Assembly (NCBI GenBank): GCA_028824295.1
Contig: JAPPED010000003.1
Span: 372,001-436,000, forward strand
Source of the DNA: Rhodospirillales bacterium
Lineage (GTDB): Bacteria; Pseudomonadota; Alphaproteobacteria; TMED109
Direction: 5' to 3'
DNA: 64,000 nucleotides
Position numbers and translations under genes: made by a program. A model generated the notes under the pieces. That model ran no database searches, was not told the origin of the DNA, and worked only from the letters and a program-made list of their open reading frames with translations. This document shows, one piece after another, positions 1-64,000 of this stretch (position 1 is its first letter; each line of letters begins with the position of its first letter).

Positions 1-28
1 CGTGGGCCATGCCGTTGACTTCGATCAT
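1..28 (-). CDS. start of a truncated gene running off the left edge
   Basis: Only the first nine codons are inside the window, reading MIEVNGMAH. The ATG overlaps the stop codon of the upstream GST gene (ATGA arrangement), so the two are probably one operon and translationally coupled. Proteins of the vicinal oxygen chelate (glyoxalase-like) family often start with a similar short strand followed by His, but nine residues are far too few to assign a family. Confidence 0.5.
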
Positions 29-726
29 TGCGTCGCTCCCGGATTCGGATGGGCCGTCAGATGCTTGCGGGCCTCGTCGTCCCAGTTGCCGGTGGGACGC
101 CCAAACTCCCGGCCGACCTCGTAGCCCCGCCTGAGCCCCGGGCGCTGCTGGAGCGCCTTGTACCAGCGCTTGACGTTGGGAAAGCTGTCGAGGTCTATCT
201 CCTGCCGCTTGTAGGTGATGACCCAGGGCCAGCAGGCCATGTCGGCGATGGAATAGTCACCGGCAATGAATTCGCGCCCTTTCAGGCGTCGTTCAAGTAC
301 TCCGTAGAGGCGGAGCATCTCGTTGCTGTACCGCTCTACCGCATAGGGAATCGTCTCCGGCGCGTAGAGGCGGAAGTGTCCCGCTTGGCCCAGCGTCGGC
401 CCGAGGCCACCCATCTGCCACATGAGCCATTCCATGACCTCCACGCGACCTCGCAGGTCGGACGGCAGGAACCGGCCGGTTTTCTCGGCGAGGTACAGCA
501 GTATCGCCCCGCTTTCGAACACCGACACAGGCTCGCCGCCGCCCTGCGGGTCGTGGTCGATGATCGCCGGCATACGGTTGTTGGGGCTGATCCTGAGGAA
601 TTCCGGTTCGAATTGGGCGCCGCGGCCAATGTTGACCGCGACAACGCGATAGTCGATCTCCATCTCCTCGAGCGCGATGGAGATTTTCCAGCCATTCGGT
701 GTTGGCCAGTAGTAGGCGTCGATCAA
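25..726 (-). CDS. yfcG: glutathione S-transferase, Nu-class YfcG-like
   Basis: A 233-residue protein with the two-domain GST layout: an N-terminal thioredoxin fold (about 1-85) and a C-terminal helical domain. The stretch TPNGWKISIALEE (9-21) matches the active-site loop of E. coli YfcG, where Thr9 and Asn11 stabilise glutathione; the cis-proline is Pro53 in RMPAI, and the ESGAILLYLAEKTG segment follows. The family has little classical transferase activity but strong disulfide-bond reductase activity using two glutathiones; it is cytoplasmic. The start is TTG, chosen because AGGAG lies about 8 bases upstream and the protein begins MIDAYY, as YfcG does. It overlaps the next gene by ATGA, suggesting a small operon. 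Family assignment is firm; substrate is unknown. Confidence 0.9.
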   Translation of the reverse strand: MIDAYYWPTPNGWKISIALEEMEIDYRVVAVNIGRGAQFEPEFLRISPNNRMPAIIDHDPQGGGEPVSVFESGAILLYLAEKTGRFLPSDLRGRVEVMEWLMWQMGGLGPTLGQAGHFRLYAPETIPYAVERYSNEMLRLYGVLERRLKGREFIAGDYSIADMACWPWVITYKRQEIDLDSFPNVKRWYKALQQRPGLRRGYEVGREFGRPTGNWDDEARKHLTAHPNPGATQ

Positions 727-976
727 GAAACGTGCTCCTGATGAGGTTCATCGATCAGAATTCGAGCTGAGGGGTCGAACCCGATTCGTCTTGCGGCGCG
801 CCCGCCCATCCTGACAGAGGTCCACCGTGATGCGACGGCAGCCTGCCACACGTGTTGGCAGTTCCCGACATTCGGTCGGCTTGCGTGTGCAAGCGTCTCG
901 ACTTGCTCGATGGGCGAGTTTCTGCGAGGCAACGCGGTTAGGCTCGCCCGGACGACTGCCGGCATTGTCAGCGTGA

Positions 977-2425
977 TCAATAACCGGGCGGTGGAGCGAA
1001 GCGGTGATATCCCTCTTCGATCAGCGCGGCCATGTGCAGGCAGGTGCGATCGTCGTACTGGCGCCCGACGATCTGAATCCCGACCGGTAGGCCGTTCGCC
1101 AGCCCGATCGGTGCCACGGATGAAGGCAGGAAATACCCGCAGGGATAACCGGCCCAGAAGAGCTGATCGACGACCGGCTGGGTTCTGCCGTTGACGGTGA
1201 TCGTTCGGTCGTGGCGCTCGCCCGCCTGGTCGTGCGGGAAGGCCGATGAGGATGCGGCGGGGCAGAGCAGCAGATCGTAGGTCTCAAACCACTCTTCCCA
1301 GCCGGCAATCAGCTTGTATCGGCGTTCGTTCCACCTCAGCCAGTCCCGGTGCAGCATGCCTTGGGCTTCCAGCATCCGGCGGCGGTAGGGAGTCGCTTCC
1401 GCCGGGAGACGGGCCAGGTCTTCGTTGCCTTTCGCGATCACCTCGTCGCCCAAGCGCTTGGACGTCGCCGCTCGCAGCAGCATGGTGTAGGTCTCCATCG
1501 CCTCCGCAGGGGTGAAGGCGGGCTTGGCGTCAAGCTCAACGGTCACCCCTTCACCCTCCAGCCAGCGGGCAAGCGCGGCAATGGCGTCCTGGTAGGCATG
1601 CTCGACCTCCGCCTGCGGATCGCTCAGCATGACCCCGACACGGTAATCCCGGAGACTTTGTTTCCGCGGCTGGGGCAGCGCCAGTTGCCATCCCCGCGCG
1701 GCAGGGCCGTCGGCTCCGGCCAGAAGGCCGAACGCCAGCTCAAGATCCACGGCCGATCGGGCCAGCGGGCCAACGACCGCGATGTCGGTAGGGGCAAGGT
1801 CGCCGGGCAGTGCCTGGCCCCGGCCCGAGATGATCCCCCAGGTCGGCTTGTGACCGAAGACGCCGCAATAGTGCGCCGGGTTGCGGATCGAGGCGCCAAT
1901 GTCGGAACCGGCGTCCAGCCCCGTCATTCCCGTGGCGAGCGCCGCCGCCGATCCGCCGGAAGAACCGCCCGGCGTCCTGGTTAGATCCCAGGGATTGTTG
2001 CAGGTTCCGTGGATCACGTTAAAGCTCTGCCAGTCGGACAGCATGGACGGGACGTTCGTCTTGCCGAAGACGACGGCGCCCGCACGGCGATACTTCCCGA
2101 CCAGGGCCGAGTCGGCGGCCGCGATGTTGTCCCGGTGCTCCGGAACCCCCCACGTCGTGGGCGCACCTATGAGGTCGAAGCTTTCCTTCACGGTCACCGG
2201 CAACCCATCCAGGGGGCCGGTGTCTTCGCCTGCCGCGCGGCGCTGGTCCGAAGCGTCCGCTTCCGCCCGAGCACGCTCGGTGCCCTGCCAGATAATCGCA
2301 TTAAGCGCTGGATTGTGCTGCTCAATTCTTTGGAGAAAGTGATCGAGCAGCTCCCGGGCACCGATCTCTCTCCGATCGAGCAGCGACATCAGTTCGGCGG
2401 CCGACAGGTAATGGATTTCAGACAT
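977..2425 (-). CDS. amidase-signature family hydrolase
   Basis: A 482-residue member of the amidase signature family, which hydrolyses carboxamides with a Ser-cisSer-Lys triad. The lysine is in PVTVKES, the glycine/serine-rich loop is GGSSGGSAAAL, and the nucleophile serine is in GSDIGASIR. The C-terminal PVGIQIVGRQYDD segment is also typical. No signal peptide, so cytoplasmic. I start at MSEIHYL because AGGGG precedes that ATG; an upstream in-frame ATG at 2494 would add 23 atypical residues. It stands alone on the minus strand, divergent from the VOC gene. It could act on an acyl amide or a carbamoyl compound; nothing around it fixes the substrate. It is the first of three unrelated-in-position amidases in the window. 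Confidence 0.88.
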   Translation of the reverse strand: MSEIHYLSAAELMSLLDRREIGARELLDHFLQRIEQHNPALNAIIWQGTERARAEADASDQRRAAGEDTGPLDGLPVTVKESFDLIGAPTTWGVPEHRDNIAAADSALVGKYRRAGAVVFGKTNVPSMLSDWQSFNVIHGTCNNPWDLTRTPGGSSGGSAAALATGMTGLDAGSDIGASIRNPAHYCGVFGHKPTWGIISGRGQALPGDLAPTDIAVVGPLARSAVDLELAFGLLAGADGPAARGWQLALPQPRKQSLRDYRVGVMLSDPQAEVEHAYQDAIAALARWLEGEGVTVELDAKPAFTPAEAMETYTMLLRAATSKRLGDEVIAKGNEDLARLPAEATPYRRRMLEAQGMLHRDWLRWNERRYKLIAGWEEWFETYDLLLCPAASSSAFPHDQAGERHDRTITVNGRTQPVVDQLFWAGYPCGYFLPSSVAPIGLANGLPVGIQIVGRQYDDRTCLHMAALIEEGYHRFAPPPGY

Positions 2426-2680
2426 TCTGCGCCCCTTGTGCTCGAATCTCACCCCCGCGGCAGGTGCCATTGGCCTAGGTGAGGCCATCCGCAACTCCGC
2501 TCGTGGTCATGATGGTTGTGTCGCGACACTGCCGGACGATATCCGGCGCCCTCTGGGTACAGTAGTCCACATCAGGCGCCGGCGGGAGAGCGGGTAGGCT
2601 GTTCGTAGTCTCCCCGGGGATTGTCGTCATTGCGGCGGCGCCAAGGCCGCGAGGAGCGGTATGAGAATCGGAGTCGGGCG

Positions 2681-3070
2681 ATGATTGATCGGATTGACCA
2701 CGTGGTGCTCAACTGTCGCGATGTCGACGCGATGGCGGAATGGTATGAACGCGTACTGGGGTTTGAACGAGTCGACTTCTTCGGGCCCATTCCACGGATA
2801 GCGCTCAAGTTCGGTAGGCAGAAAATCAATCTTCGCCCGAGCGGAGCGAGCAATTGGATGACCGGCGAGGTCGATCCGCCTGGTGCGCTGGATCTCTGTT
2901 TCATTACCGAAGGCAGTCTTGACGCTGCAATCGAGCGCCTGCGTGCGGAGGCGATCGAGATCGTCCACGGCCCTGTCGCCCAGAAGGGCGCATTGGGCGA
3001 CATGACATCAGTCTATTTCCGGGACCCGGAGGGCAACCTGCTGGAGATCGCCGCCTACGGGGAGCGTTAG
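2681..3070 (+). CDS. VOC (glyoxalase/dioxygenase) family protein
   Basis: A 129-residue single-module vicinal oxygen chelate protein. It has the beta-alpha-beta-beta-beta signature: a first strand with the usual metal-ligand His (IDHVVLNC, His6) and the final strand with acidic ligand (DPEGNLLEIAAYG near the C terminus). Family members include glyoxalase I, fosfomycin resistance enzymes and extradiol dioxygenases; this one resembles the small lactoylglutathione-lyase-like group and would act as a dimer in the cytoplasm. GGAG lies about 8 bases before the ATG at 2681; the longer open frame upstream lacks a sensible start. The reaction cannot be told from sequence alone. Confidence 0.85.
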   Translation: MIDRIDHVVLNCRDVDAMAEWYERVLGFERVDFFGPIPRIALKFGRQKINLRPSGASNWMTGEVDPPGALDLCFITEGSLDAAIERLRAEAIEIVHGPVAQKGALGDMTSVYFRDPEGNLLEIAAYGER

Positions 3071-3224
3071 CCCCCGGAATGCCGGCTGTTTCGGACGACG
3101 ATGAAGATTGGCGGGTGGTGCCGTTTCCGTCGTCTCCTGCGCGCTGGCCCGCGAGAAGCGCGGTGCCGAGGAGCCTCCCCTGCGCCAAGATGGGGTGAGC
3201 ATTGCAACCCAATGGGATTCCAGC

Positions 3225-3956
3225 ATGTCTCCTGAGATCGTGAAAGACCTTGCCCCGAGCGGTACGTTGCGCGCCGCCATCAACATGGCCAACTTTCTTC
3301 TGGTTACCGGCCGCACGACAAGCGGAGATCCGGACGGCGTTTCGCCCGACATGGCGCGCGAACTTGCCCGCCGCCTTGGCGTCGGCGTCGAACTGCTGCC
3401 ATACGCGTCTCCGGGCGAGATCGCCGACGATGCCGGAACCGGCACTTGGGACATCGGCAATATCGGCGCGGAACCGCAACGTGCCGAAAAGATCGACTTC
3501 ACGGCGGCCTACTGTGAAATCCAGGCGACATACCTGGTGCCGGCCGGATCACCGTTCGAAAGCATCGCAGATGTAGACCGTCCGGGAACGCGCATCTCAG
3601 TCTCTGCCCGCAGTGCCTATGACCTGTGGCTGGAACGAAATATCAAGCACGCGGAACTGGTGCGCAGCAATGGAATCGATGCGTCGTTTGAGTTGTTCGT
3701 GAGTGAAGGGTTCGATGCACTTGCCGGGTTGCGGCCCCGGTTGGCGGCGGATGTCGAGAACCTGCCCGGCGCCCGCATTCTCGAAGGTCAGTTTACCGCG
3801 GTGCAGCAGGCCATCGGCTGCACCCGCGGGCGCGATGCCGGTGCTGCCTTCCTCAAAGAGTTCGTGGAAGAGACGAAGGCCTCTGGATTTGTCGCCGAGC
3901 TCATCGAACAGCACGGGGTGGCGGGCCGCCTGTCCGTTGCACCGCCGGCCCGCTAG
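3225..3956 (+). CDS. solute-binding-protein family 3-like protein without signal peptide
   Basis: A 243-residue protein with the bilobal fold of amino-acid-binding periplasmic proteins: the first lobe starts at GTLRAAIN and continues through GVSPDMARELARRLGV, with the acidic segment GTWDIGNIGAEPQRAEKIDF and a crossover near TYLVPAGSPF. It most resembles the PBPb/SBP_bac_3 group. The start at 3225 gives a protein beginning MSPEIVKDLAPS with no signal peptide. The upstream extension to 3108 contains a short cysteine-containing stretch (VSVVSCALAREK) that is not a convincing signal either. No permease or ATPase lies nearby. It may therefore be a cytoplasmic ligand sensor or an enzyme of the cyclohexadienyl-dehydratase type rather than a transporter subunit; that is inference. 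Confidence 0.75.
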   Translation: MSPEIVKDLAPSGTLRAAINMANFLLVTGRTTSGDPDGVSPDMARELARRLGVGVELLPYASPGEIADDAGTGTWDIGNIGAEPQRAEKIDFTAAYCEIQATYLVPAGSPFESIADVDRPGTRISVSARSAYDLWLERNIKHAELVRSNGIDASFELFVSEGFDALAGLRPRLAADVENLPGARILEGQFTAVQQAIGCTRGRDAGAAFLKEFVEETKASGFVAELIEQHGVAGRLSVAPPAR

Positions 3957-4225
3957 CGAACTCCCCGGCGCAGGGGGGCGGGGCACCTTCGCGCTCGGGG
4001 TCAACCGGCTGGAGATTGATTTGGAGAATGATTGCCGACCTGTCGCAGAAGGAATCGTGAATGACCCGCCCGCCGCAACTGGAGCCGATAGAGGCCGTCG
4101 GTTCTGCCCATCGCGCCGAGCAGTGACCGATTACACGTTGAGCCTCTGACACCGGGCCGTAAGCCCATTCTGCGTCGGGGGTTGACTGTTTGATCCCATT
4201 TTGCTTCAACTACGGCATCAGGACG

Positions 4226-4336
4226 CGCTCATCCAGAGCGGCGGAGGGACAGGCCCTTTGAAGCCGCGGCAACCGCTTTGAGCGGTGCCAATGCCTGATC
4301 GATGAGTTAGCCGGAGGCGGAACTCCGCTCTCGGCG
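4226..4336 (+). promoter_or_regulatory. candidate SAM-clan riboswitch (SAM-I core, no P4)
   Basis: The sequence folds as the S-adenosylmethionine-binding core. P1 pairs CTCATC (4228-4233) with GATGAG (4301-4306). P2 pairs GCGGC (4238-4242) with GCCGC (4263-4267), enclosing GGAGGGAC-AGGCCC-TTTGAAG, the SAM-I kink-turn consensus. GGCAACC (4268-4274) follows, P3 pairs ACCGCT with AGCGGT (4272-4277 and 4281-4286), then GTGCCAATGCC (4285-4295) matches the conserved J3/4 strand. The P4 hairpin of standard SAM-I is absent. A hairpin directly 3' of P1 (4310-4335) recalls P5 of the SAM-IV and SAM-I/IV types. It precedes the osmC/monooxygenase operon by about 240 bases, so those genes are probably repressed when SAM is plentiful. 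Structure was folded by eye, not scored with a covariance model. Confidence 0.78.
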
Positions 4337-4379
4337 CTCTTTGAGAGAGCGCGTAGGAAGCGAGAGAGGAGGCCGCCAG

Positions 4380-4550
4380 ATGCTGCCCCAATGTGCACTG
4401 TTCGAAGCCGAATGGCGCGGCGAGTCCGCATTCGGACACTTGGTCGACGGCACCTCTTTCACTTCGCTGCCTGAGAGCAGGGAAGGGTCTCCGGGCTTCA
4501 GGGACGGTCGTTTCATGACCGTCCTGGCACCGAACCCTCCCACTCCCTAG
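4380..4550 (+). CDS. possible 56-residue leader ORF between riboswitch and osmC
   Basis: An ORF beginning MLPQCALFEAEW and ending TAG at 4548-4550. Its ATG is preceded by a strong ribosome-binding site, AGAGGAGG (4364-4371), 8 bases away. No family is recognised and the composition (many Pro, Gly, Ser) is not clearly protein-like. A perfect hairpin (4502-4524) lies inside its 3' part. It could be a translated leader peptide coupling the riboswitch to the downstream genes, or simply untranslated leader RNA whose purine-rich tract mimics a ribosome-binding site. Upstream CTCTCG (4328-4333) can pair with CGAGAG (4361-4366) at the edge of that site, which would give a translational switch; this is inference. 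Confidence 0.3.
   Translation: MLPQCALFEAEWRGESAFGHLVDGTSFTSLPESREGSPGFRDGRFMTVLAPNPPTP
4502..4524 (+). terminator. perfect 8-bp hairpin in the osmC leader, possible attenuator
   Basis: GGACGGTC (4502-4509) and GACCGTCC (4517-4524) form a perfect 8-bp stem with a 7-base loop. There is no T-tract behind it, so it is not a textbook intrinsic terminator. Its place between the riboswitch and the osmC start suggests part of an expression platform. Confidence 0.4.
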
Positions 4551-4576
4551 TGCGATTTCCCAGTGAGGAGGATCCG

Positions 4577-5140
4577 ATGACCTCAACTTCTGAAAAACCC
4601 GCCGTAAATGGCGTTAACGTCGAAGCTTTGCTCGGTGCACGGAATGCGTTGGGCGAGACTCCGGAGGCCGCCAAGTTTACCTGGCGGGCTACCAACGAGT
4701 GGCTGCACGGCACCCATAGCCGATCCTCGGTAGCTGGCTACTTCGGCTTGGGTGAGGAGCACGAGCACAAGGCCACGTTCGGCTTCGAGTCCGATCATCC
4801 GCTCGTGTTCGCGGCCGAGGACAACGCGGCGACACCGGTCGAGATTGTCCTGGTGGGCTTGGCGAGCTGCCTGACCGCGGGCGTCGCCGCCGTTGCCCAG
4901 AACCGGGACATCCAGCTTCGTTCGGTGAAGGCAACGGTCGAGGGTGACATGGATATCCAGGGCATTCTGGGTGCCGACCCCGACATCCGGAACGGGTTCA
5001 GCGACATCCGGGTCACGTACGACATCGATGCCGACGCCAGCCCGAACGACATCGAAGCGCTCGTCGCGCAATCGCAGAAGCGTTCCGCGGTGTTCGACAT
5101 CCTGACCAACCCGACGAATGTAACCGTCCAGGTCAGCTGA
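4577..5140 (+). CDS. OsmC-like family protein lacking the resolving cysteine
   Basis: A 187-residue OsmC/Ohr-superfamily protein. In the family, two cysteines reduce organic hydroperoxides. Here the first, Cys98 in VGLASCLTAGV, is present, but the second position reads QKRSAVFDIL with Ser in place of Cys, as in a subgroup of OsmC-like proteins not known to be classical two-Cys peroxidases. The N-terminal extension of about 45 residues is longer than usual. GAGGAGG (4565-4571) sits 5 bases before the ATG, fixing the start. The gene is 8 bases upstream of the flavin monooxygenase, so they form an operon, downstream of the SAM-clan riboswitch. A role in sulfur-compound handling or thiol redox chemistry is inferred from that control. 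Confidence 0.85.
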   Translation: MTSTSEKPAVNGVNVEALLGARNALGETPEAAKFTWRATNEWLHGTHSRSSVAGYFGLGEEHEHKATFGFESDHPLVFAAEDNAATPVEIVLVGLASCLTAGVAAVAQNRDIQLRSVKATVEGDMDIQGILGADPDIRNGFSDIRVTYDIDADASPNDIEALVAQSQKRSAVFDILTNPTNVTVQVS

Positions 5141-5148
5141 TCGTCACC

Positions 5149-6393
5149 ATGCGCGCGACCACGGTCGTGGTCGGGGCCGGCCACGCCGGCCTCGCCGTCA
5201 GTCATTATCTCGCGGCGTGCTCGATCGACCACGTGTTGATCGAGCGCGGCGAGGTCGCCAATTCGTGGCGAACGGAGCGTTGGGATTCCCTGACGCTGCT
5301 TACGCCGAACTGGCAGGCACGGGTCCCGGGACTTGCGTACGACGGCGACGATCCCGACGGCTTCATGGACGTCAGCGAAGTGGTGTCATTCATCGAGCGG
5401 TATGCCGGGCTCGTCGGACCTTCGCTCGAGACCCACACGAATGTCGAATCGGTTCGTCAGAATGGCGCCGGTTATCAGGTGGTGACCGATCGCGGGGTCT
5501 GGCACGCCCCCACCGTGGTGCTCGCCACGGGCAGCTGCAACATCCCGAAGGTTCCCGCACTTGCGGCGGATCTCCCTGGCTCGATCGCCTCCTGCACGCC
5601 GATGGACTACTCGAACCCTTCCGCGCTGCCAGACGGGGGCGTTCTGGTCGTGGGGGCGTCGGCCAGCGGCGTTCAGATTGCGGAGGAAGTCCACGCCTCC
5701 GGCCGCCCGGTGACGCTGGCGGTCGGCGAGCACGTCCGCATGCCCCGAACGTATCGCGGCAAGGACATCCTGTGGTGGATGGACCGGACCGGGCTCCACG
5801 ACGAGCGGTACGACGAAGTCGACGACATCAAGCGGGCGCGGCGAGTGCCGGCACCCCAGTTGGTGGGGAAACCGGAAAGGACCACCCTGGACCTGAATGC
5901 GCTGACCGAACAGGGAGTCCGCCTGGTCGGCCGGTTTGCCGGGATCGCCGACGGGAAGGCCCAGTTCTCGGGCTCGCTTCGCAACAAGTGCGCCCTTGCC
6001 GACCTCAAGCTGGGCCGGCTGCTCGACACGATCGACGAGTGGGTCGACGACGAAGGCCTCGAAGATGAAGTGGAGCCGGCGCGCCGTTTCCCGCCGACAA
6101 GGGTCGAGGATTCACCGCCGCTGGCCCTCGACCTCGCCGGGCACGGCATCCGGACGGTCATCTGGGCGACCGGGTTCGAGGCTGACCACTCCTGGCTCCA
6201 CCTGCCCGTGCTCGATCACAAGGGGAGGCTCCACCATGACGGCGGGGTGGTGAGCAAGTTACCCGGTCTCTATCGGATCGGCCTCAACTTCCTCCGGCGC
6301 CGCAAGTCGAGTTTCATTCACGGAGCAGGGGACGACGCCCGCGATCTGGTCGGCCACCTAGCGGCCGGGATCGGGGCCCCAGCGCCCGGCTAG
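5149..6393 (+). CDS. FAD-dependent monooxygenase, CzcO/YUCCA-type
   Basis: A 414-residue flavoprotein. The first Rossmann motif binding FAD is VVVGAGHAGLAVSHYL (6-21). The second, binding NADPH, is VLVVGASASGVQIAEEV (about 165-181), and the distal WATGFEADHSWL is the ATG-containing motif of flavin-containing monooxygenases. The group oxygenates nucleophilic N or S atoms, or acts as Baeyer-Villiger-like enzymes, using NADPH and O2 in the cytoplasm. Only 8 bases separate it from osmC, so translation is probably coupled. With a SAM-clan riboswitch upstream, S-oxygenation or desulfonation of an organosulfur compound for sulfur supply is a reasonable inference. The exact substrate is not visible. 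Confidence 0.87.
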   Translation: MRATTVVVGAGHAGLAVSHYLAACSIDHVLIERGEVANSWRTERWDSLTLLTPNWQARVPGLAYDGDDPDGFMDVSEVVSFIERYAGLVGPSLETHTNVESVRQNGAGYQVVTDRGVWHAPTVVLATGSCNIPKVPALAADLPGSIASCTPMDYSNPSALPDGGVLVVGASASGVQIAEEVHASGRPVTLAVGEHVRMPRTYRGKDILWWMDRTGLHDERYDEVDDIKRARRVPAPQLVGKPERTTLDLNALTEQGVRLVGRFAGIADGKAQFSGSLRNKCALADLKLGRLLDTIDEWVDDEGLEDEVEPARRFPPTRVEDSPPLALDLAGHGIRTVIWATGFEADHSWLHLPVLDHKGRLHHDGGVVSKLPGLYRIGLNFLRRRKSSFIHGAGDDARDLVGHLAAGIGAPAPG

Positions 6394-6574
6394 GGCGTCG
6401 CCGCATTGGGCCGGAGAGACGGCCAGGCGGCAGCAGATGACCCGCGGTCGATCCCCGGCCCTGATCGCCAGTCTGTCGTGCCGCGGCGTCAGGACACACT
6501 CAGCACCGGATCGTGCGAAAGGTACCCTGACACACGTTGTCCCCAAGCCGCTGCGGAGCCCGGCTGGCGGCTGA

Positions 6575-6778
6575 TCAGGCGTGTTTGCGCGAGGGTTCCT
6601 CGGCCACCGCAAAGCGGGAGCAGCAATCGCCCCGAGTTTCTTCCGCCACTTGGCGCCACGCGACCAGAGCAGCGTCGCGATCAGAATAGGGGCCCATCAC
6701 GCGCTCGCTTCCGCTGACGAGCTTGCTGAAGCCCGTGTCCGTGTACTTTCCACCGATTACCCAGAACCTCGTGTTCAT
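6575..6778 (-). CDS. DUF4170 family small protein
   Basis: A 67-residue protein starting MNTRFWVIGGKYTDTGF, matching the DUF4170 family, whose members start with a strand ending in WVIGG and carry a GPY/F...A..W block; here it is GPYSDRDAALVAW. The family is largely alphaproteobacterial and its function is unknown. The gene begins 28 bases downstream of aceA on the same strand, so it is probably cotranscribed with isocitrate lyase. No membrane segment or signal peptide. Confidence 0.83.
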   Translation of the reverse strand: MNTRFWVIGGKYTDTGFSKLVSGSERVMGPYSDRDAALVAWRQVAEETRGDCCSRFAVAEEPSRKHA

Positions 6779-6806
6779 CGTTCTGTCTCCTGTCGCTTGA
6801 TGCGCG

Positions 6807-8099
6807 CTATGCGGCGGCCAAGGCCGGCGCTTGGAATTGGGCGGTTTCGGTCGACTCGCCGAGGGCGGTCGTCGATGAGTGCCCGCCCGCGATCACCTCG
6901 CCCACGGCGTCGAAGTAACCGGTGCCCACTTCGTGCTGGTGGCGCGTCGCGGTGTATCCGCGGGCCTCCGCCCCGAACTCGGATCCCTGCAGGTCGGCAT
7001 ACCCGGCCATGCCCCGGTCGCGGTACGCCTCGGCGAGTTCGAACATGCCGTAATTCAGCGCGTGGAACCCGGCCAGGGTCACGAACTGGTACTTGTAGCC
7101 CATGGCGCCAAGTTCGCGCTGGAAACGTTCCATCGCGGAAACGTCGAGGTGGGCCGACCAGTTGAATGAAGGCGAGCAGTTGTAGGACAGCAGCTTGCCC
7201 GGGTATTCCTCGTGAATGGCTTCTGCGAAGCGTCGCGCCTGGTCCAGGTTGGGGGTCGACGTCTCCATCCATATGAGGTCGGCATACTCCGCGTAGGCTA
7301 GGCCGCGGGCCACGCAGCGCTGAAAGCTCGTTCCTTCCTTCAGGCGGTGGAAGCCTTCTGCCGCGCGCTCGCCGGTGAGGAACTCGCGATCCCTTTCGTC
7401 AATGTCGCTCGTGATGAGCTTGGCGCTTTCCGCGTCGGTTCGCGCGAGGATCACGGTGGGCACGCCCATGACGTCGGCCGCGAGGCGCGCCGCCTGCAGG
7501 TTGCGGATGTGCTGCTGGGTGGGGATGAGGACCTTCCCGCCCATGTGTCCGCATTTCTTCTCGGAAGCGAGCTGGTCCTCAATGTGGATACCTGCGGCGC
7601 CGGCCTCGATGTAGGCCTTGGTGACTTCGAACGCGTTCAGGACACCGCCAAACCCTGCCTCGGCGTCGGCGACGATGGGGGCGAACCAGTCGATTCCGCC
7701 GGTGCCGTCGAGCGTCTGAATCTGATCGGCCCGACGCAGGGTGTTGTTGATGCGCCGGACGAGTTCGGGCCCGCTGTCGCTCGGGTACAGGCTCTGATCG
7801 GGAAACATCGAGCCTGCCTTGTTGTTGTCCGCGGCAACCTGCCATCCGGACAGGTAGATAGACCTGAGGCCGGCCCGCACCATCTGCATAGCCTGGTTGC
7901 CGGTCACGGCGCCGAGCGCGCGCACGGGCTCGTCGGACTGCAGCAGCTGCCACAGTCGCTCCGCACCCCGGCGCGCAAGGGTGTGCTCGACACGAAGGCT
8001 GCCAGCGAGCCGTTCGACATCAGCAACTGTGTAATCCCGGCGGATGTTGGCGAAGCGGCCGGAAGGGGCCCGCGTGAATTGCTCCATTTCCCGTTGCAT
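6807..8099 (-). CDS. aceA: isocitrate lyase
   Basis: A 430-residue isocitrate lyase, which cleaves isocitrate to succinate and glyoxylate, the first step of the glyoxylate shunt. The catalytic-cysteine loop reads [13 protein letters not shown]; the substrate and Mg2+ residues are in [15 protein letters not shown] and NCSPSFNW. Length is normal for the short bacterial type. The ATG at 8099 has GGAGG 9-13 bases upstream. It faces a divergently transcribed RamB/ScfR-type regulator across about 175 bases of AT-rich DNA, so it is most likely controlled by that regulator in response to acyl-CoA or acetate. DUF4170 follows in the same operon; malate synthase G lies 11 kb away. Confidence 0.97.
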
Positions 8100-8154
8100 C
8101 GGTCGGTCCTCCGCTCCCAGCTCCCGCTGGTCCGTTATCTACGCCAAATCTAGT

Positions 8155-8233
8155 TCACAAAATCTGGAATAGTCCATAGCCTTTTGTATGAAAACGAGTC
8201 ACAAAGATAATTTTGCAAATTTGTATTTTGTGA
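8155..8233. promoter_or_regulatory. AT-rich operator/promoter region between aceA and its regulator
   Basis: This stretch is far richer in A and T than its surroundings. It holds the palindrome TTTGCAAA (8212-8219), flanked by an imperfect inverted repeat TCACAAA (8199-8205) and TTTTGTGA (8226-8233). A further copy, TTCACAAAAT, starts at 8154 near the aceA side. TTTGCAA is also the core of the RamB box known from actinobacteria, which supports binding by the neighbouring RamB-like regulator. Promoters for both divergent genes must lie here, but I could not place -35/-10 elements with certainty. Confidence 0.55.
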
Positions 8234-8274
8234 AGTAGTAAATATTGAAAATCCCTCGCCTGCGGACCGCGCCA

Positions 8275-9723
8275 ATGAACGACCGATCCATCGAACGAAA
8301 AGTCCTGCTGGGACACAAGCTTCGCCGGTTCCGCGCCGGGCTTGGCCTCAAGCAGAGCGAGATGGCGGAACAGCTCGAGATTTCGCCGAGCTACCTGAAT
8401 CTCATTGAACACAATCAGCGCCCGGTGACGGTCCAGCTCCTGTTCCGGCTTGGACAGGCGTTTGACATCGATCTCAAGGAATTCGCCGAGGACGACAACG
8501 CACGGCTCTACGCGGCCCTCCGTGAGGTCTTTGGCGATCCGCTGTTCGGGGACAGACCGGTGCGCGAGGCGGACGTCCGCGCCGTCGCGGAAGCGGGGCC
8601 GACGGCGGCCGAGGCGGTTCTCAGGTTGTACAAGTCCTACCGGGAATTGCGGGAGGATTCCCAGGTCCTAGCGGAGCAGGTGGCAAGCCGGGACGCGGCG
8701 CAGGGGATCGGTGGTGCGGTCTTCCCCGTGGAGGAGGTCCGGGACTACCTGCAGTCAGAATCGAATCATTTCCCCGAGATCGAAGTGAGTGCCGAAGCCC
8801 TGTGGACCGAAGCCGGTCTGGATCCGACCGACGTGTTCGGCGGTCTCAGCAAGTACCTGCTCGATGTCCACGGAATCTCGGTCCGCGTGCTGCCCGTCGA
8901 CGTGATGCCCGAGACCATGCGCCGCTTCGACTTCCACCGACGACGCGTGCTGCTTTCGGAACTGCTGGCGCCCGCAGGGCGATGCTTTCAGCTGGCGGTC
9001 CAGGTCGCCTACTGGGCGCACCGTGACCTGCTCGACCGCCACGTGGAGCGCGCGGAACTCTCCAGTCCGGAGGCCGAACGCCTCTGCCGCCTGTCGCTCG
9101 CCAACTACCTCGCGGGCTGCGTCATGATGCCCTACGGACGGTTCCTCGACGCCGCCAAGACCCTGCGTTACGACATCGAGATCCTGCAGCGCCGTTTCGG
9201 CGCCAGCTTCGAGCAGGTGTGCCACCGCCTGACCACCCTGGAACGGCGCGGCGCCCGCGGGGTGCCCTTCTTCTTCATCCGGGTCGACAACGCCGGCAAC
9301 GTCTCCAAACGTCTGAGCGGCGGCGGATTTCACTTCGCCCGATTCGGCGGCACCTGTCCGCGCTGGATCGTGCACGATGCGTTTCGCATGCCCGGCCAGA
9401 TCCGTACCCAGATCGCGGCCATGTCGGACGGTTCGCGGTTCTTCACAATCGCTCGAACCGTCGATCAGATCGAGTCCCGCACCTGGGAACAACCGCCGCA
9501 ACACGCCATCGGATTGGGATGCGATATCCGGGACGCCGGACAGCTCGTCTATGCGGACGGCCTCGACCTCGGCAGCGAGCGGACAGCGACGCCGATCGGT
9601 GTCGCATGCCGTGTCTGCGAGCGCCTGGACTGCCAGCAGCGGGCGCATCCGCCGCTCAACTATCGCTTGAAAATCGACGAGAACGTGCGGCGCAGCACGC
9701 CATTCACGTTTACGCCGGCGTGA
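8275..9723 (+). CDS. RamB/ScfR-type transcriptional regulator (short-chain fatty acyl regulator)
   Basis: A 482-residue regulator. Residues about 9-65 form an XRE-type helix-turn-helix (LGHKLRRFRAGLGLKQSEMA... ISPSYLNLIEHNQRPV). The middle carries an IrrE/M78-peptidase-like region without an evident zinc motif. The C terminus has the conserved cysteine cluster ACRVCERLDCQQRAHPP typical of RamB/ScfR proteins. These control acetate, propionate and glyoxylate-shunt genes and bind short-chain acyl-CoA. Divergence from aceA fits that role directly. I chose ATG 8275 (MNDRSIERK), as in relatives; an in-frame TTG at 8245 would add ten residues, and neither has a strong ribosome-binding site. Confidence 0.92.
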   Translation: MNDRSIERKVLLGHKLRRFRAGLGLKQSEMAEQLEISPSYLNLIEHNQRPVTVQLLFRLGQAFDIDLKEFAEDDNARLYAALREVFGDPLFGDRPVREADVRAVAEAGPTAAEAVLRLYKSYRELREDSQVLAEQVASRDAAQGIGGAVFPVEEVRDYLQSESNHFPEIEVSAEALWTEAGLDPTDVFGGLSKYLLDVHGISVRVLPVDVMPETMRRFDFHRRRVLLSELLAPAGRCFQLAVQVAYWAHRDLLDRHVERAELSSPEAERLCRLSLANYLAGCVMMPYGRFLDAAKTLRYDIEILQRRFGASFEQVCHRLTTLERRGARGVPFFFIRVDNAGNVSKRLSGGGFHFARFGGTCPRWIVHDAFRMPGQIRTQIAAMSDGSRFFTIARTVDQIESRTWEQPPQHAIGLGCDIRDAGQLVYADGLDLGSERTATPIGVACRVCERLDCQQRAHPPLNYRLKIDENVRRSTPFTFTPA

Positions 9724-9837
9724 TGGGTCTCGGACCGTCACTGCACGCGGTTGGCCGTGCCGGGACTCCCGACAGCGGCACAGGGTGGTCGCGGTGAACT
9801 CGTAGGCGCGTCCCCACCGGATGCGGGTGGCTGGTGC

Positions 9838-10719
9838 CTACACGGCCGACCTGATGCTGTCGGGATGTTCGCGCGTTGTCGGTTGCTGCGCCCTAGCGGC
9901 CCAACGCGCACTGGCCGCGATACCGCCGAAGGGGAACAGATGAATCTGTTCGATATTGCTGTCGGGGCGAAGGCTTGTGAAATCGTCAACGGCGGCCACC
10001 AGGTCGTCCGGCGAATAGGGTTGGAGCAGCTTCGTCAGATCACGGGCCCGTTTCCTCAGAACCGACAAGGACGGGCCGATTCCGCAACTGAGCGCATAGC
10101 GGATGAGCGTCTTGAGCTTGGCGGGGCCCGCAACACCCACGTGGACCGGCAAGGTCGCCTCCATGGCCTGCAAGCGGTTGGCCCAAGCGACGATCGGTGC
10201 CGGATCGAAGGCGAACTGGGTGACCACGGCCATTCGGCAGTCGGTCCCGTCCCGGGCGAACCTGTCCTTCCAGAGCAACGTTTCGTCGACCAATTGGGTA
10301 CCGCCGTTCGGGTCAATGTCGCGGTTGCCTTCGGGATGGCCCGCGACATGGAGCCTGGTGTACCCGAGCCGGTCGAAGAGCCCCGTTTCCAGAAGTTCGA
10401 TGGCGCTGGAATAGGCGCCGGCCGGGACTGACACATCCCCGCCGATCACCAGCGCTTCCTCGACGCCCGCCTCTCGGTACCGTCCCAGCCAGCTCTCCAG
10501 GGTCGATCTGCTGTCGACCAGGCGCGCGGGAACATGAGGCATCACTGGAAAGCCCTGTTCGCACAGACGTTGGGCGGCAGTGACCATGTCCTCGATCGGG
10601 GTTCCCGGGACATGGGCGATATAGATTCGGGTTCCTGTCGGCAGCAGCTCGCGAAAGTCGGTCTCCAGTGCCGCTGTCCTGGGCAGCGCTTCGATCGAGA
10701 AACCTTCAGTGATCTTCAT
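9838..10719 (-). CDS. methylenetetrahydrofolate reductase-like protein
   Basis: A 293-residue MetF-superfamily TIM barrel. The N-terminal catalytic Glu is kept (FSIEALP, Glu8 or so), as is the FAD/folate-contacting acidic motif ALVIGGD. Other barrel elements visible are YTRLHVAGHPEG and MAVVTQFAFD, the latter matching the QFFFD-type strand of MetF. Real MetF reduces 5,10-methylene-THF to 5-methyl-THF. Divergent relatives like this one often occur in C1-oxidation or demethylation gene sets rather than methionine synthesis. The start is ATG 10719 with AAGGA about 9 bases upstream; a GTG two codons earlier is possible. It converges with the ScfR gene. Family is clear, exact reaction less so. Confidence 0.8.
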   Translation of the reverse strand: MKITEGFSIEALPRTAALETDFRELLPTGTRIYIAHVPGTPIEDMVTAAQRLCEQGFPVMPHVPARLVDSRSTLESWLGRYREAGVEEALVIGGDVSVPAGAYSSAIELLETGLFDRLGYTRLHVAGHPEGNRDIDPNGGTQLVDETLLWKDRFARDGTDCRMAVVTQFAFDPAPIVAWANRLQAMEATLPVHVGVAGPAKLKTLIRYALSCGIGPSLSVLRKRARDLTKLLQPYSPDDLVAAVDDFTSLRPDSNIEQIHLFPFGGIAASARWAARAQQPTTREHPDSIRSAV

Positions 10720-11205
10720 GGTCACTGTCCTTGGCCTGTTGATCGCAAGGCAAAACGGGCACGAAGCGTCACGACTTCACGTGATGTCTCGAGCACCGCG
10801 GTCTTGCCGCCGTGCCGGGTGCCACGACCGCTCAGGATCGGAGAAGTCGCGCAACCTAGCACGCGCTGCTCAGGTGACCCACCGCAGCGAACATAGATTG
10901 CCGGGGCATTGGCGTGGAGGACGCATTCCGCGTCCATCGCAACGGCGGTTGCGTGGTCGAGACCGCCGGTCGGATCGGGCGGCGGTAGACACATCGTTCG
11001 CATGGCCGAGCAACACGAAGAACGCGAATGTTCCGGTATCCGACCGGTGGCTTGCGGTCGCTGACGCACCTGGCCGCGCCGCCTGATGTCCGGCCGAACG
11101 GACGACTCCGCCGCCCCGCGGCGTGCCAGCTTCGCGGATGGCTAGCCCGCAGCCGGGTCGACGCCCAAGGAAATCACGGTGGCGGCAAGGGCCTCCGACC
11201 GGCGC
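10720..11205. other. 486-bp intergenic stretch, no supported gene
   Basis: This lies upstream of the MetF-like gene and downstream of the CmcJ-like gene, both on the minus strand. Short open frames exist on both strands but have no ribosome-binding sites or recognisable sequence. One hairpin is visible: GCACCGCGG (10793-10801) against CCGCCGTGC (10807-10815), with one mismatch, no T-tract. The MetF-like promoter must lie near its left end. Confidence 0.5.
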
Positions 11206-12483
11206 CTAGAAGAACACGTAGGAGCGGACCACGACGTTCTTGCGGCAGGGTGCGTCGATGGGCGTGGTCGGATCGATGCAGGCGGTGTGGAACGACCAGC
11301 GTGAAACCGAGCCGTCCGTGACCGAGTCGTAGCACTTCAGCATCGACACCTCGGTCGGTTTCTGCTGGGGAATCCAGTACCATTCGTGTTCGGACCGGTA
11401 GGTGAAGCGGGTGGTCTCACCGACACGGTCGTCGTAAATGCGGTAATTGGTGATGTAGGGCTGGTCCGCGAACGACGGCCAGGCGCAGAGGACGAACGGG
11501 AACTGGCCCACCGTCTCCATCGGCTTGGCGAGATTGATCGACATGAACCGCCGCGACATCTTCGCGTCGGCTTCGGCCTCGGTGTAGTGCTGCGTGCGTC
11601 CGAAGTTCCGCAGGTTCTTCGTCAGCAGTTCGCGACAGCGGACGCGGCCACTGTTGTCGTTCAGATCGTTGTGCACAAGGTTGGCGTATCTGGCGTTCAC
11701 GCCCGGGTTCTTGGCGTCCTGGTCCTCCGTGCGGTCGCCCTCGTAGTTCTTGTTAAAGACGTCGTGGTTGTAGACCAGCGCGTCGGTCGCACCGGGAAAG
11801 AACTCCAGGAGAAGCTTCTCGATCTCCGGATAGAAGACGCGCTGAACCTCAGCTGAGTCGTAGAAGTCCGCGCACTTGGATTCGAGGTGGGCCAGCGACA
11901 CACCGAGCTTGTCCATGCACTCGGGGCTGTTCACGGACAGCCCGGGGTAGTACTCGCCGATCCGCCGGGCGTCGCGCATCACCTGCGGGAAATAGAGGTT
12001 GCGCCGCTGGAGGTCGTCCTCGGCCTGTCGCAGTATCTTCGTTTCGTCGGAGCGGGCCGGGTCGCGCCAGAGCGAGTTGGAGGGCACGACGGTGTAGGAC
12101 GGCTCCTCGTAAACGGTGTAGCGCAGCGGCAGCGCCAGGCCGCCCTCGGGGGCTTCGATCCCGTTCGCCCGAATGTAGTCCAGGCATTCCGCGTACTTCC
12201 GGAACCCGACCCCCCACTTGGTCTGGATCGGGCCCGGAGGTGCGTTTCCCAGCTCCTCGACAAACGCCCGCGCTTGGCCATCCGCGATCTGCTTGAAGGC
12301 CGCGTCCAGCGCAGCACCGGTGCCCGCGTCCCCACCGCGTTCGAATGACATGTAGGACACGCCGCCATTTGCGGCGATCGGCGGTGGCTGGCCTTCCGTG
12401 AGTTCGAAGGTTGGCACGTAGGCCGACGACACTGCCTCCGCGTCCGCCGCAACGTGGGTCTCGATGGCTTCGTGCTGGTCCAT
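11206..12483 (-). CDS. CmcJ/NvfI (GA4-desaturase-like) family oxidoreductase
   Basis: A 425-residue protein. The C-terminal two thirds match the CmcJ/NvfI group, which includes 7-alpha-cephem methoxylase P8, AsaB and fungal gibberellin GA4 desaturase. Visible landmarks are ALVYNHDVFNK, LVHNDLND with the His-Asp pair, RSEHEWYWIPQQ, and the ending SFHTACIDPTT...VRSYVFF. These are cupin-like Fe(II)/2-oxoglutarate-type enzymes, though metal and cosubstrate are not proven for most. It is longer than the usual 250-300 residues, with about 90 extra N-terminal residues and an inserted segment around 175-230. ATG 12483 is chosen because GGGAG lies about 11 bases upstream; the open frame extends only 13 codons further. 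Substrate unknown. Confidence 0.75.
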   Translation of the reverse strand: MDQHEAIETHVAADAEAVSSAYVPTFELTEGQPPPIAANGGVSYMSFERGGDAGTGAALDAAFKQIADGQARAFVEELGNAPPGPIQTKWGVGFRKYAECLDYIRANGIEAPEGGLALPLRYTVYEEPSYTVVPSNSLWRDPARSDETKILRQAEDDLQRRNLYFPQVMRDARRIGEYYPGLSVNSPECMDKLGVSLAHLESKCADFYDSAEVQRVFYPEIEKLLLEFFPGATDALVYNHDVFNKNYEGDRTEDQDAKNPGVNARYANLVHNDLNDNSGRVRCRELLTKNLRNFGRTQHYTEAEADAKMSRRFMSINLAKPMETVGQFPFVLCAWPSFADQPYITNYRIYDDRVGETTRFTYRSEHEWYWIPQQKPTEVSMLKCYDSVTDGSVSRWSFHTACIDPTTPIDAPCRKNVVVRSYVFF

Positions 12484-12945
12484 GACATGCGTTCTCCCGC
12501 CGAAGGTCGCCCATCGTGGCACACCGGACCTGCATTTTCTAGCGGTTCGGCAGGCCAGCTGCGCGCCGCTGGATCGACCCGGCGGCCGCGGCGCTCAGCA
12601 CCGATTCAGGGGGTTAGCTTGGGGGGCTGCGCCCCGCCGCGCATCGAGTCGCGGTTTGGTTCCGGGCCCCTGGTCATACAGGGTCGGTTCCGCCCTCTCG
12701 GGTCTGTGCGCATGTGTCAAACTTTCAATGCGGCTGCTCTACGCGGTGACGCTTCGCGTATACATTTCCCCGATCACGTCGACGATGATCGCTCCCCACA
12801 TGATCGTGGCTTCCCAGTGCTGCAGTTGGTCATCCGGCCTGCCGCCGCAGCGGCCCTATCCGGAGCGGCGCCCGCACCTTATTCTGGATTGCAGTCCTGG
12901 GCCCGATTCGTATCTGCCAGGGAAACCGGGCGCCGGAGGGAGCCG
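12484..12945. other. divergent 462-bp intergenic region
   Basis: This separates the minus-strand CmcJ-like gene from the plus-strand amidase, so both promoters should be here. An open frame in phase with the amidase runs through it but contains no good start or coding character. Around 12742-12800 the composition is more AT-rich, the likeliest promoter zone. No clear operator or hairpin seen. Confidence 0.4.
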
Positions 12946-14358
12946 ATGAACGGAGAGGATCTCTGTTTCGCTCCCGCGAGCGTGCTGGCGTCGGCCGTCG
13001 CGGCGCGCGAACTCTCACCAGTGGAAATCGTTGACACGGTGCTGAGCCGCATCGAGCGGCTTGAACCGAGGCTCAATGCATTCGCCACGCTCACGGCCGA
13101 ACGGGCCTCCGACGCTGCGAGGCAGGCGGAAGCCAAGGTGATGTCGGGCGCTGCGCTCGGCGCCCTCCACGGCGTTCCGGTCACGATCAAGGACCTGACC
13201 AATACGGCCGGAATTCCGACCGAACGAGGCTCCTTCACTTCGCAAGGGGTGATCCCCACCGAGAACGCTCCGTGTGTGGAACGCCTCGAGGCGGCCGGCG
13301 CGATATCGCTGGGCAAGACGACAACGTCTGAGCACGGGTGGAAGGGGGTCAGCCAGAGTCCGCTGACCGGCATCACGCACAATCCCTGGGCCCACGGAAT
13401 GAATGCCGGCGCATCCTCGGCGGGCGCCGGGGCTGCTGCGGCCGCCGGCTACGGCCCGCTTCACCAGGGCTCGGACGGCGCCGGTTCCATTCGCATGCCG
13501 AGCCACTTCTGCGGCGTCTTCGGCCTGAAGCCGAGCTATGGTCGCGTGCCGCATCTTCCCATCGGCAATGTCGACCAGGCGAGTCACGTGGGGCCGATGA
13601 CCCGGACGGTCATGGACGCGGCGCTGATGCTCCGCACGATCGCAGGCCCGCATCCGCTTGATCACTACAGTCTCGAGGCACAGCCTGCCGACTACCCGGT
13701 CCTCCTTGGCGAGGGCGAGCAGCTGTCGGGCGCCAGGATCGCCTACAGCCCCGACCTCGGCCATGCCCGCGTCGACGCCGAGGTGGCGGAGTTGGTGGTG
13801 GCGGCGGTCAAGGTGTTTGCCGGCTTCGGCGCCGAGATCGAGGAGATCGTCCCGGCCTGGGGACCGGACGGCCCAGAGATCGGCCGGTTCTTCTGGGCAG
13901 CGCATGAAACCAATTTCGCCGGGTATCTCGAAGAGTACGGTGACCGGATGGATCCCGGACTGGTCGCCTGCATCCGGGACGGCCAGGGCTATCGCGCCGA
14001 GGACTACCTGGCCATGCGGGGGCGCAAGCTCGCCTACGTGGAGGCGATCCAGCGCTTCTTCACGGATTACGATTTCCTGCTGACGCCCGCTGTCTCGGTC
14101 GCGGCATTTCCGGCAGACCAGCTGTCGCCGTCGGACTGGCCGCAGCACGAATGGAACTGGCTGCAATGGGCGCAGTTCAGCTACCCGTTCAACATGTCGC
14201 ACAACCCGGCTGCGTCGGTACCCTGCGGATTCACGCCTGCCGGCCTGCCGGTCGGGCTGCAGATCGTGGGACGCCGGCTGGACGATCTCGGCGTCCTGCA
14301 GGCCGCGGCCGCCTTTGAGGCGGCGCGGCCCTGGGCCCAGCACCGCCCGCAGCTTTGA
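12946..14358 (+). CDS. amidase-signature family hydrolase
   Basis: A 470-residue amidase-signature protein. The catalytic lysine is in PVTIKDLTN and the nucleophile serine in HQGSDGAGSIRMPSHFCG. The Gly/Ser loop reads NAGASSAGAG instead of the usual GGSSGGSAA: the serine pair that supplies the cis-Ser is kept, but flanking glycines are replaced by Ala. C-terminal PVGLQIVGRRLDD is normal. GGAGGGAG lies just before ATG 12946, fixing the start; a much longer open frame upstream is not used. It would cleave an amide or carbamate in the cytoplasm. The E1 dehydrogenase follows after 317 bases on the same strand. Confidence 0.88.
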   Translation: MNGEDLCFAPASVLASAVAARELSPVEIVDTVLSRIERLEPRLNAFATLTAERASDAARQAEAKVMSGAALGALHGVPVTIKDLTNTAGIPTERGSFTSQGVIPTENAPCVERLEAAGAISLGKTTTSEHGWKGVSQSPLTGITHNPWAHGMNAGASSAGAGAAAAAGYGPLHQGSDGAGSIRMPSHFCGVFGLKPSYGRVPHLPIGNVDQASHVGPMTRTVMDAALMLRTIAGPHPLDHYSLEAQPADYPVLLGEGEQLSGARIAYSPDLGHARVDAEVAELVVAAVKVFAGFGAEIEEIVPAWGPDGPEIGRFFWAAHETNFAGYLEEYGDRMDPGLVACIRDGQGYRAEDYLAMRGRKLAYVEAIQRFFTDYDFLLTPAVSVAAFPADQLSPSDWPQHEWNWLQWAQFSYPFNMSHNPAASVPCGFTPAGLPVGLQIVGRRLDDLGVLQAAAAFEAARPWAQHRPQL

Positions 14359-14675
14359 GCCGATCCTTCAGGCCGGTCGACCAGTCGGCGTCCGAACCGA
14401 TTGCGGATCTTGGAAGAGGTCCCGCGCCAGGTCGGCGTCGCCGGCACGTTCAGTGAGGGGACCATCTGGGTCGGCTACCAGGCCGTCACGTCGCGCCAGG
14501 GCATCGTGCGTCGATCGCGGGCTTTCATTGCGCAAGCGATCGGCGAACACCGGCCATCGCGGGACGGTAGAGTAGGGGAGAGGGAAACCGCGGCGATCAG
14601 CCTGGAGTGGCGGGCCGGACGGCTGTCCAGAACCATGCATCCGGGCGAAGCTGCGAATGCGGGAGGCGACAGGCG
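14359..14675. other. 317-bp gap before the fused E1 gene
   Basis: Small open frames cross this gap, but none has a ribosome-binding site with recognisable protein sequence. GGGAGG (14661-14666) at its right end is the ribosome-binding site of the E1 gene. It probably carries the E1 promoter; I see no operator or terminator. Confidence 0.4.
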
Positions 14676-16670
14676 ATGAACGAAGGCGCGATGAGCAACG
14701 TCACCATCGGGGCCGAGACACTCCAGGACCTCTACGTCACCATGCGCCGCATCCGCGCCTTTGAGGACAAGACTGCCGACCTGTTCGAGGAAGGCGTCGT
14801 CAAGGGCACGGCGCACAGCTACAAGGGCGAGGAGGCCATCGCCGCCGGGGTCTGCGAAGCGCTCCGCGATGACGACATCATCGCTTCCTACCATCGGGGC
14901 CACGGTCATTGCATCGCCAAGGGCGCTCGCATCGACCGCATGATGGCCGAGTTGATGGGTCGCCAGACCGGCTACTGCCAGGGGCTCGGCGGCTCCATGC
15001 ACATTGCCGACATGGAGCTCAACATCATGGGCGCCAACGGCATTGTGGGGGCCGCCATGCCGCTTGCCACTGGCGCGGGCCTGGCCGCCAAGCTGCAGGG
15101 GACCGACCGGGTAGCGGTGGCGTTTTTCGGCGATGGCGCTTCCAACCAGGGCGTCTTCCACGAATCGCTCAATCTGGCGGCCGTGTGGAAGCTGCCGGTG
15201 ATTTTTGTGTGCGAGAACAACCAGTACGCGCTCTCGACCTCGTACCGGAACACAACCTCGGTTTCCCAGGTCGCGAACCGGGCGGCTTCCTACGAAATTC
15301 CCGGCATCACGGTGGACGGCAACGACGGGGTGGAGGTCTACCTGGTGCTGCGCGAAGCGGTGGAGCGCGCCCGGGCCGGGGAGGGCCCAACGCTGATCGA
15401 GGCGATGACCTACCGTCACGGCCAACACTCGCTCCGCGTCAACTTGCGGGATCCGCGTCCGGAGGAAGAGCTCGAGTCGTGGCTGGACCGCGACCCCATC
15501 GCACGCATGGAAAAGCGGCTCACCGGCGAAGGCGGCTTCACCGACGAGCAGCTCAGCGAAACCGGCCGGGCGGTGGAAGAGGAGCTGGAAACCGCCGTCA
15601 GCTACGGCCGTGACAGCCCGGAGCCTCCGGTCCAGGTGATGCTGGATGCGGTCTACGCCCCGCACGCGGCGCATACCGAACCAGGGCCCGACACGGAGCG
15701 AACGCTTTCCTACCCCGAAGCGCTCAACGAGGCGCTGAACCAGGAAATGCTGCGGGACGACCGCGTCTTCCTCATGGGCGAGGACGTCGGCGCCACCGGC
15801 GGCATCTTCGGTGTCTCCACCGGACTGATGGACCGGTACGGGCCGGAGCGGGTTCGCGACACGCCGATTTCCGAGGCCACGTTCGTCGGTTGCGGCGTCG
15901 GCGCTGCCATCGCCGGGATGCGGCCGGTAGTGGAGATCCAGATCTTTGACTTCGTGGCGCTCACCATGGACATGCTGGTCAACCAGGCGGCGAAATTCCG
16001 CTTCATGCTGGGCGGCAAGCCGTCCGTGCCCCTGGTGGTGCGCGGTCCCCAGGGTGGCGGGATCCGCCTCGCGGCCCAGCACAGCCAGAGTCTGGAAGCC
16101 TGGTTCACCCATGTGCCGGGATTGGTGGTGGCAGCGCCGTCGACCCCGTATGACGCGAAGGGGTTGCTCGTTGCCGCAATCCGCGATGACAACCCGGTGA
16201 TCTTCCTCGAGCAGAAGCTTCTCTATGTCGGCGCGACGGGTCCGGTGCCGGAGGAACTCTACGCCATCCCCCTCGGCAAGGCGGACATCAAGCGCGAAGG
16301 CACGGATGTGACCGTCGTGGCAACGTCTGCGATGGTGCCCCGGGCGTTGAGCGCCGCCACGGTGCTGGAGCGCGATGGCATCAGTGTGGAGGTCGTTGAC
16401 CCCCGCACGCTGCAGCCGCTGGACGAGGAGACGATCCTCGCGTCCGTGCGCAAGACCAATCGCCTCCTCGTCGTGCACGAAGCCTGCGTGCGCGGCGGCT
16501 TTGGCGCAGAGGTTGCCGCCATGGTGGGGACCAAGGCCTTCGATCATCTTGATGCCCCGGTGGCGCGGCTGGGCGCCCCCCATACGCCGATGCCCTACAA
16601 CGACCGCCTCGAGCTCGAGGTCATCCCTTCTCAGGAACGGATCGTGGAGGCGGTGCGGGCGTTGCTGTAG
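14676..16670 (+). CDS. fused thiamine-diphosphate 2-oxoacid/acetoin dehydrogenase E1 (alpha+beta)
   Basis: A 664-residue protein joining both E1 subunits. Residues about 1-330 are the alpha part, with the thiamine diphosphate motif GDGASNQG...ENN (about 152-182) and the Y/H-rich substrate loop SYHRGHGH. From about 342 ([12 protein letters not shown]) to the end is the beta part, with GEDVGATGG, the EIQIFDF block and [10 protein letters not shown]. Such enzymes decarboxylate a 2-oxoacid (pyruvate or branched chain) or acetoin and hand the acyl group to a lipoyl E2. In most bacteria alpha and beta are separate genes; fusion is known but less common. No E2 or E3 gene is nearby, so it must share components encoded elsewhere or act differently. 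GGGAGG is 9 bases before the ATG. Confidence 0.9.
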
Positions 16671-16929
16671 GTCACCGGGATCGTTGGCTCCCGCAAGCCT
16701 TCACTGCTTTCCTGGAATAACCATTAAAGCAAATCCTTGGAGGGAGTATCTTTCCTTCGTCTAGCTGACGGACCACTGCCTCCTAGCGGATGATTGCTGA
16801 ATCGGGCGCTGGAGACCTGGAGGCAGAGAATTGAAGCCACCACGGATTGACACGGTCGCCCAGATCAGTCAGACCTTTGCAACAGTCTCCTCGCTGGACG
16901 GGGGGAGGCGCAACGGTCTGTAACAACGC

Positions 16930-18258
16930 TCAATTTCCGTGGTTCGTGTGACGGGGGCCGTTGGCGGAAAGCGAATCGGCGACGCGCCGGGTGTGGAACC
17001 ACTTTCCAAGACGGAGAATTGTCTCGTCATCACCCCGACGGCCGACGAGGTGGATCCCCACGGGCAGCCCGGCCGGCCCCACCGCGCCAGGAATCCCGGC
17101 AATCGGGACGTTGAGAAGTGTCCACATCGCCTGGAAAACGGGACTTCCCGTCGCCGAAATGCCCTCGGGCGCTTCGCCCACGACACTCGGACAGAGAAAA
17201 GCGTCCCGATCGCCGAAGGCGTGGTTGATTGAAGCCCGGCACTCCTCAGTGTGGGTGCGCAGGGCCTTCTCCTGATCCTTGGGCACAGCGAAACCGGCCT
17301 CGATCATTCCGCGAAGCACCGGGCTCATTCGGTCCCGATGGTGCCGGTAGTCCTCGCCCAGGCTCCGGGTGAGCGCGGCCTTGAGGATGGTGGCATGGGT
17401 CTCGAGCAAACTATCGAACGAAGACGGCAGGCGAACCTCCTGGACGTCGGCACCGATCGATCTCAGCTGCTCCGCCGCCGCCTCGACGGCATCGATGCTC
17501 GCCTGCTCTGCATGGGGCCACATCGGCGTCCGGCAGAGCCCGATTCTCGGTTTGCGGCCGATGCCGTCGTCCAGCGGCCGCGGCGTGTGGTCATGGACGA
17601 TGGCGAAGAAGGTCGCGAGATCGTCGAAATCCCGTCCGAAATAGCCAAGCGTGTCGAAGTCGGGTTCCAGCTGCAGCATCCCGGAAATGTCCGTGATGCC
17701 TCGCGTCGGCTTGAATGCGCAGATGCCGCAGAACGCGGCCGGCCGAATGAGGGAACCGGAGGTCTGGCTGCCGAATGCGACCGGCACCATCGAATCGGCG
17801 ACCGCGGCTGCGGATCCGCTCGAAGAGCCGCCGGGGGTGTGGGCGAGGTTGAGCGAGTTCCGGGTCTTGCCCGGATGGTAGAGCGCGTACTCGGTGGTGA
17901 CGGTCTTCCCCATCATGACTGCCCCGGCCGCCTTCATCTTGGCGACGCAGGCCGCGTCCTTGGTTGGCCGGCGTCCGGCGCGAATCGGCGTGCCGCATTC
18001 GGTCGGCAGGTCCACGGTGTCGATAATGTCCTTGACGCCAAACGGTATGCCGTGAAACGGACTCTTGGGTTCGGTCGCATCGGCGACGCGGGCGGCGTTC
18101 AACGCCAAGTTCTCATCGAGATGTGCCCAGGCGCAGACTTCTCTTTCCCTGGCGTGGATCCGTTCAAGGCAGGATTCGACGAGCTGCACCGAGGTGAGTT
18201 CGCCGCTCGCCATCCGGACCGCCGCCTCCGTCGCGGTGATCGTGTACGGATCTGACAC
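16930..18258 (-). CDS. amidase-signature family hydrolase
   Basis: A 442-residue amidase of the short AtzF/GatA-like group. The lysine is in IPFGVKDIIDT, the Gly/Ser loop is TPGGSSSGSAAAVA and the nucleophile is in FGSQTSGSLIRPAAFCG. Residues 420-430 read PVGIHLVGRRGDD, as in the other two. The start is GTG 18258 with AAGGGA about 8 bases upstream. It is cytoplasmic. Its neighbour on the same strand, 120 bases upstream, is a GST, so the two could be cotranscribed. Possible substrates include aromatic amides, allophanate-like ureas or biuret; sequence alone does not decide. Confidence 0.9.
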   Translation of the reverse strand: MSDPYTITATEAAVRMASGELTSVQLVESCLERIHAREREVCAWAHLDENLALNAARVADATEPKSPFHGIPFGVKDIIDTVDLPTECGTPIRAGRRPTKDAACVAKMKAAGAVMMGKTVTTEYALYHPGKTRNSLNLAHTPGGSSSGSAAAVADSMVPVAFGSQTSGSLIRPAAFCGICAFKPTRGITDISGMLQLEPDFDTLGYFGRDFDDLATFFAIVHDHTPRPLDDGIGRKPRIGLCRTPMWPHAEQASIDAVEAAAEQLRSIGADVQEVRLPSSFDSLLETHATILKAALTRSLGEDYRHHRDRMSPVLRGMIEAGFAVPKDQEKALRTHTEECRASINHAFGDRDAFLCPSVVGEAPEGISATGSPVFQAMWTLLNVPIAGIPGAVGPAGLPVGIHLVGRRGDDETILRLGKWFHTRRVADSLSANGPRHTNHGN

Positions 18259-18378
18259 GTCTTTTCCCTTCGATGCTTATCTGGAGAGTCTTAGGGAGTA
18301 TTCAGGGTCCTGCCGCCATGGATCACGGAGGGTGGTGTCGGGTGGAAAGAGCGGCCTGTCGAGCTGGTCCACCGCTTC

Positions 18379-18996
18379 CTAGTGGTCGCCGAAATGCCGC
18401 TTCCAGATGGGTCCCACGACGGGGTGTTCGCGAACCCGGTTCTTGATTTCGGTGAGGCGCGGCACCTCGACCTCGCCGTGATGCCAGACGAGGAGCATGG
18501 CCAGATAGATGTCCGCAACGGTCAGCTCCTCGCCGAGCAGGAAGGGTCCCTCGACATGCGCCTCGACCAGGGCGAGCGCCTCGTCCAGGCGCTGGATGGC
18601 GGCGCTCCGCAGCGCATCATGGCCGTCGGAGTCATGCGTGAAGCGGAAAGGGTAGCCCCGCCGCAGTACAGCTTCGTAAAGGTTGACGTTCGCGAAGGTT
18701 GTCCAGCGCAGGAACGACGCATGTGCCGGCGTGCCTGCTTCGGGGGCGAGGCGTTTGTTCGGGAAGCAAAGCGCAAGGTGAACCAGGATCGCCGACGTCT
18801 CCGTCATGGTTGTCCCGTCCGGGAGGATCAGCGTCGGTAGCTGGCACCAGGGATTGGTTTCGCGAAAGCTCGCGGGCAGCGGCGTGCCCGCCTTCGAATC
18901 CAGCTCGATCAGCACGAACGGCGCGTCCGCCAGCGTGAGCGCAGCTTCGACCACGAACCCGCCTGAACCCGGGCGGTTGTAGAGGGTGTAGCTCAC
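18379..18996 (-). CDS. glutathione S-transferase family protein
   Basis: A 205-residue GST. The N-terminal thioredoxin-like domain has its catalytic-loop Ser/Gly region at NRPGSGGFVVEAAL, cis-Pro in WCQLPTLIL, and the glutathione-binding TETSAILVHLA. The C-terminal helical domain carries GEELTVADIYLA, the usual capping Asp motif. It lacks the TPNG loop of the YfcG-like GST at the left edge, so the two are different classes. The start is GTG with AAAGGA upstream. It could detoxify electrophiles or act in isomerisation; no partner enzyme is evident apart from the adjacent amidase. Confidence 0.87.
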   Translation of the reverse strand: MSYTLYNRPGSGGFVVEAALTLADAPFVLIELDSKAGTPLPASFRETNPWCQLPTLILPDGTTMTETSAILVHLALCFPNKRLAPEAGTPAHASFLRWTTFANVNLYEAVLRRGYPFRFTHDSDGHDALRSAAIQRLDEALALVEAHVEGPFLLGEELTVADIYLAMLLVWHHGEVEVPRLTEIKNRVREHPVVGPIWKRHFGDH

Positions 18997-19162
18997 GGCA
19001 ACGTCCTTTGCGCCGGCATCGCGTTGGCCGGCGCCATGGTCGCGGCATTAGCGCCGTTGCGGCCCGGCTCGCGCAGGCCGCGGGCGTCCACCCGCCCTCG
19101 ACTGGGGACAAGCGCCAAGGGTGATAGCCGGCCGCGCCGCGACACGCGTGTGTCCGTCTTCG

Positions 19163-21334
19163 TCAGGCCGCGTCGCCGGTTTTCCGCTCAGCCCGCCGCC
19201 GGTGGAGCACTGGTTCGGTGTAACCGGAGGGCTGCTCCCGGCCCTGGAAGACGAGCTCGCAGGCGGCATTGAATGCGGGCCCGTCAAAGCCCGGCGCCAT
19301 CGGCGTGTAGGCCGGGTCGTCGGCGTTCTGCCGGTCGACCATCTGGGCCATCTTGCGCATCGTCGCCTGTACCTCGTCCTCGGAGCAGACCCCGTGGCGC
19401 AGCCAGTTGGCCATGTGCTGGCTGGAGATCCGGCAGGTGGCACGGTCTTCCATGAGGCCGATGTCGTTGATGTCCGGAACCTTCGAGCAGCCGATGCCCT
19501 GGTCCACCCAGCGGACGACGTAGCCAAGGATGCCTTGGGCGTTGTTCTCCAGTTCGGCGCGAATGTCCTCCGGCGTCCAGTTGGGGCGGGGCGCCACCGG
19601 GATTGACAGGATGCTGCGCAGATCGGCCCGCGTCCGGCCGGCAATTTCTTCCTGACGCTCCGCGACGCTGACTCGGTGGTAGTGGGTCGCATGCAGGGTG
19701 GCGGCGGTGGGCGAGGGCACCCACGCCGTGTCGGCGCCGGCCGTCGGGTGCCCGATCTTCTGCTCCAGCATCTCGGCCATGAGATCCGGCATGGCCCACA
19801 TGCCCTTGCCGATCTGGGCACGGCCGCGCAGGCCGCAGGTGATGCCGATGTCGACGTTCCAGTCCTCGTAGGTGCGCAGCCAGGACGCGGCCTTCATGTC
19901 CGCCTTGCGGATCATTGGACCGGCTTCCATCGACGTATGGATCTCGTCCCCAGTGCGATCCAGGAAGCCGGTATTGATGAACGCCACCCGCCGGTGCGCT
20001 GCTCGGATGCACTCCTTGAGATTGACGGTGGTGCGCCGCTCCTCGTCCATGATGCCGATCTTGATCCGGTAGCGCTCGAGGCCCAGCAGGTCCTCGACAC
20101 GGCCGAACAGGGTATTCGCGAACGCGACTTCCTCCGGCCCGTGCATCTTGGGCTTCACGATGTAGATGGAGCCGGCCCGGCTGTTACCATGAGCTGTATC
20201 GCCCTTGAGGTCGTGGAGCGCGATCAGGGACGTGAACACCGCATCGAGGATGCCCTCCGGCGCCTCGCGGCCTTCTCCGTCCAGGACCGCCGGACAGTCC
20301 ATCAGGTGACCGACATTGCGGACGAGCATCAGCGAGCGGCCCGGCAGCGTGATCTCGCCGCCGTCGGCACCGATGTAGCGGCGCTCGGGGTTGAGGCGGC
20401 GCTCGACCGTCTGCCCGCCCTTGTCGAAGCTCGCGGTGAGGTCGCCCTTGATCAGGCCGAGCCAGTTGCGATACGCGAGAACCTTGTCTTCGGCGTCGAC
20501 GGCGGCGATGGAATCCTCGCAGTCGACGATCGTCGTCACGGCCGATTCGAGCACGACGTCCGAAACGCCCGCCTTGTCCGTCCGGCCGACTGGATGGGTT
20601 CGGTCAATCGCGATTTCGATGTGCAGCCCGTTGTGGCGCAGCAGCACGGCCTCGGGAGCCGCCGGGTCACCCCGGTAGCCGGCGAGGACGCCGGGTCCGG
20701 CCAGGCGGGTCGCACCGCCTGGCATGTCCGCAGACAGGGTCCCGCCCTCGACCCGATAGGCGAGGACGTCGCCATGCGAGCCGCTGGCCAGTGGCACTGC
20801 CTCGTCCAGGAAATTCCGCGTCCACGCGATGACCTTCTCGCCGCGGGCCGGGTTGTACCCGCCGACCCGGGTCGCGCCTTCCTCCTCCGGAATGGCATTG
20901 GTTCCGTAGAGGGCGTCGTAAAGGCTGCCCCAGCGCGCGTTGGCGGCATTGAGGGCGTAGCGTGCGTTGGTCACCGGCACGACGAGCTGGGGCCCCGCAA
21001 TCTGCGCGATCTCCTCGTCGACATGGGACGTCTCGATGCTGAAATCGGGCCCCTCGGGCACGAGATAGCCGATGTCGGCGAGAAAGCCACGGTAGTCGTC
21101 GGGATCCACGGGCTGGCCGCGGCGGGCGCGGTGCCACGCGTTGATCTCGGCCTGCAGCGCCCCGCGACGGGCAAGGAGGTCGCGGTTCACGGGCGCGAGG
21201 TCGTGGAGGAGAGCGTCGAAGTCTTGCCAGAAGGCGTCACTCGCGAGGTTAAGTCCCGGCAGAACCTCATTCTGGACAAAGGCGTGCAGCTCGACCGCGA
21301 TCTGGCTTTGTCCGACTCGCACTCTTTCGACCAT
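19163..21334 (-). CDS. glcB: malate synthase G
   Basis: A 723-residue enzyme, exactly the family length, condensing glyoxylate and acetyl-CoA to malate and CoA. Recognisable pieces are [18 protein letters not shown] with the Mg2+-binding acidic residues, [13 protein letters not shown], the catalytic [10 protein letters not shown] segment, [13 protein letters not shown], and the C-terminal catalytic-Asp region [18 protein letters not shown]. It completes the glyoxylate shunt with aceA at 6.8 kb but is not in the same operon. GGAG lies about 10 bases before ATG 21334. Cytoplasmic. It may be induced together with aceA, but I see no copy of the TTTGCAAA element in front of it. Confidence 0.97.
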
Positions 21335-21534
21335 GGTACCGACGCTCCGAACTGCGGGGTTGCAGGTCTAACAAGACTGGCTTCACACGGCAATCGCGCG
21401 AATTGATCGAGAAGTGGGCGCAAGGGGACCGGCACGGTGATTTAGGAGACCGGCGACCTGCGCGTTCGAACGTGCGCCGGTCACCGGATTACGGCGAATG
21501 CGGGTCCTGATCCGCAGATCGACAGCAGTGGCGG

Positions 21535-22917
21535 CTAGAGCTGGCCGGCCGCACCTGCATCCGTGAAGGCATCGAGATACGCGGGGTCATCGAACCGGGC
21601 CGGCAGGAAGGCCGGGGCGTAGCGGGGCAGGGGTGTTTCGCAGACATGGGCCGCGAGCAACTCGCCTCCCGCGCAGGCACCCATGATTCCGAAGCCCGAG
21701 TAGGCAGCGTTCACGAAAGCGCCGGTGACGGAGAGGGGACCCACCAGGGGTCGATTCTCCGGCGTCTTCGTGTAGTAGCCGCCGTCGAGAGTCATGCGCG
21801 GCAGCCGCGAGAAATAGCGCTTCAGCGAAGGCAGCATGCGTGACCAGCCGCGCAACGCGACCTCCGGCAGATGCTCGTCGGTCGGTATCGGGAACACCGG
21901 GGGGACGCTGTCGGTGTCGTAGGACCACAGCATCAGCAGCCACTGGTTGCCGGGCGTCCCTTCGGGTCGGCCGTGCACGCCGGCCGGCAGAATCTCGATG
22001 AGCCGGCGTGTCCTGGCATCGGCAGCGAGATCGGCCCGCTCTTCGTCCGACCACTCCAATTGAACGGGATCGGCCCATATCAGGAGGGGCGCGTCGCCGG
22101 GAACGGCCTGCTCGCTGTCGCGGAACGACACCTTCACATGGCACTCGCAGGCAACCGGAAGCTTGACGTCGAGCTGGCCAGCGACGTCGGCGAGGTGCGG
22201 GCCGGGCGACAGCACCAGTGTTGGGGTGGCGATCGTCGTCGCCGCGCCTGGCCCCTCCACCGCCACCGAGCGCACGCGACCGCCGCGCGTGTCGACGTCG
22301 GTCACGCGTCCCCGAATCAGATCCACGCCGTGCGCCCGCGCCTGCTCGAGCATCCACATGCCCAGCTGCTGCGCGCTCAGCCAACCGCACCGCCGTGCAT
22401 GCAGCACCGCGACGACCGAGGAATCGAGGTAGGGAAATTCGGCGCGGATGAGGGCGGGGTCGGTGATCAGGTCAGCCCCGGACGGGACGCCTTCGAAGCC
22501 ATGGGCCGGCGATCGGAGATAGGAACCGTTCGACACGGGGCGGTCGTGGACGCGAAGCGGTCCGGCGCCCAGCGCCTGCGCTTCGCCTGCGAGAGCATGC
22601 AACGTGGTGATGCGCGAGGGCTCGGCCGTGGCAAAGAGATAGCCGCGACGGTTCAGCCGCAGTCTTCCATGGCTCTCTCGCTCGTGCCGCTCGAGCAGGT
22701 CAATGCTGCGGTTCATGAACGCGACCATTGCGTCGCCCGGGCCCGGCCACCAGTTGCGATAACACTCGGTCGACTTATCGCTGGTGAGCCCCAGCGGATC
22801 GCCGGCGTCGACGATGACCACTCTCTTGGTGCCCTGCCGCACCGCGAGATGGAACGCCGCAGAGACGCCGGCGATCCCCGCGCCGACGATGACGACTTCG
22901 GCCGCCCGCCCGTTCAT
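21535..22917 (-). CDS. FAD-dependent oxidoreductase, DAO/sarcosine-oxidase-like
   Basis: A 460-residue flavoprotein with the N-terminal dinucleotide motif VVIVGAGIAGVSAAFHL (8-24) and the DAO-family C-terminal FAD contact GPLSVTGAFVNAAYSGFGIMG. Members oxidise secondary or tertiary amines such as sarcosine, dimethylglycine, proline or D-amino acids to imines. It lacks the folate-binding aminomethyltransferase domain of dimethylglycine dehydrogenase. It is divergent from the cystathionine beta-synthase gene, with 108 bases between the starts, and lies beyond malate synthase on the same strand. The DKSTECYRNWWPGPGD stretch near residues 47-62 probably lines the substrate side. Substrate not determinable. 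Confidence 0.85.
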   Translation of the reverse strand: MNGRAAEVVIVGAGIAGVSAAFHLAVRQGTKRVVIVDAGDPLGLTSDKSTECYRNWWPGPGDAMVAFMNRSIDLLERHERESHGRLRLNRRGYLFATAEPSRITTLHALAGEAQALGAGPLRVHDRPVSNGSYLRSPAHGFEGVPSGADLITDPALIRAEFPYLDSSVVAVLHARRCGWLSAQQLGMWMLEQARAHGVDLIRGRVTDVDTRGGRVRSVAVEGPGAATTIATPTLVLSPGPHLADVAGQLDVKLPVACECHVKVSFRDSEQAVPGDAPLLIWADPVQLEWSDEERADLAADARTRRLIEILPAGVHGRPEGTPGNQWLLMLWSYDTDSVPPVFPIPTDEHLPEVALRGWSRMLPSLKRYFSRLPRMTLDGGYYTKTPENRPLVGPLSVTGAFVNAAYSGFGIMGACAGGELLAAHVCETPLPRYAPAFLPARFDDPAYLDAFTDAGAAGQL

Positions 22918-23025
22918 GCCGGGGATCCGGCAACCGCCATGGGCAGCCGGTCACGTCGGAGTCGCATTCGGTAAGATTTGGGCGCCGCGATTGTCCGGGA
23001 CGGTCGCCGGGGGAGGGTACCAGGC

Positions 23026-24408
23026 ATGCAGTACGCCGAGACCATTCTCGATCTCATCGGCAATACGCCGCTGGTCAAGCTGAATCGCATGGCTGATTCG
23101 CGCATGGCGACGGTCCTGGCCAAGCTCGAGCAATACAACCCTGCGGGATCGGTCAAGGACCGAATGGCCTGGAACATGATTCGCCGGGCAGAGGAGGCAG
23201 GCCTGCTCGGGCCGGGATCGACGCTGGTGGAAAGCACCTCGGGCAACACCGGGCTCGGACTCGCGATGGCGGCAGCGGTGCGCGGGTACCGCTGCATCTG
23301 CACGATGCCGGACAAGATGAGCAAGGAGAAGGTCGACATGCTCAAGGCGTACGGCACCGAGGTCATCATCACCCGCACCGACCTGCCGCACGATCACCCC
23401 GAAAGCTACGTGGAAGTCGCCAAGCGCGTCGCATCGGAAACCCCGAGCGGCTTCTACACCGACCAGTACTACAACATGGACAACCCCGAGGCCCACTACC
23501 TGACGACCGGCCCTGAAATTTGGGAGCAGACCGATGGCCAGATCGACGCCTTGGTGGGCGGGATCGGCACTGGGGGCACCATCTCGGGTGCGGCGAAGTA
23601 CCTGCGGGAGAAGGCCGCCGAAGCGGGTCGCTCGCTGTTCGTCTCGTGCCCCGACCCGATCGGCAGCATGTACTACGACGCGTTCAACGAGCGCGAGATT
23701 CGCGAGCCGGGGATCTACCGGGTCGAGGGGATCGGCCATGACTTCATGGTCGGGACCCTGGACTTCTCGGTCATCGACGAGGTGATCGAGGTATCGGACA
23801 AGGACTCGTTCGTCGCCGCGCGCGAGCTGGCCCGTCGCGAGGGCATCTTCGCGGGCGGTTCCGCCGGTACCGCGGTGCACGGCGCACTCGATGTCGCCCG
23901 CCGCCTGGGCCCTGGGAAGATCGTCGTCGTGATCATCCCCGATTCGGGTGACCGCTACCTCAGCAAGTGCTTCGACGACGAGTGGATGCGCGACATGGGC
24001 TATCTCGGCCCCGAGCAGCGTCTGGGCACGGTGCGGGAGCTGCTCGAGTTCAAGCCCGGTCAGGTTGAGTTTGCGCGTGGTGACGAGACCATCGCCGACG
24101 TCGCCAAGCGCATGGCAGAGCTCGGCATCTCGCAAATGCCGATCCACACGAGCGACGCACGTGATCCCTTGATGATCATCCACGAGGTCGACTTGCTCCA
24201 GGGCATGGTACGGGGCGAGTGCACGGCCGACGGCGATGTCCTCCGGGCCGCGAAGCCCATGCACGGGATGGTGGGGCTCGATGACTCGCTGGCCAAGGTG
24301 CAGGACGTCTTCGACGAGGAGAACGTGGCCATGGTGGTCGAAGGCAGCGATGTCGTCGGCGTGATCTCGAAGATCGACATGGTGGAGTTCCTCGCCGCAC
24401 GGAGCTGA
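23026..24408 (+). CDS. cbs: cystathionine beta-synthase
   Basis: A 460-residue PLP enzyme with a C-terminal pair of CBS domains. The catalytic domain has the Schiff-base Lys44 in NPAGSVKDR and the asparagine loop STSGNTGLG (72-80). CBS domains run from about residue 340 to the end (ETIADVAKRMAELGISQMP and VQDVFDEENVAMVV). It condenses serine and homocysteine to cystathionine, the first step of reverse transsulfuration; cysteine-synthase-like activity is also common. It lacks the N-terminal heme domain of animal enzymes. In animal CBS the Bateman module senses SAM. GGGAGGG sits before ATG 23026. It supports a sulfur-metabolism theme with the SAM-clan riboswitch at 4.2 kb. Confidence 0.93.
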   Translation: MQYAETILDLIGNTPLVKLNRMADSRMATVLAKLEQYNPAGSVKDRMAWNMIRRAEEAGLLGPGSTLVESTSGNTGLGLAMAAAVRGYRCICTMPDKMSKEKVDMLKAYGTEVIITRTDLPHDHPESYVEVAKRVASETPSGFYTDQYYNMDNPEAHYLTTGPEIWEQTDGQIDALVGGIGTGGTISGAAKYLREKAAEAGRSLFVSCPDPIGSMYYDAFNEREIREPGIYRVEGIGHDFMVGTLDFSVIDEVIEVSDKDSFVAARELARREGIFAGGSAGTAVHGALDVARRLGPGKIVVVIIPDSGDRYLSKCFDDEWMRDMGYLGPEQRLGTVRELLEFKPGQVEFARGDETIADVAKRMAELGISQMPIHTSDARDPLMIIHEVDLLQGMVRGECTADGDVLRAAKPMHGMVGLDDSLAKVQDVFDEENVAMVVEGSDVVGVISKIDMVEFLAARS

Positions 24409-24860
24409 GGCTTCAGGTAGCCCGGCCGGCTTGCTGGACGTTTGCGACCGGCCAATCGCGGAGTCACGGCCGGACCTGCTTCACGGCTGCTCGTCCTGAA
24501 TTGATTCCGCGAGCGAGGCGACGCTTCGAGTGATTCGCGGTGCGCGGATTGGACGGATTCCTGAACAAGATAGTGCGGCCGACGGCTCCCCGAACCGGGG
24601 CATGTGTCAAGCGCCCGCCGATCGGAGCGACGCATCGTCCACAGCCGGCGCAACCGGCACCCCCTGCCGCCGGGGCGGTACCCGGGCAGCGATCACCTGA
24701 GGGCTGTTGTCTTGGTTTGGCTGCACCTGCCGTTCGGCGAGAGCGTGGCGCGCTCCAACGCAGCCGTACTTCTCGAAGCGCCGAAACTGCCCTAGCGGTC
24801 AACGAACCCGACCGACTGGACCGGCGGACGTCGCGGGTACTCGCATCATCAAGATCAGGA
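24409..24860. other. intergenic stretch with no supported gene
   Basis: About 450 bases between cystathionine beta-synthase and the TetR operator. Open frames here are short and lack ribosome-binding sites. A GC-rich potential hairpin lies near 24665-24692 (CTGCC...GGCAG). No repeats, tRNA or riboswitch consensus found. Confidence 0.4.
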
Positions 24861-24907
24861 GAGACACTATTGAATCATATGAGACATAATTGTATCATTA
24901 GAGTGTC
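24861..24907. promoter_or_regulatory. tandem 20-bp repeat operator in front of the tetR-like gene
   Basis: GAGACACTATTGAATCATAT (24861-24880) is followed at once by GAGACATAATTGTATCATTA (24881-24900), 15 of 20 positions identical, a spacing of two helical turns. An outer inverted pair, GACACT (24863-24868) and AGTGTC (24902-24907), abuts the ATG. The block is an AT-rich island in GC-rich DNA, which suits binding by the TetR-type product of the next gene; autoregulation is inference. Confidence 0.6.
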
Positions 24908-25510
24908 ATGTCGGGAGTGTCTCCTGTGCAACCAAGAGATTCGCAGACCCTGTCACCGCCAAGGCGACGACCAAGCCGCGCAGCCATTATCGATGCTGCC
25001 GTGGGTGTTCTTGCGGGAAACCCGGATGCGTCTTTGACGACGATTGCCGAGGCAGCAGGGGTAGGCCGCGCCACCCTCTATCGGCATTTTCCGGGCCGAA
25101 GCGATCTGATCGACGCGATCAGCCGGCAGGCAATCGAGGAAACCGATGCAGCCGTGCGCGCCATCCGCTGGGAAAACACGACCAGCAGCGAGTTCCTCCT
25201 CGCCGTCTTCGAAGCGATGGTTCCCCTTGGCGACCGTTACCACTTTCTCATGGTGATGGCGCCTGCTGCCGCCGGCAGCGAGGTGGGAGAGGCCTACGCC
25301 CGCCAGCTCCGCGAAGTCGAAGAAATGATGCACTGGATGAGGCGGGACGGCACGCTGGCGCCGGACGTGCCGATCGACTGGGCAGTGCTGATCGTCGACT
25401 CCCTGATCTATGCGGCCTGGTCGGCTGTGCGCGACGGCTCCATTGCCCCGCGGCACGCGGCCGCGCTCGCCTGCCGCACATTCCTGTCCGGCCTGTCGAG
25501 GGGCGGATGA
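24908..25510 (+). CDS. TetR family transcriptional regulator
   Basis: A 200-residue TetR-type repressor. The helix-turn-helix spans about residues 22-65, with the diagnostic TTIAEAAGVGRATLYRHFPGRSDLID. The C-terminal ligand domain is unassigned. ATG 24908 abuts the operator repeat and has no ribosome-binding site, so it would suit a leaderless message; GTG 24926 has GGGAG about 9 bases before it and is the alternative start, losing six residues. Its stop overlaps the start of the next gene (ATGA), so TetR, the small membrane protein and probably the Rieske oxygenase form one autoregulated operon. Confidence 0.9.
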   Translation: MSGVSPVQPRDSQTLSPPRRRPSRAAIIDAAVGVLAGNPDASLTTIAEAAGVGRATLYRHFPGRSDLIDAISRQAIEETDAAVRAIRWENTTSSEFLLAVFEAMVPLGDRYHFLMVMAPAAAGSEVGEAYARQLREVEEMMHWMRRDGTLAPDVPIDWAVLIVDSLIYAAWSAVRDGSIAPRHAAALACRTFLSGLSRGG

Positions 25511-25794
25511 TGGCCTTTTCCGATGTGCGCCGGCGAGCCGCCCAGCTCGGCTTCAAGCCGCTCACCGTCACCGTGCTTGTGGCACTGCTGACCGCGACGC
25601 TCTTGGAATGGTATTGGCCGTGGGGATTGCTCTTTCTCTACTGGGTGGTCGTCGGTCTCCGGCAGCGGGAGGCATTCCTGATCGAGCGCATTGCGAAGGG
25701 ACGCAACCCCATCCTTTATTGGTGCATCAACGGGATGTGGGCCTGGTTTGGCCTCTGGACTCTGTACGCAGATCTGGCTTGGCGGCTGGCCTAG
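25507..25794 (+). CDS. small membrane protein of unknown function
   Basis: A 95-residue protein with two to three hydrophobic segments: about 20-50 (TVTVLVALLTATLLEWYWPW and GLLFLYWVVVGL) and about 74-92 (MWAWFGLWTLYADL). A basic loop, RQREAFLIERIAKGRNP, lies between them. No family recognised. It overlaps the tetR stop by ATGA and ends about 40 bases before the Rieske gene, so it is an operon member, possibly an inner-membrane partner or transporter accessory. Confidence 0.7.
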   Translation: MMAFSDVRRRAAQLGFKPLTVTVLVALLTATLLEWYWPWGLLFLYWVVVGLRQREAFLIERIAKGRNPILYWCINGMWAWFGLWTLYADLAWRLA

Positions 25795-25831
25795 GCGCAG
25801 GTCGAGCGAAGGAGCAGCGTTCCCGCAAACA

Positions 25832-27124
25832 ATGGACACCAAGCACGCAATGAAGAACGCAGCGGGCGGGCGAGGCCGGACCGGCCACACGATGCCGGAC
25901 CAGCCCGCGCAGCAGCTGCCGCGCGACGCCTACGTGAGTCGGGCGTGGTTTGAGCGTGAGCGTCGCGACTTGTTTGGGCGCTGCTGGACCTACGCGGGAG
26001 TGGCACAGGATCTTGCGATGTCCGGCGACTACGTGACGGTGTCGGTCGGCGACTATCCCCTGATGGTCCTCCGTGATGAGAGCGGAACGCTCCGCGCCTT
26101 TCACAACCTGTGTCGACATCGGGGGACGGAACTCGTCGAGGGCTCCGGACGGCTGGACCGGGCGCGCATTTCGTGCCCGTATCACCGCTGGACCTACGAC
26201 CTAGACGGGTCGTTGCGTGCAGTGCCGATGCATGCGCGATGTTTCGCCGACCTGGACACCGATGCGTACTCCCTGCTCCCGGCGGCAATCGGCGAGCTGG
26301 GGGGGCTGATCTTCGTAAACCCAGATCCCCAAGCGGATTTCGTGGCCTGGCACGCCGACCTGGAATCAGTTCTCTGGCCGCACCGGTTCGAGCGAATGAG
26401 CGCCGGGCTCGAGTTGACCTACGAGATCCACTGCAACTGGAAGGTATTCTTGGAAAACGCCATCGACGGGTACCACCTGGCGTACCTGCACAGCGAGACG
26501 CTCGGAGGCCCGCGTGCCGACCGCAATGTCTGGGATGTGCACGGCCGCCATTTGGTCTGGTACTCGACGGAGACCGGTCGAAAGACCTGCCTGCCCGAAG
26601 GGATCGCTCGGGCCGGGATCGATACCGGTCAACTTCCCATAGAGGGCGCTGAAACAGGCGAATACGGCGGTGTGTTCGTACTGTTTCCGAACACCATCGT
26701 GACGGCCACGCCAACTGAGCTGGTCGTGTCGAGACTGGATGCCGTGACGGCCGACCTCACCCGCTTGCACACGCGCGCGTGGGGACGGAAGGGCGGGGAG
26801 TGGAGAAGGTGGCTCGGCGGAGAGAACGTCGAGGACATGCCCGGTTACGACCCTGCCAGCGGTCTGCTTCGACTCTCGTGCCTCAAGCAGCATCCGCTCG
26901 AGATCGGGGACTTCCACTGGGAAGACGTGTGGATTTGCGAAAAGCTGCAGCGCTCGTTGCGCTCGCCGGCGTACCGGTGTGGGCGCCTCGCCGCCGGAGC
27001 CGGCGCCGAGGCACCGCTGGAGTTCTTTCAGCGCAACGTGCTGGACTACCTCACACCGGTTCCAGGCTCGACCCAGGACAGCTTCGCTGCCCAGCCCGCC
27101 GAAGCGGTGCTCGGCAGCGGGTAG
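25832..27124 (+). CDS. Rieske non-heme iron oxygenase, large subunit
   Basis: A 430-residue ring-hydroxylating-type oxygenase. The Rieske [2Fe-2S] ligands are Cys94-x-His96 (LCRHRGTEL) and Cys115-x2-His118 (SCPYHRW). The mononuclear iron site has Asp212, His215 and His220 in NAIDGYHLAYLH. The late segment WEDVWICEKLQRSLRSPAY resembles the carnitine/choline/glycine-betaine monooxygenase branch rather than aromatic dioxygenases. It needs a reductase, not found nearby. The start is uncertain: ATG 25832 has AAGGAG 17 bases away; 25850 or 25892 (MPDQPAQ) are also possible and would lose up to 20 residues. It follows a TetR gene and a membrane-protein gene and converges with the sulfoxide-reductase-like gene. 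Confidence 0.87.
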   Translation: MDTKHAMKNAAGGRGRTGHTMPDQPAQQLPRDAYVSRAWFERERRDLFGRCWTYAGVAQDLAMSGDYVTVSVGDYPLMVLRDESGTLRAFHNLCRHRGTELVEGSGRLDRARISCPYHRWTYDLDGSLRAVPMHARCFADLDTDAYSLLPAAIGELGGLIFVNPDPQADFVAWHADLESVLWPHRFERMSAGLELTYEIHCNWKVFLENAIDGYHLAYLHSETLGGPRADRNVWDVHGRHLVWYSTETGRKTCLPEGIARAGIDTGQLPIEGAETGEYGGVFVLFPNTIVTATPTELVVSRLDAVTADLTRLHTRAWGRKGGEWRRWLGGENVEDMPGYDPASGLLRLSCLKQHPLEIGDFHWEDVWICEKLQRSLRSPAYRCGRLAAGAGAEAPLEFFQRNVLDYLTPVPGSTQDSFAAQPAEAVLGSG

Positions 27125-27248
27125 CGCCGCACCGGAAGCTGCCTCGAGTCCGCTGTCTTCGCTGTTCGGAGTGGTCGCGCGCAGGCGGCCTGACTGCCCC
27201 GCTGAGGGCGCATACGGCGGTTGCAGTGCTCCGACCTTGTAGCCTGAC

Positions 27249-27266
27249 GCGGTGCCTTGGCACCGC
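27249..27266. terminator. hairpin between convergent genes, possible bidirectional terminator
   Basis: GCGGTGC (27249-27255) and GCACCGC (27260-27266) form a perfect 7-bp stem with a CTTG loop. It lies in the 156-base gap where the Rieske gene and the molybdopterin enzyme gene converge. There is no T-tract on either side, so function as an intrinsic terminator is only plausible. Confidence 0.4.
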
Positions 27267-27280
27267 CCGATGCGAATGGT

Positions 27281-29557
27281 TCAAGCCCTGGCGACGTCGA
27301 CCAGGGTCGTGTGCGCGGTGCAGCCCTGGCCGATGCGCGACGTGCCGATATCACGCGTGAGCACGTTCGGGTTGCCCTGACGGTCGGTGTCTTCGTCGTC
27401 GGGGTCAAACCAGGCGCCTGTGGATATGGCGACCACGCGTTCCCGAATGTCGTCCGAAAGCCTGGCTCTGGCGCGACATCGGCCTCGGTCATTGAAGACG
27501 ATCACCATGTCCCCATCGCTGATCGTACGAGCCCGGGCGTCCTCGGGATTCATGATGACCGGCATCGGGCGAGCGCCCTCGAGGTCGGCGAGGGCGCTCT
27601 CCATCTGGCTGTGCAGCTTGTCACCCGGTTGCGGTGACACGAGATGGAGCGGGTGGGTCGCGGCGGACGGTGCGCCCAGCCATTCGTCGGGAGCATTCCA
27701 AACTGGGTGGCCTGGGCACTCGTCATATCCGAAATCCGCAATCGTTTCGGAGAAGATTTCGATTCGGCCGGAAGGCGTGTCAAGCGGATGTGTCGCCGGG
27801 TCGTCGCGGAAGTCGGCCAGGGGAACCGGCGCAAATTCGGCGCCTTCGATGGGAAGCTCAACCCAGTTCCGCTGGCGTAGCTCGTCAAGGCCCGGCGTTT
27901 CGACTCCGTGGCGGGCCGCGTCCTGACGGAATCGGTCGTAGAGGTGGCGCTGCCAGTCGGTGGCGGTCCGGCCCTCCGAAAACGCCTCGCCATGGCCCAG
28001 GCGATGCGCCAGCTCCACGAAGATCTCATAGTCGTCACGGGCTTCGCCTACCGGTTCAATCAGCCGGTCCATGTGAAACAGGTAGGCATCGTTTGGCGAG
28101 CGCCCGATGTCTTCGCGCTCGAACGGAGTCGTGGCCGGAAAGACGATGTCAGCCCGCTTAGCCGTGGCCGTCCACCAGGGTTCATGGACGATGATCGTGT
28201 CGGGCCGCTCCCAGGCCTGGTTCAACCGGTGGAGGTCCTGGTGGTGATGGAACGGGTTGCCGCCGCACCAGTAGACCAGCCGGATATCCGGGTAGGTCCT
28301 GCTCTGTCCGTTGAAGTCATATGGACCACCCGGATTGAGCAGCATGTCGGCGATCCGAGCCACGGGAATCGCATCGTCGACGGGATTATCTCCCTGCGGC
28401 AGCCTGAGACCGGACAGGCGCTTGAGCGGAACCCCGACACCGCCGATGGCGCCGTAGCCGTAGCCGATGCCGCCGCCGGGCAGGCCGATCTGTCCCAACA
28501 TCGCCGCCAGCACCGCCGCCATCCAGTAGGGCTGCTCTCCGTGCTGTCCCCGCTGCAGCGCCCATGCGACGGTGATCAACGTACGGGTTCTCGCCATCCT
28601 GCGAGCGAGGCCGTGGATGGTCTCGGCTTCGATTCCACAGATCTCGGCTGCCCATTCCGGGGACTTGGGCTGGCCGTCCACGTCGCCGAGAAGGTACGGG
28701 CGGAACCGGTCGTAGCCGACCGCGCACCGGCTGAGGAATGCCCGGTCGAAGAGCCCCTCGGTTTCCAGAACGTGGGCGATTCCCATCATCAGCGCGGTAT
28801 CGGTGCCGGGAATGACGGGCAGCCACTCTGAACCCGCGATCGTGTCCGTGCGTTGCGGGGCGACGTTGACGAGGTGAATGCCCTTCGCCCGATAGCGTTC
28901 CAGCCACCCGAGCGCCTGATGCCGCGTGACCCCGCCCATGCTGACCTGCGAGTTCTTCGGGTTGATCCCGCCAAACATCACGAGGGTCTCGGTATGCGCT
29001 TCGATCATGGGCCACGAATTCTGATAGCCCCACAGCAACTTGAGGAACGGCATGCCGAACACGTGCGGAATGATCGCCTGCGCGCCGGCCGTGCTGTAGC
29101 TCGCGACCGACGCGACGTAGCCGCCGATCGAGCTCAGGAAGCGGTGGACCTGGCTCAGGGCATGGTGGAAACGGCCGGCACTTGCCCAGCCGTAGGAGCC
29201 GCCGAAGATCGCGCCGTTGCCGTGTTCGTCCCGGACCCGCCGAAGTTCCGCGGCGGCAATATCCAGCGCCTCGTCCCATGGAAGCTCGACGAACGCGTCT
29301 TTCCCCCGGCGCCCACGGGCGCGGTCCGGGCCGCCGTCCAGCCATCCCTTGCGGACCGACGGGCGAGCGACCCGCGTGCGGTGGTGGATGGCGGCGGGAA
29401 CAATGTCGGAGATGGGCGGCGGATTCGGGTCTTCCGAAAAGGGGCCAGCGGCAATCACGCGGTTGTTCTTGGTTGTTACCTCGATCGCACCCCAGTGACT
29501 GGTGGTGACCCTGGTCCTCCGGCCGGGCCCCCGATCTGGTTCGGCGTGTCGCGACAT
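27281..29557 (-). CDS. molybdopterin oxidoreductase, BisC/DMSO-reductase-like
   Basis: A 758-residue enzyme of the TorA/BisC group, which reduces S- or N-oxides at a bis-molybdopterin centre. The molybdenum ligand serine is Ser126 in GGSYGWASAGRFHHA, the YGW-x-S motif of this group. There is no N-terminal CxxC cluster for a [4Fe-4S] centre and no twin-arginine signal, so it should be cytoplasmic, like biotin or methionine sulfoxide reductase BisC. Other landmarks are YWCGGNPFHHHQDLHRL and the C-terminal cofactor-binding DEDTDRQGNPN. MSRHAEP is chosen as start because GGAGCAGG lies just upstream; the open frame extends 83 codons further without good context. No cytochrome partner nearby. Confidence 0.9.
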   Translation of the reverse strand: MSRHAEPDRGPGRRTRVTTSHWGAIEVTTKNNRVIAAGPFSEDPNPPPISDIVPAAIHHRTRVARPSVRKGWLDGGPDRARGRRGKDAFVELPWDEALDIAAAELRRVRDEHGNGAIFGGSYGWASAGRFHHALSQVHRFLSSIGGYVASVASYSTAGAQAIIPHVFGMPFLKLLWGYQNSWPMIEAHTETLVMFGGINPKNSQVSMGGVTRHQALGWLERYRAKGIHLVNVAPQRTDTIAGSEWLPVIPGTDTALMMGIAHVLETEGLFDRAFLSRCAVGYDRFRPYLLGDVDGQPKSPEWAAEICGIEAETIHGLARRMARTRTLITVAWALQRGQHGEQPYWMAAVLAAMLGQIGLPGGGIGYGYGAIGGVGVPLKRLSGLRLPQGDNPVDDAIPVARIADMLLNPGGPYDFNGQSRTYPDIRLVYWCGGNPFHHHQDLHRLNQAWERPDTIIVHEPWWTATAKRADIVFPATTPFEREDIGRSPNDAYLFHMDRLIEPVGEARDDYEIFVELAHRLGHGEAFSEGRTATDWQRHLYDRFRQDAARHGVETPGLDELRQRNWVELPIEGAEFAPVPLADFRDDPATHPLDTPSGRIEIFSETIADFGYDECPGHPVWNAPDEWLGAPSAATHPLHLVSPQPGDKLHSQMESALADLEGARPMPVIMNPEDARARTISDGDMVIVFNDRGRCRARARLSDDIRERVVAISTGAWFDPDDEDTDRQGNPNVLTRDIGTSRIGQGCTAHTTLVDVARA

Positions 29558-29992
29558 GTCCTGCTCCGCCAAGTTCGCCCAGCCTGAGTCTGGCTCCCGT
29601 CGAACCCATGTGACGCTCGTTGCCGTGATGCGTGTCGTCGCACTCAGGCAAACGCCGGACCGCTGATGGTCAGCTTCCGGTGCATCCGTACCGGAACAAC
29701 CTTCCGACGGGCCATCCGTCGGTCCGCGCCGCTCGCACGGGTCGACGCGGATGTTAGTGCAAGGGGAGTTGGGCGCCCAAGCCGGCCCGCCGAGCAGCAA
29801 TTTCACCGCCCTTCGGTCGCCCGTTGTCGGTGGGGTCGGGTCCGCGTTGCACTTCCAGATGGACGAGGATTGCAGGGCCTCCGTTTCGGCGGAAACCGCG
29901 GCCGGGGAGGTGTGCCGGGCTTACGGCGATCCTTGCGGGCCGTGCGGGCGACCGAAGGGATTCGAACACGGACTCGGCAATGCGGAGAACGA
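29558..29992. other. 435-bp gap between two minus-strand genes
   Basis: This lies downstream of the dehydrogenase gene and upstream of the BisC-like gene. Several open frames cross it, including the N-terminal extension of the BisC frame, but none has a recognisable protein. It should contain the BisC promoter. GGATTCGAACAC near 29957 recalls a tRNA T-arm but no cloverleaf can be built around it. Confidence 0.4.
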
Positions 29993-30865
29993 CTATTCGC
30001 CGTCCTCGGGATGTACAAACGTGTAGATGCGGGTGATGTCCGCGTTCGGCTCGTCGGCGTCGAGGCTCTGCCAGATTTCCGACACCGCGGGACTGATCGG
30101 GCAGGATGCGCCGATTGCGCCGGCCGCGTTGCGGTAGAGCCGGAGATCCTTGACGAACTGAGCACTTGAGAAGCCTGCGTCATAGGTCCCTGTCACGACC
30201 CGATTGGGGAACTTGTCGGCGGTCGCAGTGTTGCGGCCGCTCGACACGTTCACGACGTCAAGGATCATCCTCATGTCCAAACCCTGCTTCACGCCGAACG
30301 CAACAGCCTCGGCGGTTGCCGCCATCGCGGTGCCCGAAAGAAAGTTGTTGAGCACCTTCATGGCCTGGCCCTGGCCGGGCCTGCTGCCCACGCGAAACAC
30401 GTTGCCGGCCATGGCTTCGAAGGTCGGCTGCAGCTGCGCCAACGTATCTTCTGAGCCCGAGTACATGATCGCCAGGGTGGCGTTCACCGCGCCACTCACA
30501 CCGCCTGAGACGGGCGCATCCACGTACTCGATGCCGGCGCCAGCAAGGAAACTGTGCACGCGTTGGGCGGCCTCGGTACCAATGGTCGAGTGATCCACGA
30601 CAAGCCGGGTTTGGCGGTCGGTCGCGCCGCGTATGTCGCGGGCGATCGCTTCCGAGGCGCGTCCGTCAGGCACACAGAGGTGAATCACGTCGACCACGCC
30701 TGCGAGCGCTTCAGTGGAATCGGCAATTTGCGCGCCCTGCGGCGCCCGCGCTGCCGTGCCGGCAGCGTCGTACACGATGGTGTCCTGCCCCGATTGGACG
30801 AGGTTTCCCGCTATCGGCCTCCCCATGTTGCCGAGGCCGATGAATCCGATCGCCTTTTGCGGCAT
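29993..30865 (-). CDS. NAD(P)-dependent 3-hydroxyisobutyrate dehydrogenase-family oxidoreductase
   Basis: A 290-residue beta-hydroxyacid dehydrogenase. The N-terminal Rossmann motif is IGFIGLGNMGRPIAGNL (6-22), the substrate-binding signature is VDAPVSGGVSGA, and the catalytic lysine is in GQAMKVLNNFLSG. The family includes 3-hydroxyisobutyrate, tartronate semialdehyde and related dehydrogenases; tartronate semialdehyde reductase would connect to glyoxylate, but the sequence does not single that out. The start is ATG 30865 (MPQKAIGF); the frame extends upstream through the AT-rich promoter region, which cannot be coding. Cytoplasmic. Confidence 0.9.
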   Translation of the reverse strand: MPQKAIGFIGLGNMGRPIAGNLVQSGQDTIVYDAAGTAARAPQGAQIADSTEALAGVVDVIHLCVPDGRASEAIARDIRGATDRQTRLVVDHSTIGTEAAQRVHSFLAGAGIEYVDAPVSGGVSGAVNATLAIMYSGSEDTLAQLQPTFEAMAGNVFRVGSRPGQGQAMKVLNNFLSGTAMAATAEAVAFGVKQGLDMRMILDVVNVSSGRNTATADKFPNRVVTGTYDAGFSSAQFVKDLRLYRNAAGAIGASCPISPAVSEIWQSLDADEPNADITRIYTFVHPEDGE

Positions 30866-31247
30866 GGTTGCTGATCGCCCCCGCCTGTGTTGTGTCCCTC
30901 GATAGTAGCGATGGGAGCAGGAGGCTTGGGTAACGGTCGCCGGAACTAATCTGGAAAAGATATCACATAAATCATATAAAAATCTGTAATCACATGATAA
31001 ATGGTTCGTGCTCCCAAGCTTGGACAAGCCGGAAATGGAGGATCAGTCACCAAACTGAATGCGGGTGTCTTCGAATTGAGGTCTCTGGCTGGCGGCAGGG
31101 ACGGGAGACCACCATCTTGAGCTGGAGGGTCGTCTTCGTTCGGTTGGAGCGTGAAGCCACGGCGGGGCCAGCGGCAATACCGCGTCTTGCCTGACCGTGG
31201 ACGGCAGTGCCCGGTCGTCCGCTCACCGCTATCACCCGCTGGCGCAT
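30866..31247. other. 382-bp region with AT-rich promoter island
   Basis: Between 30945 and 31002 the DNA is strongly AT-rich, unlike its surroundings. It contains two ATCACAT copies (30962-30968 and 30989-30995) and an ATCATAT between them (30971-30977), which could be operator half-sites for the minus-strand dehydrogenase gene whose start is at 30865. The rest, to the end of the permease, holds only short unsupported open frames. Confidence 0.5.
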
Positions 31248-31691
31248 CTAGACGAACAAGGCGGCCACGTAACCGGCCGCGCAGGCGCCGGACATCGCAA
31301 TTCCCACATAAAGCACGAAGACGCGGATGCGGACGATCGAGGCGACCGCCACCGCGACGTAGAGGCTCACCGCGGCGCCGGAGACCATCAGCGCTAGGGC
31401 GGCGCCGAAGCTCATCCCCTTCTCCATTAGCCCGCGCACGAGGGGCAGTGCCGCGTAGCCGTCCAAGTACATCGGCGCGCCGATGATCGCGGCCATTGGA
31501 ATGGAGGCGCCCGCGTCGTCGCTGAAGAGCGAGGCCACCCACGCAGCGGGTACGAAACGTTGCAAGAACGCCTCAAGGACGAGCGCCAGGACCAGCCAGC
31601 GCAGAACCAGCCGGACGCTGCCCCAGACCTCTGGCCAGAAGCGGGCGTGTCGGACTTCGCGGCCGTACTGCTCGAGCAGGCCGGGGCGCAT
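31248..31691 (-). CDS. split permease, C-terminal half (UPF0718/YraQ-like)
   Basis: A 147-residue membrane protein, starting MRPGLLEQYGREVRH, with about four hydrophobic segments from residue 27 onward. The motif GAPMYLDGYAALPLV, followed by GMSFGAALALMVSGAAVSL, corresponds to the second repeat of UPF0718-type permeases, a group that includes the arsenical exporter ArsP. Its ATG overlaps the stop of the N-terminal half in TGATG, in a different frame. Usually both halves are one chain of 300-350 residues. Either the two are translated by coupling and assemble, or a frameshift has occurred. Confidence 0.75.
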   Translation of the reverse strand: MRPGLLEQYGREVRHARFWPEVWGSVRLVLRWLVLALVLEAFLQRFVPAAWVASLFSDDAGASIPMAAIIGAPMYLDGYAALPLVRGLMEKGMSFGAALALMVSGAAVSLYVAVAVASIVRIRVFVLYVGIAMSGACAAGYVAALFV

Positions 31692-32221
31692 CAGGTGGCG
31701 CCCAGGTAGTCGGGCAGGGCCCAGGTGACCGCGCCCGCGAACAAGCCAATCCCGAACGCGGCGACCGTCTTCGCGACGGCAAACGGGGTCCCGATGATGC
31801 CGGCGGTGACGACCAGCATGCTCGGGTCGGTGATGGGAGATGCGACCCAGAACGCCATGATCGGCGGGAGCGGCAAGCCGCGGCGCAGGAGGGTCGCAAT
31901 GAGGGGAAGCACGCCGAGACCGCAGACCGGGGTGACGGCCCCGACGAAGCTCGCGATCACGACCGCACGGGTTGGGCCGCCCGAGAGCCAGGCGAGCGCT
32001 CGGTCGGACCAGTTGCCGATAGTCAGGGCGCCGGCGAGAACGGCAGCGACCGCGATCACCGGCAATAGCGCGAGCAGATTCCAGCCCAGCGCGATCAGCA
32101 TCCTGGTATCGGCTTCGGGCAGCAGCGAGCCCGCCACCAGCAGGGCCGCAGTCACCAGCCACGTCAACGCTTCCGCGCTCAGGCGCTGGAATTGAAACGA
32201 GCGGACCGCGGTGAGTTTCAT
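31691..32221 (-). CDS. split permease, N-terminal half (UPF0718/YraQ-like)
   Basis: A 176-residue membrane protein with about five hydrophobic segments. The motif VGAVTPVCGLGVLPLIATLL matches the first-repeat signature of UPF0718 permeases, where the family usually has TPxCSC; here the Cys-Ser-Cys is Cys-Gly-Leu, leaving one cysteine. FWVASPITDPSML matches the AFLIASPLTDP block. In ArsP the cysteines matter for trivalent arsenicals, so this protein probably has another substrate. MKLTAVRS at 32221 is taken as start; an in-frame ATG at 32278 is possible. It continues into the C-terminal half by a TGATG overlap. Confidence 0.75.
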   Translation of the reverse strand: MKLTAVRSFQFQRLSAEALTWLVTAALLVAGSLLPEADTRMLIALGWNLLALLPVIAVAAVLAGALTIGNWSDRALAWLSGGPTRAVVIASFVGAVTPVCGLGVLPLIATLLRRGLPLPPIMAFWVASPITDPSMLVVTAGIIGTPFAVAKTVAAFGIGLFAGAVTWALPDYLGAT

Positions 32222-32682
32222 GGCGCACCGGTTACAGGAAGATCGCCGGGTCGGCGGTGGTGGGCGCAAGCATGGCATTCTTTCCGCCGACCCAGGTCTT
32301 CAAAGGGAAAACGATGCCGGCCCAGCCGGGCGCGGCGGCAGCGATGAGAGCGGTGGAGGGGGCGATGAGATATCAGGCGGGTGCCTGACCGCGAGCGCCG
32401 GTGCGCAGGCCGTTAAAACCTCACAGAACGGATTCGGTCATGACGTCGGGTCTCCGAGAGCTGCCCGTGCCGTTGGCGCCCTATGGACCGCCATCGGCGC
32501 GGCTCGAAACGATCTGGGCGCCAATGGTTCATGTCCGGCACTGGCTCACGGACAGGAACCGAACAGTACTGAACTGCGGACAATGCTGGTTCGGCGGTTG
32601 ACCTCGTTCTTCTTTGCTACCGCTTGACCGCAGGCTCCACTTGCACGGCTGTGATGCGTGAGTCGATAATCGCGCAACATGT
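32222..32682. other. divergent 461-bp intergenic region
   Basis: This separates the minus-strand permease from the plus-strand SDR. A long plus-strand open frame (32211-32627) crosses it but has low-complexity Gly/Ala/Arg-rich sequence and no ribosome-binding site, so I do not call it. Promoters for both flanking genes are expected. I checked for cobalamin and other riboswitch consensus strings by eye and found none. Confidence 0.4.
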
Positions 32683-33453
32683 ATGGCATCGTTCACAGAG
32701 CGTGACATCGTGGCGCAGCAGGGCGAGCGTCGAACCCTCGTTCTCACGGGTGCCAGCCGTGGCATTGGGCACGCCACCGTAAAGCGGTTCTCGAGCGCAG
32801 GCTGGCGGGTCATCACGTGTTCCCGACAGCCCTTCTCGGAGGACTGCCCGTGGGAGGCCGGACCGGAAGACCACGTGGTGGTCGATCTCCGCGATCCGGC
32901 AAGCGTCAACGCAGGCGCCGAGGAGATGCGCAGGCGCCTCGACGGGGAGCCGCTGCACGCACTCGTCAATAACGCCGGCATCTCTCCCAAGGCTGAGGAC
33001 GGTAGACGCCTCGGCGCCATAGACACGCAGCTTTCCGTGTGGCGCCAGGTCTTCGAAGTGAATTTCTTCGCCCCCCTCATGCTCGCGCGGGCACTCGCGG
33101 ACGAATTGCGCTTCGGCAGGGGTTGCATTCTGAACGTGACGTCGATCGCCGGCGGGCGCGTGCACCCCTTTGCGGGCACCGCCTACGCCACTTCCAAGGC
33201 GGCACTCGCATGCCTAACGCGGGAGATGGCCGCGGACTTTGGGCCCCTTGGGATCCGCGTCAACGCCATCGCACCTGGGGAGATCGACACTGCGATCCTG
33301 TCCCCGGGTACGGAGCAGCTTGCAAACGATATTCCGATGCGCCGGCTTGGGTCCGCCGAGGAAGTTGCGGCTGCCATTTACTACCTCTGCTCGCCCCAGG
33401 CGAGTTACGTCAGCGGTACGGAAATCCACGTCAACGGCGGTCAGCACGTTTAG
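32683..33453 (+). CDS. short-chain dehydrogenase/reductase (SDR)
   Basis: A 256-residue classical SDR. The cofactor motif is TGASRGIG (22-29), the structural motif NNAG is near 97, and the catalytic Ser and Tyr-x3-Lys lie in VTSIAGG and AYATSKAAL. The proline-glycine loop reads APGEIDTAIL. It uses NAD(H) or NADP(H) to oxidise an alcohol or reduce a carbonyl; basic residues after the first strand (CSRQP) suggest NADP(H). Several starts are possible; I take ATG 32683. Substrate unknown. Confidence 0.88.
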   Translation: MASFTERDIVAQQGERRTLVLTGASRGIGHATVKRFSSAGWRVITCSRQPFSEDCPWEAGPEDHVVVDLRDPASVNAGAEEMRRRLDGEPLHALVNNAGISPKAEDGRRLGAIDTQLSVWRQVFEVNFFAPLMLARALADELRFGRGCILNVTSIAGGRVHPFAGTAYATSKAALACLTREMAADFGPLGIRVNAIAPGEIDTAILSPGTEQLANDIPMRRLGSAEEVAAAIYYLCSPQASYVSGTEIHVNGGQHV

Positions 33454-33678
33454 GCTGTTCGGCCGATCAGTACGAATTCGCGAACGCGGGTGTTGCGCCC
33501 GCAATGCGTGACCGGTGAAATCTCGGTGCCCGGCGCCAATCTTGGCGAGCGTGGAGAGATCCCACCTCTTGATCAATTGATCTGGGCGCAAGTTCAAGAC
33601 CTGCCCATGCCACGACATGTATGTCGAGACCGTGCAGGTGTCGCGGCTTGGGGGCGGGCTTGATGCCGCCCTGTCTCA

Positions 33679-34899
33679 TCAATCATGACGGCCACTGCTT
33701 GGGGGGTCAGCCCACAACATGGCGCCGAGCGTGAGGCTCCCGAAGAGTGCGAGGGCGCCTACCTGCGTGTAGAGGGTTCCATCGAAGGCCTGACCGATCA
33801 GGCTCCCGAGCGGTACGGAGATCAGGGTGGAGAGTGACGTCACCACCGCCGCACCCACGCCAGCAATATGCCCGAGCGGTTCCATCGCAAGGGCGTTGAG
33901 GTTCCCGAAGACGAGACCGATAAAGAGGAACACGATGAACAGGTACGCCATGAAGAGCCAGAGGGGCGGTAGCCCGTCGAACTGGAACAGGCCGATCCAG
34001 GCGACCATGGAAGTCAGCGCGACGGTGGCCGCGCCGGTCTTTGAGAGGCGTCGCATGCCATACCGGAGGACCAGGCGGCCATTGACCATCCCGCCGAGGC
34101 CGACGCCGAGCGCCAGGACACCGAAATACACCGCGAACATCGCACCGGTCCGGTACGCCTCCTGAAAGATCTGCTGGGCGGAACTGAGGTAGGCGACGAA
34201 CGGCGCAAACACGAGCCCCGATGCGAGGGTGTACCCGAGCGAGGTCCGAATTCTCATGATCTCGCCGACCGCCTGGCCGATGGCGCGGACGGAAAAGGGC
34301 CGTCGGCGTTCGACGGGCAGAGTTTCCGGCTGACGCAACGTGATCCATGCGAAGGCCACCGCGGCGACCGCGAAGAACGTCGTGAAGATCGTGCGCCAGC
34401 TTCCCAGCCAGAGGATGCCCTGCCCGAGCAGCGGGGCGAGTGCCGGGACCAGGATAAAAACCGCCATCACGAAGGACATGAGCCGGGCCATCTGCCGGCC
34501 GCTGAACTGATCGCGGACCAGGGCCATGGTCACGATCCGGGGCCCCGCCGCCCCCACACCCTGGAGGACACGCCCTGCGATCATCGCTTCGAAGGAGGAC
34601 GCGAAGATGCTCACGAGGCAGCCCGTCATGAAGAGGGTGAGACCGGCATAGATCGCCGGTTTTCGCCCGATGCGATCCGAGAGGGGGCCGAACAGCACCT
34701 GTCCCAGCCCGAGGCCGAAGAACAGGGACGTGATCACGAACTGGACATCGTTCGGACGCTGCACGCCGAGGTCGCGGCCGATCATCGGCAGAGCCGGCAG
34801 CATGGCGTCGATCGCGAGCGCGACCAGCGACATCAGGAGCGCGGCGAGCGGGACGAACTCGCCCGTGCGAAGGGCGCCAGCGCGCGTTGATCGACTCAT
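33679..34899 (-). CDS. MFS exporter, Bcr/CflA family
   Basis: A 406-residue major facilitator with about 12 transmembrane helices. The motif GQVLFGPLSDRIGRKPAIYAG (the RxGRK loop between helices 2 and 3) and the RVLQGVGAAGPRIVTMALVRD block are characteristic of the drug:H+ antiporter-1 group and especially Bcr/CflA (bicyclomycin/chloramphenicol and sulfonamide resistance). It would export a small hydrophobic compound at the inner membrane by proton exchange. The start ATG has GGGCAGG close upstream. It is a single gene converging with the SDR. Confidence 0.9.
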   Translation of the reverse strand: MSRSTRAGALRTGEFVPLAALLMSLVALAIDAMLPALPMIGRDLGVQRPNDVQFVITSLFFGLGLGQVLFGPLSDRIGRKPAIYAGLTLFMTGCLVSIFASSFEAMIAGRVLQGVGAAGPRIVTMALVRDQFSGRQMARLMSFVMAVFILVPALAPLLGQGILWLGSWRTIFTTFFAVAAVAFAWITLRQPETLPVERRRPFSVRAIGQAVGEIMRIRTSLGYTLASGLVFAPFVAYLSSAQQIFQEAYRTGAMFAVYFGVLALGVGLGGMVNGRLVLRYGMRRLSKTGAATVALTSMVAWIGLFQFDGLPPLWLFMAYLFIVFLFIGLVFGNLNALAMEPLGHIAGVGAAVVTSLSTLISVPLGSLIGQAFDGTLYTQVGALALFGSLTLGAMLWADPPSSGRHD

Positions 34900-35067
34900 C
34901 CTGCCTGCCCTTGCCCGGTGGGGACGATCAATCCTTTAGGACCATCGGTTGCCGAAGCTGGCGGTTGCCGGGTCACCGCCGATCGGCGCCCGCCCCGTAC
35001 TGAGACTATGGCAGCGGGTGGACGGCTTCGGTCGGCCCCGCCTGCCGGTTCAGCCTTTTGCTGTTCG

Positions 35068-35910
35068 TCAGGTCCGGTGCGTTTCCCAATCGGTGCCGTG
35101 GTAGAGGATCTTCCGTCGTTCTTCTTCCGACCACCGGTGGAATTCAACGGCAAGGGGATCGAAGTCGAATTCGGGCTCCGGCTCCAGTTCGAAATGACCG
35201 TGCGTGTCAACGCCCCGCACGAGGGCGGCGCTGTCGTGGTCGGACCGCATCTGTCGGGCGTCCGGCGGAATGAAGCGGATCGCCAGGCCGATGCGGCGGT
35301 CGGCGGAGCGGTTGGGGTGCGATGCGTGAGCAATGCGGAAGGCGAAGATCGAGCCTTCCCCCGGGGCAAGCTCGACATTCACGGCCTTGGTTTCATCAAT
35401 GCCTTCCGTGATTTCCTGGCCACGCGTGAGCATGTTGTCGTCGTGGTACGTCTCGCGGTGGGGGAGGTCCGGCCCCAGGTGCGAGCCCAGCAGGTAGCGC
35501 ATGCAGCCGCTGGCCACGTTGGAGGGCGAGAGCGCCACCCAGAGGGTAATCAGCTTGCTGCTGTCGAGACCCCAGTACTGGCTGTCCTGATGCCAGGAGA
35601 CGTAGCTCGGGGAGTTCGCTTCCTTGACCCACCAATCCGTGGACCAGACCATGATGTTGGGACCCAGGATGTCTTCCACCGGATCCAGCACGCTCTTTTT
35701 CCGGATGAAGTCGGAGAGCCACTTGAACAGGAGGTGGCTCTTGTAACGCACTGACCCCTTGAACGGCCCGCCATGATCGGTCTCGCCCGCTTCAAGCTGC
35801 GCCCGCAGCCGCCGTGCCTCCTCGCCGGAGGCAACCTGCACCGGCGCATAGAGCCCGTCTCGACGGAACTGCGCGAGCGCTGCAGTGTCCAGAACCTTGC
35901 CCATCGCCAT
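35068..35910 (-). CDS. phytanoyl-CoA dioxygenase (PhyH) family protein
   Basis: A 280-residue Fe(II)/2-oxoglutarate oxygenase-type protein. The iron ligands His107 and Asp109 are in SWHQDSQYWG, with the distal His in AHASHPNRS and the 2-oxoglutarate-binding Arg nearby (RRIGLAIRF). The family hydroxylates diverse small molecules, including ectoine, phytanoyl-CoA and halogenation substrates. It is cytoplasmic. No partner gene suggests the substrate. It is distinct from the second PhyH protein at 60.1 kb. A start at residue 3 (MGKVLDT) is equally possible. Confidence 0.87.
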   Translation of the reverse strand: MAMGKVLDTAALAQFRRDGLYAPVQVASGEEARRLRAQLEAGETDHGGPFKGSVRYKSHLLFKWLSDFIRKKSVLDPVEDILGPNIMVWSTDWWVKEANSPSYVSWHQDSQYWGLDSSKLITLWVALSPSNVASGCMRYLLGSHLGPDLPHRETYHDDNMLTRGQEITEGIDETKAVNVELAPGEGSIFAFRIAHASHPNRSADRRIGLAIRFIPPDARQMRSDHDSAALVRGVDTHGHFELEPEPEFDFDPLAVEFHRWSEEERRKILYHGTDWETHRT

Positions 35911-36206
35911 GTCCCGCTACCGTTGTCTGCTGCCCATCATCCGCACTCTTGGCGCCGCAATCAACAAGGCTGGCTGCACCGCGGCGTCCACTGCCACGTC
36001 TCATCGTTCGATGCGGGCGGGCGGATGCCGGGCCGCGTTGCCGCAGGTTCCGGCCGCCGATGCCCAGGCACGGGCCCCGCCGGCCGGAACCTGTAGCGTT
36101 CAAAACCAAATGGACAGGCGTGCGACCTGGCGTGGGCAGATTCGCTCTCAGCGCCCGGCCGCCTCCGGTCAGCCCTGGCGGCGTGCGGCCGAGGGTTGGC
36201 GAGCCG

Positions 36207-37262
36207 TCACGCCGTCACCTCGGCAAGGATCCTGACGGCCTCCTTGCAATTGGCCCGGCTTACATCCAGGTGCGTCACGGCGCGCATGCGTGTCGCTCCC
36301 ATCGCGCCGATCCGCAGGCCCGCCGCGCTGGCACGAGCCGCAATGTCGGCGGCGGTGTGTCCGGTATTCCCCACGTCGAAGAACAGGATGTTGGTCTCAC
36401 ACGGTTCGACCACGAAGCCCTTCAGTTCGGCCAGTCCGTCGGCCAGCAGCGCGGCGTGGGCATGGTCCTCCGCGAGGCGGTCCCAGTGGTGGTCCAGCGC
36501 ATGGAGGCCGGCCGCTGCAAGGATGCCGGCTTGCCTCATGGCGCCCCCCATGCGCTGCTTCCAGCGCCACGCTTCGTCGATGAACGAGGAGGACCCGGCG
36601 AGAACGGCCCCCACAGGGCAGCCGAGCCCCTTGCTCAAGTCGATCCAGGCGCTGTCGAAGCCGTCCGCATACGCAGCGGCAGACACGCCCGACTTGACCA
36701 CAGCGTTCGGCAGACGAGCGCCGTCCAGGTGGGTGGCGAGGCCGTGTGTCCGGGCGACCTCGGTGACCGCCCTGACGTCTGCCAGCGGCCACACGGTGCC
36801 GCCACCCATGTTGGCGGTGTTCTCGACCTCAAGCAGGGAGGAGCGCGGGGCGTAGCGGTGCGTGTCGCGGATTGCTGCCCGGGCCTGATCGGCGGAAAAG
36901 ACGCCCCGCTGGCCCGGGAGAGGAGCGATCTGGACGCCGGATAGGGCCGCGGGACCCCCGCCCTCGAAGTTGAGGATGTGGCAGGACGCTTCGGCGATGA
37001 CCTCGTCGCCCGGGCGGCAGTGGACCCGAATCGCGATCTCGTTGCACATCGTGCCCGACGGGAAGAAGACTGCGGCTTCCTTGCCCAGCAACGCCGCCAC
37101 GCGCTCGCAGAGCGCGTTCACGCTCGGATCGTCGAATGTTTGCTCGTCGCCGACCGGCGCTGCCGCCATCACCTCGCGCATCTCGGGAGTCGGGCGCGTC
37201 TGGGTGTCGCTGTAGAGATTGATGCGCACAGCGTTCGCTTCGTTGCGTGTGTCTGTAGCCAT
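36207..37262 (-). CDS. ltaE: low-specificity L-threonine aldolase
   Basis: A 351-residue PLP fold-type I enzyme cleaving threonine or allo-threonine to glycine and acetaldehyde. The family start pattern INLYSDTQTRPTPEMREAM-like is at residues 13-30. The PLP lysine is in IDLSKGLGCPVGAVL. FDDPSVNALCERVAALLGKEAAVFFPSG is the usual N-terminal block. MATDTRNE at 37262 is chosen; the frame runs 17 codons further without context. It is divergent in purpose from its neighbours and may contribute glycine/C1 supply. Confidence 0.92.
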   Translation of the reverse strand: MATDTRNEANAVRINLYSDTQTRPTPEMREVMAAAPVGDEQTFDDPSVNALCERVAALLGKEAAVFFPSGTMCNEIAIRVHCRPGDEVIAEASCHILNFEGGGPAALSGVQIAPLPGQRGVFSADQARAAIRDTHRYAPRSSLLEVENTANMGGGTVWPLADVRAVTEVARTHGLATHLDGARLPNAVVKSGVSAAAYADGFDSAWIDLSKGLGCPVGAVLAGSSSFIDEAWRWKQRMGGAMRQAGILAAAGLHALDHHWDRLAEDHAHAALLADGLAELKGFVVEPCETNILFFDVGNTGHTAADIAARASAAGLRIGAMGATRMRAVTHLDVSRANCKEAVRILAEVTA

Positions 37263-37492
37263 GGTGCAGCTCGAGCAATTCCGGAAGGGGTCGACGTCGC
37301 CAGTTTGCTTCAATTATGTGATCGTTGCTTGCCTCGACCGGCGCGGGCACGAACGGCCCATAGCAAGCCGGCAAACCCAGGGGGCGGCGAGTTCCTGCCG
37401 ACCGGCCGACGGATCTTGGCCGACAAGCGCATTCCTTCTCGCCGTATTTTCGGCCGCTGGGCGCTGCGCGGAATGTGCCGGTTGCCCGCCGG

Positions 37493-37822
37493 TCAGGCAG
37501 CCGCCGTCGTCGTCAGACGCAGTCCGACGGCACCGATGGCGATCAACGCAATGCAGGCCAGCTGGACGAATCCGAGCTGCTCCCGGAACACCACGAATCC
37601 GATCATCGTCACCGCTAGGATGCCGATCCCGGCCCACAGGGCGTACGCGACGCCCACCGGAATGACCTTGAGTGCGGGGGCGAACACCAGGAAGCAACAG
37701 CTGTAGCAGACGATCGACAGAACGCCCCATTCCCACTTCTCGAAGCCGTCTGACAGCTTCAGCAAGATCGTGCCGACCACCTCAAGCACAATGGCAGCCG
37801 TCAGGTACATCCATGCACTCAT
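37493..37822 (-). CDS. SMR family small multidrug exporter
   Basis: A 109-residue protein with four transmembrane helices. The essential proton-coupling Glu14 is present (AAIVLEVVGTILLKLSDGF). The pattern VAYALWAGIGI in helix 3 is typical of EmrE/QacE-type quaternary-cation/H+ antiporters. The start is ATG 37822, where GGAGG is 9 bases upstream; a GTG one codon earlier is possible. It functions as an antiparallel dimer in known members. Confidence 0.9.
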   Translation of the reverse strand: MSAWMYLTAAIVLEVVGTILLKLSDGFEKWEWGVLSIVCYSCCFLVFAPALKVIPVGVAYALWAGIGILAVTMIGFVVFREQLGFVQLACIALIAIGAVGLRLTTTAAA

Positions 37823-38034
37823 CACTTCGAACCTCCATTCCGGGGTAGCCGTCGCTGCCGGCGTCCGGACGCATTGTTGCCGCCGGCGCTCGCGAACGCG
37901 TACTGTGCCGCGCTGCGCTCGGGCATACCCGTACCCTGAGAATTCGTCTGCCGGTCAACGCCGACGGACGTCCCGCCGCCTGTGCCGAGCGGTCCCACGC
38001 CGCGCGACTGCCTGCTTCCAGCGGATTGTGCCGA

Positions 38035-38454
38035 CTACGCGTCTCCGGGGCGCCAGTTTGCCGGTGCCAGCTCCAAACCAGTGAACTCGAACGCCGGTGC
38101 CACGGTACATCCCGCCAGCGTCCATGCTCCTTCCGATCGAGCACTTTGCCAGGTGCCTGCCGGAACGGGGACGTGAGGCTCCGCGCCGTCGCCAAAACCG
38201 AGGCGCGGCCGCACGATCTGCTGCCCGTCGGAAGAGAGCTCGAGCTGCAGCGGATCGCCCGCGTAGAAGTGCCAGATTTCGGTGGCGTCGATGCGGTGCC
38301 AAGCGGATATCTCGCCCGCCTTGAGCAGGTAGTAGATCACCGTCAAGGCGCCGCGCTTGCCAGCCTTGGTGTGGTCGCGGTAGGTCTCGCGGTAATGGCC
38401 CCCCTCGGGATGAGGGATGAGTCCATACGCTTGGATCAAGTCGTCGGCTTCCAT
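38035..38454 (-). CDS. DUF985 cupin family protein
   Basis: A 139-residue cupin. The family signature PEGGHYRETYRD near the N terminus and SAWHRIDATEIWHFYAGDPLQL are clear, followed by ecological-cupin features FGDGAEPHVPVPAGTWQSA and GCTVAPAFEFTGLELA. Function of DUF985 is largely unknown; structures show a metal- or sugar-binding jelly roll. MEADDLI at 38454 is chosen with AGGA about 9 bases upstream; a longer open frame upstream reads as noncoding. Confidence 0.87.
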   Translation of the reverse strand: MEADDLIQAYGLIPHPEGGHYRETYRDHTKAGKRGALTVIYYLLKAGEISAWHRIDATEIWHFYAGDPLQLELSSDGQQIVRPRLGFGDGAEPHVPVPAGTWQSARSEGAWTLAGCTVAPAFEFTGLELAPANWRPGDA

Positions 38455-38720
38455 GTCGAGCGTTCCTGATTGATGTTCACACGCAAGGTCCGGCACGGCG
38501 GTTCCCGCGACGGCACCCGAGTTCGTACGCGCGGCCAGTATCGGCGGGTCCGGCCAGCGGCACCACCGAGCAATGCCCGGACAGCCACGCCGAATCAAAT
38601 GGCTTCAGGCGCGTTTCGTTGCCAGTCGGAACCCGGGCGGCACCACTGGCAACTGACGACAGTGAAGCCGCTCGATAGGGTAACCTCACGGTTTTCCTTA
38701 CAGCCTGTCGACTTTCGAGA

Positions 38721-40148
38721 ATGATGCCCGCCGAAGCAACCGTTGTCGCGCGCACATGGGCGAGCCTTCTGGTGGCCGGGTGCCTAGTCGCGTCCGCCGG
38801 GACAGCCCACGGATTTCCGCGGGAGGACCGGATCATCGGGGAACGGGAGCATCCCAGGCTGCTGGCTGCCTTCGGCGGGGTGTACCGGGGCGATCCGGCT
38901 CTCCATGCATACATCGGTGAACTCGGGACGCTGCTTGCCCGCCAGTCGGAATACAGCGACCAGCGATGGACCTTTACCGTACTGGACACGCCGGCGGTCA
39001 ACGGGTTCGCACTTCCCGGCGGGTATGTCTATCTGACCCGGGGCCTGGTCGCGCTTGCCCGAAACCAGTCAGAGCTGGCCGCCGTGCTGGCCCACGAGAT
39101 CGCCCACGTGGTCGCTCACCATGCGCGAGCGCGCCACGCGCGCATTGCCGCGGTCGACGAGAGGTCGCGGGTTTCCAGCGACGATCCTGCTCCGGATGGC
39201 TCCTGGAGCTTCCCGCCGCGGCCCGGGCAAGCCGGGATCCTTGCGCGGTACAGCCAGCAGGACGAGTTCGAGGCAGATGCGCTCGCCATCGGCTATCTGC
39301 ATGAGGCCGGGCTGGACCCCGCGGCCGTTGTCCGGATGCTCGAGGCGAACGAGGCGCATGCCGCGCTCGTGGGCACCGACACCGGGTCACACCACGGAGC
39401 GCTGTCCTCACACCCCAGTACGCCGGAGCGCGTGAGCCGGGCCGTGATTCTCTCTCGCCGGTTGGGCGCCGGGCCGGGCCGGACAGCGGGAGACGGGTTC
39501 CTTGACCGTATCGACGGTCTTCACTTCGGCAGCCGGCCGCAGGTTGGGATGGTGCGAGGTCAGCTGGTCCTGCTTGGCGGCACAGAAGTCCGCTTCACGA
39601 TGCCCGAAGGCTTTCACATTCGACGCGAACCCGGCCGGGTGACCGCCCGGGCCATGGACGGGACACTCATTGTCTATGACGAGATGGTGAACCAGTGGGG
39701 GATGGGAATCGCGAGCTACCTGCCGAGCGGAAGTCGCGAGGTCGAACTGCTGAGACTCGACGGGATGCATGCCGCAACCGCGGTCCGCAATCCGGAACGC
39801 AGTGGTCATCGCTTCGAATTTCGGACGCTGGTCATCGAGTGCGCAAGCAAACTCGTGTGCCGGTTCCGGTACATCGTTCCGTTGTCCGTGAGCCTGGCCC
39901 GGCTGGCCGACATTCGGGAGACTGCCCTCAGCTTCCGGCGGTTCGATGAGCGAGACCGGCAGGCGGCGCGGCCGCGGGTCGTTCGTGTCACAACGGTATC
40001 GGCCTCGGATACGCTGGCATCGCTCGTCGCGCGCATGGATATCGATCGAAGCCCGCAACACTGGTTCGAGCTCCTGAACGGTCTGCGGCCGGGCGAGCTG
40101 CCGGCGGTGGGCAGGCGGGTGAAGCTGGTCGTGCACGAAGACCGGTAA
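38721..40148 (+). CDS. exported M48 family zinc metalloprotease
   Basis: A 475-residue metalloprotease with HEIAH at 125-129 and the third ligand in QDEFEADALAIGYLHEAG (about 185). The N terminus is a signal: the hydrophobic run ASLLVAGC ends in a lipobox-like LVAGC (17-21), while cleavage after AHG (29-31) is the alternative. It should act in the periplasm or at the outer membrane, like BepA/LoiP. The C terminus, TVSASDTLASLVARM...LLNGL...VGRRVKLVV, resembles a LysM-like peptidoglycan-binding unit seen in this protease group. It overlaps the MlrC-type gene by one base (TAATG), a tight operon unexpected for a quality-control protease. Confidence 0.9.
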   Translation: MMPAEATVVARTWASLLVAGCLVASAGTAHGFPREDRIIGEREHPRLLAAFGGVYRGDPALHAYIGELGTLLARQSEYSDQRWTFTVLDTPAVNGFALPGGYVYLTRGLVALARNQSELAAVLAHEIAHVVAHHARARHARIAAVDERSRVSSDDPAPDGSWSFPPRPGQAGILARYSQQDEFEADALAIGYLHEAGLDPAAVVRMLEANEAHAALVGTDTGSHHGALSSHPSTPERVSRAVILSRRLGAGPGRTAGDGFLDRIDGLHFGSRPQVGMVRGQLVLLGGTEVRFTMPEGFHIRREPGRVTARAMDGTLIVYDEMVNQWGMGIASYLPSGSREVELLRLDGMHAATAVRNPERSGHRFEFRTLVIECASKLVCRFRYIVPLSVSLARLADIRETALSFRRFDERDRQAARPRVVRVTTVSASDTLASLVARMDIDRSPQHWFELLNGLRPGELPAVGRRVKLVVHEDR

Positions 40149-41647
40149 TGCGCGTAGCCGTCGCCGGTTTCATCCACGAGACCAACACGTTCTCGCCGCG
40201 CCCTGCGACGATGGAGCGATTTGCCGAGGCGGACGGATGGCCGCCGTTGGTCACCGGCAGTGAGCTGCCGCCGGCGCTTGCCGGTAGCAATCTCCCCGCC
40301 GCCGGCTTCCTGGAAGCTGCGCGGCTGGACGGTGCCGAAGTGCTGCCGCTGCTGTGGTGCTCGGCGGTCCCCTCCGGGCCGGTCACGCGGGAAGCCCACG
40401 ACGCCATCCTGACGCGGATGCTGGAACGCCTGCGGGCCGCCGGGCCGGTCGATGCCGTGTACCTCGACCTCCACGGGGCGATGGTGGCGGAGCACGAACG
40501 GGATGGCGATGGTGCAGTCCTGGCGGCGGTGCGTGCCGAGGTGGACGCATCGACGGCGGTGGTTGCGAGTCTGGATCTCCATGCCAACGTCAGCGGCGCG
40601 ATGCTGGACGCGAGCGATGCGCTCGTGGCGTTCCGTACCTATCCCCACGTCGACATGGCGGCGACCGGCCGACGGACCTATGCGGTGCTCAAGGCCGTAC
40701 TCCCCGGAATCCGTGACGGTCGCCAACCGGCCAAGGCGCTGGGACGGAGCCCGTTCCTGGTGCCGCTGGTTTGCCAGTCCACGGATGCCGAGCCTGGCCG
40801 GCGGTTGTATGCCCGATTGGGTGACCGCGAGGGACCGTCCGTGTATACGACCTCGCTGGCGATGGGATTTCCACCGGCGGACACCTGGGAAACGGGACCC
40901 AGCGTCTTCAGCTACGCCGAGACCGAGCCGGCGGCGCGCCAGGCGGTTGCCGCTGTCATGCGCCGGCTGGAGGCGGTAGAGCCGGAATTTGCCGTCACGC
41001 TGTACCCGCCACGATCCGCCGTGGATGAGGCTCTTCGCATTGCCCGCCGGGCGGGCGGCCCCGTCGTCGTCGCCGACACGCGAGACAATCCCGGAGCCGG
41101 AGGGGCGGGGGATACCACCGCGCTGCTGTCGGCAGCGGTCGCGTCGGATGCCGATGGTGTCGCGGTCGGCGTGCTGGCCGATCCTGACACCGCGGCCCGG
41201 GCCGCCGAGGCCGGGATCGGAGCGGAGATCACCGTGTCCCTCGGCGGACGCAGCGACGGCCGGCCCTACGTGGGTGCGGCTCGCGTGACCGCCCTCGGGG
41301 ATGGACGCTTTACCGCGACTGGTCCGATGTTCGGCGGATCGCGCATGGACCTCGGGCCGATGGCCGCCTTGCGCTGCGGCCGCGTGGCGGTGGCGGTCGC
41401 ATCCAGGCGGATGCAGGCAGCTGACCGATCGATGTTTCGGCACGTTGGAATCGAGCCCGATGCGCAACGGGTCGTCATCGTGAAGAGCTCGGTCCACTTC
41501 CGCGCCGACTTCGCCCATGCCAGGGCGGTGGTGGTCGCGGACGCACCCGGTCTCAATCCGGTGAATCATGACACGCTTGACTACCGGCACCTCCGCTCGT
41601 CCGTGCGGCGGATGCCCGTGGTGCACGCATCTGGAGCGCCCGGATGA
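40148..41647 (+). CDS. M81 family metallopeptidase (MlrC-like)
   Basis: A 499-residue protein of the M81/MlrC family, named for an enzyme of microcystin degradation but widespread. N-terminal GFIHETNTFSP (8-18) and the metal-site VASLDLHANVSGAM (about 138-151) are diagnostic, with DTRDNPGAGGAGDTTALL in the C-terminal domain. Members hydrolyse peptide or linear amide bonds and sit in the cytoplasm. Its start overlaps the M48 stop and its stop overlaps the acyl-CoA synthetase start (ATGA), so all three are cotranslated. Substrate unknown. Confidence 0.9.
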   Translation: MRVAVAGFIHETNTFSPRPATMERFAEADGWPPLVTGSELPPALAGSNLPAAGFLEAARLDGAEVLPLLWCSAVPSGPVTREAHDAILTRMLERLRAAGPVDAVYLDLHGAMVAEHERDGDGAVLAAVRAEVDASTAVVASLDLHANVSGAMLDASDALVAFRTYPHVDMAATGRRTYAVLKAVLPGIRDGRQPAKALGRSPFLVPLVCQSTDAEPGRRLYARLGDREGPSVYTTSLAMGFPPADTWETGPSVFSYAETEPAARQAVAAVMRRLEAVEPEFAVTLYPPRSAVDEALRIARRAGGPVVVADTRDNPGAGGAGDTTALLSAAVASDADGVAVGVLADPDTAARAAEAGIGAEITVSLGGRSDGRPYVGAARVTALGDGRFTATGPMFGGSRMDLGPMAALRCGRVAVAVASRRMQAADRSMFRHVGIEPDAQRVVIVKSSVHFRADFAHARAVVVADAPGLNPVNHDTLDYRHLRSSVRRMPVVHASGAPG

Positions 41648-43380
41648 TGGATGCTCCATCGGACCCGCGGACTCCGGTGGCGGACCGCGCCGCCGTGCAG
41701 GGGTGGTTGCAGCCCCCGCTACTCGACCAGACCGTCGCCGAGACACTGACTCGGGCCGCCAAGCGGTGGCCGGATCGTGAGTTCGCGGTCTTTCCGGAGG
41801 CCGGCCAGCGATGGACGTACCGCGTGTTTGCTGCTGCGGTCGATCAGCTGGCGACGGGCCTCCTGGAGCTGGGGCTGAACCCCGGGGACCGGATCGGCAT
41901 CTGGTCGCCGAACCGCCCTGAATGGCTGCTGGTGCAGTTTGCGAGCGCCCGCGCCGGGCTGATCCTGGTGACGGTCAATCCCGCCTATCAGGCCGACGAG
42001 TTGCGGCACGCGCTCACCCTGGTCGGCATGCGCGCGCTGGTGCTGGCGCGCCAAAGCCGCGGCACCGATTTCACGGGAATCGTGCGGTCGCTCGTACCGG
42101 GTCTGGGCGATCCCCCGGTCGTCCGGCCGGACCCTCCGGCGCTGCCGGACCTCGAGTTCGTGATCCACCTGGGGGAGCAGGGCGAAGCGGGAATGCTCCG
42201 TTTCGACGACCTAGCCGCGGCGCCTGCCGATGGCGCGCATCTCGAACGGCTGGCGGCCGCTCAGGAGCCCTCCGACCCGATCAACATCCAGTTCACTAGC
42301 GGCACGACCGGCCGGCCGAAAGGGGCCACGCTCAGCCATCACAACATCATCAACAACGCCCGACAGACGGCCGCGGTGCTTGATCTCGGACCGGATGACC
42401 GGATCTGCGTTCCGGTTCCGCTCTATCACTGCTTCGGCATGGTGATGGGTAGCCTCGCCGCCGCCACGGCCGGGTCCTGCCTGGTGTTCCCGGGCGAGCG
42501 CTTCGACGCGGGCGCCGTGCTCGATGCGGTGGAAGGCGAGCGCTGCACGGCGCTGTACGGGGTTCCCACCATGTATGTGGCCATGCTGGAGGACCCGTCG
42601 CGACCCGACCGCAACCTTGATCGTCTGCGGACGGGAATCATGGCGGGAGCACCTTGTCCAGCGGAATTGATGCGGCGTCTCCTCGAAGAACTGCACATGC
42701 CCGAGGTCACGATCTGCTTCGGCATGACCGAGACCAGCCCAGTGACCTTCCAGACGGCGAGGGACGATCCGCCGGACCGCCGGGTGGGGACGATTGGACG
42801 GGTGCATCCGCACGTCGAGGCGAAGGTCGTCGACGGCGAGGGACGGACGGTTGCATGCGACACCGTGGGCGAGATCCTGATACGGGGATACGTGGTCATG
42901 AAGGGCTACTGGGATGACCCGATGGCGACGTCAGCCGCGATCGATGCGGAAGGATGGATGCACACCGGCGACCTCGGCGTCATCGATTGGGCGGGCTACG
43001 GGCGGATCGTGGGCCGCGCCAGCGATATGGTGATTCGGGGCGGCGAGAACATCTATCCGCGCGAAATCGAGGATTTCCTGCACCGCCACCCCGGTGTTCG
43101 CGATGTTCAGGTCTTCGGGGTTCCGGATCCCAGGTACGGTGAAGAAGTCTGCGCCTGGATCATCCCGCATGAGGGGGGTGCGCTCGATGAGGCGCAGCTG
43201 AGGGCGTTTTGCGACGGCGCGATCGCGCGCTACAAGATCCCTCGAATCTGGCGGTTTGTGGACTCGTTCCCGCTGACCGTCACCGGTAAGGCGCGCAAGC
43301 CCGCTATGCGGCGGACGATGGAGCAGGAACTGGCGGGCGATCCGGGCGGAGGTCCAGGGGCGGCAGGTCCTGACACCTAG
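41644..43380 (+). CDS. acyl-CoA synthetase (AMP-binding family, FadD-like)
   Basis: A 578-residue adenylate-forming enzyme making acyl-CoA from a carboxylic acid, ATP and CoA. The P-loop-like signature is FTSGTTGRPKGATLSHHN (about 217-234). The A5/A8 regions are CFGMTETSPVT and YGRIVGRASDMVIRGGENIYP. The catalytic lysine near the C terminus is in TVTGKARKPAMR. It resembles medium/long-chain fatty acyl-CoA ligases. In operon with M48 and M81 proteins through an ATGA overlap. Product could feed beta-oxidation via the ETF genes in this window. Confidence 0.93.
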   Translation: MMDAPSDPRTPVADRAAVQGWLQPPLLDQTVAETLTRAAKRWPDREFAVFPEAGQRWTYRVFAAAVDQLATGLLELGLNPGDRIGIWSPNRPEWLLVQFASARAGLILVTVNPAYQADELRHALTLVGMRALVLARQSRGTDFTGIVRSLVPGLGDPPVVRPDPPALPDLEFVIHLGEQGEAGMLRFDDLAAAPADGAHLERLAAAQEPSDPINIQFTSGTTGRPKGATLSHHNIINNARQTAAVLDLGPDDRICVPVPLYHCFGMVMGSLAAATAGSCLVFPGERFDAGAVLDAVEGERCTALYGVPTMYVAMLEDPSRPDRNLDRLRTGIMAGAPCPAELMRRLLEELHMPEVTICFGMTETSPVTFQTARDDPPDRRVGTIGRVHPHVEAKVVDGEGRTVACDTVGEILIRGYVVMKGYWDDPMATSAAIDAEGWMHTGDLGVIDWAGYGRIVGRASDMVIRGGENIYPREIEDFLHRHPGVRDVQVFGVPDPRYGEEVCAWIIPHEGGALDEAQLRAFCDGAIARYKIPRIWRFVDSFPLTVTGKARKPAMRRTMEQELAGDPGGGPGAAGPDT

Positions 43381-43559
43381 TGGCCGTGTGGGTTTGAACG
43401 ACTGTGCGGGTAAACGAGGGTCGGCGGCGGGTTGCGCAGGCGCGTTATCTGGAATGAGCAACTAGCGTGAGTTCACGGCTGGGCTTCCTCCACGCCCGTG
43501 ACGTTCAGCGGTGCGCGATCCGAGCTTCCGGCACGGGCAAAGGACGGCATTCGTCAAAA

Positions 43560-43594
43560 CATCAAATGTCAATACAAAGTATTGACATTTGATG
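43560..43594. promoter_or_regulatory. perfect 16-bp-arm palindrome, likely operator
   Basis: CATCAAATGTCAATAC (43560-43575) and GTATTGACATTTGATG (43579-43594) are perfect reverse complements separated by AAA. It ends 13 bases before the GTG start of the ribbon-helix-helix-like gene. Each arm contains a TTGACA hexamer in one orientation, so promoter and operator may coincide. The size and place fit the binding site of an autoregulating antitoxin dimer or tetramer. Confidence 0.75.
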
Positions 43595-43607
43595 GGAAGA
43601 AGTCAAG

Positions 43608-44108
43608 GTGACTTACGTGAGCAAGACCCAACAACTTCAGATCCGGATCAGTGCGGAGGACAAGGCGCGCATTGGCGCCCGTGCTGCACGCGCAGGAATG
43701 GATGTATCCAAATGGGTCCTGCAGGAGGTGCTTCCACCTGTGGAACAGAAGTTCCAGATGCTTTGCCGGGAGCTGGCGACGCGCCCTAATGCGCGCTCCT
43801 TCACGATTGCGGAATTTCAGGATTGGTTCATCAGGCTGACCGCAAGCGAGTACAAGCGGGCGGTAGGCCACGCGCCGGAAGCTCGCCTCGCTCCGTTTGA
43901 GGCAAGCTATCTGGCGGCGATGGTCGAGCAGGCGGCTGCAATCCAGGGGGTCAATCCGCCGCGCTGGACGGGAGCGGTCAGGGGGCTCGACACACCTTGG
44001 TTCGCCTCTCCCCTGAAGAGCCTGCGGTTATATCTCCTGACTCATTCCCCGCCTCCGTTCCGGCGCCGGAATCTCTTCATCGACAGCAGCGTTGGACAGA
44101 GGGTGTAG
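43608..44108 (+). CDS. ribbon-helix-helix-like protein, candidate antitoxin
   Basis: A 166-residue protein starting with GTG. Residues 6-43 (KTQQLQIRISAEDKARIGAR... GMDVSKWVLQEVL) look like a ribbon-helix-helix DNA-binding module: one strand followed by two helices. The C-terminal 120 residues contain RSFTIAEFQDWFIRL, PFEASYLAAMVEQAA and WTGAVRGLDTPWF, which I do not recognise as a named domain and may bind the partner. Its stop overlaps the next gene's start by one base (TAGTG). Together with the palindrome, this looks like an autoregulated two-gene toxin-antitoxin operon. The antitoxin label is inferred. Confidence 0.7.
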   Translation: MTYVSKTQQLQIRISAEDKARIGARAARAGMDVSKWVLQEVLPPVEQKFQMLCRELATRPNARSFTIAEFQDWFIRLTASEYKRAVGHAPEARLAPFEASYLAAMVEQAAAIQGVNPPRWTGAVRGLDTPWFASPLKSLRLYLLTHSPPPFRRRNLFIDSSVGQRV

Positions 44109-44632
44109 TGGAATACTCCAAGCGAGATATTGAGATCTTATTTAATCGCTTAAACGAGGAACTTGCGCGCCGGTCGATCACCGGGGAAGTGTATGTGGTG
44201 GGCGGTGCTGTCATGTGCCTCGTGTTCGACGCGCGCGCTTCGACGCGGGACATCGACGCATTCTTCCGCCCCGCGCGGGAGGTACGCGAGGCCGCGCAGG
44301 CGGTCGCCACCGCCGCAGGACTCCAAGGCGACTGGCTCAACGACGCGGTCAAGACGTACTTGAGCGCCCACGAAGACTTCCAACCGTACCTCGAACTGAG
44401 CAACCTGCACGTGCTGACCGCAAGTCCGGAATATCTGCTCGCGATGAAGTGCCTTGCCATGCGGCTTGGCGAAGGATTTCACGACGAGGATGACGTGCGC
44501 TTCCTCCTGCGCATCCTTAACCTCACGGACTATCAGAAGGCGCTCGAGGTCGTCACTCGCTACTACCCGCGGGAACGGTTCCCGCAAAAGACGCTGTACG
44601 CGCTGGAGGAACTGCTGGAGCCGCAGGATTGA
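44108..44632 (+). CDS. nucleotidyltransferase, DUF6036-like, candidate toxin
   Basis: A 174-residue minimal nucleotidyltransferase starting with GTG. The polymerase-beta-like signature is Gly32-Gly33 in YVVGGAVMCLVF, followed by the metal-binding Asp48-x-Asp50 in STRDIDAFF. A later SPEYLLAMKCLAMR helix and DEDDVRFLLRILNL match the arrangement of DUF6036/AbiEii-type proteins. Related toxins (AbiEii, MenT) add nucleotides to tRNA, though other minimal nucleotidyltransferases are antitoxins that AMPylate HEPN partners. No HEPN gene is adjacent, so the first role is more likely. It overlaps the ribbon-helix-helix gene by one base. I favour toxin; activity is unproven. Confidence 0.72.
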   Translation: MEYSKRDIEILFNRLNEELARRSITGEVYVVGGAVMCLVFDARASTRDIDAFFRPAREVREAAQAVATAAGLQGDWLNDAVKTYLSAHEDFQPYLELSNLHVLTASPEYLLAMKCLAMRLGEGFHDEDDVRFLLRILNLTDYQKALEVVTRYYPRERFPQKTLYALEELLEPQD

Positions 44633-44912
44633 CGTTCGGGGAGCAGGGCGGTGCAGGTACGCCTCGTGCGGTCGCCCTGAAGGCTGTCCGCATCCGTCTT
44701 CGTGAGTTGGCGGTGCGGCGCCCCGGTCCAAAACTGCTTTAGGCCGGCTTGGTACGTGCATCCGAAGCGGCGGGCAGCAGTACCTCCGCACCAGCGGGCA
44801 TTCGGGTACGTTCTTCCCTTCGCCAAGATCATTCAAGCAGTGCGACGACAGGATCCAGTCCAGCACCCGGCTGTCTGCAAGCAGATCGGCAACCTGAACG
44901 AATTGCGCGGGC

Positions 44913-45593
44913 CTAGCCAGCGTGATCCGGGACGGACTCGGCGGGCGCAACCTCGCCGCGTTCGATCAGAAACGTAGCGTCCGCCAGTCCAGCGAGCAGG
45001 GCAGGATTCGATTCGGTGATCACGAGCGAGAGTTCGCGTTCGCGCTCCCGAAGTCTTCGGAGGGCATCTCCGTAGCGACGCGCGAGGGCAGGGGCCAGTC
45101 CCTGGAACGGTTCATCGAGGAGCACCAGCCGGGTCCCGATCATCAACGCCCGGCCTAGGGCTACCATCTTGCCTTGTCCGCCGCTCACTGAGCCCGCCGG
45201 TCTGTGCCGAAGCTCCTTCAGCTCTGGAACCGTCTCGTACACGCGCTCGAGGTTCTCGATCATCTCGGCGCCGTCGGCACGCGCAACCCGGGCCGGGAGG
45301 AGGATGTTTTCTTCCACGTTGAAGGAGGAGAACAGGCGCCGGTCCTCGGGCGCGTAGCCAATGCCCAAGGCGGGCCGGCGGTGCGGCGGCACATCGTCCA
45401 TGTCGGTCCCTGCGAACGAGATGGTGCCGCTCGACTTGGCGATGAGGCCCATGACGCTTCGGAGCGTCGTGGTCTTGCCCGCACCATTCCGGCCGATCAG
45501 CGCAACGGTGGAGCCCGGTTCCACTCCAAACGTCACGTCACGCAGAACATGCATCGCCTCGACGTGGACGTTCACGCGTTCGAGCGAGAGCAT
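44913..45593 (-). CDS. livF: branched-chain/amide ABC transporter ATP-binding protein LivF
   Basis: A 226-residue ABC ATPase. Walker A is GRNGAGKTT (about 34-42), the signature is SGGQGKMVALGRAL, Walker B is LVLLDEPFQGLAP. It energises transport with LivG at the inner membrane. It is the last gene of a five-gene minus-strand operon and is separated from livG by only 3 bases. It converges with the toxin-antitoxin module. Confidence 0.92.
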   Translation of the reverse strand: MLSLERVNVHVEAMHVLRDVTFGVEPGSTVALIGRNGAGKTTTLRSVMGLIAKSSGTISFAGTDMDDVPPHRRPALGIGYAPEDRRLFSSFNVEENILLPARVARADGAEMIENLERVYETVPELKELRHRPAGSVSGGQGKMVALGRALMIGTRLVLLDEPFQGLAPALARRYGDALRRLRERERELSLVITESNPALLAGLADATFLIERGEVAPAESVPDHAG

Positions 45594-45596
45594 CGA

Positions 45597-46340
45597 TCAG
45601 ATCCCGATAACGTCGCGCATCACGGACGGGTCGGCCAGAACCTGTTCCGGCGGGCCGACCGATTGGATGCGGCCGGCACTCCAGACAGCCACGCGATCGG
45701 CATAGCGTTTCACCATTTCCATGTCGTGCTCGACGAAGACCGAGGTCACGCCCTGGACCGCGAGCGCCTTCACCAGCAGGTCCATGATCCGGAACTTCTC
45801 CAGTGAACTGACGCCGCTGGTGGGCTCATCCATCAGCAGCAACTGGGGTCGCAGCGCCAGCGCCACGGCAATGTCGACGAGCTTCCGGTTGCCTTCCGGA
45901 AGCTCGTTGGTCATCTGCGTAGACAGTTCTGCGAGGCCGAAGAGCTCCAGCAAGTCCAACATCTCGTCGCGTTCGGGGAGGTCGTGGAGCGGCCGGAACG
46001 GGTTCCATGCTCGCTCGCGAGCGGCGGCGGCCAGCAACAGGTTGTCGATGACTCGCTGGTCGTGGAAGAGCTGTGGCGTTTGAAACGCCCTGGCGATTCC
46101 CATCCGCGTGATTGCACGCGGCGCCAACGCCGTGATGTCGCGCCCCCTGAACTGGACACTGCCGGCGGACGGTGTGAGATATCCCGTGCAGATGTTGAGG
46201 AACGTCGTCTTGCCGGCGCCGTTAGGGCCGATGATCGCCAGCCGTTCCCCGTTGAACACGTCGAGATCGATGCCGTCGGCCGCCGTCACACCGCCGAAGC
46301 TGATGTGCAGGTTGCTGGCCTCCAGCAGGGTGCGGCTCAC
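45597..46340 (-). CDS. livG: branched-chain/amide ABC transporter ATP-binding protein LivG
   Basis: A 247-residue ABC ATPase with Walker A GPNGAGKTTFLN and Walker B QLLLMDEPTSGVS. The signature LSGGQ is degenerate here: the region reads NELPEGNRKLVDIAVAL, as in many LivG proteins. Start is GTG, overlapping the livM stop by four bases (GTGA), so translation is coupled. It pairs with LivF under the LivHM permease. Confidence 0.92.
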   Translation of the reverse strand: MSRTLLEASNLHISFGGVTAADGIDLDVFNGERLAIIGPNGAGKTTFLNICTGYLTPSAGSVQFRGRDITALAPRAITRMGIARAFQTPQLFHDQRVIDNLLLAAAARERAWNPFRPLHDLPERDEMLDLLELFGLAELSTQMTNELPEGNRKLVDIAVALALRPQLLLMDEPTSGVSSLEKFRIMDLLVKALAVQGVTSVFVEHDMEMVKRYADRVAVWSAGRIQSVGPPEQVLADPSVMRDVIGI

Positions 46341-47302
46341 CGCACTGGCTCCCGGTAGCTGCGCGGCCGCGGGGTGATGGCGGCAAGGTCGCGGTAGAGG
46401 CCAACGATGCCCCGGGAGGCGAACAGGATGATCCCAAGCAGAACGAAACCGAGGATCATTTGCCAGACGTCGGCCGCCATCGCAGCGGCATAGAACCGCA
46501 CGAGTTCGTACACCAGCGCGCCGGCAAACGCGCCGAGCACGTGACCCGAGCCCCCGAGAATGGCGATGAAGACAAACTCGCCGGAACGGATCCAGTACCC
46601 GAGGTCAGGAGTGACCACGCCCTGATTCACGGCAATGATGGACCCTCCGAGACCCGCCAGTACGGCTGACAGCACGTACGCGATCAGCAGGATCCATCGG
46701 GCCGAGATGCCCAGGTACTCGAGGCGCGTCTCATTGGTCCGGATTGCGCTCAGCGCCTCGCCCAGCGGCGAACGCAGGAAACGGTGTACGAACCAGCAGG
46801 CCGCTCCGGCAAGGCCCAGTGATGTGTAGAAGAGGGCGGTCTCGAAGGACGTTCGGGCGAGTTCCAGTCCAAGGTACGTTGGCCGTCCAACCACCATCCC
46901 GTCGCTGCCACCCGTAATGTGGAACATCTTCTCGAGAAGGGCATAGAGCACCATCGAGAACGCTAGGTTGAGCATCCCGAAGAAGATGTAGCGGTACCGC
47001 ACCACGAACAGGCCGATGATGGCGCCCATCATCCCCGAGCAGATCATTCCGGCCAGCAGCAGCACGACAAGATCCGCGCCGGCGAAGCCCCGCATCAGGA
47101 ACGCGGCGCTGTAGGCGCTTGCGGCGAAGAACATCGCGTGGCCGAACGAGACCTGTCCGGCCCGCAGCAGAACCACGACGCCGAGGACCGCGAGTCCCTT
47201 CGCGAGCGCCACCGTCAACACGATCTTCAGCCACGGAACCGCCAGTGGCAGCACGGCCACCACCAGGACCAGGACGGCAGGCAAGGAGCGCACGATCCGC
47301 AC
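46337..47302 (-). CDS. livM: branched-chain/amide ABC transporter permease LivM
   Basis: A 321-residue inner-membrane permease with about ten hydrophobic segments. Family landmarks are LRAGQVSFGHAMFFAASAYSAAFL, and the coupling-loop region SPLGEALSAIRTNETRLEYLGI facing the ATPases. GTG start, one base beyond the livH stop. With LivH it forms the transport channel for branched-chain amino acids, urea or short amides. Confidence 0.93.
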   Translation of the reverse strand: MRIVRSLPAVLVLVVAVLPLAVPWLKIVLTVALAKGLAVLGVVVLLRAGQVSFGHAMFFAASAYSAAFLMRGFAGADLVVLLLAGMICSGMMGAIIGLFVVRYRYIFFGMLNLAFSMVLYALLEKMFHITGGSDGMVVGRPTYLGLELARTSFETALFYTSLGLAGAACWFVHRFLRSPLGEALSAIRTNETRLEYLGISARWILLIAYVLSAVLAGLGGSIIAVNQGVVTPDLGYWIRSGEFVFIAILGGSGHVLGAFAGALVYELVRFYAAAMAADVWQMILGFVLLGIILFASRGIVGLYRDLAAITPRPRSYREPVR

Positions 47303-47303
47303 G

Positions 47304-48209
47304 TCAGATCCTTCGCTTTTCCGCGACCCCGAACAGTCCCTGCGGGCGGAAGAGCAGCACCAGGACCATGATCATGTAGGGAATCAGGACGTCGAGTTCC
47401 GGAACCAAGTACACGGCGAAGGAGCGACCCAGGCCAATCAGCAACGCGGTGAGGGCAGCTCCCTCGACCTGGCCGAGGCCCGCCGTGGCAACGACGGCAA
47501 ACGACAGGACGATCATCTCCGCGCCGAGACCCAGCTGAATGGCCGTGGTAGGCGAGGCCAGGGCCCCGCCAAGTGCGGCGAGGATGGCACCGATGACAAA
47601 CGTGACCGTGAACACCTTGCGGGCGTCGATGCCCATGGCGATCGCTGTTTCCCGGTCTTCGGTGACGGCAGTAATGACCTTGCCGCTGAGCGTCCGGCGC
47701 AGGAACCAGCGCAGTCCAAGGAGCACCAGGACGGCGATCACGGGCAGCAGGATGATCTGGTACGCGTTGTAGGGAATGCCCATCACGTCGACGGTGCCAA
47801 GGAGCCGCACGGGATCGCTGGCCGAATATGGCTGCACCCCCCAGACCAGACGCTGCACGTCTTCGAGGATCATGAAGGCGGCAAACGTCACGAGGAGTTG
47901 CAGGACCTCTTCCTTCGCGTAGATGTGGCGCAGCAGGAAGCGCTCGATCACCAGCCCGAGCGCCGCCCCGATCCCCGCCGCCGAGACCAGCAGGGCCGGA
48001 AAGCTCAGCCAGGGGCTGAAGTCCGCATCGCTGATGGAGAGCACCAGGCTGGCAGCGGCGTATCCACCGATCGCGTAGAAGGCTCCGTGGGCGACGTTCA
48101 GGATGCGCATCACGCCGAAGATCAGCGTCAGGCCAACGGCGACCAGGAACACCAGGGCCGCGTAGGCGATGCCGTCAAGCGTGGCCAGCAGGAGCAGGAT
48201 CGGGTCCAT
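47304..48209 (-). CDS. livH: branched-chain/amide ABC transporter permease LivH
   Basis: A 301-residue permease with eight or so membrane helices. LTLIFGVMRILNVAHGAFYAIGGY (about 27-50) is the LivH signature, and the coupling helix is AVTEDRETAIAMGIDARKVF. It lies 42 bases below the binding-protein gene's end and directly precedes livM, so it belongs to the same operon. Confidence 0.93.
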   Translation of the reverse strand: MDPILLLLATLDGIAYAALVFLVAVGLTLIFGVMRILNVAHGAFYAIGGYAAASLVLSISDADFSPWLSFPALLVSAAGIGAALGLVIERFLLRHIYAKEEVLQLLVTFAAFMILEDVQRLVWGVQPYSASDPVRLLGTVDVMGIPYNAYQIILLPVIAVLVLLGLRWFLRRTLSGKVITAVTEDRETAIAMGIDARKVFTVTFVIGAILAALGGALASPTTAIQLGLGAEMIVLSFAVVATAGLGQVEGAALTALLIGLGRSFAVYLVPELDVLIPYMIMVLVLLFRPQGLFGVAEKRRI

Positions 48210-48250
48210 CCGGTTGTGGCCCCTCGCGAACCGTCAGCCGCGCAGTGCGA

Positions 48251-49546
48251 TCATTCGGCGTGCCGGTAGGTCTGGACGGGCAGGTCCAGGATGCTGTCCG
48301 ACAGCGTCTCCAACCAAGCAGTGGATTCCATGCCCGCGGGCGTCGTGATCGCCGAGCCCGGGAAGATCATCATGTGGTCCATGACGGCGAATTCGTACGC
48401 CGGGTCACGCCGGGTTACACCGATCATCTGGTCCTCCACGCCCTGGTGGTCCTCGCGGATGTGCACCGTCCGGCCAAGCCCGCGGAACTCCAGGCCCTCC
48501 ATGGCATCAACGACCTGTTCCTTGCTCGGCCAGGCGCCGTCGTTGGCGGCGATGGCCTTCTCGTATGCGCCCTTCAGTGCCGACAGCGCCTGCGCAATGT
48601 GGAACACCGGGTAGATCGGGTATTCGCCGGTCTTTGCCTTGTAACGCTCGATGAACGCCTGGAAATCGGGATCATGACGGAACTCGGGATGCAGGAAATA
48701 GTGGTCTCCGCGTCCGCCCACGATCACGCCCTCCGGCATGTCGAGGCCGATGCGTTGCAGCGAGCTTTCCATCAGGGGCAGCACGAACGTGCTGCGCTCC
48801 GTCAGGCCTCGTTGCACCGACTGCCTGACGAAATTGTCGAGGTCGCCGCCCCAGGAAGTCGACAGGATGACGTCGGGCCGCAGGGCCAACAGACGGCTGA
48901 TCTCGGTCGAGAAATCCGGGGCCCCGAACTTCGGGAACAGCTCGGCAACGACCCTGACGCCCGGCTTCAACTGTTTCAGAGCCGTCGAAAAGATATGCCA
49001 GCTGTCCCGTCCCCACGCGTAGTCTTGGTTGACCACAGCGATCGATTCGAACTCGGGCTTGGTCTTCAGAAGGTACAGAAGGGTCGACAGCATTTCCGGC
49101 GTCGCATTCGCCTGGGTCCGAAAGACATACCGGTACGAATTCTCCTCGAAGATCTTCTGGGTGCCGCAGTCCCACATGATGTTGAGGATCTGAAGATCCT
49201 CTGCCAGCGGCGCCACCTTCTTGCAGTTGCCGCTGGAGATCGAGGCGAACATCGCATCGACGCCGACGTCCTGCACGAGCCGGCGGTACTCGGACAGCAC
49301 GTGCTCGCCGCCGGCTCCCTCATCCACCCAGATGGCAGTGACCGGCACCCCGCCGATGCCGCCTTCGCGGTTGAGGTCATCCAGCAGGATCTCGGAGGCG
49401 GCCTTGGCCGGTTCGCCGAACACCGAAGCCGGGCCCGACAGGAACCCCGTAATGCCGATCGTCAGGGTGTCGGGCTTGTCGGCAGCGGCGACCCCTGCGT
49501 AGAGGGCCAGCGCCATCGCGATCGACAGCTTCAGCAGTCCGTTCAT
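48251..49546 (-). CDS. livK: branched-chain/amide ABC transporter substrate-binding protein
   Basis: A 431-residue periplasmic binding protein. The N terminus MNGLLKLSIAMALALYAGVAAADKP is a Sec signal with cleavage near AA-DK. The mature domain begins TLTIGITGFLSGPASVFG, as in peripla_BP_6 proteins. GGAGG lies about 9 bases before ATG 49546. It is first in the livKHMGF operon. The family binds Leu/Ile/Val, urea, amides or aromatic acids; with three amidases in the window an amide substrate is conceivable but not shown. Confidence 0.9.
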   Translation of the reverse strand: MNGLLKLSIAMALALYAGVAAADKPDTLTIGITGFLSGPASVFGEPAKAASEILLDDLNREGGIGGVPVTAIWVDEGAGGEHVLSEYRRLVQDVGVDAMFASISSGNCKKVAPLAEDLQILNIMWDCGTQKIFEENSYRYVFRTQANATPEMLSTLLYLLKTKPEFESIAVVNQDYAWGRDSWHIFSTALKQLKPGVRVVAELFPKFGAPDFSTEISRLLALRPDVILSTSWGGDLDNFVRQSVQRGLTERSTFVLPLMESSLQRIGLDMPEGVIVGGRGDHYFLHPEFRHDPDFQAFIERYKAKTGEYPIYPVFHIAQALSALKGAYEKAIAANDGAWPSKEQVVDAMEGLEFRGLGRTVHIREDHQGVEDQMIGVTRRDPAYEFAVMDHMMIFPGSAITTPAGMESTAWLETLSDSILDLPVQTYRHAE

Positions 49547-49650
49547 GGTCCAATGCCTCCGTAGCATTGTCGTGTGCCCTCGGGCATGCCGCGCAGCCGC
49601 GACGGGAGTAAGGTGATTCTGAGGCCCCGCGCGCCGGGCTCGCCAGCCGG

Positions 49651-50310
49651 CTATCCGGCAGGCCGCCCCATGCCGCGGGCCCCGTCGCGTTCGACCTCTT
49701 GGCTCAGGGTCACGGCGACACCGGCATCGCGAAACGCTTCCCTGGCCGCGTCTACCGTGCCGGGCAGGTCGACCGGTCGGGTCGCGTCCTCGATGACGAT
49801 TGCCTCGAACCCGTGGGCTCGCGCGTCCGTCGCCGACCAGCCGACGCAGAAGTCGAAGGCGAGCCCGACCAGAAACACACGCTGGATGTGCAGGGCGCCC
49901 AGTAGGCCTCCGAGGCCGGTGGGCGTGCTGCGGTCATTCTCGGCAAAGGCAGAATACGAATCGATGCTGGCGTTCATGCCCTTGCGAATGACCGCCAGCG
50001 CGCCGTCTGTCTCCAGGTCAGGGTGGAAGGACGCGCCCTCGCTGCCCTGGATGCAATGGTCCGGCCACAGCGTCTGCTCGCCGTACGGCATGCTGATCGT
50101 GTCGTACGGCGACTTGCCGGCATGCATGCTCGCGAACGACGCATGGTCCGAAGGATGCCAGTCCTGGGTGAGAACGACGTTCTGGAACTGCGGCAGCAGG
50201 CGATTGATGACGGGCACCACCTGGTCGCCGTCAGCGACCGGCAGGTTGCCGCCCGGACAGAAGTCGTTCTGGACATCGATGACGAGCAGGAGATCGTGCG
50301 GCTCCATCAT
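49651..50310 (-). CDS. pncA: nicotinamidase/isochorismatase family hydrolase, PncA-like
   Basis: A 219-residue cysteine hydrolase. The triad is Asp12 (LLVIDVQNDFCPGG), Lys in AVIRKGMN and Cys in LAFDFCVGWSATDA. The metal ligands Asp-His-His are in TQDWHPSDHASF, typical of nicotinamidase PncA, which converts nicotinamide to nicotinate for NAD salvage. Its start overlaps the thrH stop by one base (TGATG). Cytoplasmic. An exact substrate test is lacking, but motif spacing favours nicotinamide. Confidence 0.9.
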   Translation of the reverse strand: MMEPHDLLLVIDVQNDFCPGGNLPVADGDQVVPVINRLLPQFQNVVLTQDWHPSDHASFASMHAGKSPYDTISMPYGEQTLWPDHCIQGSEGASFHPDLETDGALAVIRKGMNASIDSYSAFAENDRSTPTGLGGLLGALHIQRVFLVGLAFDFCVGWSATDARAHGFEAIVIEDATRPVDLPGTVDAAREAFRDAGVAVTLSQEVERDGARGMGRPAG

Positions 50311-50918
50311 CAGGCGGTCGTCCGTCGGGTACAGGTCAGCTCAAGCAGTTCAGAGTACTCCGATAGGGCAACGAGGTCAGAACGCTCCTCCTGTATTTGC
50401 CGGGGGGCCCGGAACAGGACGGCGCGCGTTGCGGCGTCGAGCATCGGAATGTCGTTGTACGAATCGCCCACTGCAACCACTTCGAAACCTAGGGCAGCGA
50501 AGCCCTCGACGGCGCGTCGCTTATGGTCGTCGATCCGTTTTCTCCAGCCGACCACACGCTGGTCGGCCGACGTTTCCAGGTGGTGGCAGAACACCGCCGG
50601 ACGACCGAGCGCGGCGAACAGCGGGTCCGAGAGTTCGTAGAACGTGTCTGACAGGATGGTCACCTGGTGGGCCTCGCGTAGGCGGTCGAGAAATGCGCGC
50701 GCGCCCGGATACGGCTGCAGTGACCCTGCAACCGCGCGAAGCCGCGGCAGGTCAATGGCGTGCTGGGCCATGACCTCGATTCGATGGCGCATGAGGGCGT
50801 CGTAGTCGGCGACGTCACGCGTGGTCTTTCGCAGCTCCTGGATCCCGGTCTCCGTGGCGACTGCGTGCCAGATCTCCGGCACCAGCACCCCTTCCAAATC
50901 CAGGCAGACCATTTGCAT
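50310..50918 (-). CDS. thrH: phosphoserine phosphatase/homoserine phosphotransferase ThrH
   Basis: A 202-residue HAD enzyme. The start MQMVCLDLEGVLVPEIWHAV is the ThrH hallmark, with nucleophile Asp7 and Glu9 replacing the usual second Asp. Motif II is ILSDTFYEL and motif IV is GDSYNDIPML. It dephosphorylates phosphoserine and transfers phosphate to homoserine, bridging serine and threonine synthesis. It is coupled to pncA by a TGATG overlap. Confidence 0.92.
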   Translation of the reverse strand: MQMVCLDLEGVLVPEIWHAVATETGIQELRKTTRDVADYDALMRHRIEVMAQHAIDLPRLRAVAGSLQPYPGARAFLDRLREAHQVTILSDTFYELSDPLFAALGRPAVFCHHLETSADQRVVGWRKRIDDHKRRAVEGFAALGFEVVAVGDSYNDIPMLDAATRAVLFRAPRQIQEERSDLVALSEYSELLELTCTRRTTA

Positions 50919-50947
50919 GGGCGGTTTGTGGACGCGTCTGACCGGGA

Positions 50948-51877
50948 TCAGAGCGCGTCGGCGATCTCCGGCACGATCTTGAACAGGTCGCCGACCAGCC
51001 CGTAGTCGGCAACCTGGAAGATGGGGGCTTCCTGGTCCTTGTTGATGGCGACAATCACCTTGCTGTCCTTCATGCCCGCGAGGTGCTGAATGGCCCCGGA
51101 AATACCCACGGCGATGTACAGCTCGGGCGCGACCACCTTGCCGGTTTGGCCGACTTGGAAATCGTTCGGGACGTAGCCGGCGTCCACGGCGGCACGGCTG
51201 GCGCCCACGGCGGCACCCAGCTTGTCCGCCAGCTGGTCGAGCAGCTGGAAGTTCTCGCCGCTGCCCATGCCCCTGCCGCCGGAGATGACGATGCGCGCAG
51301 CGGCAAGCTCCGGCCGGTCAGACTGGCTCAGCTCGCGCTTGACGAACCGCGCGATGTCGTGCGCCGCGACTTCGGGACCGTCGGTGATGGCGGCCGAGCC
51401 GCCAGGCGCCTCGGCCACGGCAAACGCGGTGCCGCGTACCGTGATGACCTTTACGGGATCACGGGAGCGCACGGTGGCCAACGCGTTGCCCGCATAGATG
51501 GGCCTGATGAACGTGTCTTCGTCCACGATCTCCGTGATGTCGGAGATCTGCTGGACATCCAGCATGGCGGCCACGCGAGGCATCAGATTCTTGCCCCAGG
51601 TTCCCGCCGGCGCGAGCACGTAGCCGTAGTTCTTGGTGGCCTCCACCACAGCGGGCGCCAGGTTCTCGGCCAGGTTGCCGGCGAGGCCGGGCCCGCCAGC
51701 CTTGATGACCGAACGGACGCCGACGATTCCGCTGGCGGCTTCGGACGCCTCGTCGCCCCGCTCGTCCAGCACCAGCACGTCGACCTCCGGGCTGATGGCA
51801 AGTGCGGCGGTAATCGTGGCGAGCGTGCCGCGGGGAAGATTGGCACCGTCGGTTTCGGCAACGACCAGAACAGCCAT
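50948..51877 (-). CDS. etfA: electron transfer flavoprotein alpha subunit
   Basis: A 309-residue ETF-alpha. The FAD-binding domain near the C terminus carries VISGGRGMGSGENFQLL and GQTGKVVAPELYIAVGISGAIQH, both diagnostic. With EtfB it accepts electrons from acyl-CoA and dimethylglycine/sarcosine-type dehydrogenases and passes them to ETF:quinone oxidoreductase. Its start overlaps the etfB stop (TGATG). It is one terminal gene of the etfBA pair. Confidence 0.96.
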   Translation of the reverse strand: MAVLVVAETDGANLPRGTLATITAALAISPEVDVLVLDERGDEASEAASGIVGVRSVIKAGGPGLAGNLAENLAPAVVEATKNYGYVLAPAGTWGKNLMPRVAAMLDVQQISDITEIVDEDTFIRPIYAGNALATVRSRDPVKVITVRGTAFAVAEAPGGSAAITDGPEVAAHDIARFVKRELSQSDRPELAAARIVISGGRGMGSGENFQLLDQLADKLGAAVGASRAAVDAGYVPNDFQVGQTGKVVAPELYIAVGISGAIQHLAGMKDSKVIVAINKDQEAPIFQVADYGLVGDLFKIVPEIADAL

Positions 51878-52626
51878 CAGAGAACGCCCTTTTCTTCTCG
51901 GAGGATCTGTACGAGTTCTGCGGCTGATTCGAGCACGCGGCCCGGCGGCCGTGGCGGCGGCTCGGCCACCGTGACCGTTTCCAGGCGCGGCGCGACGTCG
52001 ACGCTGTAGTCCGCCGGGGTCTTCGCCTCGATGGGCTTGCTCTTTGCCTTCATGATTCCCGGTAATGACGGATAACGCGGTTCGTTCAGCCGGAGATCGG
52101 TGGTGACGATCGCCGGCGCATTGATCGAGATGGTCTCGAGGCCGCCGTCGATCTCGCGGGTGACGTCGAACACGCCGTCACCGATCACGAGTTCGGACGC
52201 GAACGTGCCCTGCGGCCAGCCGAGCAGCGCCGCCAGCATCTGCCCGGTTTGATTGCTGTCGTCGTCGATGGCTTGCTTGCCCAGTATCACGAGCTCTGGC
52301 TCCTCTGCCGCGACGACGCCGGCGAGCAGTTTGGCCACCGCGAGCGGTTCGGGGGGCTGTTCGGTCTGCACGTGGATGCCGCGGTCGCACCCGAAGGCGA
52401 GAGCGGTTCGGATGGTTTCCTGGCTACGAGCCGGCCCGATCGAGACGGCAATGACCTCGGAAGCCGTACCTGCCTCTTTCAACCGGATCGCTTCTTCGAC
52501 AGCAATTTCATCGAACGGGTTCATGGACATCTTGACGTTGTCGGTCTCGACACCGGAACCATCCGGCAGCACCCGAATGCGTACGTTGTAGTCGATGACA
52601 CGTTTGACTGCGACAAGGATTTTCAT
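51877..52626 (-). CDS. etfB: electron transfer flavoprotein beta subunit
   Basis: A 249-residue ETF-beta, starting [21 protein letters not shown]-binding and partner-recognition residues lie in [21 protein letters not shown] and the C-terminal [21 protein letters not shown], the signature of the family. It is the first gene of the pair. About 100 bases upstream on the same strand is the HIG1-type protein gene. Confidence 0.96.
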
Positions 52627-52723
52627 GAGCGACCGGCTCCGAGGGGACAGTAGCGGTGAGGGAGGGGCGCGCGTCGACTCGCGCGGCCTTGATGCATCCT
52701 AAACGAATGCTCCGGGAATTCGC

Positions 52724-52936
52724 TCAGGACGCATTCTGCATCAATGCGGCGAACGCAAGGATTAGCAGAACGGCAAGCGCCTGCAACACGACGCGGGCGC
52801 GCATCAGGCGGTTTCCCCAGCGGGCATTGAATTCGCCACCGCGAAACATCGAGATGACGCCGACCGCCAGCACGATGACAACCGCGGCGAGGCTGATCCC
52901 CAGAATGTAGGGAAAGATGTCTTGCAGCAGGCTCAC
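52724..52936 (-). CDS. HIG1-domain twin-transmembrane protein
   Basis: A 70-residue membrane protein with two helices (about 9-29 and 48-66) joined by the HIG1-type loop SMFRGGEFNARWGNRLMRAR. Such proteins commonly sit near etf and cobalamin genes in alphaproteobacteria; HIG1 proteins elsewhere assist respiratory complexes. GTG 52936 is chosen as start because GGAG is 6-7 bases upstream; a TTG five codons earlier is the alternative. Confidence 0.85.
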   Translation of the reverse strand: MSLLQDIFPYILGISLAAVVIVLAVGVISMFRGGEFNARWGNRLMRARVVLQALAVLLILAFAALMQNAS

Positions 52937-53178
52937 GTGCGGCTCCGGCAAGGCAGGAAAGCAGGAGGATAGTTGAATGTGGCGTGCCGGAAACCGATAG
53001 ACCCCGGCGCCTCATGCTCGGGGCATCCTCGCTGTCGCGGCCGGCAGCCGGTACGAGCCGACACCCCGGATGTCCCTGCGCAACCCGTTACGAGCGTCAC
53101 CGTGACGCCAGAATTCCGGTGCCGACGGGTTTCCAACAGAAAGCCGGGACTTCGGCCAGAAGAGAAAAACCTAGCTGA

Positions 53179-54417
53179 TCAGGTCACGTCAACCCACAGT
53201 TCCGAGAGGCCCCGAAGGACCATCTGGTTTCGACGGACCGGGTCCTGCGCCAGGCGTATCCTCGGAAAGCGCTCGAGCAGGGCCTTGAAGGTGACCTTCC
53301 CCTCCAGCACTGCGAGTGATGCGCCCAGGCAATAATGAATGCCGCGTCCAAAGGATATGTGACTTTTCTCGGATCTCCCGAGATCGAGGCGATTGGGGTC
53401 GGTAAAGACTTCGGGGTCCCGGTTGGCCGCCCCCAACAGGGAGATCACCCGGTCACCGGAGCGAATCTTTTTGCCGCCGATGTCGAGGTCCTCGCGCGCA
53501 ATCCGGCCGTCGAATTGGACCGGAGGGTCGTACCGAAGCAGTTCGCCGATGGCTCCCGTGAGCATGTCGGGATGCTGACGCAGGCGCTCGAGCTGATCGG
53601 GGTGACGGAGGAGCGCGAGCATCCCGTTTCCGATCAGGTTGCGCGTCGTCTCGTTCCCGGCGACGAGCAGGAGCATCAGGGTGGATAGAAGTTCCTCCCG
53701 GGTGAGGCGGTCTCCAGCTTCCTCGGCGGCCATGAGCCCGCTCAGCAGGTCATCCTGCGGGTTCGTGCGGCGTTTCTCGATCTGTCCTTCGAAGTACTCG
53801 AAGAGCTCGCCGGTCGCCTTGCGCACCTTGTGCACGTTGGGCTCGTCGAGCAGCGGCTCGACCGTCATGGCGATGTCATCGGACCAACCGCGGAACCGGT
53901 CCCGATCCTCCGGCGGCACCCCGAGCATCTCAGCGATCACGATGACGGGCAGCGGGAATGCCACCGCGTCGATGAGGTCAAAGCGGTCCTGGTTGCCAAC
54001 GGCGTCAAGGAGCTCGTTCACCACGGCGTCGATCCGGGGCTCGAGCTTCTCGATGGCACGCGGCGTAAAGGCCTTGGACACTAGCCCCCGCAAGCGGGTG
54101 TGCTTGGGAGGATCGAAGTCGAGCATCGTCAGATACGAGGTGTAGCCGTAGTTCCGGCCCTCCGACGTGAAACGCTTGTGATCCCTGAGGAGCTGATCGA
54201 CATCCTCGTACCGGGTCAGTGCCCAGGCTTTCATCAGTCGCATCCGGTGCACCGGATCCTTGCGACGGATCTCGTCGTACAGCCCGTACGGTTCGTGTCG
54301 CGTGGCGATGGAGGTCGGGTCGTAAGCGACACCGGATTCCAGCCGTTCCCATGCCAGCAGCATCTGTTTGGCCGCCGGGGTAATGAGCCGGTTTGCCAGA
54401 CGGGATAGGGAAGCCAT
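53179..54417 (-). CDS. cytochrome P450
   Basis: A 412-residue soluble bacterial P450. The heme-thiolate loop is SFGRGIHYCLGASLA (Cys about 360), the I-helix oxygen-activation motif is LLVAGNETTRNL, and ExxR is in GELLRYDPPVQF's upstream helix. Distinctive PERF-like loop is FTDPNRLDLGR. GAGG lies just before ATG 54417. It hydroxylates a small hydrophobic compound using electrons from a ferredoxin, not encoded here. The nearest gene upstream on the strand is an SDR about 300 bases away, so the two may act on one substrate. Confidence 0.93.
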   Translation of the reverse strand: MASLSRLANRLITPAAKQMLLAWERLESGVAYDPTSIATRHEPYGLYDEIRRKDPVHRMRLMKAWALTRYEDVDQLLRDHKRFTSEGRNYGYTSYLTMLDFDPPKHTRLRGLVSKAFTPRAIEKLEPRIDAVVNELLDAVGNQDRFDLIDAVAFPLPVIVIAEMLGVPPEDRDRFRGWSDDIAMTVEPLLDEPNVHKVRKATGELFEYFEGQIEKRRTNPQDDLLSGLMAAEEAGDRLTREELLSTLMLLLVAGNETTRNLIGNGMLALLRHPDQLERLRQHPDMLTGAIGELLRYDPPVQFDGRIAREDLDIGGKKIRSGDRVISLLGAANRDPEVFTDPNRLDLGRSEKSHISFGRGIHYCLGASLAVLEGKVTFKALLERFPRIRLAQDPVRRNQMVLRGLSELWVDVT

Positions 54418-54711
54418 AGGCACCTCGCGTTGATGCAGCCAGGACGGCGAACGCCAGATCACAATCCGTGGCTCGCCGGGCTTGTCGATACGTTGCCCAA
54501 GCGGCGGACAACGTCAAGCCTGCTGTAGCCGGCTAGCTTGCCATCTTCGGGTGTGACTTAGGGCACCAACGCTGGACGCCGCCGACGTAGGCGAGTAGTT
54601 GGCCACCGCATGTCCGACGGCAACACACGCCTTGCGGGTGCATCAGTTTCACATGCCCTCTTGGTCGTCTGGTCCGCCGGAGTGCGGGCGCACGCGAACG
54701 GCAGGATCGCT

Positions 54712-55626
54712 TCAGAGCGATGTGAGTTCCTCCGAGATCTCCCACAGGCGTTTGGCGATGTCCGGGTCCTGGGAAACTGCCGACGACGTGGCCGCGCGGC
54801 CGGGGGAGCGAAACTTGCCGCTCACGCCCGGCGTGAAGTACTTGCCGGTAACGCCGGCAAGGTCCGGCGAGGTGGCGAGATGGATTGAGGTTTCTGCGCC
54901 TTTCTCGGGTGTAATGGCGGCAGTGAAGCGAAACACTAAGGTGGCGACGGTCCGCCAAAATGCGGAATTGTCGGTGTCACCCTGCCCGAGATGGGAGCGC
55001 ACAAAGCCCGGATGAAGGGCGTTGACCGTGGGCCCCCCGTTGCCGAGCTTGCGCGCCAGTTCGTAGGTGAACAGCAGGTTGCAGAGTTTCGAGCGCTTGT
55101 ATGCGGTCCAGCCGTTGTACCGGTGAGAGAACTGCAGATCGTCGAAGTTCAGATTGGTCCCCACGTGCGCATGTGAGGCCACGTTGACAATGCGGGCCCC
55201 GGGCGTCGCCCGGAGTTGGTCCAGCACCAGGTTCGTGAGAAGGAAGTAGGCGAGATGATTGAGCGCGAAGGTCATCTCGATCCCATCGACACTGACTTTG
55301 CGGCTGGCGAACAGCCCTCCCGCGTTGTTCACGAGCACATCAAGACGATCGCCTTGGGTCATGATTGCTCGGGCCAATTGCCGGACATCGCTCTGGGAGG
55401 AGAGATCCGCTTGGTGGAAGCACACGGCATCGTTGCCGGTGTCCGCGCGAATCCCGGCGACGGCGGTGTTGCCCTTCAAGGGGTTCCGTCCCACGATGGT
55501 GACGCGGGCACCACGGGCGGCCAGGGCCTTCGCGGTGGCCCGTCCGATACCGTCAGTTGCACCGGTCACGATGACGACTTTGCCGTCCACGGTTGGACCC
55601 CCGAGTCGAGCTGCTCGCTCCTGCAT
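54712..55626 (-). CDS. short-chain dehydrogenase/reductase, retinol-dehydrogenase-like
   Basis: A 304-residue SDR of the longer RDH/WWOX-type. NADP(H) motif is TGATDGIGRATAKAL, NNAG is near 95, the catalytic tyrosine motif is AYKRSKLCNL, and LHPGFVRSHLG follows. It is more similar to light-dependent protochlorophyllide/retinol-type SDRs than to FabG. MQERAARL at 55626 is preferred over the long upstream frame. It precedes the P450 on the same strand and is divergent from the esterase. Confidence 0.88.
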   Translation of the reverse strand: MQERAARLGGPTVDGKVVIVTGATDGIGRATAKALAARGARVTIVGRNPLKGNTAVAGIRADTGNDAVCFHQADLSSQSDVRQLARAIMTQGDRLDVLVNNAGGLFASRKVSVDGIEMTFALNHLAYFLLTNLVLDQLRATPGARIVNVASHAHVGTNLNFDDLQFSHRYNGWTAYKRSKLCNLLFTYELARKLGNGGPTVNALHPGFVRSHLGQGDTDNSAFWRTVATLVFRFTAAITPEKGAETSIHLATSPDLAGVTGKYFTPGVSGKFRSPGRAATSSAVSQDPDIAKRLWEISEELTSL

Positions 55627-55751
55627 GATAGCCGCCGGGACGTTTCCGCTCCTGGGTCGCCGCTGCCGATCGGGACAGCAGTTCTGACCACATGTCGTTG
55701 CCTGATGCCCCTCGGGCGAGTAGTCAGTAGAGCACCTAGCTATCGGTCGGG

Positions 55752-56423
55752 ATGCAGGCCATGGATGAGTCAATAGGCTGCGGCGTGCGGCCGCGTCCGC
55801 TTTCAGGACCGCGTGTTGGGCCGCAGTCGCGTGCGGCCGCCCGGCAACTGGTGGTGTTTCTGCATGGCTGGGGATCGAGCGGGGACGACTTGATTCAGTT
55901 GGCCCCGTTGTTCGCCACCGCACTGCCCGATGCGGAGTTCGTGTCACCTCACGGACCGGAGCGGTGTGATCAGAACCCGGCCGGCTTTCAGTGGTTCAGC
56001 CTCGCGCGCGGGGAGCAGGACCGCACAGCGGCGGCCGCGCGAGCCGTTGCCGACCTTGAGGCCTTTCTCGAGGTCGAACAACAGCAGCTGGGACTCGCAG
56101 AGAACCGGGTGGCTCTGGTGGGCTTCAGCCAGGGCACGATGATGGCCCTTGAACTGGGGCTGTCGCGGAATTTCGCCGGGATCCTCGGGTATTCAGGGGC
56201 GCTGCTGCCGTCGGCACGAACCGCTAGTGGCGCCGACGTCTTGCTGGTGCATGGGGCGGCCGATGATGTGCTACCGGTCGAAGGCATGTACGGGGCGGTT
56301 GCCGAGCTGGCGCCGCTCGGTGCCCGGGTCCGGTACCATGTCCGGCCGCGGCTGGGGCATTCCATCGACCAGGAGGGCATCGTGCTCGGGGCGGACTTTC
56401 TGCGGCGCCGGTTCCTTGGATGA
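55752..56423 (+). CDS. alpha/beta hydrolase, phospholipase/carboxylesterase family
   Basis: A 223-residue serine esterase. The nucleophile is in GFSQGTMMALE (about 125-135), the acid in VHGAADDVLPVEGM, and the His in RPRLGHSIDQEG. HGWGSSGDD near residue 38 provides the oxyanion hole. The group includes YpfH-like and acyl-protein-thioesterase-like enzymes acting on short esters in the cytoplasm. A second ATG at residue 4 is possible. The short ORF with SSB-like tail follows 63 bases later. Confidence 0.88.
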   Translation: MQAMDESIGCGVRPRPLSGPRVGPQSRAAARQLVVFLHGWGSSGDDLIQLAPLFATALPDAEFVSPHGPERCDQNPAGFQWFSLARGEQDRTAAAARAVADLEAFLEVEQQQLGLAENRVALVGFSQGTMMALELGLSRNFAGILGYSGALLPSARTASGADVLLVHGAADDVLPVEGMYGAVAELAPLGARVRYHVRPRLGHSIDQEGIVLGADFLRRRFLG

Positions 56424-56486
56424 GACTTCGAAGACCCACGCCGGTGTGTGGTAAAACGTGGTGACGTGGAAATCGAGGACTAGACC

Positions 56487-56867
56487 ATGAGCGACGAACG
56501 CTTTCGCCGGGGCGATGACAGCCTGCAGGAGATCGCCGGTCTTTGGGAGCGCACCAGCGCGAACGGCCGCGAGTACATCGGCGGGCGCACCTCGGACGAC
56601 GAGGACATCACGATTCCTGCGGGTTCCTTTGTGATGGTATTTCCGAACGACAGCGACAATCCACGTGCACCGGCGTTTCGCCTGTTGTATTCGCCGCCGC
56701 GCGATGATGGGCCGCGGGCCGCACCGTCGGCGAAAGGCAGGTTCGACCGGTTCAAGGGCGGAGCCAAGCCGCAGGACGAGTTCTCGAGTAGTGATTCGGC
56801 CCAGCGCAATCCGATGACGCATGCGGCGCCGGCCGACGACATTCAGGACGACGATATACCGTTCTAG
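56487..56867 (+). CDS. small conserved protein with SSB-like acidic C-terminal tail
   Basis: A 126-residue soluble protein. Residues about 9-70 hold a compact beta-rich part: SLQEIAGLWERTSANGREYIGG, then IPAGSFVMVFPNDSDNP and FRLLYSPP, which recall DUF736-like proteins. Residues 71-115 are a low-complexity, probably disordered linker. The last residues, IQDDDIPF, are identical in the final six to the C-terminal peptide by which single-stranded DNA-binding protein recruits partners. It is not SSB itself: there is no OB-fold motif I recognise. A replication or repair role is inferred from the tail alone. Neighbours give no help. Confidence 0.75.
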   Translation: MSDERFRRGDDSLQEIAGLWERTSANGREYIGGRTSDDEDITIPAGSFVMVFPNDSDNPRAPAFRLLYSPPRDDGPRAAPSAKGRFDRFKGGAKPQDEFSSSDSAQRNPMTHAAPADDIQDDDIPF

Positions 56868-56991
56868 GCAACGCCCATGACTGGGGGGTGACTCATCGAC
56901 CAGCAGTTAATGGCGCAAGAGGTGTTCGGACACTCCTCGAGTCGAGAAGCATCATGGCCGCCTCCCCAAGAGCCCTGGGTGTCGCCAGCAG

Positions 56992-57693
56992 TCAGCCTTC
57001 CACGGCCACGCCGATGATGAAGAGAACCGAATAGTCCTGCTTGTTGCAGCCCTCGATCGGCGGCATCAAGCCTCCTGGAGCCACCGGAAATTCGGTCATT
57101 TGCGCCTTGGCTGGCGAGCACGGGCTGTCGGGAGTCGCTGGGGTGTAGCGCGCGGAACGACATCGCAGATGCGTCACGTCATGGATCGTGGCATCGCCCC
57201 GGAGTTCCCAGCGTTGATCACCGTCCTGGTCCATGGGATGGACTGTCAGCACAGTCGTGACCTCGCGTCCGCCGGTGACAACGTACTGACCAGAAGGAAG
57301 CGGAAACTGCGGCTTCTCCATGATCAGGCCGTTTTCTTCCACCCACCAGTCCGTCTCGTCGAATTTCCACCGAGCCGGCGCAACTCCGCCTGCGGCTTGC
57401 AATCGCTCGTAGTGCTTCAGCCACACTCCCCGCGGGCCCGGGTCCAAGCGCCAGAGCCCCCACTGCTGCGCGCCACTCCCCGAGTTGGCGCCCGGGTCAC
57501 CCAATGCAGCGATGAATTGTGGGCGAATCTGCTTGAATCTTGTCTCATCATCACTGGCCGCCTGAACCGGTTGTCCGGCAGTGACCATGATCACAAGCAG
57601 CCCAATGGCCCAGAGTGCGCAGGGGATCAGGCGCTGTGTGGTGGTTGAGGACGGCAACACTGGACCTCGCCACGGAAACGTGTGTGTGGTCAT
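56992..57693 (-). CDS. secreted protein of unknown function
   Basis: A 233-residue protein with a signal peptide: hydrophobic LIPCALWAIGLLVIMVTA (about 22-39) followed by a likely cleavage after VQA. The mature part has the WGLWRLDPGPRGVWL motif, WWVEENGLIMEKPQFPLP, and TVHPMDQDGDQRWEL, then several cysteines (CRSARY, SPCSP, EGCNKQD) that may form disulfides. I do not recognise the family. MTTHTFPW at 57693 is the likely start; an in-frame ATG at 57816 adds an implausible 41 residues. Probably periplasmic. Confidence 0.72.
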   Translation of the reverse strand: MTTHTFPWRGPVLPSSTTTQRLIPCALWAIGLLVIMVTAGQPVQAASDDETRFKQIRPQFIAALGDPGANSGSGAQQWGLWRLDPGPRGVWLKHYERLQAAGGVAPARWKFDETDWWVEENGLIMEKPQFPLPSGQYVVTGGREVTTVLTVHPMDQDGDQRWELRGDATIHDVTHLRCRSARYTPATPDSPCSPAKAQMTEFPVAPGGLMPPIEGCNKQDYSVLFIIGVAVEG

Positions 57694-57929
57694 CGCGGAA
57701 TCTTGCGGGCTGATCTTCGTGGTGATCGGGCCCCATTCCGTGATCCGGTCGCAATGGTAGTGAATGGTCGGTGGCGGCTCCAGCAGAAGTGTGGCCGGCG
57801 CGTCCGGGACACCCATCTGACCAAACTCAGGACGTCACTCCGCTTCCTTCTCGGGTGCCGCTAAAGCTGCACACGACCATCCTCGAGGATCCCGTCCTCG
57901 TGATGCAACAGCGGGCCGAGACGACCGGG

Positions 57930-59153
57930 CTAGATGCTGCCCCCGGCACGTAACCGCTTCACTTCCTGGTGGCTTTTCCCCAGGACGTCACGAAGAATCG
58001 ATTCGGTATCGCCGCCCAGCGCCGGTGCAGCTCCTCGGTACCGCACGGGCGTTCGGGACAGCCGGATGGGATTCCCGGGGCTCGGGACGGTGCCGCCGTT
58101 TGCATGCGGAAGTTCGATGCGCATCCCGCGCGCTCTTGTCTGTTCAAGGTTGAGGGCGTCGAGCACGGTATTTACCGGAGCGAACGGAATGTCTGCAGCT
58201 GTGAGGGCGGCGTCCCAGTGACTGAACGGCTGATTACGCATTTGGTTCTCAATGAGGCCGTCCAGGACCTCCCGGTGCTGCAACCGGTCACGGTTGGTCG
58301 CGAAGCGGGGATCTGCGGCCAGGTGCGGAAGCTCGATCGCCGTGGCAAAACGAGCGAATTGCGCGTTGTTGCCGACGGCAACCACCATGGGGCGATCGGC
58401 GGTCGGATATAGGCGATAGGGGACCACATGCGGGTGCGCATTGCCTAGGCGAGGCGGCGAGGTGCCCGTGATCAGACCGGAGATCGCCATCATCGAAAGG
58501 CCGGCTATCGTGGAATCCAGCAATGCGAGGTCGATGTGCTGGCCCTGCCCGCTGCGCCCGCGCTCTAGGATGGCAGCGAGAACCGCCTGGACGGCGTACA
58601 TGCCGGTAAAGAGGTCGCTGACCGCCAGTCCCGTCTTGGTCGGGCCGCCCCCAGGCCGGTCGTCAGCTTCGCCAGTGAGGCTCATGAGCCCGCCCTCGGC
58701 CTGGATCATGAAGTCGTAGCCGGGCCGCATTCGTGCCGGTCCTGTCTGGCCGAAGCCGGTGATCGAGCAGTAGATCAGGCGCGGGTTGACGGCGGAAAGC
58801 GACTCGTAGTCCAGGCCGAAGCGGGCCAGTCCGCCCACACGATAATTCTCGACCAGCACGTCGGACTGGCCAGCCAGTTCCCTGATGATCTGCTGTCCGT
58901 CAGGGTCGGCCAGGTTTACGGTAATGGACCGCTTGCCGCGGTTCGCTGACTGGAAGTAGGCGCTTTCGCCCGGTCCTTCACCGGTCTCCATCTGCAAGAA
59001 CGGCGGCCCCCAATGACGCGTGTCATCGCCGGTGCCGGGCCGTTCGACCTTGATGACCTCCGCGCCGAGATCCCCGAGACACTGGGCGCACCATGGCCCG
59101 GCGAGAACCCGACTGAGGTCAAGCACTCGTATACCTTCAAGCGTTTCCGGCAC
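57930..59153 (-). CDS. CaiB/BaiF family CoA-transferase
   Basis: A 407-residue class III CoA-transferase. The N-terminal family block is LEGIRVLDLSRVLAGPWCAQ; the catalytic Asp is in RPGYDFMIQAEGG; ADRPMVVAVGNNAQF and the C-terminal LGEDTESIL-type ending (here LGGDTESILRD) are normal. It moves CoA between short or medium carboxylates, e.g. succinyl-CoA to a substrate acid. GTG 59153 is chosen as start because AAGGAG lies 6 bases upstream; ATG 59174 would add seven residues. Divergent from the HNH gene. Confidence 0.92.
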   Translation of the reverse strand: MPETLEGIRVLDLSRVLAGPWCAQCLGDLGAEVIKVERPGTGDDTRHWGPPFLQMETGEGPGESAYFQSANRGKRSITVNLADPDGQQIIRELAGQSDVLVENYRVGGLARFGLDYESLSAVNPRLIYCSITGFGQTGPARMRPGYDFMIQAEGGLMSLTGEADDRPGGGPTKTGLAVSDLFTGMYAVQAVLAAILERGRSGQGQHIDLALLDSTIAGLSMMAISGLITGTSPPRLGNAHPHVVPYRLYPTADRPMVVAVGNNAQFARFATAIELPHLAADPRFATNRDRLQHREVLDGLIENQMRNQPFSHWDAALTAADIPFAPVNTVLDALNLEQTRARGMRIELPHANGGTVPSPGNPIRLSRTPVRYRGAAPALGGDTESILRDVLGKSHQEVKRLRAGGSI

Positions 59154-59281
59154 AAACTTCTCCTTGCGACACATTTCCGAGCCGCGCGCATGGTGTCCCA
59201 ATTTCAGATGCTCTTCTATACACTTGCCGGCGGAACTGCCGGTACCGGATCGGGAAACACGTGGTGGCGCTCGAGCTTCAC

Positions 59282-59827
59282 ATGAATCCGGCGCTGGTAC
59301 TTAACGCCGACTATCGGCCGCTCCGATACTTTCCGCTGTCGCTGCTGCCCTGGCAGGACACGGTGCGGGCCGTGTTTCTCGAGCGGGTCAGCATCGTCGC
59401 CGAGTACGATCAGGTCGTCCGGTCGGCCACGTCGTCGATGCGGCTCCCCAGCGTGGTGGCCCTCAAGCGATACATCAAGGGCAATCGGACCCCCGCCTTC
59501 ACGCGCTTCAACCTGTTTCTTCGAGACCGGTTCACGTGTCAGTACTGCGGGGCCCGTGAACCCGTGTCCGACCTCACGTTCGATCATATCCTGCCGAAAT
59601 CCAGGGGGGGGCGGACCTCCTGGGACAACGTGGTCGCTGCTTGCGCTCCCTGCAACTTCGTGAAGGGGAATCATCTTCTCGACGAGATCGGCATGCGCCT
59701 GATCCGGGAGCCTAGGGCGCCGACCGAGCGCGAACTTCATGCGCGCGCGCCGGGCTTTCCCCCCAACTACCTACACGAGAGTTGGCGGGACTACCTGTAT
59801 TGGGATACCGAGCTCGAAGCCGACTGA
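59282..59827 (+). CDS. HNH endonuclease
   Basis: A 181-residue HNH nuclease of the widespread alphaproteobacterial type starting MNPALVLNADYRPLRY. The zinc-binding and catalytic core is FTCQYCGAREP... LTFDHILPKSRGG... CAPCNFVKGNHLL: two CxxC pairs flank the His of DHILP. It is chromosomal, lacks phage neighbours and may serve in DNA repair or defence; actual role unknown. An in-frame GTG at 59261 is an alternative start. Confidence 0.9.
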   Translation: MNPALVLNADYRPLRYFPLSLLPWQDTVRAVFLERVSIVAEYDQVVRSATSSMRLPSVVALKRYIKGNRTPAFTRFNLFLRDRFTCQYCGAREPVSDLTFDHILPKSRGGRTSWDNVVAACAPCNFVKGNHLLDEIGMRLIREPRAPTERELHARAPGFPPNYLHESWRDYLYWDTELEAD

Positions 59828-60075
59828 CCAGGCTCTGTTTCGGCTCCACGAGACGATGAAGCTTTCTTGTAGCGGCGCCGCGGGGCGGGCTTGCGCCGCG
59901 CACGGGGAATCCGCTGCCGCGACCGACGGGCTGCTCGTTGCTGCGATCGGTGTGCGCGGGCCCGTGCCAGCCGGTGGCCGCATCTGAGGATGCACGACAG
60001 ACGGCGTGCCACCGCAACAGCAATGGAATAACCTGACATTGGATCTCGTGCTCTGATCTGAAGGAGGACCCGGCC

Positions 60076-60942
60076 ATGCCGACCTTGACCGACGAGCAGC
60101 GCCGCCAGTGGGCGGTAGACGGTTACATCCACCTGAAGGGAGCATTGGATCCCCGCGAAGTTGCGCTGTACAGCGGGTTGATCGACTCGATCCGGCACGT
60201 GCCCGGATGGGAGCCCACGCCGGACGTGCCACGCGGTCACTACAGCTGGGTGGAATGCAACCCGACCGCAGACGATCCTGACTCCTTCATGGATCGTCGG
60301 GACATCCTGGGCTATGGGCAGCCCTTCCTCGACATTGTCGATCGACCGAACGTGTTCGACCTGATTCTGGAGCTGATGGGCCCGTACATCGTGCTCAGCA
60401 TGTCGCAGGCGATTGTCCGCGCGCCGACCACAGAGTTCCCCGGCTTCACGCACACAGATGGGGGCGAGGCGCTCCGAAGAATTCGGGTAACGGAAACCAG
60501 CAAGCCGCTCGCGATGAAGGCCCTGTACCTGCTCACCGATGTCGAGGGAACGGACTGCGGCAACTTCACGGTCTTCCCCGGAAGCCATCTTCGGCAGATT
60601 CCGTTCGACTGCGACGCCGCGCCCACTCCCCACACGCCGGGGGCTGTCCAGCTGGGCGGCGAGGCCGGCGACTGCTACCTGTTCAGCCACGCGCTGTGGC
60701 ATGGGCCGGCGCCGAATCACTCCGGGAAGGGTCGCAAGACATTGCTCTACAACTATGCGCAGATGTTCCTGAAGACGTACGACTTTCCCACCATGACCGG
60801 CGTCATGGAATCATGCACGCCGCGCCAGCGCCGACTTCTGGGCGATCTCGGGCACGACCCGAGACCGGGCGATTACTTCTACGTGCCGGACGACCAGGAG
60901 GAGGTCATCTACGAACAACCGCACGCCAGACAGGCGGCCTGA
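60076..60942 (+). CDS. phytanoyl-CoA dioxygenase (PhyH) family protein
   Basis: A 288-residue Fe(II)/2-oxoglutarate oxygenase-type protein. The metal pair is in GFTHTDGGEAL (His-x-Asp), the distal His in HALWHGPAPNHSG and the 2-oxoglutarate Arg probably in GRKTLLYNY. AAGGAGG precedes ATG 60076. It differs clearly from the PhyH protein at 35.1 kb. Such proteins act in secondary metabolism and osmolyte pathways. It converges with the cytochrome c maturation operon. Confidence 0.88.
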   Translation: MPTLTDEQRRQWAVDGYIHLKGALDPREVALYSGLIDSIRHVPGWEPTPDVPRGHYSWVECNPTADDPDSFMDRRDILGYGQPFLDIVDRPNVFDLILELMGPYIVLSMSQAIVRAPTTEFPGFTHTDGGEALRRIRVTETSKPLAMKALYLLTDVEGTDCGNFTVFPGSHLRQIPFDCDAAPTPHTPGAVQLGGEAGDCYLFSHALWHGPAPNHSGKGRKTLLYNYAQMFLKTYDFPTMTGVMESCTPRQRRLLGDLGHDPRPGDYFYVPDDQEEVIYEQPHARQAA

Positions 60943-60977
60943 ACCTCCCGGAACCGGCCCGGGCGCGCCGGAGACCG

Positions 60978-60992
60978 CCGCCCGGTGGGCGG
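60978..60992 (+). terminator. hairpin downstream of the phyH-like gene
   Basis: CCGCCC (60978-60983) and GGGCGG (60987-60992) form a perfect 6-bp stem with a GGT loop, 36 bases after the stop codon and before the converging ccmI gene ends. It lacks a T-tract and may terminate either strand. Confidence 0.35.
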
Positions 60993-61045
60993 AGCCCATA
61001 GGCCGCGCGCGGTGTCAGTGGGCGCCGGGGGCGTTGAGTTTCTGG

Positions 61046-62152
61046 CTACTCGAGGTCAAGCCGCTCGAGACGTTCGGCAATGGCCTGGCGCATCGGTTCA
61101 TCGGGCGGTATTCGTTGCAGTAGCCGGCTGAGCATGACCCGGGCAGTTTCCTTGTCGTTCTGCCGTGCCGCCGCCTCTCCGACAACGTACAGGGCCAGCG
61201 CATGGTCCGGGTCAACGTCGAGCACCCGGCGAAACAGGACGAGGGCCTCTTCCGGGGGTTCGGCCGGGTCTTCGGATCCCAGGGTGAGCGCTTCCGCGGC
61301 CCCGGCAAGCGCCTCGGGGTCCTCGGGCGCGAGCGCGACGGCCCGCAGGTAGGCCTCGTGGCTGAGATCGAACTGGTTTAGGACCCGGCGGGACCGCCCC
61401 AGTCGTTTCCAGCCTTCTAGGTCGTCCGGGTTCTCGGCCAGTCGTGCAGCCAGCCCGTCCACCATGGCCCGGATCTGGGCATCGTCCGGGAGTTGCGGCG
61501 TGGCGTCGGGCAGGGGAGAGGGCAGGTTCGCGCGCGCTGCGGCCTCGCGGATGCCGCTTTCGACCATCGGCCGGAATTCGGCGTCGGGCGGCAGATCCGT
61601 GAGCAGCGAGTTCCACGTCGCGAGCGCATCCGCCGGCTGTCCGGCCTGGAGTTCCGCCAGGCCGGCGTAAAAGCGTGCCGGCAAGTGGGCGGGCTCCACG
61701 GCGAGCGCTTCGGCAATCAGGTCGGTAGCTTCCGCTGTAACGGTGCCTTCGTTGGCCATGATCAACGATTGCGCGGCGTGTGCCAGGGCGTCTGCCTGCT
61801 CGTCACCCCCCAGCGCGGCCGCGCGGCGCCACATGGTGGCTGCCTCCCCGGGATGGCCTGCTTCGTCAAGAGCTTGTGCAAGGTTCATCAGAGGGCCTGG
61901 CGAGTCCGGCTGCGACGCAACTTGACGCTCAAGCAGGGCAATCAGCGTATCCCCGTCGTCCAGCGAAGCCTGGGGATCAATGAAACCCGGGCTGCCGACA
62001 ACCAGGTACACGGCCGCCGCGCCGAACGGGATGGCGAACGTGCCGACGCCTGCCAATCCCCGCAGGCGGTTGTCGGGTCTGGCGCGGAGACCCAGCAGCA
62101 GCGCAGCGATGACGGCAATGGAGATGCCGGCAACGACCAGGAGGAACGTCAT
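61046..62152 (-). CDS. ccmI: cytochrome c maturation protein CcmI
   Basis: A 368-residue protein with one or two N-terminal membrane helices (MTFLLVVAGISIAVIAALLL and a second near 35-53) and a periplasmic TPR-like region: LMNLAQALDEAGHPGEAATMWRRAAAL, GWKRLGRSRRVLNQFDLSHEAYLRAVAL and similar helices. CcmI holds apocytochrome c for heme attachment by CcmFH. Its ATG overlaps the ccmH stop by four bases. It is the last gene of the ccm set visible. Confidence 0.9.
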   Translation of the reverse strand: MTFLLVVAGISIAVIAALLLGLRARPDNRLRGLAGVGTFAIPFGAAAVYLVVGSPGFIDPQASLDDGDTLIALLERQVASQPDSPGPLMNLAQALDEAGHPGEAATMWRRAAALGGDEQADALAHAAQSLIMANEGTVTAEATDLIAEALAVEPAHLPARFYAGLAELQAGQPADALATWNSLLTDLPPDAEFRPMVESGIREAAARANLPSPLPDATPQLPDDAQIRAMVDGLAARLAENPDDLEGWKRLGRSRRVLNQFDLSHEAYLRAVALAPEDPEALAGAAEALTLGSEDPAEPPEEALVLFRRVLDVDPDHALALYVVGEAAARQNDKETARVMLSRLLQRIPPDEPMRQAIAERLERLDLE

Positions 62153-62559
62153 GAAGCTCCTGGATCGCCAGGATCGCTGCGGCGACTCCGGGCCCGCCTG
62201 ACCCGGGTCCGGGCAAGGGCCAGTGCCAGCAGGAGAAACGCCAGTGGGCCAAGCCACAGGAGCCAGGTAGCCGGCTTGAACGGGGGCTGCAGGAGAATGA
62301 AATCCCCGTAGCGCTCAACGAGGAAATCGACGATCGCCTCGTCGGTGTCGCCGGCCGCAACGCGCTCCCGGATGAGCGCTCGCATGTCCTTCGCCAGGTC
62401 GGCATCGGAATCGAGCAGGGACTGGTTCTGGCAGACCACGCAACGGAGTTCGGCAGCCAGTGCCCGCACCCGCTCGTCGGCGGTCTCGGCGGTCGCGGGA
62501 ATACCCGCCAAAATTGGCAGCAGGATGACGATTCCGATGATCGGCGAGGCCGCCGTCAA
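62149..62559 (-). CDS. ccmH: cytochrome c maturation protein CcmH
   Basis: A 136-residue thiol-reducing membrane-anchored protein. The signal peptide ends near ATAET, the redox pair Cys40-x2-Cys43 is in LRCVVCQNQSL, and a C-terminal membrane helix (WLLWLGPLAFLLLALAL) follows RYGDFILLQPPFKPAT. It reduces the apocytochrome heme-binding cysteines. It overlaps the ccmG stop and is in turn coupled to ccmI. Confidence 0.96.
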   Translation of the reverse strand: MTAASPIIGIVILLPILAGIPATAETADERVRALAAELRCVVCQNQSLLDSDADLAKDMRALIRERVAAGDTDEAIVDFLVERYGDFILLQPPFKPATWLLWLGPLAFLLLALALARTRVRRARSRRSDPGDPGAS

Positions 62560-63110
62560 CTGTCCGGTTCCTGAAGATGGGCGAGGAAAGGAAGGAACAC
62601 CCGCTCCAGATCATCCTCGCTCAAGGGGCCGGCGTGCCGGTGACGGATGAACCCCTCCCGGTCCACGAGGAACGTTTCCGGGACCCCGAAAATTCCCAGC
62701 TCAATCCCAGTCCGACCGTCCTGGTCGGCCCCAATTGCACGGAAGGGATCGCCGCGTTCGGCAAGAAACGCCCGGGCCAGCTCTGGACGGTCCTTGTAGT
62801 TGACCCCGTAGACGGGAATTCCCTGTTGCGACATGGTGAGCAATTGCGGGTGCTCGATCTTGCAGGGGCCGCACCATTCCGCCCAGACGTTGAGGATGTA
62901 CGGCGCTCCGCGCAGCTTCTCGGTATCGAGTGCAGGCCCGTCGGGATACAGGGAATCAAGTTGAATCGGAGGCATGGGTTGATCGAGACGGGCGGAAGGG
63001 GGCACGTCAGTGCCGTCGTCCAGCGTCGCGAGCCGCCCGGCAAAGACGGCTGCGAGCGCAATCACCGCGATTGCCGGCAACGCGTATAGATAGATTCGAC
63101 GAAAGGTCAT
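62556..63110 (-). CDS. ccmG: thiol:disulfide interchange protein CcmG (DsbE)
   Basis: A 184-residue membrane-anchored thioredoxin. An N-terminal helix (about 8-28) is followed by a thioredoxin domain with Cys80-Gly-Pro-Cys83 in WAEWCGPCKIEH and the cis-Pro loop GVPETFLVDREG, the CcmG hallmark. It acts in the periplasm reducing CcmH/apocytochrome. Overlaps ccmF and ccmH by four bases each. Confidence 0.96.
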   Translation of the reverse strand: MTFRRIYLYALPAIAVIALAAVFAGRLATLDDGTDVPPSARLDQPMPPIQLDSLYPDGPALDTEKLRGAPYILNVWAEWCGPCKIEHPQLLTMSQQGIPVYGVNYKDRPELARAFLAERGDPFRAIGADQDGRTGIELGIFGVPETFLVDREGFIRHRHAGPLSEDDLERVFLPFLAHLQEPDS

Positions 63111-64000
63111 GCTGGTTGCACCGACGCGGACTGGGCACCGGCCGCGTACATCCGGGGTCGGGTCCGCTCGGCAATGGATACTGCTCCGCCGAGGACGCTG
63201 AGAAAAGCGCCCCCCCAGATCCACCAAATGAGGGGATTGAAGGTCAGGCGCGTTCCCCAGCCGCCATCCGCCACGGGATCACCCAGTACCACGTAGATGT
63301 CGCCGACGAACGTTTCCAGGATGGCTGCCTCGGTGGTGGCCGTGCCGCTTGCGAGATAGGCGCGCCGTTCCGGCAACAATGTCGTGGCGCTTCCGCCCGG
63401 GCCAGTGACGAGAAACCGGCCTTGGAGCGCGGTGTAGTTGGGTCCCTCAACGTCTTCCACGCCAGCGAACTCGATCTTGTGACCCGCCAGGGACAGCGCT
63501 TCCCCGGAATGCATGACCTGCTCGAGATCAACCCGGGCGGTGCTGGACGCGGTGACGCCAACCACCAGTACGGCGACGCCCATGTGGGCCAGCGCCATGC
63601 CGTGGGCGGAGGCCGGCAGACTTCGTACGCGCCGCAACAGGCGTCGGGGGTTGCGCGCAGGACGCAGACGCGCCAGCCACTGGCGCACCGTTCCCGCCGC
63701 GAGAAATGCCGCGAGGCCGTATCCGGCTAGCGCCATGGGGACAGGGTCGCGTTGCAGCACGCCGGTCAGCACCACGGCGCCGACGGCGCAGATCACGGCA
63801 AACCGCATCCGGTGCAACACGCCCGGGAGATCCGCTCGCTTCCAGGGGATGGCAGGCCCCATCGCGGCGAGCACAATGGCCGGAATTGCGATTGGCAGAA
63901 AGACGGCGTTGTAATACGGCGGGCCCACGCTCACGGGTGGACTGCCGGCAACCTCCATGAAGATCGGATACAGCGTCCCAAGGAGTACGGTTGCCGCAGC
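63107..64000 (-). CDS. ccmF: cytochrome c heme lyase CcmF, C-terminal part
   Basis: The C-terminal 297 or so residues of CcmF; the gene continues beyond the right edge. The frame is open to the end, reading LLGTLYPIFMEVAGSPPVSVGPPYYN, the conserved periplasmic block before the last helices. Later segments include RSLPASAHGMALAHMGVAVL and LTFNPLIWWIWGGAFLSVLGG. CcmF attaches heme to apocytochrome c at the periplasmic face. It heads the visible ccmFGHI operon. Confidence 0.95.
   Translation of the reverse strand, partial: AAATVLLGTLYPIFMEVAGSPPVSVGPPYYNAVFLPIAIPAIVLAAMGPAIPWKRADLPGVLHRMRFAVICAVGAVVLTGVLQRDPVPMALAGYGLAAFLAAGTVRQWLARLRPARNPRRLLRRVRSLPASAHGMALAHMGVAVLVVGVTASSTARVDLEQVMHSGEALSLAGHKIEFAGVEDVEGPNYTALQGRFLVTGPGGSATTLLPERRAYLASGTATTEAAILETFVGDIYVVLGDPVADGGWGTRLTFNPLIWWIWGGAFLSVLGGAVSIAERTRPRMYAAGAQSASVQPA

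What the first reader, a model, noticed from the sequence alone, without database searches (positions are those of the whole stretch)
4226..4576. SAM-clan riboswitch without P4 in front of an osmC-like/flavin monooxygenase operon
The core strings of the SAM-I aptamer and matching stems P1, P2, P3 are all present, but P4 is missing and a hairpin sits 3' of P1, which recalls SAM-IV or SAM-I/IV variants. Downstream genes are not methionine biosynthesis genes but an OsmC-like protein lacking its resolving Cys and a flavin monooxygenase. That suggests a SAM-repressed organosulfur-salvage pair that, to my knowledge, is not a standard SAM regulon member. Stems were seen in sequence; the family is established knowledge; the pathway role is inference.
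Basis: partly seen in the sequence, partly recalled or inferred. Interest (0 to 1): 0.72.

Follow-up and report, generated by a model that had tools for sequence, protein, structure and literature searches.

The report
P4-less SAM riboswitch before osmC-FMO operon
An RNA sensor for the methyl donor SAM, missing one of its usual arms, appears to switch off translation of an uncharacterised two-gene sulfur operon, and the same stripped-down sensor controls methionine genes in a distant group of bacteria, where it also gates a cysteine-rich leader peptide.

Summary
Window 4226-4308 scores 73.9 bits with Rfam SAM-I (RF00162; cut-off 44.4). P1, P2a/P2b with the kink-turn loop, P3 and the P2-loop pseudoknot are intact. 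P4 is replaced by three bases.

It is not SAM-I/IV (that needs an uninterrupted P2) and not SAM-IV (no conserved PK-2). The 3' hairpin is an expression platform. It buries the Shine-Dalgarno of a leader ORF at 4380. A conserved helix, 4223-4230 with 4347-4354, is mutually exclusive with P1. Across 37 relatives the off structure covaries strongly (21 pairs changed on both sides, 0/500 shuffles).

The osmC-flavin-monooxygenase pair is conserved in several phyla. Only one clade carries the riboswitch: mainly Alphaproteobacteria and Acidimicrobiia. In Acidimicrobiia the same P4-less element also precedes metX, metH, metZ and a second osmC, which places osmC-FMO in a SAM regulon. "Ca. Pelagibacter" osmC, downstream of SAM-V, is a published precedent.

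In Acidimicrobiia copies the gated leader ORF encodes a cysteine-rich peptide, suggesting two-input SAM and Cys-tRNA control. The window's leader lacks that signature but appears to relay control to osmC through an anti-SD. SAM binding, switching and enzyme chemistry are untested.

The parts
4182..4210 (+). putative sigma-70-type promoter: TTGACT (4182-4187), 17-nt spacer, TTCAAC (4205-4210)
   Evidence: sequence; TTGAC at a similar distance from the element in most of the 21 aligned loci
4221..4382 (+). whole conserved riboswitch element (aptamer plus expression platform), ends in the leader ORF AUG
   Evidence: covariance model R1, 207.8 bits
4226..4308 (+). SAM-I-type aptamer, RF00162 match
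   Evidence: 73.9 bits, GA 44.4
4228..4306 (+). P1: CUCAUC 4228-4233 with GAUGAG 4301-4306
4238..4267 (+). P2a 4238-4242/4263-4267, P2b 4246-4248/4254-4256, kink-turn-type internal loop between them
4250..4297 (+). P2-loop pseudoknot CAGG 4250-4253 with CCUG 4294-4297; becomes CGGG/CCCG in L120
4268..4289 (+). P3 with GGCAACC / GGUGCC SAM-contact core and a 3-nt loop
4290..4300 (+). P3-to-P1 joining strand AAUGCCUGAUC; P4 absent
   Evidence: same length in 45/45 unique elements
4316..4377 (+). sequestor hairpin: GGCGG 4316-4320/CCGCC 4373-4377, CUCC 4323-4326/GGAG 4368-4371, CUCUCG 4328-4333/CGAGAG 4361-4366, inner hairpin 4334-4340/4346-4352
   Evidence: folds; covariation
4223..4354 (+). antisequestor (ON) helix ACGCGCUC 4223-4230 with GAGCGCGU 4347-4354, exclusive with P1 and the inner hairpin
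   Evidence: (42/45 elements 7 bp or more; compensated AAGCGCUC/GAGCGUUU variants), RNAalifold
4380..4550 (+). leader ORF, 56 codons, SD GAGAGGAGG inside the sequestor; no coding constraint detected
4447..4491 (+). 45-nt run without a change in four related species; contains the anti-SD (4454-4460) that pairs with the osmC SD
   Evidence: random expectation 0.00095; osmC SD pairing probability 1.0
4565..4570 (+). osmC Shine-Dalgarno GAGGAG
4577..5140 (+). osmC-like gene (187 aa, Cys98, Ser170 in place of the resolving Cys)
5149..6393 (+). flavin monooxygenase-like gene (414 aa)

Best explanation
It is a SAM-sensing riboswitch of the SAM clan, closest to SAM-I but lacking P4, that acts as a translational OFF switch. 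With SAM bound, P1 (4228-4233/4301-4306) is held. The downstream RNA then folds into a hairpin (4316-4377) that hides the Shine-Dalgarno of a leader ORF starting at 4380. With little SAM, the 5' strand of P1 and its upstream neighbours (4223-4230) pair instead with 4347-4354. This breaks P1 and the core of the sequestor and frees the Shine-Dalgarno. Ribosomes on the leader ORF then open a second hairpin that hides the osmC Shine-Dalgarno, so osmC and the flavin monooxygenase are made when SAM is low. The pair most likely serves sulfur or methionine supply. Shown here by computation: the aptamer, the missing P4, the covarying sequestor, the conserved antisequestor complementarity and the association with methionine genes elsewhere. 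Inferred: SAM binding, the actual switching, the relay through the leader ORF, and any chemistry of the two enzymes.
For: RF00162 73.9 bits versus cut-off 44.4. Sequestor covariation in 37 elements: 21 pairs changed on both sides, 71 cells, 0/500 shuffles; slid partners give 6 pairs at most (smaller sets). SD paired with P1 formed in 19/19 folds, fully free with the ON helix forced in 12/19. ON complementarity of 7 bp or more in 42/45, with compensated variants. The same P4-less element stands in front of metX, metH, metZ, osmC2-metZ and osmC-FMO in Acidimicrobiia; in L120, L141 and L145 the buried SD belongs to metH itself. Leader relay: 45-nt invariant run holding the anti-SD of osmC; stop/start overlap of leader ORF and osmC in L014, L015, L017, L021. 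Precedent for osmC under SAM control: PMC5069961.
Against: No biochemistry. Without ligand the OFF fold is already calculated to be more stable (-80.4 versus -72.7 kcal/mol), so the switch would have to work during transcription or with help. In 7 of 19 ON folds the SD is still partly or wholly paired. P1 never varies, so its pairing gets no covariation support. With the leader ORF held open the osmC SD stays mostly paired (0.71-0.92), so the relay is not established. The leader ORF length varies between lineages (21 to 56 codons).
Confidence: 0.76

Rival explanations
1. An ordinary SAM-I riboswitch that lost P4 by drift and controls transcription by termination, as in most Firmicutes; the 3' hairpins are terminator and antiterminator.
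For: SAM-I covariance model fits best; strong GC-rich hairpins 3' of P1.
Against: No U-run follows the conserved hairpins. The conserved stem contains the SD, and in some relatives the SD belongs to metH directly. P4 is absent in 45/45 unique elements, not just here.
Confidence: 0.08
2. The element is a member of SAM-IV or SAM-I/IV.
For: Both are SAM-clan folds without the internal SAM-I P4 and with a hairpin outside P1.
Against: Neither RF01725 nor RF00634 is reported at this site, while RF01725 finds the metF-metH leader of the same genome. P2 has the internal loop SAM-I/IV lacks. P3 loops vary from 3 nt to tens of nt, so no conserved PK-2 strand. The 3' hairpin holds an SD.
Confidence: 0.04
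3. The aptamer has changed ligand (for example SAH or another sulfonium) along with the loss of P4.
For: Regulated genes here are not textbook methionine genes; P4 is missing.
Against: All conserved core strings are kept, and the same P4-less element precedes metX, metH and metZ in Acidimicrobiia.
Confidence: 0.07
4. The riboswitch regulates only the leader ORF, whose product or translation has its own role; osmC-FMO is driven independently by its own SD.
For: The sequestered SD is that of the leader ORF, 197 nt before osmC; osmC has its own strong SD.
Against: The leader sequence shows no coding constraint, and the element is tied to osmC-FMO or methionine genes in nearly every copy identified. 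In four loci the leader ORF overlaps the osmC start.
Confidence: 0.1

Closest known systems
SAM-I riboswitch (S box, Rfam RF00162)
   Same: P1, P2a/P2b with kink-turn-type loop, P3, P2-loop pseudoknot, SAM-contact strings; scores above the Rfam cut-off
   Different: no P4 in any of 45 unique relatives; fixed-length joining strand to P1; conserved SD-sequestor platform directly 3'
SAM-IV riboswitch (RF00634)
   Same: no P4, pseudoknot strand joined directly to P1, hairpin 3' of P1
   Different: no conserved PK-2 strand (tiny or variable P3 loop); kink-turn loop as in SAM-I; not reported at this site by the model
SAM-I/IV riboswitch (RF01725)
   Same: SAM-clan core; the same genome uses one before metF-metH
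   Different: SAM-I/IV lacks the P2 internal loop, which is present here; the model does not report this site
SAM-V-controlled bhmT-osmC of Candidatus Pelagibacter ubique (PMC5069961)
   Same: an osmC gene under SAM-riboswitch control, strongly induced by sulfur limitation, translational OFF switch
   Different: unrelated aptamer class; neighbour is ordL (a deaminating-oxidoreductase family protein), not this flavin monooxygenase; osmC lies behind bhmT
Cysteine leader peptides of actinobacterial cys operons (PMC1262725)
   Same: short ORF with runs of Cys codons before sulfur genes, as in the Acidimicrobiia copies of this element
   Different: no riboswitch gating the leader ORF is described there; in the window the Cys signature is missing

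Membership tests
SAM-I (RF00162) | covariance-model score above gathering cut-off, best in clan | tested here: met
   73.9 versus 44.4 bits
SAM-I (RF00162) | P1, P2a/P2b with kink-turn internal loop, P3, P2-loop pseudoknot | tested here: met
   pseudoknot covaries CAGG/CCUG to CGGG/CCCG in L120
SAM-I (RF00162) | P4 helix between P3 and P1 | tested here: not met
   deleted here and in 45/45 unique elements; proteobacterial SAM-I leaders inspected as a contrast keep insert-length sequence at that place
SAM-I (RF00162) | binds SAM and discriminates against SAH | not testable with these tools
   needs in-line probing
SAM-IV (RF00634) | PK-2 between P3 loop and strand 3' of P5 | tested here: not met
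   3-nt P3 loop in the window, loop length and sequence variable in relatives
SAM-IV (RF00634) | model score above cut-off | tested here: inconclusive
   no match in own genome, but only 150 of 861 candidates were scored; in cmscan RF00162 outscores every other clan family at the site
SAM-I/IV (RF01725) | P2 without internal loop | tested here: not met
   internal loop present; definition from PMC2864571
SAM-I/IV (RF01725) | model score above cut-off | tested here: not met
   all 94 candidates scored, only C2:44871 matched
Cys leader-peptide attenuator | Cys codons enriched in the leader ORF | tested here: not met
   alphaproteobacterial leaders incl. the window: 20 Cys versus 18.1 expected; Acidimicrobiia leaders: 30 versus 12.5, 0/2000 shuffles
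OsmC/Ohr peroxiredoxin | two redox Cys | tested here: not met
   Cys98 invariant, second site is Ser170
MSMEG_0569 flavin oxidoreductase (TIGR04046) | score above curated cut-off | tested here: not met
   353 versus 498 bits: homologous, outside the family as curated

The most novel reading that the evidence does not exclude
In Acidimicrobiia this P4-less SAM riboswitch controls the translation of a cysteine-codon leader peptide that in turn controls osmC-FMO, osmC-metZ and metZ. That would be a serial two-input RNA circuit in which the operon is fully on only when SAM is low and charged Cys-tRNA is also low. The window carries a horizontally acquired descendant in which the cysteine sensor decayed into a plain translational relay.
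Probability: 0.45. Interest if true: 0.78.

Novelty: new variant of a known kind. Interest (0 to 1): 0.62.

Why it matters
A natural SAM-I-like aptamer that has consistently dispensed with P4 bears on what P4 is for, and links SAM-I and SAM-IV architectures. The conserved, covarying platform is a ready-made translational switch to test. Finding osmC proteins repeatedly in SAM regulons (Pelagibacter, Acidimicrobiia, here), once directly beside metZ, makes a sulfur-supply role for this poorly understood peroxiredoxin-like family testable. The Acidimicrobiia version, in which a SAM riboswitch hides the start site of a Cys-codon leader peptide, would be an unusual two-signal RNA circuit.

Tried and rejected
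Looked for other riboswitches in front of osmC-FMO pairs that lack this element: none above Rfam cut-offs in the loci scanned. Looked for a conserved third gene that would reveal the pathway: the pair has no widely conserved neighbour. Tested the leader ORF for coding constraint: none. Tested for a Cys signature in alphaproteobacterial leaders: none. Searched Rfam for the leader hairpins: no family. A SAM-V survey of the class added no osmC locus that was followed up. Papers naming SAM riboswitch, OsmC and monooxygenase together: none in the held library. Fold search of the flavin enzyme gives bacterial flavin monooxygenases (Cellvibrio, P. stutzeri, S. maltophilia) but no specific substrate.

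Full report
OBSERVATION. The sequence at 4226-4308 (+) matches Rfam RF00162 (SAM-I) from model position 1 to 108 with 73.9 bits against a gathering score of 44.4. It is the only Rfam match in the 64-kb window and the only RF00162 match in the 3.0-Mb genome. The alignment leaves out exactly the model's P4. The helices were placed base by base: P1 4228-4233/4301-4306, P2a 4238-4242/4263-4267, P2b 4246-4248/4254-4256, pseudoknot CAGG 4250-4253 with CCUG 4294-4297, P3 4268-4277/4281-4289.

WHICH SAM FAMILY. The SAM-I/IV model finds another place in the same genome, a leader in front of metF-metH (57.1 bits), but not this one. SAM-I/IV RNAs lack the internal loop in P2 (PMC2864571), which is present here. 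SAM-IV lacks P4 too, but is defined by P5 and a second pseudoknot PK-2 involving the P3 region (PMC6890682). Here the P3 loop is three bases and in relatives varies freely in length and sequence. The RF00634 genome search scored only 150 of 861 candidates and is inconclusive on its own, but in cmscan RF00162 outscores every clan member at this site. The aptamer is best called a SAM-I-like variant without P4. P4 is one of the features by which SAM-I and SAM-IV are told apart, so I do not file it as a plain SAM-I member.

IT IS A FAMILY. osmC relatives in 65 loci from Alpha- and Gammaproteobacteria, Acidimicrobiia and other Actinomycetota and Gemmatimonadota were fetched; in nearly all, the flavin monooxygenase gene follows. 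About 20 carry the SAM element, and their conserved sequence continues well beyond P1, to an AUG. A covariance model of this longer element (R1, 162 positions) finds every such copy at E 2e-22 or better. In Alphaproteobacteria SAM-I is rare (6 of 277 genera). The other alpha- and gammaproteobacterial SAM-I leaders inspected (before metX or a threonine-synthase-like gene) have insert-length sequence at P4. In the class of the Acidimicrobiia genome behind L026, 166 of 296 genomes match R1; the lower-scoring ones were not inspected and may include ordinary SAM-I. The best 30 loci were read. Among 45 unique elements with the shared 5' motif, the strand from GGUGCC to GAUGAG is always 23 nt: no P4 in any.

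EXPRESSION PLATFORM. Downstream of P1 every sequence folds into a hairpin whose 3' strand contains the Shine-Dalgarno of the AUG at the element's end. On 37 distinct copies the stored structure (aptamer plus sequestor) forms standard pairs in 93.3% of cells. 21 pairs have changes on both sides and 71 cells are doubly changed, reached by 0 of 500 shuffles; sliding the partners by 1-3 columns gives 6 pairs at most. The sequestor helices 5-8 contribute 12 of their 15 pairs and the inner hairpin 5 of 7. That alignment was fitted to the model, which favours it; the slid controls and the compensatory types are the safeguard. The smaller sets agree. The alternative helix ACGCGCUC (4223-4230) with GAGCGCGU (4347-4354) would break both P1 and the inner hairpin. 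It reaches 7 bp or more in 42 of 45 elements (53% when the upstream letters are shuffled), and a group with AAGCGCUC upstream has GAGCGUUU or GAGCGCUU downstream. RNAalifold chose this helix as the consensus fold. Calculated energies favour the OFF fold by about 8 kcal/mol in the window even without SAM, so co-transcriptional folding probably matters.

LEADER ORF AND RELAY. In the window the hidden SD belongs to a 56-codon ORF (4380-4550) that ends 26 nt before osmC. It shows no coding constraint. Four related species share a 45-nt stretch in it without a change (4447-4491; 0.00095 by random placement), and this stretch contains the sequence that pairs with the osmC SD with probability 1.0 in all four. 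In L014, L015, L017 and L021 the leader ORF overlaps the osmC start codon. I infer that ribosomes on the leader ORF open the osmC start site. The support is comparative only, and with the leader held open the osmC SD is still calculated to be largely paired.

REGULON. The Acidimicrobiia genome behind L026 has four copies: in front of osmC-FMO, a second osmC followed by metZ, metH, and metX (identities). In other genomes of that class the element precedes osmC-FMO, osmC2 with or without metZ, metZ-like genes, metH and a threonine-synthase-like gene. In L120, L141 and L145 the sequestered SD is that of metH itself. This is the strongest evidence that the P4-less element senses SAM and that osmC-FMO belongs to a methionine/sulfur regulon. 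The osmC tree puts all riboswitch-bearing copies in one 34-row clade that mixes Acidimicrobiia with Alphaproteobacteria and Immundisolibacterales, with 4 changes of state (shuffled mean 20.9), so operon and switch have probably moved between phyla. A published parallel is osmC of "Ca. Pelagibacter ubique", downstream of a SAM-V riboswitch and induced about 50-fold in sulfur limitation (PMC5069961). In the window's genome a PF01507 search finds CysD (next to CysN) and a protein that looks like DndC, but no CysH-like PAPS reductase (97.9% complete assembly). Reliance on reduced sulfur is plausible but was not tested further.

CYSTEINE LEADER IN ACIDIMICROBIIA. Where the element stands before osmC, osmC2 or metZ in Acidimicrobiia, the gated ORF is a short peptide with Cys codons at a fixed place before a conserved SRV motif, e.g. 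MDCLPFKPPASSRCMCCPGSRVIHPGGPGNRP and ...RMCCAGSRVVDSA. Across 13 leaders there are 30 Cys in 431 residues against 12.5 expected, 0 of 2000 shuffles. In most, the SRV codons form one arm of a long hairpin. Cys-codon leader peptides are known before actinobacterial cys operons (PMC1262725). I found no report of one controlled by a SAM riboswitch, though the library is incomplete. Alphaproteobacterial leaders, including the window's, show no such excess (20 against 18.1), so this second input is a feature of the relatives, not of the window.

THE TWO PROTEINS. OsmC keeps its first Cys (Cys98, 65/65) and has a serine (Ser170) at the resolving position. Its nearest solved relative is PDB 2opl. The flavin protein is related to TIGR04046 below its cut-off. 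Its model (pLDDT 79.8) is closest to bacterial flavin monooxygenases from Cellvibrio, P. stutzeri and S. maltophilia, with sequence hits to the same entries. Enzymes of that fold can oxidise sulfides (general knowledge), which would fit sulfur salvage, but the substrate is unknown.

VERDICT. Real, more than chance, and better understood than at first sight: a P4-less SAM-I-like translational riboswitch with a covarying platform. It is a new variant of a known kind; its most surprising aspect, stacking on a Cys leader peptide, lies in the relatives.

Noticed in passing
L003:4872-4973 (own genome, contig C2): A second SAM-clan riboswitch, SAM-I/IV (RF01725, 57.1 bits), stands before metF-metH in the same genome.
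   Followed up: yes
L118, L122, L130, L132, L133, L136, L138, L142 (Acidimicrobiia): The leader ORF gated by the SAM element encodes a Cys-rich peptide with a conserved CxxSRV tail and a long hairpin over the SRV codons; candidate two-input SAM plus Cys-tRNA control.
   Followed up: partly
L117 (Acidimicrobiia): A second OsmC family member directly before metZ under the same P4-less element, pointing to an OsmC role in homocysteine synthesis.
   Followed up: partly
L149, L150: Variant P4-less elements with a long P3 insert before a 411-aa threonine-synthase-like gene; L148 precedes a 342-aa protein not identified.
   Followed up: no
own genome C33:57905-58588 and C8:19343-19888: PF01507 search finds CysD (beside CysN) and a protein that looks like DndC, but no CysH; the organism may not reduce sulfate.
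   Followed up: partly
L140, L141, L143, L145: metH-linked copies with a rearranged platform in which the antisequestor complementarity is kept by compensating changes.
   Followed up: partly
L018:8809-9039 (-): Match to RF02648 (Cis90 sRNA, 74.2 bits, cut-off 50) outside Ruegeria.
   Followed up: no
L008, L016, L018, L023, L060: 21-codon leader ORFs end in a Cys-Thr-stop followed by a small conserved hairpin; possibly a remnant of the Cys leader.
   Followed up: no
window 3108-3956: Solute-binding protein of amino-acid ABC type (SBP_bac_3) just upstream on the same strand, not conserved with the operon.
   Followed up: no
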